NCBI GenBank assembly: GCA_964017235.1
Contig: OZ024935.1
Span: 8,308,001-8,372,000, forward strand
Length of the DNA: 64,000 bases
Source of the DNA: Sabellastarte sp. h YS-2021
Taxonomy: Eukaryota > Annelida > Polychaeta > Sabellida > Sabellidae
Direction of reading: 5' to 3'
Shown: one piece after another, positions 1-64,000 of the stretch
Layout of the letters: each line of letters opens with the position of its first letter
Numbering within the stretch: the first letter of the stretch is position 1
Notes under the pieces: model-generated
The model's database searches: none
What the model saw: the letters and a program-made list of their open reading frames with translations, nothing else
What the model was told of the DNA's origin: nothing
Position numbers and translations under genes: made by a program

Positions 1-300
1 GTCATGACTGTTTTATAGTCACAGAAACAGATCTGTAAATATCACAAGGGTTTAAAATATTGGGGAGGGGAGATAGGGTGGAGGTAGTGGGTGGACAAGC
101 AGAGACTGATTTTTAGTGGATCCACAATCTGCCACAAGCATGAAAGGTCACATCTTCTAATATCATTGATGAGGTTATTGGTAGTATTTGCAAAATCCTA
201 GTAACAAATAAACAGACGAACAGGCAAAGGGATAAACAAATAAACAGACAAACAAACACTCATGTAAATAATACCGCCTTGGGGAGGTAATTAATTGTAT
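1..300. repeat. end module of a dispersed repeat
   Basis: The stretch at about 185-295 reads as a missed 'gtagtatttgcaaaatcc' box, a run of aaacagac-type words, then a 'taataccgccttggggagg' box. A related module (gtagtatttgcataatc, acaaacagacaaat, aatacctccttggaggagg) occurs at 37960-38060, and the 'tctctagcaaacagac' tails of the satellite-bearing elements near 56990, 57470 and 63770 look similar. I read it as the end of a repeat family, class unknown. Confidence 0.4.
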
Positions 301-379
301 TATAGTGCTTGAACAAGTCCACTTGAGGATAATTTAGGTTGAGAAGTAACATGCACATATGGCTTGCATTGGGCTCCTT

Positions 380-620
380 GAGCATCGCATACTGTTTAAA
401 TACAACCATCTTACATACAAAACCAGTGGTTTGAACTAATCTCCATATCTTTCATCTCTTATGCAGGACAACCTATTTTTTCACAATAAACTCATAGGGG
501 GTGTGCAGCTTTGCAGTAGTCATCACAACCCAAGATAGTGTCATTGGGTTTAGACAACAGTGGAAAACTTATCTATTAAGATTAGTTTATCTCCCTTCCA
601 TAATTGTCTTCCATATCTGT
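380..620 (+). mobile_element. CR1/L2-like LINE ORF2 3' fragment
   Basis: Translation in broken frames resembles the C-terminal part of CR1/L2 reverse-transcriptase proteins (a 'TYKT'-like piece, then a 'FR..LKTYL'-like piece at the 'gggtttagacaacag' box near 547). The same box recurs at 13225 and 28590, where better preserved LINE context exists. Stops and frameshifts make it a dead fragment. Confidence is limited because the match is by eye and short. Confidence 0.35.
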
Positions 621-2300
621 GGCATGGATACTTTCAGCCAATCGGATTATCCGTTTTGGACCTCAGCACCTTAAAGGATATCTACATCAATTTGGCGTTT
701 TATAAATATTGCTATAATTACATTCTGCGAAGGAGGTATTACTTTCATGACCATTTGTTTGTTTTTCTGTTTGTATTTAGGATTACGCAAATACTACAGC
801 TGGGATCTTCCAAAAATAAAAATCAGATGATGTGTCTTTGTCCAACTTTGATCCCATTAAATTTTGAGAATGAACTGAATCATCTGCTGCATACAAAAAT
901 ATGATTTGATATCCCTGTTCCATGTTTACAAATTAGACCTAGGCAGTGTGAAACTCAGGAGGCTGCTGCAACTGATCCTTATGAAAAAGGAAAACAGAAA
1001 AAAATATTAGTCCCGAGTAAGTTGTGTGACTGAAAACATGCCCCCTTTTACTCATTTATACTGCCTTGATTTTATTAGTCATTACGCCAATAGTTATTCC
1101 TGTGCAGTAATTGGAGGCACTTGTATGTATGAATCTTCTCTTGGGGCGAGGCTGATTTGGTTAGAAGAGTGCAGAAGATTCATTGTAACACCATAAAGGT
1201 AACTCACAGTACAATGAAGATAAGTCATTGAACAACCACAATAAATACAAGTCATAACTGACTTATGACCAGTGTGATTGACATCACTACTCACAATGGT
1301 TTTTGAACATGTTTAATAATTGAGATGAGTGCCAACAATCAACATGATTATGCTCCTCATCTTTGTGACTAATAAAATAAAGTTGAAATAATAATAATAA
1401 TAATATGGAAGTATTGAAAAAGTGGAATATTAATGTAGACACCCTCCAAAGCACTGATATGCAAAAAGGGATAATCCAGTTACAACAAAGAGGATTTCTG
1501 AATGTTACCATCTGATATACCAGAAGACTGTGGAGGGGGGAATATTCTAGTTCGAATAGGTAAAATCTTCATTTGTGGTCTGACTCAACTGAAACTTGTC
1601 TCTGTTCTGGTGACTTTAGGAAAGCCAGATAATCGTGTTTTTCATTAACATTCACTTTTGTTGTTCAAATTTTTTTCAGATTCTGATGAGGAAGTAAGCC
1701 AGGAGATGGATACAGACTGAAATAAAGGATCCCCCCAAAAAACTCTATGTCTTATTACAGGATGGGCATCCAATCATAGTCTAATTAATGTTTTAATGAG
1801 ATTTAATCCTATAGGGTTTTATATCCATTGAACATAAGTTAGTTATTCAAGAATCAATGTGTATGGTTGACACAAAAACAGTGTCTTCATGGCTAAGTAC
1901 CAACCTCCCAAAGTCTATTTTAGCGTAATTCTTAAAAACATCTGTGATTTTAAAAATGTTCCTGTAAATAACATAAATGTTCTGATTAAGATGACACTGT
2001 GGAGTCAGTGTAAAACTAAGGTGATATACAGATGGTAATTTATTTTTTTTCGAAATGCCAAGTGTCTATTGATTGTACACCAGATGATATAAATATGCAA
2101 TTATTTACTTATTATAAACATTAATTTGTCTAAATTCCTAGCAATTGACACATTTATCTGCCAGTAATATAAAAAAACATGATAAATTTTGTAAGAGACT
2201 CTCACTGTGACCATCAGTTTGTCTTCTTAATTTTCCCCCTTTATTTGATAAGCTCTAAAAACGGAAGCTCTGGACTTTTTTTTGTTTGCCAAACTTTTTT
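620..2300. other. no gene recognised
   Basis: AT-rich sequence with only short chance frames and a small AAT microsatellite near 1386-1404. I see no domain, splice-consistent exon or repeat end here. Confidence 0.5.
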
Positions 2301-2304
2301 TTGT

Positions 2305-3150
2305 TTTACTAACTTGAATATACCAGTTAGATAACTTGAATATATGAGTTAGTAACTAGAATATATGAGTTAATAACTGGAATGTAGGTAATAACTTGAA
2401 TGTACCAGTTGGCTAACTTGAATATACCAGTTAGCTAACTTGAATATACCAGTTAGCTAACTTGAATATACAAGTTAGCTAACTTGAATATATAGGTTAG
2501 ATAACTGGAATATACCAATTAGTAACTGGAATATACGTGTTAGCTAACTGCAAAATATGTGTTACTAACTTGAATATACATGTTATCTAATTGGAATATA
2601 TGAGCTGAATATTCAAGCTAGCTAACTCGTATTTTAAGTTAGTAACTGGTATATTCAAGTTAGTTAAGTGGTATATTCAAGTAAGCTAACTGGTATATTC
2701 AAGTTAGTAACTTGTATATTCCAGTTACTAACTCGAATATTCCAGTTACTTACTCATATATTTCAGCTAATAACTCATGTATTCCAGTTAGCTAACTCGT
2801 ATATTCAAGTCCGCTAACTGGTATATTCAAGTTAGTGACTTGTATGCTCCACTTACTAACTCGAATATTCCAGTTACTAACTCATATATTCCAGTTAGTA
2901 ACTTGAATATTACAGTTAGCTCTTGCTCTTGTTTGTGATTAAATAAGAAATACCTCAATGCTGTTTGTATACTAAGGAAGCTCTGGACTGCCAAAGTTTT
3001 TTTGATTTTACTAATTTGTATGTTCAAGTTAGCTACCTGGTATATTCAAGTTAGTAACTTGTATATTCAAGTTGCTGACTCGAATATTCCAGTTAATAAC
3101 TGGAATAATTAAGTTAACTAACTGGTATATTCAAGTTAGTTTTCAAGAGA
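2305..3150. repeat. palindromic minisatellite, ~22-26 bp unit
   Basis: From about 2305 to 2610 the unit reads roughly 'AACTTGAATATACCAGTTAG' many times; from about 2625 to 3150 the same unit is present in the opposite orientation ('AACTGGTATATTCAAGTTAG'). The array therefore changes direction near 2610-2640, so the two halves could pair as a long imperfect foldback. Units vary by a few bases and spacing alternates with 'taact' and 'gctaact' linkers. A non-repeat patch at 2925-3005 interrupts the second half. Confidence 0.85.
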
Positions 3151-4029
3151 CTTTTCCTACCTCAGTATGAATCCCAGCTTCCACACAACTATGAAACCAT
3201 GTGGATACTACTGAAATATGAAACACATTGAGCCACAAACTCACACAGGCAAGCAAGACATTTTGCGCTTGTATGTAGATTGTGAGGTGAGTATGGAACT
3301 GTGTGACCTAGGTTTAAATGGAACAGCAATGAGACCCAGGCCTGCCAGCTTTGGTCTTGGCATAACCCGTCAGGAATTATATTACTCAACATTTACTATT
3401 ACAATTACTCATCATTATGCTAGATATTATTCTCTTAGTATTTATGCAAACATTAAACATGTTACTTTTTCTGTCTCCAACTGCTGAAAACTCAGCTATC
3501 AGTTTATGGGTCCATCTTGAAATAAATGATAGACAGCAAAGAAATACTCAAACTATTTAAAAAACCCTCCATTAAATCCTTACCTTCTCTCCAACACTTA
3601 AACTCAATTCCCTCAGCCAATAAAATTCATGTGTTTGTACCAACTAATACATAATAGCCTCAGTTGTGCACTGCATATATTCACAAACAGTGGTGGAGGG
3701 AACATTAACTCTTTCCAAGCGATCCAGATGGAGATATTTCTTCAGTCCCATTGTGGATCTGTGTCATCTTTCAAGTGTTTTTCATTTTTAGATCCACAAT
3801 CAAAGCTGTTTTTGTAATTTTAAATTGCTTAACATATTACTATGCAAACCCCAGATGTGACTGCTTTTAAGTCTGTCACTATACTACTTGGCAAAAACCT
3901 CAACTGTGCAGCAAAACAAAAGTACATTGTAAACTAAACAATTGGTTGCGATCAACCACATTGTATATTTCGGAAGATGCATCAACTACCAGGTTCTCAG
4001 TTGCCTAATACGTTAGCTGGTTTGACATC

Positions 4030-4160
4030 TCATTACAGGCCGTCCCATGTATGTGGGTTCAGCTCCCACAAGCGACAGTGCTGAGGACCTGTCCTAATAT
4101 GACCCTGGCTGTTGAATGGGACGTAAAATACCAACTTTGTCCTTTGTATCAGTAACATAT
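4030..4160 (+). mobile_element. tRNA-derived SINE fragment (family 2)
   Basis: Contains a B-box-like 'gggttcagctcccac' followed by 'aggacctgtcctaatatgac' and 'ctgttgaatgggacgtaaaa'. The same 3' part recurs inverted at 10525, 47955 and 59565. A degraded member of a tRNA-headed SINE family. Confidence 0.55.
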
Positions 4161-4269
4161 GATGTAGTTGAGGTGACGCGGGAGGTTAATTAGTTATATT
4201 GAGAAGAAGATCGGTATTATTGAAGTGATGAGAATATCCAGTTGGAGAGTTCATAATGATTTTGGTTAC

Positions 4270-4500
4270 CTGATCCTCACTTACAGTAGAGAAAGTGGAA
4301 AGCATGGGGGAGGAGAGTCTGGGGTGATGTGTTGTGACTTCAGGGAAGTACGAAATGTTGAGCCTATTTTTTCAAATGTTTCTTTGAAGAACTCCACAAA
4401 TCTGTCAGCCAAGGGCCGAGGGGGATTTATCAATGGTAGAATCTTGGCTGGCAGTCTGTGTAACACATCGCCAAGGATTGGCCATTTTCTTTTTTTTTTG
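4270..4500 (-). mobile_element. non-LTR retrotransposon ORF2 fragment
   Basis: The minus-strand frame (61 codons at 4281-4466) carries 'LADRFVEFFKETFEKIGS', which resembles the conserved segment just before the reverse-transcriptase core in CR1/L2-type LINEs (LA..F..FF..KI..I). It stands alone with stops on both sides, so it is a fossil. A poly-T/poly-G run (4491-4510) follows. Confidence 0.5.
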
Positions 4501-4509
4501 GGGGGGGGG

Positions 4510-7500
4510 TGTTAAAAAGGCACTTGAAGAAATACTATTGAGACTAGTGTTAAATTTACAGAAACACTGAATGTAGAATTCTAAATTTTTCTTGGTGGAG
4601 ATGCCCTGGGCACATGCACTCCCACCTTATTTAAAGCTGGATCCTCAACTGATTTTATACCTAATGCAATCAACAACTGGGATTTTATGTCAAAGTTTTT
4701 CGTTAAGTCTTCAGAATCCAAGTCGGCTACCTTATAGGGCACAAAAGCCAAGCCATTATGATAAGCTCAGGAACCACAATCTTATGGATGGGGCAGTCAT
4801 AAGATGGCTGCTCCACTGTATAGATCCAAACATAAACCTTGTCTCTGATTGAAAACAATGCTTAAGTTAGTCGCAGATATGGCTTGTAACTCCCAATCAA
4901 GGGGTAAAGGGGCAGATTTTAAGGCCAGTAAAAAGAGCAACTTTGCGATTGGTTTCCGAATAATAGCGATTGTTCCTGAATCCTCGTAAATGGGTTCATG
5001 AACCTTATAAAGGACCATACCATTGCCACAACCATTTAAAGATTAAACAATTGGCTTTAGCCTTGGGGATGAGGGCCCGGTCTGACAAGGATCTTAGGAA
5101 GTTTGAGACAATTTCAGTTACAGGGCTGTTCCATTATTGTGATTGTGTCCCTGATTGGACGACTATGCCTCATTTTTGCCGTTTGGAAGGTCCATCTTTT
5201 CAATCAGAACGATCTCAAAACCATTGCAAACTATAATTAGGACGACTGTGTGCTGAAGTTCTGGTACCTCCCATATGCTTCTTGAGTGGATGCATTTATG
5301 AGTCCATCGGGAACAGTTTACAACAATATTAATCTCTCTGAATTTATCATAAACTGTTCCCAATCCTTAACAATCCCCACAATCGGGAATGCATTTAAAC
5401 TTATCTTACCATTCATAATGTCGTCTTTTTAATCTTACAGAGATCGTAAACCTATCTTTTAATCTTAATTCAATCTTTAAGGTTCATAAACCAAATGAAT
5501 GCGACGCAAAACTACCACAAGACTTCTTCAAACAATAAGAGCTTTTTATTGCGCTACAATAGCTCATCATCTGGGTCTAAGTGCTAACTGAAGAAGACAT
5601 TTGTGGCTTGACCAACTCAAGAACAATGAGCATGTAATGACCAAGTTGCCTGTTCAGTGGCAGCTGTGGCAGCCCCATGGTAGATAATGATATAGTACTG
5701 GCTGACATATAAACATATTTTTTTTTGTTAGTGGATATGCAAATTGTTGGTTATTTATTTCTTGTCAGTTTGAATATATAACATTATATATCGATCTGAT
5801 TATGAGATTTCACAAAAAGGATAAGTAGTTTCCTTATTTTAAAGTTTTAAAATAGTATCTCTCCTTGACAATCCAACCCCACTAAGCCCAGGGCTTTAAA
5901 GTGTCAGCGTTTTTGTTATAGTTTCAACCTACATAAGTTACTGTCCTACCTGCAGAGAGGCAGGAAAAGGTGACCATTTTGTGTTACTGGCAGTAGAACA
6001 TGCTTAGTTTTCCAGTCATTCTCTGATGGACAGAGAAATGAAATAAAAAATATCAAAGAAAAGATCATAAATCAGATACCTCTTGAGAAGAGTCCAAACT
6101 ATTGGGTGATCCCAAGGCAGGGGAGACAGCCTTTTGAGGTTTTCGTTTTAGTGTTTTAGGGTAACATATCCCAAACATCTTTTTAGAATTAATAAAACAC
6201 ACCACAAACAGTCACAGCAGTAAAGGTTTAGCTGAACAAGCACCAATGCCTCTCAAGGCCAATTATGGCTAAAGAGCTACTAAACAGACTTTTCTCCACC
6301 CCATGCTTTACCATTAGTTTATAAAGAGAATAACCAAAAGCTTGTCCCAGACATACAACACTTCCAACTTAACTCACTTGTTTAATCCACATTACCAAAA
6401 AATAGGAAAATATGATAGTCACTAATTATATTTGCAAATGTAAAGTGATTTACCTTTTTGAACATGTTATAATGGAACTAATGAGTCCTAATTTTCATTC
6501 TGGTAGTTTTAACTGGGATCCTTATGACTTTGTTTTCATCTTGCTTTTTATTGTGAGACATATTCTATCATGGTGTCGGCTGTGATGACTTGTGTTTCAT
6601 ACTACTGACTCTATTTATAGTTTAAGGTGAGAGTACTGCTGGATAGTTTTCCGATGGTATCTGAGATATAATGTAAAAACCACTCAAAATTATGAGGTAT
6701 ATTTACTTGGCCCTATCACTAGTGTCATAGTTTGAGGGGTTTGTTATCATACTTTTAAACTGTGTTTTTTGTTCAAGAAATAAGACATTTTTACATTTAA
6801 TGAAAGATCAAAGGATATAGAAATAATTTGAACTTGGATGGAATTCCATTTTTTATTTCCAGGCCTGGAAAAGTCATGAAAATTGACTCCAGGGTTTGAA
6901 AAATTCATAAAAAGTCATGTCAATTAAAAGGCATCCTCTCGCGAAGCAGCGTTGTCCCTTTCTTTCATCCAGCATTTCAATACAAGGATACGCATATGAA
7001 ATCAAACCATATTTTGGTGTCTTCCACATCTTCCTGTACTGTGACCGGAACCTTGTGCATGGTTCTCGAAGGCAAAATGGTGGGTGCTCATGGCCTCGGC
7101 AGGAGCTTGTGGCCTCAGTACATATATCTTTCATGCCACGAAGCATGTAAACGGTCCTTGATTTTAAAACTTTGGTCATTCAGAAGTCAAGGAAAAGCTT
7201 TCTGTGATAGTGTATTTTGCAAAATGAAGTTCAAAGTCAAAATCATGGTGTTATGTCACATTTCTTTTCTGTGATAGTGCATTTTGCAAAATGAAGTTCA
7301 AAGTCAAGGTGTTATGTCACATTCAACAGCGAGGGTCATTTTTGGACAGCATTTTTATTTGTGGTACTCGAACTCACAGAGCTGACAGCCTGTGACTGGA
7401 TATCAAACTTGCTAACCGCTAGGCCACTGAGTTCTTCAAGATGAAGATCAAGTTAACACTTTGAAGTCACGGATATCAGTGTTCATGTACTTTATGCATA

Positions 7501-7590
7501 TAAAATGTGAGGGAGCAGACTTCTGTTGAGTTTCCCAACAATACTGTACTGATACAACTGCTGAATCACATATCTTACTGAAAGCCGGAG
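4510..7590. other. no gene recognised; minor repeats
   Basis: Frames here are short and lack domain signatures. A direct duplication of about 50-65 bp lies at 7203-7322 (box 'ttttgcaaaatgaagttcaa' twice). At 7355-7440 the minus strand has a tRNA-like head (A-box 'TGGCCTAGCGGTTAGCA', B-box-like 'GAGTTCGAGTACC'), a SINE start. The left limit of segmental unit A lies near 7590. Confidence 0.5.
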
Positions 7591-7599
7591 TTTACTATA

Positions 7600-8110
7600 G
7601 CTGATGGATGGCTTTGCTTAGGTGTATATGGTTATTGTGATCAAGGCTGCTATCATTTTATTTTTCAGTTTTGTCCATTATTAATGCCCCCTCTAATGCC
7701 TCACTAAAGTTCAACCCTTTGAAGCAATTTGCTAGAGATGACCTGCTTTTTTTTCTCACACAGATGCTCAAATTTGACTCAAGTAGTTTAAAACTGAAAT
7801 GAATAACTCTGATTTAATTTCTCAATTAGACTCTTCCACACTGTGGCCTGTGAAAGCATTGAGATAACTATTATCCCTCACTCCTTCAGGCTCAAATAAT
7901 CAAATAAGTGCATTGACATACAAAAGTGTTTTCCTTAATCCTTCAAAATGAATTTCAATAACTCTATTAGTGTTCACTTGCTCAGGTGCTGGGCTGCCAC
8001 GCTTCTTTTAACTCTTCCCCCCCCCCCCCTTCAGAGCCCCCAATGTCATGGCACCTGGTCATCGGAGTGTGTATGATCATAGCTCCCACCTTCAAACATC
8101 TGGTACAACA
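7600..8110 (+). mobile_element. degenerate DIRS-like tyrosine recombinase fragment
   Basis: Aligns with 25830-26050, where a recombinase C-terminal 'GATFAFNSDVPLQSIQRHG' block is readable. Here the same block is broken by indels and a C13-14 run at 8021-8034. This is the first recognisable segment of unit A. Confidence 0.5.
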
Positions 8111-9550
8111 GTAGCCTACTCATCCCGGGGTTTGGGGAATTTACAACTGTTTCAGCCACCACCTTTATCTGTATTAAAGCATAATTTAATTAGGGTTTGA
8201 ACTCTCTTCCTCATCCCTGGTATTAATGTCTCAATTAACTAGCCCTTTGAACCAACTACCTCAACTCCCTACTATGGCCATATTAACTTGGTCTTTTATC
8301 AACTTAATCTAGCTTCACCTCACTATTGTTTCAAAGCCACTTAGATTCTTGGTTTGAATCCATGTGGTCATAATTCTACTATGGCCACTTTAATGGGGCA
8401 GTTTAATCAGGGTAAAACACAAGCTTAAAGTACCTTTAGTTTAGTTCACCTTAAATTATTTGTAAGTACTTCAGTATTTCTTATTGCCTACTTAGACATA
8501 ATGTCTTAATATGACCTGATTTGTTAAGATAGTTTAACAGTTGGTATTCATATAAAAGTGTAAAGAAATACCATATGCATAACACGTCAAACTAGTGGTA
8601 AAACCAGTATGTAAACAGTATTAGAAATAGTTATCTCAGTGTATTAATGGTAGTAAAGCTAATAAATAATAATACCCCAACAGTGCTTTTTACTATGCCC
8701 CGGTCACTGGGCATAACTCAAGTGTGTGTGGTGCTTGACATTTTTATATTTCCCAGGCTAGCTGAAATTTTTGCAGTTTTCTATGACTCATTTTACAGTT
8801 GGGCATATATTGGAAAGAGTAAAATATTATGAATTTCGTGTCATTTTCGATTAAATAAGATAGCCAAGGGATATTTGAAATCGTAAATATCCTGGTACAA
8901 TAACAGAAATGGCGAATTCATATCTGGCCCTACAGGATATTCACGAGTTTCATTTCTATCGAAATTCATATTGAATGAATATTAAAATTATTTTTTTACG
9001 ATTTTCCTGTATTTTATGAGATTAAAAATATTAATATTGATTTTTGTGTAAGTCATCTTCAGACCTCATACAGTAACGTAGGAGGCGGGGGGCCGGAGGG
9101 CATGGCCCCCCTCACTTTTAAAAGTGGGGGGCATCATATCTTTTGGCCCCCCCCCCACTTTTTGACAATGTAAACCCATAATGTTTGATAAATTTTGGAA
9201 ATTTTTTCAAGAAATCCACACTCTATCAGGGTTAAATATATTTTGAGAAGAACTATTTAAACTATTTTAACCAGATGAATCAAACACAACTTAAATTTAT
9301 GAAAAATATAACCTTAAACATATCATATTAAGAAACATGTTCATGAAATTCAAACTGCAATTATATACTGATGTGGTAGACACTGTATGTTTTAAATATA
9401 TTGCTAAATTTATGAGTGATGTCACAACCTTTGACTGTTGCTAGGCACTTTATGATGTCATTGCAGTGTGTAGTAGGTAACTGAGCCATAAGAGCATGTG
9501 ATCTTGAGTTTTGACAGAAAGGCCTGTCAGAGAGCACTATACTTCAACTA

Positions 9551-9785
9551 CTGCATTGCTACCAATTATCACCAGGTACCAATTATCGCCAGACAGAATT
9601 CAAATAGGTACAACGTCACCAAAAGTAGCATCCCAAGTCTCGCAAATAAGATACAACTATTTCCAAAGTAAATGGGAAAAATACACAACAAAAAGCTTTT
9701 AAAATATGTGGTAATTACTGAAATATGAATGTTAAATTTTCTGGGGGTGATAATTGGTAGCCGGCGATAATTGGTAGCTAGGCAG
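9551..9785. mobile_element. foldback MITE with doubled subterminal repeat
   Basis: Left arm 9559-9596 contains CTACCAATTATCACC then TACCAATTATCGCC; the right arm 9744-9780 is the inverse (GGTGATAATTGGTAG, GGCGATAATTGGTAG). Each arm is thus two copies of one ~15-bp word. The interior (about 150 bp) is AT-rich with no coding frame. The element is nested in the 9071-11131 element. Confidence 0.7.
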
Positions 9786-10524
9786 TAGAGTGGTTTTGGT
9801 TTGTATCCTGAGCAGTTTCCTATCTACATTTTCTTTTGCACAGAGGGATACTTTAAATGAAAGTTGTTGATGGTATTTTAATTACATGAAAGAGTTTTTT
9901 GAAGGTATTTATAGATGGATGAGGGGATTATCTATAACCAAACTGAGATGTGCATACCTTGGTTACATGTAGTGTCAATTTCTGGGAGATGATTGTAATT
10001 CATTCTTTGAGTGTTATAATGATGCAAACTAGAATATGATTCATAAAGCCCAATCATTCCACCGTTGCCGCCACATAGATTTGTTTCAGTATGTAATATT
10101 TCACTCAGAACTTTTATCTTTGGCATGTGGGTAACATAAGTAATATATATTGACATATCAAAATATAGGTCATCGAAATATAAATGCGTCTATGCCCAAC
10201 TTTATTCTTGTTTCTTTCTAAAGCTTTGGGCAAAAACCATATTGCTTGTTACTCAGTTCTAAATCTATAGTGCATCTATTTTTTGCAAGAGGGAAATGGT
10301 CATTGATGCAGTGAGTTTGGGTACCTTGTGCCTGGCCCGGGTGGATGCCGAAACCAATCATTCTGTAGCCCAATCACAATTTCATTGTCCAAGCCTCCTA
10401 ATATGTTTTAACCCAATAGCCCATTAACACTATTAATGCTCGACTTGAAACCCAAGTTAACAACTTATTTTTTAAGCACTTTATTCCCATAAATATATAG
10501 TAAGTTTGTAATACAACAAAGGTT

Positions 10525-10640
10525 AAAGTATAGGGTTTTACGTCCCATTCAATAGCCAGAATCATACAGGGATAGGCCCTCAGTATCCCCACATGTGGGA
10601 TTCAAATTCATTCCCCCAGAGATGGCTGCCTATGATTAGA
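10525..10640 (-). mobile_element. SINE family 2 copy
   Basis: Inverted copy of the 'gggttttacgtcccattcaa' end, with an imperfect tRNA-like B-box region ('cccacatgtgggattcaaattc', shortened here). Partial: the head beyond about 10640 is not clear. Confidence 0.55.
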
Positions 10641-12660
10641 TGTTGAATACAACAATAACAAAAATACAGTTTAGGTTTATTTGCAGATTAGTGTGGTTCC
10701 AGAATGGATATGAGTTTAGAGACCCTATGGCCTAATGAAGGTCTTCTTTGAACAATATTCTAGTTTCTGAATGCCCTCATCCTCCAACTGCTTCCCAAAT
10801 TTTGCTAATGTTAACTTGCAAGTTGGAAGTTGATCATTTTGTGTTTAATCATGCTGTCGTTTAAAGCAAAATTAACCATTGATTTTTTTGTATTTTCTCA
10901 ATGATACAGTAAGTTCTGTTAGTTTAAAACTTTGTTGTATATTCATGGAAGATTCATTTAAGGTTAAAGATAAATTCTTCAAATTATTTTGCAGTTTATG
11001 TCCACTTTACTTTTATTCCGCAAAAGTGATACTAAAAGTTTGAAAGAATATCTTTAGGACTAAAAAAAAACACCAAAATTACAAAAATATTTACATTTTC
11101 ACTCAACATCCCCTTGACTCCTACGCTACTGTTATAATATTTTAAGAATTGTAGGTATCTCTGAAGCAGTGAGATATAGAAAAGGATAGACGATAATTAA
11201 GGAAAGTCTATTAGACTAAATATATTTTTTTGTTATTGTTAACGAATATATAGTAATATGAAAAAATAGTCATATTTTACTTTCAGCATTTATGGTAATT
11301 TGGTGTTAAAAATTGATTTTAACATTTATGTACCCATTTTCAATACTAAAACCAAAACCAAATCTAACATGTTGAATATTGCGATTGAGTGACTGTTGCA
11401 CAATACTGAGAATGTTTACATTTCCCGTATAATGTCATATTAGTGGTGAAAATTTCCAAATTTTATCTATTTTGACAATAATTCCAATCTTAAATTTTTG
11501 TTCTCATATGATTTATGCATATTTACAAAACACAGAGTAATTCAAGTGCAGATCTATTCTAAAATACAATAATTAAAACTGATTGTCCAATGCAGAAGAG
11601 GCTAATCTATAACATTTACTCTATCTGAAATAAAATATGGCATATTGGTGGATATTAGTAAAATTAAAATGATGAGTATGATTAGTATGTAATATATACA
11701 TACATATATAAATCTTTATGGTGCTATCATTCCTACAAGACAAGTGTTTTTAGTAAAGTAAATAACTTTCAAAATAGCTAGGTCCAAACTCCTGAGTTAT
11801 ATCATAGCCATTTTCTACTCAGTGATAATATGAGGATCCTGGCTTTACAGTTATCAGTACTTCTTTCTGCACAGACAGCTAGGTCTGTAACTGAAACTAA
11901 TTACCAACAGGAACATGCAATGGGGATGAGCATGCCTCAACTACATGACACAGGCTTGTCTCGGTCCACTCTTTTTGTCAGAACACAAGACTAATTAATC
12001 TTTGCAAGCCCAGGGGTGAAGCTCTGCACAAAGAACTTGTTTTTCTTAAAGCTACATAAAAAAAGCTAAAGTCAGAATACTTTAGAAGAGGCACATCTAA
12101 ATATTTTACTTAAACTGGACTTTTTATAACTACAATAGCTATTTTTAAACTTAATGAAATATTTAACAAGCCTTAATGGATAAATAATTTTTGACAGACA
12201 ATATGATAATTATTCATTCTTTACAACTATTAAATTTGCTTAAAATATCATTAAAATCATTAGATTGAGGAAATTGAATTATGCTTTATGAATATAAAAT
12301 AATATATATCTAGTTGCAAGATATTAAAGATCAGAAATAAAATCTAAAGCAATAAAGTTTGCCTGCTTATGTAAAATTGTGACTGGAGAGAGTTTTTCTC
12401 AATGGATATAACACTACATTATAAATTAAATGGAAAATTAACATATTATGTAAGTTCAACTTGCCACAAAAAAAAAAACAAAAACGTAGTATGAGATAGT
12501 TAATGAGAAATTAATTTACATATGCCATTATTCCATGAAAACATTACAACGGAGTAACAAATTTTAACATTTGACCCCAATAGCAATTTGAAAATCTGCA
12601 TGCATTTCTTTCTGATTTTCCACTGGCTTTAAACTCGGTTTCACGCAATAATTTCAACTT
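10640..12660. other. AT-rich, no gene recognised
   Basis: Part of the extra sequence of unit A up to about 12120, then sequence loosely alignable with 26280-26400. No exon, domain or repeat end is evident apart from the right end of the 9071-11131 element. Confidence 0.5.
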
Positions 12661-12769
12661 GATTTCAACTTGATTTTGGATCCAACCAAAAACTGTTTGC
12701 AAAATCTACACCTATTTCAACCAGATTTTATCTGTTGTATTCAACCTCATTTCACTGATTGGATTCAAC

Positions 12770-13270
12770 CTACTTTACAAGTTGCACACACACTGGGCTA
12801 TACATCATCGAACACTGTAGATTCTTTAGGTATCTCATCCAGGATTCGGGAAGCTGTGGTGGCTAAGTAATCAATTGGATCACTGTAACCTTTGTCCTAT
12901 CACTAAACAAAGGTGAATATTAGCAGAATTCTGAGAGTTCAGAATGCCTTATGTTACATCTTGTGTAGACTGAACTAGTTCGCTTACATTAAACTGTTCT
13001 TCAGTACACTCAATTGGCTGTAAATTGAGCATCAGCATGCAGTTTAAATATAGCCTTCTCACATATAAACCAATCAATTTGAAGCAATCTCTCTATGCTT
13101 TGCCATTTAGCATAGTGGCCTTGCATGGCATAAACACAGCCAGACCCTGCAAACAAATGGGAATATACAGTGGATGTTCCTACTGAATGGATAAGCTCCA
13201 AAAGCTATCACTGCACAGGCTAGTGCAGCTGGGTTTAGACAACAGTTGCCTATTCAGTGAAGTAATATGC
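12770..13270 (+). mobile_element. old CR1/L2-like LINE ORF2 3' fragment, unit A copy
   Basis: Broken frames read as the LINE C-terminal region (an 'AMISS.L.Y'-like piece near 12850, a 'LNWL'-like piece near 13010, then the 'gggtttagacaacag' box near 13228). It aligns with 26770-27135 plus 28450-28650 in unit B, so it was already present before the duplication. Confidence 0.55.
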
Positions 13271-13684
13271 TCTCTAATCAGATGATAACAGGTAAAAGAC
13301 TGTTTCTTGTGAATTGAAAGAGATACACTTCAATTGGTGTTTCAAGACTTTAATTTTTTCTTTATTATTTGTCTTATATATGAACCAATAAATATAATGA
13401 ATGTTTTTGCATGATAAACCATGAAAGGGACTAATGTATATTGTTACATAATTGTGCATAGTTATTGGGACAGAAAGTAATCTCAATGACTGGGTCATAA
13501 AACAAATATTACTAGTCCCTCATTCACCTCTGTCATTGTGTGTTAGCATCTAAATCATACTTACAGATTACATTTTCTTTGTCAAAATATAAATGGGCAA
13601 TATATTCATTAAGAAAAGCAAAATGAGATGTTGTCTAGTGCATCACAATGAACATGTAGTATCAGGTTTATTCTTGGTACTTTT

Positions 13685-14626
13685 AACTGACCAGATTGTA
13701 ACTAGACAATTTTCAAAACCTCTGGGTTAAAGGAAATATTGCAATATGTTTGTATCATATGAATCTTGATGTTGAAATCTTTAAACATGTACTTACTGTA
13801 TACATATATATTAGCTATTCACTGTGTATGAGATAACAAATAAAGACCAGTGTGTAATATAAATCCCAGAGGTGTTTTATATCAGCTCAGAAGAGTATGT
13901 TGCACTGGACACATATATATATATATATTTTGGAATTTATACAGTATTTATTTGTAACATTTTGATATCTATCTTCCTTGTTTTAGTGTCATAAATATTA
14001 TAACATGTAGTAAAACGTTATATCTGTTCCTCTTAAAGCAATATCTTACAGACAGTCTGAAAAAAAATTTCACCTTCCTCCCCTATTTTTGGAGTTTATA
14101 ACAAAAGCTACTTTCTACTCCCTCAAAAGTCTTTTGTCCTGACTTTTAAATATGTATATCTCGAATGTTTTTAATATAGATATGATCAAAACTAAGTTTC
14201 TCAGTTCTACAACTGATCTATATTGTCAAAGTTAATAATGTAAGTTTCTTACTTTGATGTTGATATATATTATTTTCTTTAAAGTCCTGAGCTTGTAAGT
14301 GCACTTTGGACCAGAATCTGTTATTCAACATATTGAAAGAAAGTATATCTGTGCAACATTAGTAAAAAAATATGAGGCCTTGTTGCTAAACATATAAGGC
14401 ATCATAACATAGACATTCTGATGACACAGCCCTTAAAACAGAAAAACCAGTGCCAAGCATCTGAAGAATTTCTTGAGTCATATTGAAAACTTTAAAGGAG
14501 ATATATGTATACAGTAAGGACATGTTTAAAGATTTCAACATCAAGATTCATATGATACAAACATATTGCAATATCTCCTTTAACCCAGAGGTTTTGAAAA
14601 TTGTCTAGTTACAATCTGGTCAGTTA
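13685..14626. repeat. 126-bp inverted duplication with ~690-bp spacer
   Basis: Positions 13685-13810 and 14501-14626 are near-identical in inverse orientation (shared words 'ggttttgaaaattgtctag', 'catcaagattcatatgatac'). Unit B has only the left arm (about 29010-29135), and that copy is more diverged than the two arms are from each other. The spacer holds no gene. Confidence 0.8.
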
Positions 14627-15304
14627 CATTTGAAGGTGCAAACGACTAATGAAGCCAAATTGATATCCTCTACAATTTTCCAATGTTTTCGCTAACCCCA
14701 TTTACCCCATGCTCATAGGCATGCATAATGAAAAAAATATGATTTTGAACTTTGAGAGAAACTCATAACACCTATGACTTTTTAAAAGCCTAAAGCTACA
14801 GGTAGCATAAGAAAAATAAAACATGATGACCCATTAATATGCAAAGACAGGATTATGTGGTTGCTATAATCATAGAATCTGGATGTTCATACATATCCAA
14901 GGTGTTAAACTTACACTCTTTCTCATAATTTTTATGTCAGATTAAATATAATCCTTTCAATGGAAATATTGTAATCTTTGTTTCAATTATTCAAATTTGA
15001 TTCTGTCTTTTAAATCACCATGATTCTCCATCTTCTTTTCATAAATTTGATCAAACTCTTCATTTTGTTTCACAGAGAAATGTGTCTTCCAGCTGTCTAT
15101 TTTACCTGAAAAGATTTTGTCACTTAAATAATTTAAGCTTGTATATGTCTGTTATTTTGTGAAAATATTTGATGAAGCACCCTTCCAGGCTTGAGTGTGT
15201 ATTTTATATAGGTCTAAATAATACTTTGTCTAGAAATGATGAGCAATGTTCAAAGAATTCTTCAATATGGATACAAACAGGAAAGAGAAAATGCACAAAG
15301 CTTA

Positions 15305-15545
15305 GATTTATTTATTTATTTGGGGTTTTACGTCGCTTTCAACACTGTACAGGTCACATCACAACGGGTAGTTGGACGGGCAGAGGAAACCAGTACATAC
15401 AGTTCATCAGGGTTCTGTACTGTAAACTGCCGACCAACGGCAAGCAACTAGCAGCTCTCCCACTTCAGGCCATGCCGGGAACCCAACCGCGGCCTCAGAG
15501 GTGAGAAGCGAGAGTGTTCCTACTCTACCACCATGGCCCCCAAGA
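15305..15545 (-). mobile_element. tRNA-derived SINE (family 1), unit A
   Basis: Head on the minus strand near 15545 with A/B-box-like tRNA sequence, 3' tail of TAAA repeats at 15305-15320. Target duplication AAAGCTTA at 15297-15304 and 15546-15553. The matching site in unit B (about 30298-30305, 'caagcttagtg') is empty, so the insertion came after the segmental duplication. It lies in the last intron of SULT copy 1. Confidence 0.9.
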
Positions 15546-15899
15546 AAAGCTTATAGTACATATGATAAAAGTGATAAGAATCTCTATCTTCCCCATCATT
15601 TTAGAGCAATTATTTTACATTTCTCTTTTTACCTACCTTTCCAAACAATCCCAGGGTTCTTCTCCTTCCAATACCCCTTTAAATTGGGATCCTTTCTTTG
15701 TTGTTCAACTTGTTTCATATTCTCAAAGCTTGTTAGAGAGACCACTCCCTCTAGGAATTCTTTGCTGTGATTACAACTAAGGAAAGATGACATCTGTTGT
15801 ATACTTTGCAGAGGATTCTGTAACATTACCATTTGATGTTTCAAACCATGGTTAATAGAAAAGTTCTTTGTGTACAATAGGAGTGGACTAGTATAAATT

Positions 15900-15978
15900 C
15901 ATTCTGTGGCCTTCATTCTTCTGTAAGAAAGCAATAAGTCTGTAAATGACTGGGGATTCTGCACCAGGTAGATGGTTT
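15900..15978 (-). pseudogene. decayed sulfotransferase exon 3 remnant, copy 1
   Basis: The minus strand reads TIYLVQNPQS then a broken tail ending in a stop, matching the intact IIYLVRNPKS of the exon at 31976-32108. It lies downstream of exon 4, not between exons 2 and 4, so it cannot supply the missing exon in order. The key arginine and lysine are replaced by Q. Confidence 0.7.
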
Positions 15979-16687
15979 GTTTTAGAAGTAATCATGTTTT
16001 TAAGAAATTTCAAACATGTAATCACAATTTTGGACAATCTATTGTACCTTGAAAGAGATATTACCTTAGCCAAAATAACTAAGTTATGCAAACATTTAAG
16101 TTTGTCCTATCCATAATATAAGCTTACCTTTACCAAGTCTTCAAAGAATACAAACAGCACATTTGGCTTCTTCTTCAACGTGGACCAGTATACAGTAACA
16201 TGGTCAAACCAAGTACCAATGCAGGTTACTTAAATACACAATGAAATAACATTTATAATTATATTGTTTATATGATGCCCATAAAATTTTTTATGTTCAT
16301 TTTCTTTACTTGAGATACTTATTAGTAACTATTTTAGATTGGGGATAGACCATTTTACATGTCATGGTAAGATGTTAGTGCTTTTTTGTAATCAAGTGCA
16401 TTGTAAACACAAAACAATATCTGTGCTTATTGTGTATCAAATAACTTTGCATGAACTTTGTCTTCTTAAAATGTGTGAAAAAATTGCATGCCTAATTAAT
16501 CGTCCAAACAAATTCAAATTCTTATTTAAAAGATAGTTTCAGATTAACACATAACTAGCTCATAGGTCACCAGGACTAATTTATGATTTCTTCTAAATTT
16601 CTGCAATTAATTTTTGTACAGTAACTATAATGATATATCTGAGCAATTTTGAGATTCAGTTTTCAGATCAGTAATCAGATGTTATTT

Positions 16688-16804
16688 ACAGAATAAAACA
16701 TGTCATTCTGGGCAATATTGTGATTTATGAAGCCCGAGGGCAAGTGGGCGTGTCCAAGGGCTTCATAAACACAATATTGCCCAGAATGACATGTTTTATT
16801 CTGT
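16688..16804. mobile_element. 117-bp foldback element
   Basis: Arms of about 47 bp beginning ACAGAATAAAACATGTCATT are perfect inverse copies except for one extra A in the left arm. The loop is 'gagggcaagtgggcgtgtccaa'. It occupies the place where unit B has exon 3 of the sulfotransferase and its flanks. Target duplication not resolved because flanks are T/A-rich. Confidence 0.9.
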
Positions 16805-17731
16805 TTATTATACCGAAAGTATTTGTTTTTATCTCTCCCTTTTTCATAGTATGTATATATACTACAGTCTGCCTTGGCAGAGATTAAGTGCTATAAAAGT
16901 ATAAAACAGAACAGAGTAGAATACTTGTGAAAAATCCCTCCAAACAAATGAAATTATTATATTTGTTAGAAAATGTTGAGCAAAACCAAGTGTGAACTTC
17001 ATAACAAAGTAATGATCAAAATTTTGGAGATGTTACCTCAATCAATGTCTGTCTGTTCTACAAATATTTATCTTACTTCTTTCCATAATTTGAACATTTT
17101 TTTAAAAAAAAAGTTTTAACCAAGAAAATAAAAGGTATTTTAAGAATAATAATAACATACCATCATTATATATAAATTATCAAACTGTATGATATGTTAA
17201 TGCTTTTAGCCTCATATAATAAATACATACCTTATCAAGAACATCTTTTGGCATCAAGTCAAATTTTAGATGTGTAGGAAAGACCACTGGAACTGCTTCA
17301 TTTTCTGTTCTTTCAAATGATTTCTTTATCTCAATAAGTCTTTCAATAAAAGGTACTTTTGCAGGTTCAAGTTTCCCACTAGTTAATATGCTAAGAATCT
17401 CATAAGTCCAGTTTGTACCTTTAAAAGAAGACAAGATTTGTTTAATTTTGAAGTATACATTTTCCAGTATGCATCATTCAAGTGGCATATAGTTAGACTA
17501 CATTTGGTAGACATGTTTAATTAAAAACATATTCCAGTCAACCAATTTAAATCTTTCTGGTGTTTGTTAACCATTATTCAAGAAAAAAATGTAAAATTTG
17601 TAAAATAATAATTTTAACAGCAGTTGAAAATTAATATGAATCCTCTGATATACTGGAGTTTAAATGGGGGATAGTCAAAAACCAAGTAGAGGTTATGATC
17701 AAGGAAGCACCCATCAAGGAGGGGTGACTAT

Positions 17732-18206
17732 TAGGGACGTCACGACTAACCGAATAATCAACAACGGTTAGAATAGTGATATTTTCCGGTTTCATATTTT
17801 AAAGTAAGAATAATCGCTTAATGTAGTAAAAGATGGCAGAAGGTCTGAATCCATCAAATATATCCATATTGTCACATAAAATAAGTTAAAATCCAAAAAC
17901 AGCCATGTTTTCTTTACTATTTATGCATTCACGTAAAGCCGGAAGTACCATAAATCTCTTATATCGCCCACTTCCTGTCTGAAATAAACGAAGCAAAAGT
18001 CGCAGGAAAACAGCAAATCTATTCATTTTTACAGGTTACAAACATATATTTTCATTTTATTTAACATATTTATCGTTTTCAGTGCTTTTTACAATATGAA
18101 ACTTAAAATTTTTGGATGTTATTTTAATTCGACGGTTATTCGGTGTCGAGACGAATAGTACTTACCGATTAGTCAACATGAAATATTTGGAGTCGTGACG
18201 TCCCTA
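17732..18206. mobile_element. non-autonomous hAT-type MITE
   Basis: Terminal inverted repeat TAGGGACGTCACGACT at the left and its complement at the right. Flanked by a perfect 8-bp target duplication GTGACTAT (17724-17731 and 18207-18214), the length typical of hAT elements. No transposase. Lies in intron 1 of SULT copy 1; the corresponding place in unit B (near 32950) lacks it. Confidence 0.92.
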
Positions 18207-19653
18207 GTGACTATGGTGGTGGGTACATAAGTCTGAACAGGTGGGTCTTGAGTTGGCTGCTGAAAACTGAGAGGGTCTGCTGTGATCTGACCTAGTGGCA
18301 ACCTGTTCCATTCCACTGATACAGCTGAAGCAAAATCATGTTTACCAATTGCTCTTTTCAGATGGACTGAAGAAAGCCCATTTTTGCAAGTGAGATTGCT
18401 ACACATGATTAAAGATGAAAATTAGAGGTTTGGAATAATTAATAGACTTAAAGGGTTATATTTAAAAAGGATATGTTATGAAATGGGAAGGCTGTGGATT
18501 TTTTCTAGTTAGGGTGTCATATGACTCATTCTATCTAGTCTGTAAGCAATGTGACAGAACCTTTTGAGCTTTCTGAATTTTAGCAAAACAAGATTTGTTT
18601 ACATCAATGGCATGGAATTTCAGAAGTGTAGTAAATTACTGATCATAGTGTTTGCCACTAGAATGGCAGTGGTGATTTTAGAATATGTTGCAAATGCTGA
18701 GAATGATAGTAACAGACACAGAAAAATTTGGCCTATAAGATTATTAAATGAGTTACTGAATCAAAGGTGACACTTAGATTCTTTACTTCTTCCAAAGGAG
18801 AAGTAGATTTTTGAAGGATTATCTGGGTTAACTTTTAATTTGACACCATCCACCAACTTTTGAAAAAATAAGGAACTGATCTGCATAACTGAAATCAAAA
18901 TTGCTTTGGTCTGTTGCTTAATATGCCTTGGCATCATCAGTTTACAGAGGGTGTGTAACATAAACCCTTAAAAACGACCTGTCTGAGAGGTGTGGTATAG
19001 ACAGTGAAAAGGTGGGGCATTAAGACAGAACTTTGGGGACACCAAAGCACAAAATAAAAGCCTCAGACACTCGCAAAGACTGTCTCCTGGTTAATTCACT
19101 TTGTTACAGTTTGTAAGATCTGAATGAACACAGTACCATCATCACCAAACCAGTCTTTCAGACAATCATACAGAACTAGATGATCTGTATGAAATTGTGC
19201 TGATGATCTGTGATAGAGTAAACTAATAATGACCTTACAAATTTCAGAATTTATTTTGTATATTTTTTTAGTAGATATAAATTTGGAAATTCAAAGCTGT
19301 GAAAAAATTCTGATGCATGAGATTTACATGCAGCTTTTTTTCAACATGTATCAAGTGTCAAACATTGTTTTTACATGAAAGTACTGAATGTATTCTTGCT
19401 AAACAATAGAACACAATTATATTTTAAGCATGTCCATCTTACCTGATTTCGGATGGCTAATTAACCAAACATCAGAAGTTCTAGATACCATGAGATGTAA
19501 GCTTTCCAAAACAAAAGCTGCATCACTAAAGAATGGTTGGTAATTGATTATTTGTCCTTTGTAAACTGTTTGTTGTAGATAATAACTGTTTCCTTCACCA
19601 TCTTTCTTATAGACCTTCCCAAGATCTTGGACAGCTGACATTTTCTTGGACAT

Positions 19654-21470
19654 GCAGTGATATATGGATAAGCCTTATCCATACAGAATCAGTTCCATTG
19701 TTGCAATGTTTAATTCTGTCAAAACAGTTACTCTGGTTTCTTTTAAATATATTTATATGTGCTTTGTATTCATAAGTAAAATGATTGTCAGCTGATAGCA
19801 ATTTCAACAGATAAAATTATATTAGTTTATAAAGTACTATAGCTATGTACATGTTATAGGTAGAATACATAATTTGATTTACATAAACTGGTCAAAGTAC
19901 GTTTTTGATGGCTAAGGATTAAGTAATGGACTTCTTATCAACTGGGATATGTAGTATTGTTTTTCACATTGACACAATGTTGGTTTGGTATTGTGAAAGA
20001 AAATATTTATGCCTCCCCGTCCAAAGATGAACCATAATCAATTACACTTATCAATGTAAAGATTTTTTATGTATTTCTTTTGCTTTGAATTTATACAATA
20101 CTGGTGTGTAACCGTTAGATCCCAATGAACTTGCACTCTGCTACGCTTTGTCATTTTATAAAACAATTAATTTGATTGTGGGAAATACCACACATAATTT
20201 TCTACAGAATTTGTGTGTAGATAAATCACTGTAAGTGATGAGAATATATTTAGGCATAATTTCACAAAGTGTTTTAACCAAATAATATTTTGATTCTCAT
20301 CAATTTCAGGCATGTAAATTAAACTGAAAAGCATCCATTTTTCCATCAAAACTTTTCAAACAAAATTGTTCTGATGTGTATATTTAGTGATCGTTGCTCA
20401 ATGGTCATAAATCTGGTAGGGACAGGAGGACTAAAGCCAAAAATACACCAGATTTGTGAAGGAATTTATGGTGGAAACATTCTTATATAAATTATACATG
20501 CCCTTCGCGGAAGTCTGCGCTCTACGAGTGTCCTTGTTTCAACATCTAATCAACAAAATGGTGGAAAATTGTCATCAGGTTACCTATCATAATGTTGCAA
20601 AGGCATATTCAACTGAATGTTTTTTCATCTTAAGCCCAAGTGGAACAAATTTTGGGTAAGATTCCACCCTTTCCTTCCACCAACACAGGGGATTTATCTT
20701 AGAGCAGAAAGATTCAGAAAGATATGAAAGGAAGAAAGCAATCCAACCAAATTTTATAGTTGGTCATATCACACTGCAGGGGTCCTGAGTGTATCAGTGT
20801 TGAGCAAGTATGATATCTCATCATCTCTGTGTGGGTCTTACTCAAACAAATGGCAACTGTTGTGGACCTTTTTCCATAGATCCTGATGGTTGAACTGGAA
20901 AAAACCCTGTTACCATCACCATTTACAGTGCTAAGAGGCCTTAGATCTTACATTATCAATCTTTGATCAATCTTTGATCTCATCTCATCAATTGGGGTGT
21001 TCTTGGTAAATCATGTGACCCCTGCAACAAAATTATTTCTGTAAGCAGAGATCCACCAGTGCATGTACTGAAGTTCTCTTCCAAGAAAGTAGGTCAACCA
21101 GTCCCTTGGGAATGAGTCTGTTGAAGTCATCAGTCTTGATACAAGTGATCAGATGAATCCTGTACAAATTTCTTGCTAAAGTTATTTGCACCAAATACAC
21201 AAATGGATAATTAGAGTCCACATAACTTATTGGTGATAACTTTTGGTCCATTGCCTATAAAATCGTTGGCTTCCAAAAGGCACTTGCACCAAAAGCAATA
21301 GGTTTTCCAAAATGAAAAAAAAAGTGGAGATGTCATGCCATTCCAAAGAATATCCATCCAATAGAGCAGTAGTTGCTTATGTACTGCATTTTAACCCATA
21401 TATTCACTATTTCTGTTGTAATGTGGATATATATATCTTGTGGCTCATGCCATGTAAATGTTAAAATGTT
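19654..21470. other. spacer between SULT copy 1 and RRM-gene remnant
   Basis: Diverged homology with 34301-37240 of unit B. No gene found. The ~30 bp immediately upstream of the SULT start codon at 19653 would be the 5' leader; I cannot place a promoter. Confidence 0.5.
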
Positions 21471-21624
21471 TACTTTAGCATAACATTTGACATAGAAATA
21501 CCTGATTATAAATGTCATCATCTTGATTTTGGCCTTTAAAAATATTATTGATAAACATAAAATTAGGAATATCCTGCAACACTAAAAGCTTAAAAATCCT
21601 CAAAATATTATACAATATCAGAAA

Positions 21625-24600
21625 ATCACCAATCTCACAACATGCACCATTCCAATGTGCTTCCAGATCAGCATTATCAGCACTGTCATGTGATCCATCA
21701 GGCATGCTTTCCTCTGTACCAGTTTCTGTTGACTTTATTTACATTCATTTTACTCATTTCACTGGAATTTTCTGCAGTTTCACTTTCATTTTTCACTTTT
21801 AACTCACAGTCATAAGACTTTTCCACTTCTTGGTTTGTGTGGTCTGCTAGCATTTGCTTTCGTTTCACTTTCATTTTCAGCCATTGAATCTTCCTTTGTG
21901 TCAATTTCTGGCTCTGTTCTGTGATTTTCATCTTCAACTTTTTCGGAATCTCCCATGTTTGAATTCTCTAATGATTTATCTTCTGACTAACAGACATGTT
22001 CATATGCCCTGGTACAGGAGATTCTTTTTCACTCTTCACAGATCCCTTTGATGTACCTTCACTTGTTACTGGTGTCGAGGTTACAAGTTTCATTGGCTAC
22101 TGTATTCTTTTGATGTTGTGGGATCTGCAACACTTTCCTCTGATATTTTCTTCAATAGTGTTTTCTCTTCGCATGTTTTATCACCATCTGTAAATAAAAC
22201 ATAAACAGTATGTATAATATTTATGTTACTAATTTCAGACATGGTTGAGAAAAAAATTTTTTTTTTCAAAACTTACATATTGAGTCTCTCAAAGCTTTAC
22301 AGGATGCAAAATGGTTAAACATGAGCTCTAAAATTGCCTGGTCTCTGACCATTCCAACGATGTCGACACATTGAGCTTTTGCTTATTTACAAAATTATTT
22401 TAATTTTTAAAATTAGTTACAATTCATGGAAAATTACTGACAAAAGATGTTTCAACAATAACCATTTACCATAATGAAAAAATAACTACAAAGCAGTGGT
22501 TTAAGTTTAACCAGATAGCTATAGAGTTATGTGAAAGAGTATGCTGAATAAGATTCTACTTAGTAATATTCAGTTATTTGAAAAAAAAGATCCCCATATT
22601 GTATATTTCATACATATAATAAAGAAGTTGGGAACATGTTTAAAGTTTTCCATAGAGAAAAGTAATGGCAAATCTTTAATAGAGTGGAGGGTTCTTTAAA
22701 TTCACAGCCCTCTGAACTGTTATAGTCAACTCTCTTTGTAAAACCCACACAAAATAAATGGTCACATTATCTGAATTTTGCAAACTGAGTTCAGAGATTT
22801 GGCCATTGACATATCATGAATGAGGATATTAAAGTTGACAAAAGGGAAAACATTTTGTCAACTGACATACTGGCACATTGTACCATTACGCAACTGTAAC
22901 TACTTATTTTTTTACTGATGGCTTGATTTGTATTACATGGTCTATTTTGCATCAAATTTTGATATATTTTGTTTTGTAGTAAAATTGCCTATTTTGTTTC
23001 ATTTGACTAGCCAAATTTGCATCAGAAATTGACTTCCTATGTACAAACGTCATTTAATACAAAGCAAGTGCTTGATAAAAAAAATTGTAACATGCACAAT
23101 TGACATTTTTCTAAAACTACAAGTTGGAGAAGCTGATGAGTAAAAATACAAACCCACACAACCTGAGAGATGGAAGACATGTGTGTTAGTAAGCACATAC
23201 TTGACTTGAGCTGTTGTATCAATTTCTTTTGTGTCTGGCCACTAAATCTTGGCAGTTTTCTTGATATTAGGTAACCTGTGTAAGATTAAGTGCCGTATTT
23301 CCTGAGAACTATGAAAATTCTTATGCTAACATGATGAATATTGTAAGGCACTAATGGAGGTTAGCCACCCTCACCCCCCAGTTAATATTATTTTATATGA
23401 CTCAAAGTGCAAAGTACAGCTCAGCTAGAGATCAATTTTCAATGTTACCGAGGGCATGCAACTGAGGATAGGAACCAAAAAGGATTGAAAAAAGTTAAAA
23501 TTGCTTTTACTCACATTGATTTTCTCCGCTTTATCAGATTCTTCTAATGTATCCAGGCCCCTGGAATTTTTCAGCTGAAATCTTAAAGTAGCAAAAAGTG
23601 AAAAATAATAACAAAGTGATTGCAAAACTGGGCAATAAAAGAAACTTCTTTATGACCTGGCAATGTCAATAGACCTACGACAAATATGTTTTTGTATAGT
23701 TGAGCCTGAAAGTCTGTGAGCTAACAGAGATTAAGAACTATTGAAGTCCTTATTGAGATTAATGGCTACTTTATGAATCACTTTATGAGTCATCTATCAA
23801 TCAGTTTATGGGTCACTGTTTCTTTGCAAGGAACATGTTGTATTGGAGCATATTGGACTGATTTACTGAGTATGAGTCTGTAAATTTATGAAGTAATGCC
23901 AGAGGTTCTTAGCACTGGTTGGTGGCATTAATTCTCTGGTGCACCTTCACTTCAACGATGGAAAACTAATTCCACAAGGCCTGATTTTGCTTTTTCTCTC
24001 CTTTAAGTGATTTGCTTTTCGTGAATTTCCAACCGTTTCTCCATATTTTTCTGGCCTTACTGAACATCACATGCAATATTGCAGCAATACTGAGTTCTTT
24101 TGGCCTTAAAACCATTTAAGAGTCCAATCCCAAGTCCCATAACCTGTCATCATTTCTTGACTGCAATGTCTTGTTATTGTCCGGTGTGTTAAACCACGTC
24201 AGATTCATATTAGCTATGGCTCAGGCTCAAGTTTTCTTTGTATAATGGGAAAATGTTCTGTTTACATAATAAAGTTTCAGGTTATGTAACATACTCTTAC
24301 ATAGATTCTCTGTCTGATGGCCTTATATTACGTGAAATGAGTAAGTGCTTTATGAATAAATATGAGGATTATACAAGGCTATATCTGCATCAGAGATAAT
24401 ATAATGGAGCTGCACGAACGAGACATCACCTGATTTCTTTTTCTTTCTCAATTTGTCCAGAAATCCCAGCTCTGTGCCTTTGCTGCTTCTCCACTCTTTG
24501 CCTCCTTTGTTTTCCACCTTCCGTTTACTCAACTTTATGCCTGGGATGGGCATTGAAGGCAGGGGTGGTTTTGGTGGCTGGGAAGGCAGTGGATAAGGTG

Positions 24601-24675
24601 GAGAAGGCGGAGGAGGAAGAGATGGGGTGATCCACCATGAGGAGCCATGGGTGGTAATGTGAGGGCTTTCTGCTG
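21625..24675 (-). pseudogene. RRM/proline-rich/acidic protein gene, 3' remnant (unit A)
   Basis: Homologous to the last four exons of the gene at 39201-61147: proline-rich exon 24430-24675, short exon 23515-23581, mini-exon 23211-23241 and acidic exon 21625-22187. Decay is visible in each. The proline-rich exon is 246 nt against 229 in the intact copy and its proline frame no longer follows from the acceptor. The short exon has lost one base (67 against 68). The mini-exon donor reads CT instead of GT. The acidic exon has a one-base loss giving a stop soon after 'KEYSSQ' plus about 220 bp of deletions. The upstream RRM exons are absent because the duplication ended near 24900. Almost certainly not producing the protein. 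Confidence 0.85.
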
Positions 24676-24899
24676 CTGCAAATTTAACAAATGCAATAGA
24701 TTGATTAATCATTGGTTACCTGTTTACCAGGACCCAATGGTTTTTGCTCGAATGTTGACATATTAAATAAAACTAGCATGAATTACACATAATGCAATGA
24801 ACGGTAAGGATGGTAGTGACCCGACATTTACTGCTACTTAAAAGATTCTACTTATAAGATGTTCCATGTAAAAGGAATTTTCACTTTGACATTTTTGGC

Positions 24900-25160
24900 C
24901 AAGTTGTTGAGGGAGAAGTAGGACTGCATTTCCAAGAGACATGAAGACATACTTAAAAGAGGTAGTTCAATTCAAAGCTATGTTCGGTCTTAGGCAAGTC
25001 TGTAAATGCTGGTGTTGATTATGATGTATGCTAATTGTTCCAATTTTGTCTTACCCTGCCTTCAGTGGATTATATCACAAATAAATTACAATAGTTAGAA
25101 AAAGGTTTATTAATTTACAAATCAACATGTATATCTAGAGCATATTGGCATGTGCCCATA
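24900..25160. other. unmatched sequence at the duplication junction
   Basis: Between the right limit of unit A and the DIRS-like fragment. No features recognised. Confidence 0.5.
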
Positions 25161-25164
25161 GACC

Positions 25165-26060
25165 TTGGTGACTATAGTCTGTCAGGTTAACACTACGTTT
25201 ACACTTTATGGCATTGAAAATGTGCGGTTATCCACTGTGATTACCAGGCAGTGGTTACTATATAGTATGGATACCATCCTGGTTGCTATTACTAGAAACA
25301 GTGCCATGAGAACATCTACACATGACATAGAACTTAGGGTAGTCCACTTACCTGGGAGCAAAAATATCATAGCAGATAATTTCTCTTGTTTGGCTTTAGG
25401 CTCTCAATATAGAAATAACCTTTTAGGTATTATCCATCATCGGCAGATTGGTGATGAGGTTTAGATTGGTGTATTTAACTTTCAGGTGGCTCCCTCAGTT
25501 TCCTGGCTAAATCTACTGCAAGGTCATACACCGCCATTGTTCCAAACATTTTTGGCCTTTGCTGTTTTGCTAGTTTTGACATTTCCAGCTAATACTCCCA
25601 GTTTCTCATGCTTCTGGGGTTCCTGGCTTTTAACAAAGTTTATCATTGTAGCATTTCTAGTCACATCTCAGCGATTAAAACCCAGATTGGCTTGTTTGGC
25701 TTGGGTATGGAAACTTTGATGACCAAAAGATCAAATAGTTCACAAAAGCAGTTGCTAGACATGCTCTCTTGAACATCAAGCACAATGGGATTATTGATAT
25801 TCCTATACCAAAAAGCATGAATGAAAAATTTGAGTATACGGTTATTGTGATCAAAGCTGCTATCCTCATTTCATTTTTCACTGTTTATTTTCATTTTCAT
25901 GTTCTTTTCCACACGTTCCAGTGTTGGGGTGCCACCTTTGCTTTTAACTCTGATGTACCTCTTCAGAGCATCCAAAGGCACGGCATCTGGACGTTGGAGT
26001 GTGTACGGTCATAGCTCTCACTTTTAATCATCTACTACAACAGTAGCCTACTCATGCTGG
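25165..26060 (+). mobile_element. DIRS-like retroelement fragment (RNase H then tyrosine recombinase)
   Basis: At 25310-25400 the frame reads 'ELRVVHLPGSKNIIADNFS', the end of a retroelement RNase H domain. After frameshifts, 25600-25720 resembles the recombinase N-terminal domain (FLAFNK ... SHISAIKTQIGLFGL in an alternative frame), and 25930-26010 reads 'GATFAFNSDVPLQSIQRHG', typical of the C-terminal helix of DIRS/Ngaro-type tyrosine recombinases. RNase H followed by a tyrosine recombinase is the DIRS order. No termini visible; frames are broken, so inactive. The left limit of duplication unit B falls inside it. Confidence 0.7.
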
Positions 26061-26525
26061 GGTTTGGGGGAGTTTACAACTGTTTCCACTACTACCTTTA
26101 CCTGTATTAACACTTAACTGAATTAGGGTTTGAAACTTCGACCTCAGCCCTGGTATTAAAGTTTCGATTAACTAGTCCTTGAACCAACTACCTTGGCTCT
26201 ATACTGTGGCCATATTAATTGGGCCTTTTATGTATTTAATCTAGCTTCACTGTACTAGTGTTTTATAACATTTTTTATAGCATGACATTTTCTTTATAAA
26301 CACAATAGCTATTTTTTTTAAACTTAATGTTTTAAACTACATATGCCATGATTCCATGAAAACACTTCAACCAAGTAACATAAATTTCGATGTTTCATCC
26401 AAACAGCAACTTGAAAAATCTGTATGGTTTTCTTTCTGATCCCCCCCTTGGTTTGAACCTGGTTTTTCCCATTTGTTTCAACCCATATCAACCAGACTTC
26501 GTCTGTTTTATTCAACCCCATTTCA

Positions 26526-26759
26526 GGGGCCTCAGTGGTGCAGTTGTAACACACTCGCCTCATATCTCTGAGGTCAGCAGTTAAAATCCCAGACCTTATG
26601 TGGGGAAGTTGGTAATTGCTTACTGATGGTTGGCAGTTTACAGTACAGAACCTTGACCAACTGTATGTACTTGTTTGCTCTGCCAACAAAACTACTAGTC
26701 GTGATATGACCTGTACAGTGTTGAAAGCGATGTAAAACCCCAATTAAATAAATAAGCTT
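26526..26759 (+). mobile_element. tRNA-derived SINE (family 1), unit B, plus orientation
   Basis: tRNA-like head at 26526 ('ggggcctcagtggtgcagtt'), TAAA-type tail near 26745-26756. Target duplication CATTTCA at 26519-26525 and 26760-26766. Unit A carries one CATTTCA (about 12750) without the insert. Confidence 0.92.
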
Positions 26760-26769
26760 CATTTCAAAC

Positions 26770-28650
26770 GTTAGATTCAACCTGTCGTACAAGTTGCATG
26801 CCCGCTGGGCTATATCTCATGGAACTCTGCAGAGTGTTTAGGTATCTCATCCATGATTCGCGCAGCGATGGTGACTAATGCCATGATAAGCAGTCAACTG
26901 AACTACTATACTCCTTGTTCTGTCACTAAACAAAGGTAAATATTGGCAGACTTTATGGAGTTCTGAATGCCTTATGCTACATCTGGTGTAGGCTGCACAG
27001 GTTCAGCTATATTACACTCTTCTTCAATACGCTAAATTGGCTACCAGTTGAGCATCAACATGCAGTTTCTATGCAACCTTCTCACATACAAAACAATCAA
27101 TTTGAAGCAACCTCTCTATCATTTCTCATCTAGCTTCATATCCAAACAGTGAAATAGATACACCGACAGTGAAAGGTTTTCCAATGTTAATCAATCCGCT
27201 TACAGGTGATTGCATTCCAGAGAAACAGCACTCCTGAAAATCCAAGATGATATTGCTGCTTCAATGGACTCAGGTAAATGCTGTTGCACTCACATTGCTG
27301 GATCTCTCAGCGGCATTAGATACTATCGACCATGACATTCATTTTAATTGCTTCAGGGATTGGTTTGGGGTTGATGGGATTGAGTTGAGGTGGATTAAAT
27401 CCTATCTTAAACTAGGTAATAGCTTCTAAGATGCCTTCTCCCTCCCATATGGAGTGCCCCAGGGCTCTGTCCTGGGTCCCCTCCTTTTCACCCTTTACAC
27501 TACCCCTCTTTCCATTTTCAATGTCACCCACCATCTATATGCAGATGACACCCAGATATATCTAGCACTTGACCATAGGAACTTTGATTCCAGTTTTGCT
27601 GAGCTCATTGAGTGTCTCACCTGTGTTCAAAAGTGGATGGATGGTGTGAAACTTAAACTCAACTCGTAGAAAACTGAATTCATTATCATTGGTGATAGAC
27701 AAGCCAGAGCATCCCTCATCAATAAATTTCCTACCCAACTTCTTGGTAATTCTATCTCCCCTACCGATACAGTCAAGAACCTAGGTGTTACTTTTGATTC
27801 GAGAAACACCTTTAGCAGCCACATAACCAAGATATGCCATGCTTGCTACTATCACCTAAAGGACCTCAGACGCATCCACAAATTCCTCAGTGTGGACACT
27901 GCAGCCTTGCTTGCAAATTCAATGATCAGTAGTCGACTTGACTACTGCAGCTCCCTGCTCTGTGGCGTGGCTATGTGTGGCATGGCTAAACTCCAAAATA
28001 TTCCAAATGCCCTTTGCAGAATTGTTTTAGACTAGATAGAACTAGTCATGTCACTCCCTTTCTTAAAAACTACACTGGCTCCCTATTACATACCGCCTCT
28101 TGTTTAAATACAATCTAGTTACATTCAAGGCTATCAAATTTTCTCAACCCACATACTTATTATCCTTGACCAAAGCCATTTGTCTAACTCATGGAAAACA
28201 ACTTTCTCTTTCCTATGTTTTCACAAAAAGGCCATTGGTAGGCAAAGTTTTGCTGTGGCTTCCCCCGCTGGGTGGAGCGGGCTACCACGGTTGGTACGAT
28301 CGCGGCATGTGATGACAGGTTTCAGAAGCAAGCTAAGGACCTATTTGTTCAGACTAGCTTATCCTCCACCATAGTACATCTCCCTGGCGGGCACTAATTT
28401 TGATTCTTGACCTGATGTTGCATCAATTTTGCGCAATATAAATGTTTCTAATGTTTCTATTCTAGCATAGTGGCCTTGCACGACATAGCAGCAGGCAGAA
28501 CTGAACACAAATGGGGATGGGCAGTGGCTGTTCCTACTGAACGAACAAACCCCCTCAAGCTATCACTACCCAGGCTAGTGCACTGGGTTTAGACAACAGG
28601 TGAAGACTTACCTATTTTATCCCTGCCATAGTTTTCCTCCTAATCATGTG
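26770..28650 (+). mobile_element. old LINE ORF2 fragment split by a younger LINE
   Basis: The parts 26770-27135 and 28450-28650 together align with 12770-13270 of unit A. Broken frames match a CR1/L2-type C-terminal region. The break occurs inside the word that reads 'tttagcatagtgg' in unit A and 'tctagcatagtgg' here. Confidence 0.65.
27140..28449 (+). mobile_element. CR1/L2-like LINE, 5'-truncated, inactive
   Basis: Reverse-transcriptase blocks are readable: 'LLDLSAALDTIDHD' (27298-27340), 'WIKSYLK', '[15 protein letters not shown]' (27457-27500), the catalytic box '[11 protein letters not shown]' (27538-27570), then 'NLGVTFDS' and 'SMISSRLDYCSSLLCG'. Stop codons at 27427 and 27667 and later frameshifts show it is dead. 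The 3' end has the 'gcgcaatataaatg' box and a 9-bp 'aatgtttct' repeat, as in CR1/L2 tails. It is absent from unit A, so it inserted after the duplication. Confidence 0.85.
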
Positions 28651-29781
28651 ATAACAAGGACAGGACTCTTGCAGATTGAAAGAGGGACATTGGCACTTAG
28701 AATACTTCAGCACTTTATAAATATTTATTTATGATTAGTCTTATATATGAACGATAAATATGAATTTTGCATAATAAACCACGAAAGGGACTAATGTATT
28801 TTGTTTCATAGAGGTTCATAATTATTGGGACAGAAAGTAATCACAATGACTGGGTCATTGAACAAATAGTCCCTCATTCACCTTTGTCATTGTGTGTTTG
28901 CATTCAAATCATACTTACAGATTACATTTTCTTGTTCACAATATAAATTTGGAATATGAGATGTCAAGTGGATCACAATGAACATGTGGTATCAGGTTTA
29001 TTCTTGGTACGTCTGACTGACCAGATTCTAACCAGTCAATTTTGACAACCTATGGGTTAAAGGAGATGCTGCAATATGTGTGTTTTAAATGAACTTTTAT
29101 GGTAGAGTCTTTGAACATGTACTTACTGTATACATATATTTTCTATTTACAGTGGATGAGATAATAAATAAAAAACACTATGTTATATTTATATTTCACT
29201 GGACTAACACACATATAATTTCTTTTTAATTTATACAGTATTTATTTGTAACATTTTGATATATATCTTCCTTATTTAATTCCACCAATGATATTACGTG
29301 TAGTACCACCTTTATGTATGTTCCTTCCAAAGCAATTTCTAACAGAGTGTGTGAAAAATAATTTCATCCTCCTCCCCTATTTTTGCCATTTATCACAAAC
29401 TACTTTCTACTCCCTTGGCAAGGCTTTTTTCTTCTTCTTCTTTAAGTATGTATATCTGGAATGTTATATTACTTTCTTGACCTTGTAAATGTACTTTAAA
29501 ACAGAACCTGTTATTTAATACATTGTAAGAAGGTATATCTATGTAACATTAATCATAAACATGAGGCCTTACTCCTAAACATACAAGACACATGATTATG
29601 ACCTATGAATTTACAAAAGCTTAAGCTAAAGGAAATATAACAAAAAAGATTAAACAGTTGTTATAATGATGGCATCTGGGTGTTTATACATATCCATGGT
29701 GTTAAACTTGCACTGCTTGTCATAATTTATATCAGATTAAAAATTACCCTTTCAATGTAAATATTGTAATGTTTGTTTCAG

Positions 29782-32700
29782 TTATTCAAATTTGATTCTG
29801 TCTTTTAAATCACCATGATTCTCCATCTTCTTTTCATAAATTTGATCAAACTCTTCATTTTGTTTCACTGAGAAATGTGTCTTCCAGCTGTCTATTTTAC
29901 CTGAAATGAATACATAGCAAACACCCATGTCCTCATTACAGCTTTTATCTATTTATGACTAACATGTATATGATTAACTTAGTCACTCAAATAATTTAAG
30001 TTTGTATATGTTGTTACTTTGTAAAAATGTTTGAAAAGGCAAACTTTCAGGTTTGAGTACTTACTTAATGTAGATATTTTTCTGTAATATAGATTGTTCT
30101 GAGACAAGTCTTTAAATGTAAAGTTACTCTTTGATCAGATAAATGTGTTTTGTCTAAATATGAACTATTTGGGTATTTTTTCATAGATCCTGTGAATTTG
30201 ACTGAATATAATTAATTTAACTTGATATACAAATTGTTTTTATTGCATGTTTGATTGCATGAAGGACACAGTTAAATCTACATTTAAATTAAAGACAAGC
30301 TTAGTGTCCATATGATAAAGGTGATTAGAATCTTTATCTTTCCAATCATTGAATAGCAAATTTCACTTTCCATCTTTCACTTTACATTTCATTTTCTACC
30401 TACCTTTCCACACAAACCCAGCATTCTCCTCCTTCCAATACCCCTTTAAATTGGGATCCTTTCTCTGTTGCTCAACTATTTTCATATTCTCAAAGCTTGT
30501 TAACCTGACCACTTCCTCAAGGAATTCTTTGTTGTGATTACAACCAAGGAAAGATGAAATCTGCTGTATACTTTGCAGAGGATTCTGTAACATAGCCATT
30601 CGATGTTTCAAAGCCATGGTTAATAGAAAAGCTTATTTTTCACAGGAGTGGACTAATATGGGTCTTCATGAAAGACAGGTTAAAATACAGGAAATGTATA
30701 ACACATTCTGTGGCTTCCATTCTTCTTCTGTGAGAAAGCAATGAAACTGCAAATGACTTGGGAATCTGTACCGGGTAGATAATTTATTCAAATAATTATA
30801 TTTTCAAGTAATTTTAAAACATGTAATGACAATTTTTGACAATCTATTGTACTTCAAAGAGATATTTCCTCACCCAAAATGTCTAAGTTGTACAATCATT
30901 TGAGTTTGTCCCATCAGTTATATAAGCTTACCTTTACCAAGTCTTCAAAGAAAACAAACAGCACATTTGGCTTCTTCTTCAACATGGACCAGTATTCAGT
31001 AACATGGTCAAACCACGTACCTATGCAGGTTACTTAGATGGACGCACAATGAAAAAACATTCATAATTATATTGTTTATATGGTGCCCATATAAATTTTA
31101 TATTCATTTTCATTACTTGAGGCACTTATCAGAAAATATTATGGGTTGGGGACGGACCATTTTACATGGCATGGTAAGATGTTGGTGCTTTCTTGTAATC
31201 AGGTGCAGTTTAAACATAAAGCAATTTGGCACTTATCTTGTACCATATAACTTTGCATGAACTATGTCTTCTTAAAATGAGCGACAAAATGTAACTTTTT
31301 AATTTTACCTAATTAAGTTTTATGTCAAATTCAATATCATATTTAAAGATGATTTCTGATTAACACATAACTAGCACATAGATTACTAAAGTATAGGATG
31401 CTTGGTTTCTGTTTTATTGCTTACTAGGACTGATTAGTGATTTATCCTAAATTTCTGTAATTAATTTTTAAGAGGTTACAGTAAATATTATGATATATCT
31501 ATGCAAAGTTTATTTATTTATTTATTTGGGGTTTTATGTCACTTTCAACACTGTACAGGTCATATCACGATGGGTAGTTGGAAGGGCAGAGGAAACCAGT
31601 ACATACAGTTCGTTAGGGTTCTGTACTGTAAACTGCCGACCAACGGCAAGCAACTACCAGCTTTCCCACTTGAGTCCGTGCTGGGAATCGAACCCCGATC
31701 CCCAGAGGTGGGAGGCGAGAGTCTTACCACTCTGCCACCGTGGCCCCCTATGCAAAGTTGAGATTCAGTTTTTAGATCAGTAATCAGATGTTATTACAAA
31801 TTATCGAAATTTTCTATATAACTGTGTAAATTATCTTAAGAAGTTTATATTGTGATTAGAAGTATGAAATGACAACTCCTGTATGGACTCCTGTGTCCGA
31901 AAAAGAATTTATGTTACAAAACACACACTATAAATGATATAAAACTGCTTAAGGGCTTGACATGTGTGGACTTACATGGTTCTTCAAGAAAAACTGGTAA
32001 AAATCCAGTAAAGGTAGAATCATATTCTATAGCTTTCATTCTACTTCTCTGAGAAAAAAATGAGACTGCAACTGACTTGGGATTCCGCACCAGGTAGATA
32101 ATTTTTTGCTACAAAATTTTCAGATGAGCATATTTTTAGTAAGTTCACGAAATATAATGACAATTTATTGAGTTTTGGAAGCTCTATTACCTCAGTGAAT
32201 CAGTCAAAGTTCTGAGATCATTTGAAGTACATTATATTTGCTAGAAAAGGTCAAGCAAAACCATCTTTAAACTTCGTGACATACCATCATTTTATATCAG
32301 CTTTACAAATTACAATCTATGATATGTTAGCGCTGTCAGCTTTATGTGATAAATATATACCTTTCCAAGTACATCGTTTGGCATCAAGTCAAATTTTAGA
32401 TGTGTAGGAAAGACCATTGGAACTGCCTCATTTTCTGTTCTTTCAAATGTTTTCTTCATCTCAATAGCTGTTTGACTCAAAGACACTTTTGCAGGTTGAA
32501 GTTTGCCGCTGGTTAATATGCTAAGAATCTCATAAGTCCAGTTTGTACCTTCACAGGAAATAAATTTGTACATCATATTACTGGTCTTGCATGTTTTTCT
32601 GGAAACTGATCTTGTTTCTTTAGTCACCACATTTTGTTTAATTTTAAGGTATTCATATTCCAGTAGTTATCATTAAGTGGCATAGAATTAAGACTACATC

Positions 32701-34300
32701 TGATAGACATTTGCGTTAAATACATACTTTTGTGTTCATATTGACCCTCAGAAACTTTATTTATGACTTAAATCAATCAATTCAAATCTTTTTGGTGTTT
32801 ATTAACCACAATTCAAGAAAAAATTGCGTAATAATAATGCTAACAGTAGTGCAAAATTGAAATATATCCTCCAACATACTGTAGTCTAAAAAGGGGAAAG
32901 TCCAAAACCAAGAAGAGGTTATAATCAAGCAAACAAGAACCACAAGAGGAGGGTCTTGAGTTGGCTCCTGTAACCTGAGAGGGTTTGCTATGATCGTAGT
33001 GGCAACCTGTTCCATTCCACCGGTACAGCTGCAGGAAAATCATGCCTACCTATTGCCTTTGTGTGATGGACTAAGGAAAGCCTTTATCACAAGTGAGAAT
33101 GCTACACTTGAATAAAGATGACCATTAGAGAGGTTTGAAGAAACCAATAGCCTTAAAAGGTTATATTTAAAAAGGATATATTATGAAATGGGAAGCTTTT
33201 GGAGTTTTTCTAGATAGGCTGTGACATGATCTCGTGCTATTCAGTCTGCAAAAACTGTGACCGAGTCTTGATTGAGATTTGATACTTAGAAAATTTTGAA
33301 TATGCTGCAAATCCCTGAGATAATAGAACAGTCACAGAAAAGTTTAGCTATATAATTATTAAATATGTTTTCCAAATCAAAGGTGACACTTAGATTCTTT
33401 AATTCCTATGAAGGAGAAATAATAAACCTTTGGAGGAATAACAAGGGTATTTTAGCATACATAGCTCTCTGGTATGTTTGTCATCAATGATGACAATAAT
33501 GTATCTAGTATCTGGGTTAGTTTGTAATTTGACATGATTCATTCACTTTTGAACAGAATTAAAACACTCAGCTAGGCAATGCTGAATATGTCGTTTCATC
33601 ATTAGCATACACAAGGTGTTTGACATTAACCCTTAAAATGGCCTGGCTGAGGGGACTGGTATAGAGAGTGAAAAGGTGGGGCCCAAAACAGAATTTTTGG
33701 GGACACCAAAGAGTAGAACAAAAGCCTCAGAAACATGAAAAAAAAACTGTCTCCTGGTTAATTTTTTGTTTCCAGTATGTAAGATATTAATGAACACAGT
33801 ACCATCGACACCAAAACCAGTGTTTCAGACAATCATATAAAACTAAGTGATCTGTGATGGAGTAAACCAACAACAGCGTTACAAACTTAAAAAAATATAT
33901 ATATATATATATTTAAGTAGACATAAAAGTTGGAAATTCACAGCTGTGAAAATAATTTCTTTTGCATAAGATTTGCATGCTGATGTATCAAACATATATT
34001 ACGTGTCAAACATTGTTTTTAATTTAAGCACTGAATGTAATCTTACTAAACAGTAGCACACAATTATGTATTAAACTTGTTCAAGCTACCTGATTTCGGA
34101 TGGCTAATTAACCAAACATCAGAAGTTCTAGACTCCATAAGATGTAAACTTTCCAAAACGAAAGCTGCATCAGTGAAGAATGGTGCATAGTTAATGATTT
34201 TTCCTTTGTAAACAGTTTGTTGTATAAGATAAGTGTTTCCTTCTCCATCTTTCTTGTAGACCTTTCCAAGATCTTGGGTGACAGACATTTTCTTTGACAT
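29782..34300 (-). CDS. cytosolic sulfotransferase (copy 2, complete)
   Basis: Predicted to transfer a sulfonate group from PAPS to a small acceptor in the cytosol; the acceptor cannot be told from sequence. Six exons: 34090-34300, 32361-32548, 31976-32108, 30931-31032, 30404-30584 and 29782-29900. Intron phases are 1, 0, 1, 0, 1 and the frame stays open for 310 codons plus stop, close to the usual ~290-300. Visible Sulfotransfer_1 parts: HPKSG/TNW (5'-phosphosulfate loop, residues ~66-74), VFPTH (catalytic His, ~115), YLVRNPKSVAVSFF (3'-phosphate site, ~140), GTWFDHV (~182), LFVFFEDL (~204) and KGKIDSWKTHFSVKQNE near the end. In the last the family's usual R-K-G-x-x-G-D-W-K is altered to W-K-G-K-I-D-S-W-K. 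Start chosen at the first ATG of MSKKMS, shared with copy 1; a second ATG follows four codons later. The exon 4 boundary may be one base off. Confidence 0.93.
30665..30786 (-). pseudogene. decayed extra exon 3 inside intron 4 of SULT copy 2
   Basis: The minus strand reads IIYPVQIPKSFAVSLLSHRR..., a degraded duplicate of exon 3 located between exons 4 and 5. The motif arginine is lost and the tail diverges. The same misplaced remnant exists in copy 1 (15900-15978), so this internal exon duplication predates the segmental duplication. Confidence 0.75.
31511..31748 (-). mobile_element. tRNA-derived SINE (family 1), unit B, minus orientation
   Basis: Minus-strand head 'GGGGGCCACGGTGGCAGAGT' at 31748, B-box 'GGGTTCGATTCCC', tail of AAATA repeats at 31511-31528. 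Target duplication TATGCAAAGTT at 31500-31510 and 31749-31759. The matching stretch of unit A (near 16635) is uninterrupted. It sits in the intron between exons 3 and 4 of SULT copy 2. Confidence 0.93.
31976..32108 (-). CDS. sulfotransferase copy 2, exon 3 (PAPS 3'-phosphate site)
   Basis: Acceptor 'ttttgtag' then CAA AAA ATT ATC; donor CAT|gtaagt. 133 nt, phase 0 in and phase 1 out, joining exon 2 (..GK) and exon 4 (L-T-C-I-G-T-W). It encodes IIYLVRNPKSVAVSFF, the family's R-N-x-K-[DS]-x-x-V-S segment; serine replaces the usual aspartate. This is the exon missing from copy 1. It is too short and split by frame choice to stand out on its own. Confidence 0.88.
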
Positions 34301-37300
34301 GCGGCAGTTGTAAATGAAGAAGCCCTATCTGTACAGTATCAATATATTTCATTTATATCATGATAATAAAATCAAAATTGGTTACATTGCTGTTACTTCA
34401 GTTGTGTCAAAATGTTTTACTCTGCTTTTTCTCAAATAGAACAATGTGTACTTTGCATTCATAAGTGTCATAATTGTTAGCTGACACTAATTTCAACAGA
34501 TAAAGTTTATCAGTTTATAAAATACTGCAGCAAAGTACGTGTGATTGGTGTAATATATAATTCAATTGTACATAAACTGGTCAAACTACACTTTTCAATG
34601 GCTCAGCATTCAGTAATCACCTTCTTATCAGGTGGTTCATGTAGTATTCACATTGACACAGTTTTGAACACAGTGTTGAAAACACATGCTACTACTCTAC
34701 TCCAGATCCAAAGATAAAGCATTATCAGTCACGATGTAAAGATGTGTTCTGTGTTTCATTTGCTTTGAATTTATACAATATTAGTGTAACCTATAGATTA
34801 GAATGTCCATTTGGTTTACATATTTAACACAAATTTACTATTTAACACCTTTTTTTACCAATGAACATTGAGTGCACCTGCAATGTTATTGATATCAGGT
34901 TAAATTATTTAAATTGAACACAACTTTAATAACTGTGTACTTTTTTACACTAATGAATCCTCACATTCTCATGTTTGACTTTTAACCTGTTGTAAAAAAA
35001 TATATTTGGTTGTGGAAAATGTCACAAATAATATCCTGTAGAATTTGTGTAGATGAATCACTGAAAGTGAATAGAATAGATTTGGACATAATTACATAAA
35101 CATTCTGACCAAATAATATTTTGATTCACATCAATTTTATACATGCAAATTTCACTGAAAAAAGTATCCCATTTTTACATCAAAAGATTTTTTACCATTT
35201 TCTGTTATTCCAAATTGTTCTACTTTGTATGTTCATTGGATTTACCTTAGAGCAAGGCTCAGAAAGATATCAAAGGAAGAAAGTAATCCAAATATAGTTA
35301 TTTATATCACACCGTAGAGGTCCTGAGTGTCCTAGTGCTTAGCAAGTTGGGTAATCATCCCTGTGTGGGTCTGGCTCAAACAATGACAACTGCTGTGGAC
35401 CTGTTTCATTCCTGGTAGTTGAACTGGAAAAAACTCCTGTAAAATCTTTACTTTAATTCTGATAACATACTCTGCAATGCAATGTAAAAGAAAAAGTGTC
35501 AAGTTGTCTGAATGTGTTAATGTTATTGTGATTTACAAGCTTCAAGAATGTCTCAAAAAGCATCACCACCTGCAGTGCTAAGAGGCCTCAGATGTTTCAC
35601 TATAAAGCATCTCATCCATCTTGCTTTTCTTAGAGAGGCTAAAGGCAGTGTGTAAGGCTTATACCTTATTAGATGAAAGAGATCATGCAAATAAAGCCAG
35701 AAAATGTTAAATTCCATTAGATTTTTTTACTGAGGGAGAAGGTTGAATTGATAATTGGCTGTCCAAAGTGTGCTTCAGCAGAGAAAGGAAAATCCATGGG
35801 ATTGGAGTGTATCCATTATCAGATGAAAATGTATCATCAGTTACCCATGATTGTTGTGCAGGCGTAAGATCCAAACCCAGACAAAAATGTTGTTTCTGTA
35901 AAATGTGTCATGGAAAATGTGAATGGATCTGATCCACATATAGATCGTATTGTTTATCAGAAATATTACTCATTATTACTAAGGTTCATTCTTTTGTGCA
36001 TGAAGGTGAAGTTGTTTCCTTTTATTCTTCTGAAAGCTCAGCGTGTTTTCAATTTTTCAACTTTCTTCTGTTTTTGTGGCCTGTCCCAATTTCATCCCAC
36101 CAACAGCCAACCCAACATCTATGACTTTTTAAAATAACTAATAATCCTCAAAAACATCCAACCACTACATCTCCAATTTTGCCTAGAATATTATTGATGT
36201 TATAAAGGGAGTTCTGTGTCTTCACATGTGATGATAGGCAAATTTACTATTCCAGCAGAGGACTGTCCCTGGGTACATTATCCATAAGTTGTGTTTGACC
36301 AATGTACCAGGGAATCATTTTGTTCGTCCTTGCACCCTTTAGTAAGGAAAAGTTTTACTAAGTTTTCCAACTTATCCCTTTGGTGACACCCTGGATTACC
36401 AACCTAGAACCTCCATTGCCTATCTCGTTTTATCTATTCTTTTGTTAGCTTAGACCACTTGTGTGAAGAATATTGTGCATACGAAACTGCAGATAAGATT
36501 AAATGATTATATTTATTATATGCAATTTACGGCACTGATTTCATGTGGAAATAATTCTATCATTCATTAAATAGTTCATTAATAAGATATTATAAAATAT
36601 TTATTGAAAAAAAGAAGAAACAGAAAAAAATTCAGAATAGATTAGAATTGTTTATAACAGCATTAGGCATAAAATAACATATTATTACACAGTTGGTGTT
36701 TATCTTCCTAACACATAGGATCATAAAAACAAAAATCCTAATGAATTTCATATAAAATACATATAAAATTTCTTTCGAAGGGCTGTCACAGTTTGTTCTT
36801 GGATGTCTCATGCCTTTACAAACACAGAGATCTGTCCTTTCCAGTATGTGTAATATTATTGATGTAGTAAATAAAAATTTAACAGTTTCCAGTCATAAAC
36901 ATCAAATTAATGTTTGAAGGTAAGATAACACTCTAACAGGAATAAACGATCTTTACTGCTGGTCAGCCAGTGAATTTCATCACCCAGTGAATTTGTCACT
37001 TGCCATTTAAACCCTCAAGACCAGCAAAGAACAAATGTAACCACGGCTTGCAATATAAACATATCACTCAGCGACGAAAATTAATTATAGAAAAATTTGA
37101 CGATTGTTGAAAAATGCAGGTGAGGACATTTACTGGGTGATAAAATTCACTGACTGAGCAGTAGTTGCTGGCGTTTTGCATATAATCTTTTTGAATGTTA
37201 AATTAAATATGTGAAAATGTTTACTTGAGCATCACATTTGACATAGGAATGCCTGAATATAAATGTTTTTTTGTCACCTTGATTTTAGGCCTTCAATGAT

Positions 37301-37395
37301 ATTGTTATATATAAAACAGAATTAAGAATAGCCTTCAACACTAAAAGCTAAAAAATCCCCAAAATATTATACAAGATTAGAAACTCACAAACTTG
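34301..37395. other. spacer upstream of SULT copy 2, no gene recognised
   Basis: Partly homologous to 19654-21640. At 33893-33912 there is a short AT repeat inside intron 1, and near 35640-36130 some broken frames with cysteine-rich words but no assignable domain. The promoter of SULT copy 2 should lie just above 34300, but I see no convincing element. Confidence 0.45.
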
Positions 37396-37929
37396 AACAC
37401 AATCACTCATCATTGTTGAATGTGAAATACTTTTACATCACAATAATTATAATGGAATATTTTTCTTTTTCAAAAATTAACAAATGTTATAAATTCTTAT
37501 ACCCATGTTCCACTATAATGAGTTTGCCTAGAAACTGCCTTGGTTGTGCAATCCCAAGTACAAATTTTTATGGTCATACGACTAACCTTTTCAGGATTCA
37601 ACATTTAGTCCATCCGGAATGCTAACACCTGCATTCTGGAACCCCCATCCCCTTCACATAAGAACCTGTCGCTTCAGTAACATCTTGTAGGTTTTCCAAG
37701 TTTTCAGCAGGGTTTTGTTTTTGACCCAAAGTCTGCTTATAGCATGAAGAGGTGGCAGCACACTTTTATACAGCAGATAAAACAAGAGCCCTCTGACAGC
37801 ACATACCTTCGCCAAGGTGTGGATGGCTTTTCAAAAAACTGCTCAATAATAAGTAAATGGGAATAAGATTTGGATATATTATGTTTCCAGGCAGTGATTC
37901 AGCTCACCCTAAAATTTAATGGGACCTAA

Positions 37930-39180
37930 GTTGGACCAAGACCGATCTTCTCATTTATTCGTGGAGTAGTATTTGGAGTAGTATTTGCATAATCTTGCTA
38001 ACAAACAAATTGACAAACAGACAAATAGATGGTGATGAATTTAATACCTCCTTGGAGGAGGTAATAAAACATAAAACAAGCAAGAGTAACAAGATGGCCG
38101 CCAAAATTGGCGGGAAAACAATTTTTGAGAAAAGTCGCCAGTTGACTCTGCAAATACCCTGTGGGTCAAAAATTTCATCGAAATCGCTCTATCTCGCTCC
38201 GTTTCTGATAAACATGTTTTTGCGTTTAAGGCAGAAACTCAAGATGGCTGCCAAAAGTGGTGGGAAAACGATTTTTGGAAAAGTCGCAAGTAGACTCTGC
38301 AGATACTCTAGGAGTCAAAAATTTTGTCGAAATTGCTCTATCTCGCTCCGTTTCCAAGATAAACATATTTTTGCGTTTTATACAGAAATTAAAGATGGCC
38401 GCCAAAAGTGGTGGAAAAACGATTTTTTGGGAAAGTTGACAGAAGACTCTCAAGATACCCCGTGGGTCAAAAATTTCGTTGAAATCGCTCTATCTCACTC
38501 CGTTTCCGAGATGAACTCGTTTTTGTGTTTAACACAGAAATTCAAGATGGTCGCCAAAAAAGGTGGGAAAATGATTTTTGCGAAAAGTCTCCAGTAAACT
38601 CTGCAAATACCCTGTGGCTAAAAGATTTCATTGAAATTGCTCTATATTGCTCCGTTTCCGAGATAATTGAGTTTTTGTGTTTTCAGCGTTAAGAAAAATC
38701 ATGATGTTTAGTTAATTTAAAATAAGTCGGCCATTTTCAATTGGATCACTTACAAAAGGTAATGATTTCCAGACATCTATATAAGGAACCTACTTGCGAA
38801 CTTTCATGTGAATAGCTGAAACTCTTTTTAAGTTATCATCGGGACAAGCACACCCTTTTGAAAAACATGTTTTTGGTCATGTGACTTCTCTGATTGATTG
38901 AAATGTCATGACATCATATTCAGAAATTTTTCCCAGGGCTACTGCATACACCTGTCAAATATGAAGAGAATCCGCTTTATGGCTGAGAAGCCATTGCAAA
39001 AAGAAAATGCGGATCCGGCGGAGTCGCTTCTCCCATATACAAACAAGCATCCCTCACAGGACGCTTAATAACTGTGTGTCACAGACATGCTTTTTTACAT
39101 GGTTGAGAAATAATCATTTCATTATATCACTTTAACACAATCAGAACTTTCTTAGAGGTTCACCACATGCCAGGAAATCA
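37930..39180. repeat. unit-B-only insertion with ~151-bp tandem array
   Basis: Unit B carries about 1.9 kb (37395-39260) that is absent in A. Within it, 37960-38060 repeats the end module seen at 185-295, and 38091-38690 is a four-copy array with starts near 38091, 38241, 38393 and 38545 (box 'aagatggccgccaaaa'). A 200-codon plus-strand frame runs through the array only because the units stay near a multiple of three. Confidence 0.75.
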
Positions 39181-39200
39181 TCACATTGATAAAAATTACC

Positions 39201-40054
39201 TCAACACAGTGACTCATCTTTATTATCATCACACACTTTGTTTTCTTTGATATCAGTAATCTCACCACATGCACCATTCAAATTTGCTTCCAAATCCACA
39301 CTATCAGCACTGTCATGTGATCCCCCAGGAGTACTTTCCTCTGTATCAGTTTTTGTTGAATGTGTTTTACTGGGATTTTCCTGTATATCAGAACTGTCCC
39401 CCAAAACCTCCTCCCCTGTCTGGTCGTTCTCTTCTTCTACATTATTTTCATTCATTTCACCCTTTTCACTGGAATTTTCTTTAGTTTCAATTTCATTTTT
39501 CACTTTTGACTCACACTCCTCAGACCTTTCCACTTCTTGTTTTGTGGGGTCTTCAAACATTTTTCCTTGATTATCTGCTTTAGTTTCACTTTCATTTTCT
39601 GGTTTACGAGACCGGATGTCAGCGATTGAATCTTCCTTTGTGTCAATTGCTGGCTCTGTGTTGTGATTTTCGTCTTCAAGTTTTTCCGAATCTCCCATGT
39701 CTGAGCTCTCTACAGATTCATCTTTCTGACTGACAGACATGTCCCTATGCCCTGGTACAGAGGATTCTCTATCACTCTTATCTTCCTCCATTTTATCAGG
39801 TTCTTCCACTGTTTCATCTTTGTTGCCATCTAAAATTTCACTCTGTACTCTGGGGATAGTTTCAGTTTCATCATTTAGTGGTTGTTGGATAGTTTCATTA
39901 TCAACTGATCCCTTTGATGTACCTTCCCCTGCCCCTGGTGTCGAGGTTTCAGATTTCATTGGGCTACTGTCCTCTTTTGATGCTGAAGGATCTGTCACAT
40001 TTTCCTCTGATATTTTCCCTAATGTTGTCTTCTCTTCACATGTTTTTCCACCAT
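39201..40054 (-). CDS. RRM gene last exon: acidic disordered tail
   Basis: 854 nt from acceptor 'ataaacag' to the TGA at 39201-39203. Very rich in E, D, S, K, T with no predicted membrane segment or known domain; short acidic Ser/Glu words recur (NSSEKGEMNENN, ESTPGGSHDSAD). No proline-rich carry-over. The last ~25 codons lie in sequence that unit A lacks. Confidence 0.8.
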
Positions 40055-43000
40055 CTGTTTATAGAACATGAACAATAGGCATTATATCCATATTAAACAT
40101 ATCAAACACGACTGCCAAAAACAAAAAATTTCCCCAAATTTACACAATGACTTCCTCAAAACTTGAGTATGGGGTATAAAACAGTTACAAATGAGCTTGA
40201 AAATTGCTTTGTCTGTTATCATTGCAACAATATTGACATATTAAGATTGTTCTGATTATTTCCACAAATAATTTAATTTTTAAAATTAATTAGTTAAAAC
40301 TTATGAAACATTACTAACAAAAGAAAAATCTTAAAAACCATTAACTACGATGCAAACTTATAACTACAATGCAGTGTTTCAAAGTTTATGCAGATAGCTT
40401 ATAGATGTTGTGCAAGAGTATAGTAAATAAGATGTTATTCAATAATTTCTTTCACATGGTCCCCAAATTGTATTCATCACACATATAATCAAGAAGTAGT
40501 ACAGATTTTTAAAGTTTTCAAGAGAGAACAGGAATGAAACGATCTGCACTGTAGCAGAAGACTCTTGTATAAACCTGCAGTGATTGAAGTTCAACTGATT
40601 TCATTTCAGCAATTTGAGTTCGAAATGAGAATATTTGAGTTAAAAAATGGGAAAGACAATAACTGGTATACTCATATATTGTAACATTGTGTGACCCTCT
40701 CTGTTTATGCACCTATAACTACTTATTTTGTATCAACAACTTGTTTAGTATTACCTGACTTAGTCTGTATCAACTTTTGACTGACTTATTTTGTAGAAAA
40801 AGTGACATATTTTGTGTACCTTGACCAGTTAATTTTGTGTCAGAAAAAATGTAAAACAGGTGGTTGATAAAAAATAAATCATAAAATTTGCCAATGACAG
40901 TTTCTCTAAAACTGCAAGTTGGAGAAGCTGATTAGTTAAATTCAACTCACAACCTCAGAGACAGAAAACAAGTGTGTCAGTAAACAAAGACCTGACAATA
41001 CCTTACCTGTTGTATCAGTTTCTTTTCTGTCTGGCCCCTGTAATAAAACAGAGGTAGACAAACTAGTATTTTTGCTTTCATGAAAAGCCACATCTTTATG
41101 ACACAAATTCGTACTTATCTGCCCAATTAAAAACAAAAGCCTTGAATATGATTTTGAATTAGTTTTCACACACTTTGTTAAAGTGATTCAAATAAATACC
41201 TCATTGGTAGCATATATAATGCAGAACTCAAAATGAAACTATGTCTGGATCGCTGTGATAATAGTTTAAAATTGATAATGATTTATTATATACATTATGG
41301 TTTGGATAATTTTTGATAATCTGAACCATTTTAAGGAGGGACAATTGATAATCCAAGTTTTTAACTGGTCAGGGCTGACCATCCATATTTTATACTCAAA
41401 AATGTAGTTTTTAATTTGGATTAGACAGGAGACAATGTACTTTTAACACATGTTTTCAAGAGGAAATTAACATATTTTTCTGTTTGAAAGTGGTGCCTGC
41501 CCTTGACATAAAAAATGCTGTCATTTCATTTACTGTTTGTACACTGACAAACAGAAAGTAGATGGTTTGACCATTTATCTAAATTTATCAACCAATTACC
41601 AAATTTAATTTACTGTATAACTATCTGAGTAAAGATTAAAATTCATTTGTTATCTTTAGCAACCTTGATATTGTTCCTTTTGTGTTAAATGAGGGAAAAA
41701 TATTTGCTATTTTCTTGATAATATGTAATCTGTGTAAGATAAAGTGCTGTCCTTCCCGATAACCATGATAATTCGTACCTTATGCTAGATAATGTATATT
41801 GGAAGGTACTGATGGAGGTTTGCCACTCTCACTCCCAGTTAGTATTATTTTACTATAAGACTCAAAGTGCAAAGTACAGTCCAGCCAGTGACCTTTTATC
41901 AATGTTCAGGGCCTGCCACTGGGGATAGGAACCAATGACAGATTACAACCATTTTATGTGGTCATCCAAGCCTTTATTTATCTGCATGTACCTGGGATGG
42001 AACCCATGTCTCCTGTATTCCTAGGTAAATGTGTTACCCACTAGGCCAGAGTGGCAGATGGTCTATAAAAGCCTAATATCAGTCTAAATATAAACCATAA
42101 ATAAATATAACCTGCAACTGCAACACTGTAAGTTTGCATGAGAATTATATTATAGAAATTTGTGAGCTTAGATTAGAGACACGTTTGAGATATAATATTA
42201 AGAAAAGTTAAAATTACTTTTTACTCACATCAATGTTCTCTCCTTTATCAGATTCTTCTGATGTGTCCAGGCTATTGGATTTTTTCAGTTGAATTCCTTA
42301 AGCAGCAAAAATAATAAATAATTACAAAGTGAGTACAAAACTGGATGATGAGACAAAACAAAAAGCACTGGCATGACCTGGCTATGTCAATGTACCTAGG
42401 ACCAATAAATATGTGTATGTATAGTTGTGCCTAAAAGTCTGTTGGATAACGAAGATTAAGCACTATTAAAATCCTTATTACATTAGATGAATGGCTACTT
42501 AATGAGTCCCTTAATGAGTCATCTATAAATGAGTATATGAGTCACTGTTTTTTTTGCAAGCAGGGAAATCTGAGCATATGGTATTGGGTCATATTAGACT
42601 GTGTATGGCTGTGTATGGCTCTGTAAAGTTCCGACCTATTGCCAGAGGTTCTTAGCACTGATTGGTTGCAATAATTCTCTGATGCACCAGAAAACTAATT
42701 CCAATAGGTCTGATTTTATTTTTCCTCTCCATGAGATGATGAACTTCTTTGCTACTATTTGGCTATTTCCTGCTTATTGTGAATTTCCAACTATCTCTCC
42801 ATATTTTTCTGGTCTAACTAGTAACCTTGAATATCACTTTTGCTATTGCAGCAAACACTAATTCCCTTTGGTGTTGAAACCTTTAAAAGAGTCCAATCTC
42901 AGGTCCCATCATCTCTCATCATATCTTGATTGCAATGTCTTTAGGGCCTTATTTTCCTCATTCCAATGGTGTGTCACTTGTTCTTGTCTGGTCTGTTAAA

Positions 43001-46000
43001 TTGATTCTTATGTCTGATTCTTATTAGACATGCTTAAGGCTCATGTTTTCTTTGTAATTATACTCTTATACTCTTACATAGAATGGGTTTTTACAACATC
43101 ACACTGCTAAGACAGAGACTCTCTGTTTGATGGCCTTGTAAATCGCTTGATGTGAAAGAGTGCTTTATGAATAAATATGAACATTAAATAAGGCTAGATT
43201 TACATCAGAGATAATATAACGGAGATGCATGAACCAGACATCACCTCTTTTCATCTTCTTTTTCAATTCATCCATAAACTTCAGCCCTGAGTCTTTGCTG
43301 TTTCCCTGGTCTTTGCCTCCATTGCTTTCTGCCTTCCTTTTACCCACCTTAAAGACTGGAATAGAGACTGGGGGTGGTGGTGGAGGGGGAGGCGGAGGAG
43401 GTGGTGGCGGAGGAGGCGGTGGAGGTGGACCACCAGGAGGAGCCATGGGTGGTGATGCGAGGGCTTTCTGCTGCTACAAATTTAACAAATGCAATAGATT
43501 GATTAATTATTGGCTTACTTGCTTACCAGTACCAAAGGGGGTTTGCTTGAATGTCAGCATAGCAGAAAAAAGCATGAATTTCACATAATACAATACAATA
43601 ATTATAAGGAAGATAGTGACCTGATATTGACTGCTATGTAAAAGAGAGTTTTACTCGTAAAATGGGGTTTTCACTTCGGCCATTTTTTCTTGGAGATATC
43701 AACATACATGTGTATTTTTGCAGATGCTGTCCAGTATCTGATGGGTGTCAGTGCAGAAGCTTGTTCAACAAGTATGTACTGGTTTCCTCCATCCCTTCAA
43801 CTACCCATCCTTATATTGCCCGAACAATGTGATGTTAACCCCCAATCAGTTATGCAATCGATCAGTCAATCAAATTTTGGATCTCTTGTTCATTATAAAC
43901 TAATGGATATTGAGTTTTTTGCCTCAAAATAAGTTGTTCACCTTCTTTTTCACAGGAAAATTTCAAAAAAGACATAAAAAAACTTTTATTAAGATGACAA
44001 TATATAATATGAGTCCAACATTGTGATAGATATATAATACAATTTTCTATATGTCTAATGAGGAATGCTTAACATTTATTATCCACTTTGAAATGTTTTG
44101 CAAGCCAAATACATCAAAACACAAGCATGGGTCGTTTACATATGAGGAAAAGCTATTACAGGGAAGTAATAAGTAATAAATTTATGAGGGGTTGACTTTA
44201 TTTCTATATAAATTCTTACTATGTATTAGCCACTCTTTTCAAACTTGGGGTGTTATGTAGGAACAAAATCTTAAGTCCTAATTCCCAGGTAAATTTGGTC
44301 AACAAATCTGCATTATTAAGGGATGAATACAACAAAGTTGGCCCCTTTTGTTTAAAAACCTTATGGCAGTCCTATCACAGATTAAGACTGTTATATGTTG
44401 GCAACATCATGTGGAAAATAGGTGTGTCATGTTAATTCCACTCTGATAATATGTATCTTTGTTATTGCACTACTGGGATATGAACTGTTATCTGTCATCA
44501 TCATGTGCATTGACTATATATTTTTTTTCACTGTAAATCCCTATTCTAACATGACAAAGTATATATAAGTACATATAAGTCACAAACTCACCTGCTAAAA
44601 GGTCGTTTGATGTGGAGCAAAATGACTTTTACATCTGCTGATGACATATCATGGAACAGGCAAAAATTGTTCTAATAGAATATTGTTTTCAGTCAATCAG
44701 ATTGACAGACATCATTGTGTTCCATAAGGATTATCACATACATTTTAAAAAAGCAAAATATATAATATTACCTGAGCCTTCACGATCTGGTCAATGAATT
44801 TTTGGGAATGATTCATAAAACACAGCATCATATTGTTCACCAAACAGTGTCCCCGACCGATCAACTTCTCAGCAACTGAATCACAAAATCAGAACTTATT
44901 GTACTGTTCCCATTGGGTGATCGACTGTAATACCTAGATGATTTTAAACTCATGGACCTGGTCACAATCAATCTTGGAAGCAGAGAAGATTATTAGGATA
45001 TTAGTTAAAACTTATCTTCACATTTGACAGGGTCAATTGACTCTAACTTTGCCAGAAGATTAATTTTAGTGATGAAAAGAGTGAAAAGACAAAGTTATAT
45101 TACTGGAAAGATAGGTTGTATGGTCTGAAATATAGATAATACCACAATTATACTGATATAACAAGTGTCTGAACATAGAACTCACTTGCAAGGTTTTAAA
45201 CATGTTTAACAAATTAGATATAGATCTACAAATGTGTCAACTATACTCCTGATCTTTCCCACTCAAATGTGAGTGATCATGCTCTCATCACATAATTCTG
45301 AGAGTAATGGCATTCCTTCTTCACAGTCGAACTGTGAATTTCCTTTTAATTTCATAGCTATTGTGTGGAGAAGTCATTTGTAACCACTCCTAGTTTGAAA
45401 TTTCCCAGTCTATTGACATACTGTTGACATCATCCAGACAAATGGCAAAATAAGCAAACAATGCAGATTCAAAAGGCTCTCTTTTTTATGTGCAACTTTT
45501 TCCAAATCGACTTCTGCAGATAATTTTGGCTGCACTATGTTTTTCTAAAAGGGTGAAGTCAAAGCTATCTAATGCTTTACTTTGTTGGGGATGAAAAAAA
45601 ATTTTAATTTGTTGAAGGCCAATCTTTTAGCAAGGAAAAAGCCAAATTATATGAATTTTAAGCTCTGGGCAAGTCACCTTCAGTATTCCCAGAGGCCAGT
45701 TTCACAAAGGTTCTTAGACTTAGGCTAAGTTAGGGACTTAAATCTGACCCTTTCATCTTTGCTATTCCAGGATTCAAATGGACTTCACAAAGGGTGGTAT
45801 ATTTAAGTCTAAGTTTATCATATAACCACAGGTGTTTTCTATTTCATGTGACTCTTTATATCTTGTCGAAATACTTTTACTGGCGACACATATCCTTTGT
45901 TTAACTCATTTTATCTTCAAAAAATGCTGTTCTTCAATTGAAAGCCTTATACCCAAATAAATATATCCAAAGACGAGCCTACGGTGTTCCTCTATATATT

Positions 46001-49000
46001 TATTGTTTATTTTCAGGCATTTCAAATTTTTAAGATAGGAAGATATATGGCGGCCATATTTAAGTCTTTGTTTACAAAAGTTGAGCCCATTCCTGTGCAG
46101 ACTTAGACTTGGCATTTTTGTCAAACCCTCTAAGTCTAAGATCACAGACTTAGCTTCATGTTCAGATAAAAGTCTTAGCTTTAAGTATAAGTCTGGGCTA
46201 AGTCCATACGTGAAACTGACCCCAGAAAACATTTGAGTAAACAGTGTCCCAATCTGACATACCTTGTCCATCTTCAAATATGACCCTGGCATAGCCACCA
46301 TGTAGTGTAATATCTTGCACTGAAGCTTGTTTGGTAAATATAAAGGTTTGCAGAATGTCTTCTATGGTTTTCAGGTTAGCCCCTGGACCAAGTGGCTGGA
46401 TTAGTACTGACCTCTCTGCCAAGGTGTATTTAGGCCCTGGATCATGCCAGCTGGCCTTCAGTTCGATTCTTTTCATGCGATGTGGTGATCCTTTCACAAT
46501 TGCTTCTGCATCTATGAATAAAACACAATGGTGGCACTGTGTCAGCTAATGTTTCAGGGAAACAGCTGGAAATTATTTAAATTACATCTGAGAGTTTTTC
46601 TTTTGTTAAAAGTGTCCCATATATTTCACTATTGGCCACTTTGTGATATTGACCATATATAGAAGTCTTTTTAGCACATTGGCAAAGAAACCCTTTTACA
46701 TTTATTCATACTAAAATGAACATAAAAGCTGAAAAAATACACAACAAGAATATAGAAATGAAAAGTAATGATGTTAAATAACATCTTAAAAATTATAAAT
46801 CAAGGAAGAGGTATATTTTAAATAGGTTAATTGCCTTGCAAGTGGCCAATATTGGACACTTATTTGGCTATTAACCTATACATACAAAATATTATGGTGT
46901 TGTTTCTATGATAGCATGAATTCTAAGGTACAAGAAACACCATAACAAATTACCATAATTCATAGGGCAAGTGTGGCTCTGCAACATGTAGCATTCGATT
47001 CCTAGGTCAAGCTAATAAATGTAAAATCTACTTTCTTAGTGCAAAAGACAGCTGGGAAAATATTTCAAACCTTTGAGCTCTTCAAACTCCACAAAAGCCA
47101 TGTTGTTTTGTCTGTCTATCTTGAGCTCTGCAACTGGCCCACCTCGCTTTGCTTTGCTCAGATATTTCTGCAGCTTTTTTTCTGTAACCTTGTCTGTCAT
47201 CCCAGTAACTATGACAAGCTTGCTTCTGTTATCTACATCTAAAATCAATGGTAATACCTTTACCAAAAAATTTAAGGCTAAAAATGAATAGCAAAATTTA
47301 CAATTCAGTCATGGTATTTGATGAAAATTTGAATTTTTGGTTACTGTTTTAAGCTAGGTTTTTACATCCATTGGGCAGGGTTGGAAACTGTTTTAAAGTT
47401 TATGTATCTAGGTCCAAAAATATACTGCCACTAATGTTAATCAGAAAATTGATCAAAACATCATATTTGACACACATTTTACATGAATGAGATATTAGCT
47501 TGTTTTTTTAAGTAGAATTGATATATTATTTTCAACAATACAAGTAGGGAAAATTGGTACAAGAATTGTTTATAAGTTTGCATTAAAATATCAAAAACTT
47601 CAAGAAAGAGACTTGAATGCAGCAACTGTTACAGGTATATACGATTTACCAAATGGTTGCTGCTGTCAAATGATATTAAGATATCATAAAAATAAGTGAT
47701 CTTAATATGTACATACCTTTCTTCTGTACGGAGTCCCCGTCTGAGGGATCATTCAGTAGAGTTACCTTCAACTCGTCATTTCGATCACAACACAGGCTTG
47801 ATACTACTGACTTCTCTGTAATAAATATATGTAGGTTTATGACTGAGTAAGTATCTATTATTTTCCAATATTGGACATAAATGAGGCTACTAACCTGCGT
47901 AAATAACACCCGGCCCAATGCCCAAAATTCACATTCATTACTGATGGGCAAGGTCAAAGTTAAGGTTTTAAGGCCCATTCAAAAGCCAAAGTCATATTGG
48001 GACAGGTCCTTAGGATTGTCACTTCTGGGAGTCAAACCTACACAGAGGTGACATCAATGATAATTGAGACTGACGCTATTTGAAAATAAGGTGCTGCTAC
48101 ATCTGATCCTGAACCAAAGATCCAAAAAATATGTGACTAGTATTAATCGAAATGTTGGTTGTTTGTCTGAGGAAACTAGTGATAAAAAAAAAACAAAATA
48201 AAAAAACAACAAAAAAACAAGCAATCAGCAATCACTCTCTGTGACAGTGTGTTTTGAGTTTTAGAGTAGAAGTGAATGAAAAAAAGGTAACAAAAGTTGT
48301 ACCCTGCAAATGGTATTCTGCTGTATCAATAACCTTGGTGTAAAATTTGATATCACTGAAATTACAGAAACATTATTAGAAGATGGAAATAGAAGTACAT
48401 TCAACACAGAAGGCTACAAGGCATTACTCATGTAGCAAGGAACAGTGAAAGATGTGGTGATTGCTCACTTTATGGCAGTGATCTAATTAATTTTAACATA
48501 ATTAAGCCTTTATGCATATCTCAGAGTAATATGTTTGAATGTGTAACAGTCGATTTGGAAATAAAAAATCATATAAACATTAAAGTGGTATGTGTATATA
48601 GAGCTCCAGGAAACAGCATCAGTGATTTTAATAACTAATGGGAAGAAATTCTACAAAAAATGATTTGTGGTAACAAAAACATATATATTTGTGGGGATTT
48701 TAATGTTAACTTGTTAAATGCTGTTAGTCAATAATGAAACTGAACAATTTGTCAATGTAATCTACAGTGGTGAGTTGTTTCCAGCTATTAGTAAACCAAC
48801 TCGTTTAACTAATGTAAGTGCCACTCTTATAGACAGCATTTTCACAAATAATGTAAAAGAAAAGCTTAACTATGGAATTTTAATACACAAAACTAGTGAC
48901 AATCTCCCAGTCTTTGTTAGAAGTCACTAATAAAGGGAACACTGTACAAGTTAAAGAAAGGAGATGTATAAATACTAACAATATTAATTCTTTTGTTGAA

Positions 49001-52000
49001 GCTTTAAGAACCAGAGATTGGTCTTCCTTGTACTTGTCTCATGATGTTAACAGTGCTTACAAGCATTTTATATCATCTGTGTATAATGAAGATTTTAATA
49101 ACAAGACCACTGCTGTGGTATGATCTCCCGCCACACTACATCAAAAAGTAGGTGAACAACATATTTGACAAACCTCCTTTAAATTGAATAGTTTTGCTGT
49201 TATAAATTATTTAAATCAAAAAAGTCAAAGTAGCTATTACTGAGTTAGCTATGGACCTACAGCTTTCAAAATTTGCAATGAGTTATTTGAGAAGAATTGG
49301 CTAAGTACAATACTTTTAAGAGATAATTTGCATTTACTCATTTTGAGTAGGTGAGTAATTATCTACGGGTCTGAAACTTCACCATGTGAAAGCTCTCCCA
49401 AAAGTAGATGAATGAGTTACTTGAGAAAAATTGGCTATCTGCAATACTTTTAGAGATAATTCGCATTTACTCATTTTGAGTAGGTGAGTAATTAGCTATG
49501 GGTCTGAAACTTCACCAAGTGAAAGCTCTCCTAAAAGTAGGTGAATGAGTTATTTGAGAAAAATTGGCTATCTGCAATACTTTTAGAGATAATTCACCTT
49601 TACTCATTTTCAGTAGGTGAGTAATTAGCTACGAGTCTGAAACTTCACCATGTGAAAGCTCTCCCAAAAGTAGATGAATGACTTAAAAAGTAGATGAACA
49701 ACTTATTTGAGAGAAATTGTGTAGCTGCAATACTTTTGAAGATATAAGGCATTTACTCATTATGGTTATCATTAAAAATTGACAAAGTAGCTATTACTCA
49801 CTTAGCTATGGAGATACACTTCCAAACTAGTGACCATGTTGTAGCTGTGGAGATAGTAGCTGAACAACATATTGGAACAAAATTGTGTAGCTGCAATACT
49901 TTTGAAGATATAAGCCATTTACTCATTATGGTTATCATCAAAGTAGCTATTACTCAGTTAGCTATGGAGTTACAGCTGTGAAAATTCACAATACAGTATA
50001 TCCAAAAGATAGGTGAACAACATATTCGACAAAAATCCTCTATATTCAATAGCTTTTGAGTTATAAGTGACTTGCTCAATGGTCAAATGTTAAACTTAGT
50101 ATAGCTATTACTCAGTTAGCTATGGTGCTACACCTTGGACACCTCACCATGATATAGTACATGAAGGAGTTGTTGAACAACATATTTCAGGCCAATATTG
50201 TAAGTAACAGTTACAAAGACAAAATCAATTTACTCATTTTGCTCATTGTTAATAACAGAAAATAGCTATTACTCACTTAGCTATGAAGATAGAACCCTAA
50301 AAATGGTACCATCTTGTAGGCATGGAGAAAGTAGCTGAACAACGTATTTTACAGAAACACTCTAAATGCAGTCGTTTTGGAGTTATGAGCACTTTACTCA
50401 AAGTAGCCACCATTGCTATTACTCACTTAGCTATGGTCCTAGGTGTGAAATAACAGCATCAAATGAAAGGACATAAGCAATAAGGTCATAAAAAACATTG
50501 AAAAGGCCAAGGAGAAACAACCAGTGTGATGTACAGCCCTTTATAAAAGCGTGACACACACTTAATAATAACACACGAACACACGCACACACGCACGGAA
50601 TGCGTTTTATAATCTCCCGCCCGGCCGACGGGAGATAATAAATGCTGTCCAATAAAGAAAATGAAATCAAATTACATGAGTAAGCCATGGCTTAGTAAAG
50701 GTCCGCTCAATGCCTGAAAGAAGAAAAACATTTGGTACAGAGCCTACGTAAAAACAAAATCAACGAAAGTATTGGATAAATACAAAAGATATAGAAACAA
50801 GCTTACTTCTATAATCAAAGTAGAAGCAAAAAAGGATTATACAGTTACATTTGCTAAGTGCATAAACAATGCTAAAGCTACTTGGAAGGTCCTGAATAAC
50901 AAAATCAGTAAAAAGAAAAGGAAAAAGAAATCTGTTCATTCATATCCTGACAAGTTGTGTGAAAATGGTGTTGAAATTACAAGTTAAAGAGGTATTGCCA
51001 ATGGCTTTAATAATTTCTTTGTAACTGTGGGACCAACTCTTACAAAAACATATCAGGGCCAAGAAATGGTGATATTTTTAAAATTATGTGAAACAGAAAC
51101 CAACATTCTATTCCATTCTCTAGATGGCGTAACAGAAAGTGAAATACTGAAAGTTGTAAATAATTGTAAAAATAAATAATCTTGTGATTCCAACAATTTG
51201 AGTATGCACATTGTTAAGTCTACATTCAGTGCAATAATTCAGCCTTTTACATAACTTTGTAATCTTTCTTTTGAATCTGGTTTTATTTCCTAATAAAATG
51301 AAAATAGCAAAAGTAATTCCTTTCATTAAAGCTGGTGAAAACTCCAGTTATACAATTATATAAAGTAAACAACCACCATCCACCACCTGAGATGTTGTCA
51401 GATGTAAGATTCACATGCCATGTTTTCTTGCAAGTTGTTTTCATATATTGAAGCCCTAGAAACAATTATTAGGGAAATATAAGACCTTTTTAGCATGACG
51501 ACTCAACATGACCTTAGAGCAGGAGTCAAAGGTCAAATGTGAGACTTGCATAAGATTTGCAGAACACGATTTGCAGGTCTTTTCAATGTGCCCCCATTTG
51601 ACATAAAAGATGTGATATGGCAGCTATTTTTTTCAAAACAAGGCCAAATTTACCCTCAGGCAAGCTTTTCTAGTCATTTACATTTCGTACAAATGCAATA
51701 TTTTAAATTTTAGAATACATCAATGATTTTTGTGCAATCAGCTATTTCAGCCATGTTGTTTTTTCAAATGAGTACCATAATTTTTTACAGACATCTTTTC
51801 ACAGCCGTAAACATTCTCTGCAAATTTGGTGAAGATATATCTTCATAACTGAATGAGATATAAAGCTTGATTTAAAAATGTGTCAAATGCACATTCACGC
51901 ACATAAAACATTTCATATTGTCCCAAACCCGGCCTTGGCCGGTGGGAGATTAAAATGCAACTGTACTAACATTGGTTTAATAACGCCCTTTCAAATTTAA

Positions 52001-55000
52001 AAAGTTTAACACCGAAAAGTATTTAAAGCATTGCCATGGCAACAGGTGTCAGATACCCTTCAAAACCTACTCAGCTGTAGACCCTGTTTTGATAAAGATA
52101 TATTGAAAACATGGTGAAAATCCATACATCGGTTTCCTCTGTGGAACACCCACAAATGTTAAAATCCAAAAATATTAAAAGCAATGCCATGGCAACAGTT
52201 GTTGCCAGATACCCCCAAACTTAATTAGATCTAGATCCTCTTGGGGTAAACATAACCTGAAAAATTGGTGAAAATCTGTGCATGGGTTTAGGCTGTGGAA
52301 CACCAACAAGCTTTAAAACACCAATATCTTAAAGTGTTGCCATGGCAACAGTTGTTACCGGATAATCCCTAAAACCTAATCCGCTCTAGATCCCCTTGGG
52401 GTAAACATAACCTGAAAATTTGGTGAAAATCCGTGAATAGGTTTATGCTCTGGCACACCCACAAGCTTTAGGCCCGTCGCCGCTGCTGCTCGGACAGCAT
52501 AGGGGATGACTATAACTCCAGCCTTTATGGGCTGGGGTTAAAAACTGCTGAAAGAAGATTTTCTGAGTACATTTTAAGAGTAACTTAAATCATAAATGTT
52601 GTATTTCTCTGAATAATATTCTATCGAGTGATTAAGCTGTAACTTAATTTTTTTGAAGTTTTTAATTGTTTTTATTTTAATTTTCTTTGTTATTTTTTGC
52701 TTCTATCTACCAGAAATATAAGTAAGTTAATTTTATATAGGTTTCAGAAGTAGGTGTTAGCATTAATATGCTTCTAACCTCAGTTATCCACCTTTTCACA
52801 TAAATTCTTGTATTACATACTTAGATTTATCATTGTGTTTTCATTGTAAAATATTATTAAATGTATGCATGTATACCTATATGGAATTGAGATTACATAT
52901 TATATTATTTTTATTCAGAAGCAAAATACAGAGTTAGTTGTTAAGGTGTAAAAAGTAGGTGGAAAACATATTGCAACAAAATACTGTAAATGCAATAGTT
53001 TTCAAGTTACAATTGATTTACTCAACAGTGAGAACCTCAAAGTAGCTATTGCCCATCAATGCAATGAGCTATAGGTTTGCAATTTTACTATGTTATAGCT
53101 GACCAAAAGTAGATGAATAAAATATTTAAACGAAATTCTTTAAGAGCAATAGTTTTCAAGTTACAATTGATTTACTCAACAGTGAAAACCTGAAAGTAGC
53201 TATTGCTCATCTGTGCAATGAGCTACAGGTTTGCAATTTTACTATGTTATAGCTGGTGCCGAAATAGGTGAACAACACATTTAAAAATATACTTTAAATG
53301 TAATAGTTTTAAGTTACAACTCTTTTACCCAACTGTGATAACCTGAAAGTAGTTATTGCTTAGCTATGCTACGAGCTACAAGTATATTCATTTCATTTAT
53401 GTTATTATAACTGACTGAAAAGTAGGTGAATAACATTTTTAAACAAAATACTGTAAATGCAATAGTGACTACTGATTTACTCAACAGTGATAACCTGGAG
53501 GTAGCTATTGTTAAAGGTCAACAATTTCACTATATTATAGCTGACCCATAAGTAGGTAATGACATATTTAAACAAAAATCTCTGAATGCAATAACTTTCA
53601 AGTTACAACTGATTTGCTTAACAGTGAACATCAAAGTAGCTGTTGTTTAGCTACCTGCAATTTTACTATGTTATAGCTGACCCAAAAGTAGATATATAAC
53701 ATATTTACACAAATTCTCTCAATGCAATGGTTTTCAAGTTACAAGTGATTTACATAACAAATGATAACCTAAGAGTAGCGATTACACAGCTATGCAGTAG
53801 GCTACAGGTCTGCAATTCTACTATGTTATAGCTTACTTTAAAGTAGGTGAATCACATATTGAAACAAAATACTGTAAATGCAATAGCTTTTTAATTTACA
53901 CCTGATTTACTCAATAGTGATAACCTGAAAGTAGCTATTGCTCAGCTATGCTACAGGCTACAGAACTGCAATTTTCCTATGTTATAGCTGACCCAAATGT
54001 AGCTGAATAACATATTAACACAAAATAGCTGCAACAGCTTTCAAGTTAAAGTGATTTTACCTTATGAAAGGTAGTTAAAAGTTATAAACTAGTTAATACT
54101 CACTTAGCTATTGGGATAGACACCCAAGTTACGCAGGCTGTAGCTATAGAACAAGAGGAGAGTGCCCGTGAACGGGCACTGTGTCAGCTGACTGAGTGTT
54201 TTTGATTTGTGAAGGTGATTAGAGGACAGAATAATTATCAGGAAAAGGGCTGTACAGAAATACAGTTAATGGTAACTGAACAGCAAGTTCGAAAGAAATT
54301 CCGAAGCTGACAGAAGAAAAGGATAAAAAAGTTGTGCCCTGTAAATGGTATTATGAAGGAAAATAACAAGGTAATTGTTTAAGTGTAAAAAATAGGTTAA
54401 AACATATTTAAAGAAATACTACAAATGCAATATCCTCGTTCGACCTTGAAGAAGGGGTCCAAGGTCAAATCTAACCACACAAATACATTCCCAGCCCATG
54501 ATTTCCTATGGTTTACCATTCCAAACCTCTAGGACCAATTATAAATGAGTTATAAGCACTTTTAAGCTTGGCTGTCCTCATTTGACCTTGAAGGAGGGGT
54601 CCAAAGGTCAAATCTGACCATACCAAAAGATTCCGAGCCAATGATTTCCTATGGGATGGTTTACCATCCCAAATCTCTGTCACCAATAATAAGCGAGTTG
54701 TAGGCACTTTCAATTTTCGCTATCCTCATTTGACCTTGAAGGAGGGTTCCAAGGTCGAATCGGACCATATCAACAGATTCACAGCCCATGATTTCCTGTC
54801 TGTTTACCATCCCAAACCTCTGGGACCAATAATAAGTGAGTTATAAGCACTTTTAAGTTTGGCTATCCTTGTTTGACCTTGAAGGAGGGGTCATTGAAGG
54901 TCAAATCTGACCACACCAAAAGATTCCCACCCCATGATTTCCTACAGGTTGGTTTATCATCCCAAACCTCTAGGATCAATAATAAGGGAGATATAAGCAC

Positions 55001-58000
55001 TTTTCATGACTGACAAAAAACACCTGTGGCGGCCATCTTGTTTCTCAAAATGAGGCCAAAAATATTCCCAGACAACATTTTATGGTTATTAATATATACT
55101 GCAAACTTAAGAAAGCTAGCTATAATATTTTTTTTCATCAGAGCAGTAATGGTGAAATCTCTCTCTACACACTGCGGCTATCCAGTGGATACAATGATTT
55201 ACTCAACAGTGAGAACCTGAAAGTAGCTATTGCTCAGCTATGCCATGACATAGAGGTCTGCAATTTCACTATGTTATAGCTGACCAAAAATTCTGTGAAT
55301 AACATATTTAACAAATTACTCTAAATGTAATAGTTTTCAAGTTACAACTGATTTACTCAACAGTGAGAACCTCAAAGGAACTATTACTCAGCTATGCAAT
55401 GAGCTACATGTCTGAAATTTTACTATGATATAGCTAACCCAAAAGTAGGTGAACAACATATTTAAGCAAACTACTGTAAATGCAATAGTTTTCAAGCTAC
55501 AACTGATTTACTCAATAGTGAGAACCTGAAAATAGCTATTGCTCCGCTATGCCATGAGCTATAGGTCTGTAATTTCACTATGTTATAGCTGACCCAAAAG
55601 TAGGTGAACAATATATTTTAACAAAATACTCCAAATGCAATATTTTTCAAGTTATAGTTGATTTACTCAACAGTCAGTACCTGAGAATAGCTATTGCTCA
55701 GTTGTGCCATGAGCTATAGGTCTATAATTTCACTATGTTATAGCTGACCCAAAAGTAGCTGAATAACATATTTGCACAAATTTCTGTAAATGCAATAGTT
55801 TTCCAATTATAACTGATTTACTCAACAGTGAGAACTTCAAAGTAGCTATTACTCAGCTATGAAATGAGCCACAGGTCTGAAACTTCACTATGTTATAGCT
55901 GACCCCAAAATAGGTGAATAACATATCGAAACAAAATACTCTAAATGCAATAGTTTTCAAGTTATAAGTGATTTACTCAACAGTGATAACCTAAAAGTAG
56001 CTATTACTCAGCTATGCCATGAGCTACAGGTCTGAAATTTTACTATGTTATAGCTGGCCCAAAAGTAGCTGAATAACATATTTATACGAAATTCTCTAAA
56101 TGCAATAGTTTTTAAGTTACAAGTGATTTTACTCATGATGGAAGTTACTGAAAAGCCCAAAAGTAGCTATTACTCACTTAGCTATTGAGACAGACACCCA
56201 ACTTACTCACCATATTGTAGCTATGAAAAAAGTAGCTGAATAACATATTTTAACAAAATGCTCTAAATGCAACACTTTTCAAGTTATAAGTGATTTACTC
56301 AACAGTGATAACCTAAAAGTAGCTATTACTCAGCTATGCCATGAGCTACAGGTCTGAAATTTTACTATGTTATAGCTGACCCAAAAGTAGCTGAATAACA
56401 TATTTATACGAAATTCTCTAAATGCAATAGTTTTCAAGTTATAAGCGATTTACTCAACAGTGATAACCTAAAAGTAGCTATTACTCAGCTATGCCATGAG
56501 CTACAGGTCTGAAATTTCACTATGTTATAGCTGGCCCAAAAGTAGCTGAATAACATATTTATACGAAATTCTCTAAATGCAATAGTTTTTAAGTTACAAG
56601 TGATTTTACTCATAATGGAAGTTACTGAAAAGCCCAAAAGTAGCTATTACTCACTTAGCTATTGAGACAGACACCCAACTTACTCACCATATTGTAGCTA
56701 TGAAAAAAGTAGCTGAACAACATATTTTCACAAAATGCTGTAAATGCAACACTTTTGAAGTTATAAGTGATTTAGTGCATGATTTCATGAATTTTAATGC
56801 ATTAAAAATTATTAAAAAAATTTATTAAAAAAAAAGTAAGACAGATCCAGGTCTCGTACTCACACAAGAAAATCTACCTCTGGCCTAGTACATATATGCA
56901 AGATATGAGAGAAATCCCTGCAATAGTCACTGAGAAAATTGTGATAAAAAGTTGAAATTTTCACACTTTTGGTGGGGGTACCCCCCTTGTAATGTCTCTA
57001 GCAAACAGACGAACAGACAGATTTGCATGCCTTGAACAATTTTTCATTCTCGATAGATAAGGTATCTTTTAAAAAAAACAGCATGTCTCTAGGCCTTGTA
57101 GTTTTGGAGAAGAAGCTGTTCACGCGGACGCGTACGCGTACGCCCACGCTGCAGAGTGATGACATAATGTCAGCTGACTGACAAGTCAGCTGACATAAAA
57201 AGTAGCTGAATAACATATTTTAACAAAATGCCCTAAATGCAATACTTTTCAAGTTGTAAGTGATTGAGTGCATGATTTCATGAATTTTAATGCATAAAAA
57301 ATAATATAATAATTAAGACAGATCCAGGCCTGATACTCACTCAAGGGAATCTACTGGCGGCCTAGTACATATATGCAATATAAGAGAGAAAGCCCTGCAA
57401 TAGCAATGAGGAAATTGTGATAAAGTGTTTAGATGTTCACACTTTTGGTGGGGGTACCTCACTTGTAATGTCTCTAGCAAACAGACAAACGAACAGATTT
57501 GCATGCCTTGAACATTTTTTTATCCTCGATAGATAAGGTATCTGTAAAAAAAAGAAACATGTCTCTGGGCCTTGTGATTTTGGAGAAGTTGTTCATGCAG
57601 ATGCGGATGCCAACACCCCAGAGTGACGACATAATGTCAGCCGACCGACAAGTCAGCTGACATAAAAAACTGGTCATATGTCCATAATAAGTCTCACAAC
57701 CTGCTCTCGACTGCCATGATTTATAAAGATCACTTGCATCATTAAGTCTTGTTCATGTGTGGGAAGCAGTGCAGATTAAAGTGCAGACTTGTACGACTTT
57801 TGCTCTCAATAAGCATCACCATCTTTGGTTGCTGTAGGTTTTGGAGATGAGGTTGATGATGTGAAGAAGGGCTACAGTGCAGCCAGACCATTACATTACA
57901 ATACTGTGCAACATGAAATGTGCATTGCTATGAAATATCATTGTTTGAGCAATAACTCTGATTTTGTGTAACTTAACGGTTTTTTCCAGACATTCAGATA

Positions 58001-61000
58001 CAAAATATTATCTTGTATTTTATAACTTAAAGGTTATGAAAATGAATTACACTCGAGTAACCTAGTGTGGGTTTCACTAAAGGACATAGCCTGGACTTAG
58101 ACTTCAAGTTAAGATTTAAAATGAAGCTAAGTCTGTGGTTGTAGACTTGGAGGGTTTCACAAAGCTAGGCTTTGGCTAAGTCTATCCAGGAGTAGGTTTA
58201 ACTTTTGTAAACAAAGGAAAAAACTTAGCAAAGACACAAGCTCAGAGTTCTGTCCCTGTCTTAGCCTAAGTCCAGGCTAAGTTTGAGACCCCTTGTGAAA
58301 CAAGCCCCTGGTATTTATGGCACAAGTAGTACCAGCAAAACAACAAAAGAGCACTTCCAGCACAACTGCATTACCAAAACTAGACCTAGTCCATTGGAGG
58401 GTGGATACATACTTACAAAAACCCTAGTTAGTAAGTAATTTACCTGGTACCCATACTAAGAGAAATAGTAAACACTATATGAGCACTGTAAGTCTGCGGA
58501 CATCCTTTAGACTTTCAAATACCTGCTATGCCAGTGTACCAGACCATGGCATATTTCTGCTGGATACTGAGCTGAAGTTTTGACACTGGGCACGGCTGGG
58601 TGATTGATTCAAATGACAAGATCAAATCCTCATCAAAGGTCGGACCATGAAGCCCCTCTATCAGAACCTCTGTTGATGTGTGGTTCAGATCCTCTAGTAA
58701 AAATATAAGATGTGATTCTTACTCGTTTATTTATAGCCAATAAAGTGGATCTACTATTTATGGAACTTTGAGAAGCATTTATTTTAAGTAGAACATGTTT
58801 ACAGAGCAGCTATGTTTTGGGCTTAAAATGTTAAGTCCACCTGGGAGTGGGCTTAACTTTTACAAGCTAAGATATAAATATGCCTACCACATTTGTTTCC
58901 ACTTCAAATTATGAAATGGCTGAAAATAAAATATAAATATGTACAATGGTATAAACATATAGAACACATTCCAAAAATAGTTTTTGGAAGTATTGTTCTA
59001 AATGTTAGCTCCACCTGGAGGGGGGCACAACTTTGTAAACAAAGACCTATATATGGCAAAATATAGATTTAGTATACCTGTCGTTATCTGCTCAGCATCC
59101 CTGGATTGGTTAGATATTTTGTGGTCACAGTGAGTAGATATGATCGAGACTTTAGAGTATGCAAGATCATGGGCACCTGTAAACAAGTTACAGAGAAAGA
59201 TAGGTAAATATTAATTGCATTAGTATACTGTATTAGTGAAGTCTGAAATTAACTCTGGGGAAACATATTTTCACTATTCATAGAACGTGGCAACATATTT
59301 ACAGTAACAGACAAGTAGTACCCTAGCCAGGGGATCCCGAACCGGATATCAGCTATAAAAGTTCCCCAAAAATTCCCGAGTCCCAATATGGATCTGGATC
59401 AATTTAAGGAGGAACAAGCCAGAGTTAGACCCTCTTTTATGTGAAAATAAGACCCCAGTGTAATGAAAAGGCTTTGTCTTACAGAGTAGATACTGTAGAA
59501 AAATCTCTAAAAGAATTTTGGAGTCTCAATCCACCTTTAGGAAGGTCAAAGTTCAACGTTCAAAGTTGGGGTTTTACATCCCATTCAACAGCCATGGTCA
59601 TATTGCGACAGGTCCTCAGTATTGCCACTTATGTGAGTCAAACCCCACACAGAGGTGACAGCCTGTGATCAGAAGTGGTAGAGTAAGAAATCTAAAATTT
59701 GCCACATATCTGAAATTCGCCACATGTGAAAATACTAATAAAATAAATGAATTGTGGTGAGATTTGTTGACTGTACAGTAAATTAAGGCTTTTTGAACTG
59801 AAAAATACCAATTTTTGGACAAAAACATCATTTTCTCCATAAAATTAACTAAGGTTTTAGAGGTGGCGAATTTTAGATTCCTGGCAAATTTTAGATTTCT
59901 TACTCTACCTGCTAACCGCTAGGCCCCCGTGGATCTTGTTTTAGTGGGGTTGACGCTGTGAGTAAAACTCACCTTGTGTGACAACATGACCCAACAATAA
60001 AAGCATAAGAAGACACTGAGTGGATACAGAGAGGAGAAGGCATCAGTGCTTAAGATGTATATGATCACATATACATGGCTCATAACATCTAACCCCAATT
60101 GGCGATGACAATCACTACTATCCCTGTAATTTATTTTGAGCTTGTGTCAGACTGTGATTGTTACTTACAAACTGACATCTGGTGGACAATTTATGGCTTA
60201 TTATGGAATACTACTTAACATCAAATTTAATGTGGCCTGTGTTTACCGATTGCACTTTTTAAAATAAGGTGTTAAAAGATGAATTTAACATTTACAAATT
60301 AAAGCATACAACAGTGGTAGGAAAGGTTAATACATTTCTCACAAAAAATGGAAATGGCCATAAATGTAAGCAAATTTATGGAGGAACATCCGCAAACTCA
60401 TTAGACACTTCCTGAACTGCATTGCCCTGATCAGTCTTTCAAACTTTGTAGTTTCATTTGACTCATAGAAGGGGAAGCATAGATCTCAGTTTCAACAAGA
60501 CTGAAAAACAGCCACTTGGGTTGTCATTCACTACAGTTTACTTTTTAATTGCCAATGCCAGAGTCTTACTACAGTTACTTATTTTAAACTACTTTCTCAA
60601 AGATTATTAAGTGTATTCTTTCATACAATTAAGCATCAAAGGTTTAACAAGAAATTAGTTAAATTAACCTTATCCTACAAGTGGGTTTCTTAATTTCTTG
60701 TGTGGGCTATCACAGCTCACAGTAAAATATTTAATATCCTGTAACTTTATTGATATGAAATGTGAACATTTATCTGTATATTGCCTTGCATAGGTGTTTG
60801 CATGTTTCTTTGTTTTATTGCAGGTTTATATGGTCCTTCTGTTCTGTGCTAGAAGACCGAAAACCCCTTTCGATCTTGTTTTCATGGAATTAAGTAAGGT
60901 TTTATAGGTGGCGAATTTTAGATTTCTGGCGAACTTTAGATATCTTACTCGATACCTTTAGGCTGTTTCAACCTCAGAGTCACTGAGTTGTTTTCCATGT

Positions 61001-61147
61001 CAAGTGTAACAAATTCCAGTGGTCCATTTGGTGGATTCAGGACACTCTTGTACTGGTACAAACCCTGCTGAGATTTCATAGGAATTTCATCCATTAGTAA
61101 AAGCTGTGTTTGTTCTCTGGTCAAGGTATCAATCACTTCTGCCTCGT
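39201..61147 (-). CDS. multi-RRM, proline-rich, acidic-tailed protein (5' end outside window)
   Basis: Unnamed gene. Exons on the minus strand: 60956-61147, 59078-59176, 58523-58693, 47717-47815, 47071-47238, 46263-46511, 44772-44875, 43245-43473, 42229-42296, 41007-41037 and 39201-40054. They join without a stop into 753 codons; the first visible exon starts in phase 1, so more lies upstream. Order: tail of one RRM-like fold, an unclear linker, three RRM-like folds, a polyproline tract, a basic helix (FMDELKKKMKRG), and a ~284-codon Ser/Glu/Asp-rich tail predicted to be disordered. The RRM pattern (strand ending in 'FE', then AE..I/L......L.V) most resembles the N-terminal RRMs of PARP10/PARP14-type proteins; no macro or catalytic PARP domain is present in the window. 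RNA binding is inferred, and RNP aromatic residues are weak, so some folds may bind protein instead. The order suggests an RNA- or protein-binding scaffold. Confidence 0.8.
41007..41037 (-). CDS. RRM gene mini-exon, 31 nt
   Basis: Acceptor 'tattacag', donor CAG|gtaagg, reads GPDRKETDTT; phase 0 in, phase 1 out, exactly what the neighbours need. The copy in unit A (23211-23241) has lost the donor. Confidence 0.68.
41970..42065 (-). mobile_element. tRNA-like SINE head
   Basis: Minus-strand A-box-like TGGCCTAGTGGGTAACA and B-box-like GGTTCCATCCC with tRNA-like spacing. No aminoacyl-stem pairing was found, so it is a SINE head and not a tRNA gene. Confidence 0.5.
42229..42296 (-). CDS. RRM gene exon: short Ser/Glu-rich exon
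   Basis: 68 nt, phase 1 in, phase 0 out, donor GAT|gtgagt. Reads IQLKKSNSLDTSEESDKGEN. The unit A copy is at 23515-23581. Confidence 0.7.
43245..43473 (-). CDS. RRM gene exon: polyproline tract and basic helix
   Basis: 229 nt, phase 0 in, phase 1 out. QQKALASPPMAPPGG is followed by a run of about 20 prolines coded by a GGN-rich microsatellite on the plus strand (43375-43435), then VSIPVFKVGKRKAE and FMDELKKKMKRG. The helix after polyproline recalls short actin- or profilin-related segments, but no WH2 motif is recognisable. The acceptor could be three bases further in (43470). Confidence 0.78.
43690..44770. other. intron sequence, nothing recognised
   Basis: Intron between the third-RRM exon and the proline-rich exon. 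Only chance frames. Confidence 0.5.
44772..44875 (-). CDS. RRM gene exon: end of third RRM-like fold
   Basis: 104 nt, phase 1 in, phase 0 out. VAEKLIGRGHCLVNNMMLCF closes the third RRM; QKFIDQIVKAQ leads into the proline-rich exon. Confidence 0.78.
45686..46225. mobile_element. foldback element with TTAGACTTA-type arms
   Basis: Left end 'cagtttcacaaaggttctta' with 'gacttaggctaag'; right end 'gtctgggctaagtccatacg' with 'gaaactga' forms the inverse. A second member lies at 58078-58310. This copy ends about 40 bp from the donor of exon 46263-46511. Target duplication not resolved. Confidence 0.55.
46263..46511 (-). CDS. RRM gene exon: end of second and start of third RRM-like fold
   Basis: 249 nt, phase 1 at both ends. 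Starts DAEAIVKGSPHRMKRIELKA (helix 2, last strand), then a linker, then RSVLIQPLGPGANLKTIEDI and GGYARVIFEDGQ of the next fold. Like the other RRM exons it breaks straight after strand 4. Confidence 0.82.
47071..47238 (-). CDS. RRM gene exon: first half of second RRM-like fold
   Basis: 168 nt, phase 1 at both ends. KLVIVTGMTDKVTEKKLQKY is strand 1 and helix 1; AELKIDRQNNMAFVEFEEL is strands 2-4. The clearest RRM match in the window. Confidence 0.82.
47717..47815 (-). CDS. RRM gene exon: second half of the RRM-like fold
   Basis: 99 nt, phase 1 at both ends. Begins EKSVVSSLCCDRNDELKVTL, helix 2 and last strand of the RRM begun at 58523-58693, and ends in a short linker (SDGDSVQKK). Confidence 0.75.
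47955..48065 (-). mobile_element. SINE family 2 copy
   Basis: 'ggttttaaggcccattcaaa', 'gggacaggtccttaggattg' and a B-box-like 'gggagtcaaacc' in inverted order, as at 59565. Confidence 0.6.
48330..51460 (+). mobile_element. non-LTR retrotransposon split by a satellite-bearing insert
   Basis: The first part (48330-49116) reads the end of an endonuclease domain ('FPAISKPTRLTNVSATLIDS', 'IFTNN') and DFNNKTTAV. The second part (50643-51460) continues 'CPIKKMKSNYMSKPWLSKG', 'YKRYRNKLTSIIKVEAKKDY' and 'NKMKIAKVIPFIKAGENSSY', the entry to the reverse-transcriptase domain. Several stops; inactive and 3'-truncated. The two parts meet almost without loss around the insert at 49117-50642. Confidence 0.75.
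49117..50642. mobile_element. satellite-bearing element inserted in the LINE
   Basis: Begins 'ggtatgatctcccgcc' and ends with a hairpin ATCTCCCG - CCCGGCCGA - CGGGAGAT (50611-50635) plus 'aataaa'. Flanked by TGCTGT (49111-49116 and 50643-50648), a likely target duplication. The interior is an array of 'gtagctattactca(g/c)ttagctatg' monomers with a regular ~134-bp sub-array at 49345-49690. Another copy of the 3' end, 'ggccggtgggagattaaa', is at 51942. No coding frame. The 3' hairpin recalls Helitron-type ends, but this is inference. Confidence 0.65.
51480..52545. repeat. repeat element with ~152-bp array
   Basis: Three imperfect units with 'gccatggcaacag' boxes near 52034, 52184 and 52337 and a shared 'tggtgaaaatcc' box, followed by a G/C-rich end (52469-52540, 'gtcgccgctgctgctcggac' then 'agcctttatgggctggggtt'). 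A dispersed repeat of uncertain class. Confidence 0.6.
52930..54160. repeat. satellite array, ~155-bp monomers, no head
   Basis: About seven to eight monomers sharing 'gtagctattgctcag.tatg', 'tactatgttatagctgac' and 'aatagttttcaagttacaa' boxes. More diverged from each other than those of the elements at 54160 and 61996. Confidence 0.8.
54160..57196. mobile_element. satellite-bearing element E1
   Basis: Head at 54162 is the hairpin GTGCCCGTGAACGGGCAC followed by TGTCAGCTGAC. Then come a four-copy ~145-bp array (54435-55010, 'ttgaccttgaaggaggggtc'), then ~155-bp monomers (55200-56780), the last of which form a three-monomer unit of 477 bp. The tail (about 56790-57196) has 'tctctagcaaacagacgaac' and closes with the hairpin TGTCAGCTGAC-tgacaa-GTCAGCTGACA. 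Ends are shared with the element at 61996, so this is a defined mobile family. No protein is coded. Confidence 0.75.
57197..57665. repeat. tandem second copy of the E1 tail
   Basis: Repeats about 56708-57196, from one partial monomer through the tail hairpin (57638-57664), with the first hairpin arm mutated to 'tcagccgaccg'. Confidence 0.8.
58078..58310. mobile_element. foldback element with TTAGACTTA-type arms
   Basis: 'gggtttcactaaaggacata' and 'ggacttagacttcaagttaa' at the left, 'tagcctaagtccaggctaag' and 'ccccttgtgaaacaagcccc' inverted at the right. Same family as 45686-46225; in the large intron just downstream of exon 58523-58693. Confidence 0.6.
58523..58693 (-). CDS. RRM gene exon: first half of an RRM-like fold
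   Basis: 171 nt, phase 1 at both ends. Reads STEVLIEGLHGPTFDEDLIL ... KYAMVWYTGIA: strand 1 with a glycine turn, helix 1 and strands 2-4. The fold is completed by the exon 10.7 kb away at 47717-47815 (EKSVVSSL...). Confidence 0.75.
59078..59176 (-). CDS. RRM gene exon: linker
   Basis: 99 nt, phase 1 at both ends; reads AHDLAYSKVSIISTHCDHK and on to QITT. Supported by clean acceptor (ttacag) and donor (gtatac) and by the in-frame join to both neighbours. No motif of its own. Confidence 0.65.
59560..59935 (-). mobile_element. SINE family 2 copy interrupted by a MITE
   Basis: 3' end 'ggggttttacatcccattca' at 59570, B-box region at 59635-59660, and the tRNA-like A-box 'GCCTAGCGGTTAGCAGG' in minus orientation at 59909-59926. 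The MITE at 59681-59905 lies between the two boxes, splitting the pol III promoter. Confidence 0.75.
59681..59905. mobile_element. 225-bp foldback MITE with TA target duplication
   Basis: Perfect 24-bp terminal inverted repeats beginning GAGTAAGAAATCTAAAATTT. Flanked by TA on both sides (59679-59680, 59906-59907), as in Tc1/mariner-type insertions. Subterminal word 'AATTCGCCAC' repeats next to the arms. No coding capacity. Confidence 0.92.
60880..60950. mobile_element. right end of the same MITE family at a splice donor
   Basis: 'ggtggcgaattttagatttc' and 'tggcgaactttagatatctt' match the right end of the 59681-59905 element. Its terminus (60950) lies five bases from the end of the intron-side donor of exon 60956-61147. 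The left end is not found, so it may be truncated. Confidence 0.7.
60956..61147 (-). CDS. RRM gene exon: RRM tail and linker
   Basis: 192 nt, phase 1 at both ends. Starts DEAEVIDTLTREQ, the second-helix part of an RRM whose first half must lie on an upstream exon, and continues to LEFVTLDMENNSVTLRL. The donor is weak (AAAG|gtatcg) because a MITE end begins at intron position 6. Confidence 0.72.
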
Positions 61148-61565
61148 CTGTAATGATAGATGGAAATAACTAAACTCCATTAATTTGTAATATTTGATAT
61201 AGTTTTTACATAAAACAATGTTTGCAACTTTGGTCTCTACACTTGAAATATCAAGATTGTAGGCTTGAAAGTGAGCCCAAGATTCAGTTAAATTTTAAGA
61301 TGAATAATTTAACTCCAAGATTAGGCATAGTCCCTTTCATAAAACCAGTCCCTGAGTCCTTCTGCCTGTTCAGGATGATTTAAGCTTTTTGTTTGAGCAT
61401 TAAATAGAGAATATCCATTTAACCAAAGCCTTGGAGACAAGTTTTTTTTTAATTTGGCCATAATTTATAACATTTGATTCACCAAATGAAGAGAAGTATA
61501 TATTATTACTTCTGAAGTTCAAGAGTATAACTGTTTTTCATAACCCAAGTAAATATTGTAGTTAC

Positions 61566-61741
61566 CCAGCAGATTTATTACTTTCAATAAATGGAAAGAT
61601 TAATTTAAGCAATGAATTTCTTTTTGACTGTATAAAGCATGTAGTTTTTCTTGCTAATAAAAAGTCCACTAGATACTCAACATCCAGTTTGGCTATGTTT
61701 GACACATACAGCAGATTTAATGCAAATATAGAACTTTCATA
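61566..61741 (-). other. possible upstream exon of the RRM gene
   Basis: Open frame reading NLLYVSNIAKLDVEYLVDFL and ending ESNKSAG before TAA. Strand-1/helix-1 character would suit the missing first half of the RRM whose tail starts exon 60956-61147. However, the only donor (GG|gtaac) leaves phase 2, while the next exon needs phase 1, so the join fails. Either chance, a decayed exon, or I have misread the boundary. Confidence 0.25.
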
Positions 61742-61995
61742 TGTTGTGTCTGACAATAGGTAGAAGTTATTTTTAAGTCCCAGTGGTTTCCAGGGTAAAA
61801 AGTAGGGGCAACTACAGGTCTGACTAACAGGAAGCTACCACTACTTAGAAGCCATTTTGATATATCATGTGTGATGTGTGATAAAAAGACTGTTCAGCAT
61901 ATTTCTAAAAGTAATGTTAATGTAATGTAAAATTACATTTTAATTTACTTTTGGAATGTAATGCATTACATTACACATTATTTTAAACAAGCAAT

Positions 61996-63963
61996 CAGTG
62001 CCCATGAACGGGCTCTGTGTCAGCTGACCATGTGTTTTGAGTTTCAGAGTAGAAGTGACAGAAGAAAAGGACACAAAAGTTGTGCCCTGGAAATGGTGTT
62101 CAGAAGGAAAGTAAGAAGGTAACTGTTAAGGTGTAAAAAGTAACTTAAAAACATATTTAAAAAAAATATTGCAAATGCAATAGTTTTAATTTTACTATGT
62201 TATAGCTGACCCCAAAATAGGTGAATAACATACTGAAACTAATCTAACTGCAATACTTTTCAAGTTATAAGTGATTTACTGAACAGTGATAACCTAAAAG
62301 TAGCTGTTACTCAGCTATGCCATGAGCTACAGGTCTGAAAGTTTACTATGTTATAGCTAACCCAAAAGTAGCTGAATAACATAATTACACAAAATTCTCT
62401 AAATGCAATAGTTTTCAAGTTACAAGTGATTTTACTCATGATGGAAGTTACTGAAAAGTCCAAAAGTAGCTATTACTCACTAAGCTATTGAGATAGACAC
62501 CGTAACTACTCACTATGTTGTAGCTATAGAGAGTGTAGCTGACTAACATATTTTAACAAAATGCTCTAAATGCAATACTTTTCAAGTTATAAATGATTTA
62601 GTGTTGAGTAAGATACTCAAAGTAGCTATTACTCAGCTATGCAATAAGCCACAGGTCTGGAATTTTATTATGTTATAACTGACCCCAAAATAGGTGAATA
62701 AAAAAGTGAAGCTAAATACTCTAAATGCAATAGCTTTCAAGTTATAAGTGATTTACTAAACAGTGATAAAATAAAAGTAGCTATTACTCTGGTATGTTAT
62801 GAGCTACAGGTCTGAAATTTTACTATGTTATAGCTGACCCAAAAGTAGCTGAATAACATTTACACAAAATTCTCTAAATGCAATAGTTTTCAAGTTACAA
62901 GTGATTTTACTCATGATCCAAGTAACTGAAAAGTCCAAAAGTAGCTATTACTCAGTTAGCTATTGAAATAGACACCCAAGTTACACACCATGTTGCAGCT
63001 ATGGAAAAAGTGTCTGAATAAGATGTTTTAACAAAATGCTGTAAATGCAATACTTTTCAAGTTATAAATGATTTAGTGTTGAGTAAGAACCTCAAAGTAG
63101 CTATTACTCAGCTATGCTATGAGCCACATGTCTGGAATTTTACTATGTTATAGCTGACCCTAGAAGAGGTGAATAACATAGTGAAACTAAATTCTCTAAA
63201 ATTAATGCAATACTTTTCAAGTTATAAGTGATTTACTGAACAGTGATAACCTAAAAGTAGCTATTACTCAACTATGTCATGAGCTACAGGTCTGAAATTT
63301 TACTATGTTATAGCTGACCCAAAAGTAGCTGAATAACATATCCACACAAAATTCGCTAAATGCAATAGTTTTCAAGTTACAAGTGATTTTACTCATGATG
63401 GAAGTTACTGAAAAGTCCAATAGTAGCTATTACTCACTTAGCTATTGAGATAGACACCGTAACTTCTCACCATGTTGTAGCTATGGAGAGTGTAGCTGAC
63501 TAACATAGTTTAACAAAATGCTCTAAATGCAATACTTTTCAAGTTATAACTGATTTAGGGCATGATTCATTAATTTTAATACATTAAAAATTATTGAAAA
63601 AATTTATAAAAAAAATAATTAAGAAAGATCCAGGTCTGACACTCACACAAGGGAATCTACTTGTGACCTAGTACATATGTGCAAGATATTAGAGAAATCC
63701 CTGCAATAGTCACTGAGAAAATTGTGATAAAGTGTTAAAATGTTCATACTTATAATGTACTTATAATGGCTCTAGCAAACAGACGAACAAACAGATCTAC
63801 ATACCTTGAACAATTTTTTCAAGTAGATAAGCTATCTTTTAAAAAAAACAGCATGTCTCTGGGCCCTGTAGTTTTGTCGGAGAAGTCACTCCCACGTATG
63901 CGTACGTCCATGCCTCAGAGTGATGCCATAATGTTAGCTGACTGACAAGTCAGCTGACATAAA
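61996..63963. mobile_element. satellite-bearing element E2
   Basis: Same head as E1 (hairpin GTGCCCATGAACGGGCTC at 61998, then TGTCAGCTGAC) and same tail (hairpin ending 63963). Inside are about nine monomers arranged as repeats of two similar ~155-bp monomers plus one distinct ~165-bp monomer; the distinct one starts at 62451, 62926 and 63408, a 475-482 bp period. It lies upstream of the visible RRM-gene exons, probably in another intron or 5' of the gene. Confidence 0.8.
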
Positions 63964-64000
63964 GCAGCTGAATTGCACATAACACCATTAAGTTATAATT

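Follow-up and report, generated by a model that had tools for sequence, protein, structure and literature searches.

The window, as we call the whole 64,000-bp stretch of Sabellastarte DNA analyzed here (G+C content of 34.5%, no N), contains one element family in three copies (E0, E1, and E2). In a fourth element, F, the monomers are related to theirs but the subTIR is another. The reading of E0, E1, and E2 as noncoding HINEs (nonautonomous Helentrons) on the minus strand is well supported by the form of their ends. E1 (54150 to 57199, minus strand) is a complete element of ~3.05 kb that has its ends in common with E2 and is inserted in E0; an A run limits the placement of its ends to within a few bases. 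From its true 5' end (57168 to 57199), E1 continues into a 155-bp array (55162 to 56782) made of monomers E1_01 (truncated) to E1_10 plus a truncated terminal monomer P (56705 to 56782), then a second array that Tandem Repeats Finder resolves as 3.9 copies of a 143-bp repeat (54431 to 55004), and finally a true 3' end of 43 nt (54150 to 54192), all on the minus strand. E2 (61986 to 63963, minus strand) is likewise complete, at ~1.98 kb, and its array (62212 to 63566) reads A C, B A C, B A C, P. The older E0 lies on the minus strand in two parts. Its 3' part (52912 to 54150) holds a truncated 3' module, seven plain monomers, and one C monomer (53995 to 54150), and its 5' part (57197 to 57667) holds a terminal P (57198 to 57275), a 5' module, and a subTIR with an inverted copy (57635 to 57662). 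F (49100 to 50639, minus strand, ends uncertain by ~6 bases) is HINE-like. Within the 3' module, ~87 bp of E1 (54209 to 54302) faces a gap in E2 and is either an insertion in E1 or a deletion in E2.

Searches for a partner, coding sequence, or relatives were negative within the following scopes. Six frames of 34001 to 63999, with stops given as X, contained no Pfam match to Rep or helicase at an E value of 0.01, and the sole match at or below that value, New_glue, fell below its cut-off. Seven of the 16 window open reading frames (3 of the 9 in the first 34 kb) were compared to Pfam and gave matches below curated cut-offs only, and tRNA and Rfam scans returned nothing. The exact tail palindrome was absent from viral_contigs, and an exact 20-base monomer word was absent from both viral_contigs and genome_contigs. 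Across the literature text open to searching, the subTIR word retrieved papers on other subjects only, and six monomer or module strings retrieved none.

Terminal anatomy and class

The ends of the family are marked by the word TGTCAGCTGAC. It occurs exactly six times on the two strands of the window, each time within E0, E1, or E2, and it never appeared in 100 dinucleotide shuffles (mean of 0.00, maximum of 0). Exact copies lie in inverted orientation near both ends, at 54182 (plus) and 57185 (minus) in E1 and at 62018 (plus) and 63949 (minus) in E2, and E0 retains the 5' subTIR end only. GTGCCCRTGAACGGGC is found with no mismatches at two sites, 54162 and 61998, and the tail palindrome is found with up to two mismatches at three, 57170, 57637, and 63934. 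E1 and E2 do share both ends, as the original prediction had claimed.

The two ends of an element are built differently. On the minus strand, the 5' ends of all three elements read TTTATGTCAGCTGACTTGTC.. followed by an inverted copy; each starts with TTTATGTCAGCTGAC, and the inverted copy that comes next has one mismatch in E0 and in E2. The order TTTA, subTIR, inverted copy is found in three of three, with the terminus itself resting on one joined site. In E1, the subTIR occupies 57185 to 57195 and the inverted copy occupies 57168 to 57178, and the whole is foldable. The 3' ends of E1 and E2, 43 nt each, run from the inverted word through a hairpin and a short spacer to CTTGTT. In E1 these are the subTIR at 54182 to 54192, the hairpin at 54162 to 54179, and CTTGTT at 54150 to 54155, such that the subTIR lies 33 to 43 nt and the hairpin 13 to 30 nt from the 3' end. 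Folded as single-stranded DNA, the 5' ends were more stable than shuffles (z = -7.12 for E1, -7.51 for E0, and -3.96 for E2), as was the 3' end of E1 (z = -4.49). For the 3' hairpins of E2 (z = -1.01) and F (z = -0.87), equally good folds came from 30 and 36 of 200 shuffles, respectively, and neither hairpin was better than shuffles.

Published HINEs follow a common plan, with inverted subTIRs of 11 to 15 bp near the two ends and insertion into TT or T-rich sites that are not duplicated. The subTIR lies 2 to 4 nt from the 5' end, targets are T rich, and toward the 3' end the subTIR lies ~38 to 60 nt and a palindrome ~8 to 35 nt from the terminus (PMC4067079); oyster HINEs have a 5' subTIR plus inverted repeat and a 3' subTIR plus palindrome (PMC7492417). 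Because the end layout agrees with this plan, what had been called the head and tail of E1 and E2 appear to be the true 3' and 5' ends, respectively. They are real shared ends but were named in reverse of the element's own direction, and the class, which had been left undecided, is indicated by the same anatomy to be HINE. E1 sits in an A run on the plus strand and F in TTATTA on the minus strand, and such runs hide any short target duplication. The window holds no empty site for E2. A degenerate GCGTAC run was seen by eye in the 5' flank of E1, with no call by Tandem Repeats Finder.

How E0, E1, and E2 move can be proposed from their ends. As derivatives of Helentron rolling-circle transposons, they would presumably be mobilized in trans by the Rep/helicase of an autonomous Helentron, which would recognize the 5' subTIR, the 3' subTIR, and the 3' hairpin. 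The 155-bp arrays are cargo. Alternatively, they could move by cut and paste, as foldback or MITE-type elements bounded by terminal inverted repeats. An inverted 11-bp word is indeed common to both ends, and DINE-1 itself was reportedly once filed as a MITE, but we consider this alternative improbable, as the ends differ (a palindromic subTIR at one; a subTIR, separate hairpin, and 12- to 14-nt tail at the other) and the target shows no clear duplication. Also improbable are hairpin-ended single-strand (HUH Y1) elements like IS605 or Replitrons, which the well-folding 5' ends and E1 3' end and the A/T-rich target would suit, since the layout of subTIR, inverted repeat, and 3' palindrome is that described for Helentrons (PMC7492417, PMC4067079).

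Satellite-carrying elements of this type are already known from oysters and flies, and E0, E1, and E2 are new members. Cg_HINE of Crassostrea gigas (PMC7492417) is alike in its 5' subTIR plus inverted repeat, 3' subTIR plus palindrome, T-rich targets, central repeats of ~140 to 180 bp, related monomers under diverged flanks, and insertion into other repeats, but its 5' microsatellite has at best a degenerate counterpart in E1, and the likeness is one of layout. Some Cg_HINEs, such as Cg_HINE_10_13 and Cg_HINE_11_12, also have two consecutive arrays (PMC7492417). The mite HINEs share palindromic subTIRs, and both they and Drosophila DINE-1 share the subTIR 2 to 4 nt from the 5' end, the 3' stem-loop, the TT preference, and tandem repeats in some copies (PMC4067079); they differ in that no autonomous Helentron partner was seen for the E elements in 34001 to 63999. 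The bivalve pearl-type elements CvA, CvE, DTC84, and MgE are similarly modular, with short arrays of ~160-bp central repeats, but have up to six monomers, whereas the E arrays have 8 to 10 plus a truncated one and are partly mosaic (PMC5139131, PMC7492417). Published cases cover HINEs that bear satellites, arrays in pairs, elements placed within other repeats, and loci that are shuffled and nested (PMC7492417, PMC12628747), and satellite-carrying Helentrons are a known route for tandem-repeat spread. The second array of E1 had no match in E2 at an E value of 0.001, and its 143-bp repeat is ~72% identical over 85 to 89 bp to parts of 51406 to 51542, a hint that E1 may have taken up repeats from another element family.

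Apparent insertion of E1 into E0

The tail palindrome at 57637 was unaccounted for when only E1 and E2 were recognized. Both of those elements are real, and we read the extra tail as the 5' end of a third, older element, E0. The left flank of E1 stops in E0's C monomer, and the right flank resumes at the passage from C to the next monomer, within the uncertainty set by the A run. Joining 54150 to 57197 gives ..CTGTAGCTATAGAAAAAAGTAGCTGAATAAC.. and restores the C-to-next-monomer junction. When the joined C and following half-monomer were compared to uninterrupted ones, five of five aligned, with 82 to 84% identity over 229 to 234 sites. E0 is without a 3' end beyond ~52912, and inward of that point it matches the 3' modules of E1 and E2. 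Judged from the joined flanks, an A/T run in the satellite of E0 itself was the site at which E1 entered, splitting E0 in two.

Two adjacent tails might instead have arisen by rolling-circle tandem duplication of a 5' end, with no nested insertion. Helitron arrays in which several 5' ends accompany a single 3' end have been reported (PMC12628747), but we give this little credence. The sequences flanking E1 on its two sides follow directly on each other within a single C-to-next-monomer junction, and the two 5' modules are 13% different. We therefore prefer nested insertion to a plain duplication of the tail. With the terminal half-monomer included, the 5' modules are 87% identical between E1 and E0, 85% between E1 and E2, and 83% between E0 and E2. 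With its nested insertion and reconstructed insertion site, the E0, E1, and E2 group offers a clear small example of satellite-carrying elements.

The three-monomer pattern

The 155-bp arrays of E1 and E2 hold a distinct monomer of ~167 bp, C, that recurs every 477 to 480 bp. C starts at 56061 and 56538 in E1, a single interval of 477 bp, and at 62364, 62841, and 63321 in E2, with intervals of 477 and 480 bp, in keeping with the recurrence of 475 to 482 bp given in the original prediction. Tandem Repeats Finder reported periods of 477 (55296 to 56774) and 475 (62188 to 63558). In E2, monomers of a type are 89 to 95% identical, A is 77 to 82% identical to B, and C is 66 to 71% identical to A or B, and monomers of the same type one unit apart are closer than neighbors, the relationship by which higher-order structure is recognized in satellites. 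A higher-order unit had been predicted for both elements. It runs through the whole E2 array, but in E1 it is confined to the 5'-proximal part, ~55906 to 56782 on the minus strand, which reads A, C, P/A mosaic, C/A mosaic, C, P; E1_01 to E1_05 are all of the plain 155-bp type. Compared with the sequence 477 bp further on, 40-bp windows of E1 are 95 to 100% identical for starts of 55940 to 56220 and 80 to 92% identical for starts of 55740 to 55920. The two C copies of E1 are 99% identical to each other and 90 to 91% identical to those of E2, and the middle C of E2 is 90 to 91% identical to its neighbors, as far from them as from E1. In all three elements, C adjoins the truncated terminal monomer P beside the 5' module.

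The monomers next after a C resemble P. We defined five P-diagnostic sites, without using the tested rows, as those with a state common to the three terminal P monomers and unlike the one most frequent among the other monomers. All three of the full monomers after a C carry five of five P states, and none of the 22 other E monomers carries more than two (the eight F monomers and the truncated E1_01 were left out of the count). By half-monomer comparison, the left half of E1_08 is P-like (94%) and its right half A-like (99%), and E1_09 combines a C-like left half (96%) with an A-like right half (99%), although the C-like call rests on three sites, of which 4 of 18 other monomers already match two. 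In E2, the left half of E2_03 is closest to E2's own P (97%), and that of E2_06 is closest to E1_08 (90%), with 85% identity to E2's own P. The mosaics of P-left/A-right and C-left/A-right indicate exchange within monomers. The units also differ, being [P/A, C/A, C] in E1 and [B, A, C] in E2. Because post-C monomers carry P states in their left halves and the two units differ, the pattern probably grew inside the elements, and we find that more likely than its having been carried in ready-made. We propose that blocks of C plus P were duplicated by midmonomer exchange, separately in E1 and E2, a mechanism and a timing that we infer. For E2, P can equally well be read as a B monomer that has been truncated, with B as an older type, and since its middle C is no closer to its neighbors than to E1, the E2 unit may be as old as the split between E1 and E2.

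The foremost alternative is that the three-monomer unit is ancestral, having been captured as a ready-made satellite, carried by the family, and subsequently obscured by conversion. E0 too has a C-type monomer, three of eight F monomers group with the C type (support of 90/93, not starred), the C copies of E2 are nearly as far from one another as E1 is from E2, and P may be a truncated B. E0, however, contains a single C, the units of E1 and E2 are not the same, and the near-identical C copies are specific to E1. We regard an ancestral unit as possible but on the unlikely side. Growth inside the elements is our preferred reading, and we are largely confident of the account as a whole, in which one minus-strand HINE family, moved in trans, carries 155-bp arrays as cargo, E1 entered E0, and the three-monomer pattern was made within the elements.

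We further speculate that Helentron elements are nurseries of higher-order satellite structure, in which arrays of ~10 monomers would give rise to higher-order repeats on many independent occasions. In each element, the junction monomer P would recombine with interior monomers to give new mosaic units, and amplification of these would start at the 5' side and might accompany rolling-circle copying. We hold this only tentatively and think it rather doubtful, as the most alike neighboring monomers of F lie toward its 3' end, which counts against 5'-side amplification. As a rule, a 5' bias of amplification is unsupported by F. Long homogenized arrays hide the first steps of higher-order repeat formation, and if private mosaics were common genome-wide, small dispersed arrays would show those steps repeatedly. 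The original prediction also suggested that transposition seeds satellite arrays, an idea that found no backing in the window, where no long free array of the 155-bp monomer is present.

Higher-order structures are mentioned for grasshopper satellites in general (PMC7754599). Neither "higher order" nor "higher-order" appears in PMC8268682, PMC11136912, PMC7492417, or PMC4067079, "HORs" and "trimer" are absent from PMC7492417, "higher-order" is absent from PMC12628747, and in PMC5139131 both spellings occur in reference titles only. Literature pairing Helentron with higher-order repeat, as far as its accessible text goes, described no such units inside a Helentron. Mosaic three-monomer units were likewise not found described in the literature examined, a scope that most subscription papers fall outside, and we make no claim that they are absent from print.

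Element F and other repeats in the window

F has the subTIR-like words TATCTCCCG and ends at the 3' side in CTTGTT, as do E1 and E2. Its monomers match E monomer profiles by nhmmer, with pairwise identities of 50 to 75%, and three of eight group with the C monomers at a support of 90/93, short of the program's star. The F and E elements share one monomer superfamily. F also has its own 133-bp variant array (49277 to 49685). When F is excised (49100 to 50639), a frame stays open across the junction ..YNEDFN|KCCPIKK.., with 72 residues before it and 25 after it and then a stop; the join was chosen by us, and another in-frame join with three more bases is possible. F therefore seems to interrupt a decayed retrotransposon-like reading frame at an insertion site that can be reconstructed. 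The frame gave no accepted Pfam match (Exo_endo_phos at an E value of 0.19 for one 31-amino-acid piece and UPF0236 at 0.0022, below its cut-off). It may be a decayed LINE, which it resembles in its GDFN and SDN.P words and lysine-rich linker. The insertion sites reconstructed for E1 and the related F bear out the earlier view of discrete mobile elements with satellite-like internal arrays.

Two further sequences in the window are likely HINEs of other families. One (G, 51380 to 51960) has a palindromic 5'-end-like sequence near 51955, TTTTAATCTCCCACCGGCC.., and a distant relative of the 143-bp repeat of E1 (51406 to 51542) sits beside this palindrome. The other (H, 51990 to 52530) has a palindromic 5'-end-like sequence near 52527, TTTTTAACCCCAGCC.., and adjoins an array of 2.9 copies of a 154-bp repeat. 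An inverted repeat at 59677 to 59909 with 55-bp arms that are 87% identical (GGTAGAGTAAGAAATCTAAAATTTGCC..) looks like a small foldback element, and a third copy lies near 60900 (60900 to 60950, 82%). Outside these elements, 38090 to 38666 holds a tandem array of 3.8 copies of a 152-bp repeat (CAAGATGGCCGCC..) that is unmatched by the 155-bp monomer profile, and 2306 to 2921 holds an array of 21- to 22-bp units in which CTAACTTG and CAGTTAG words alternate.
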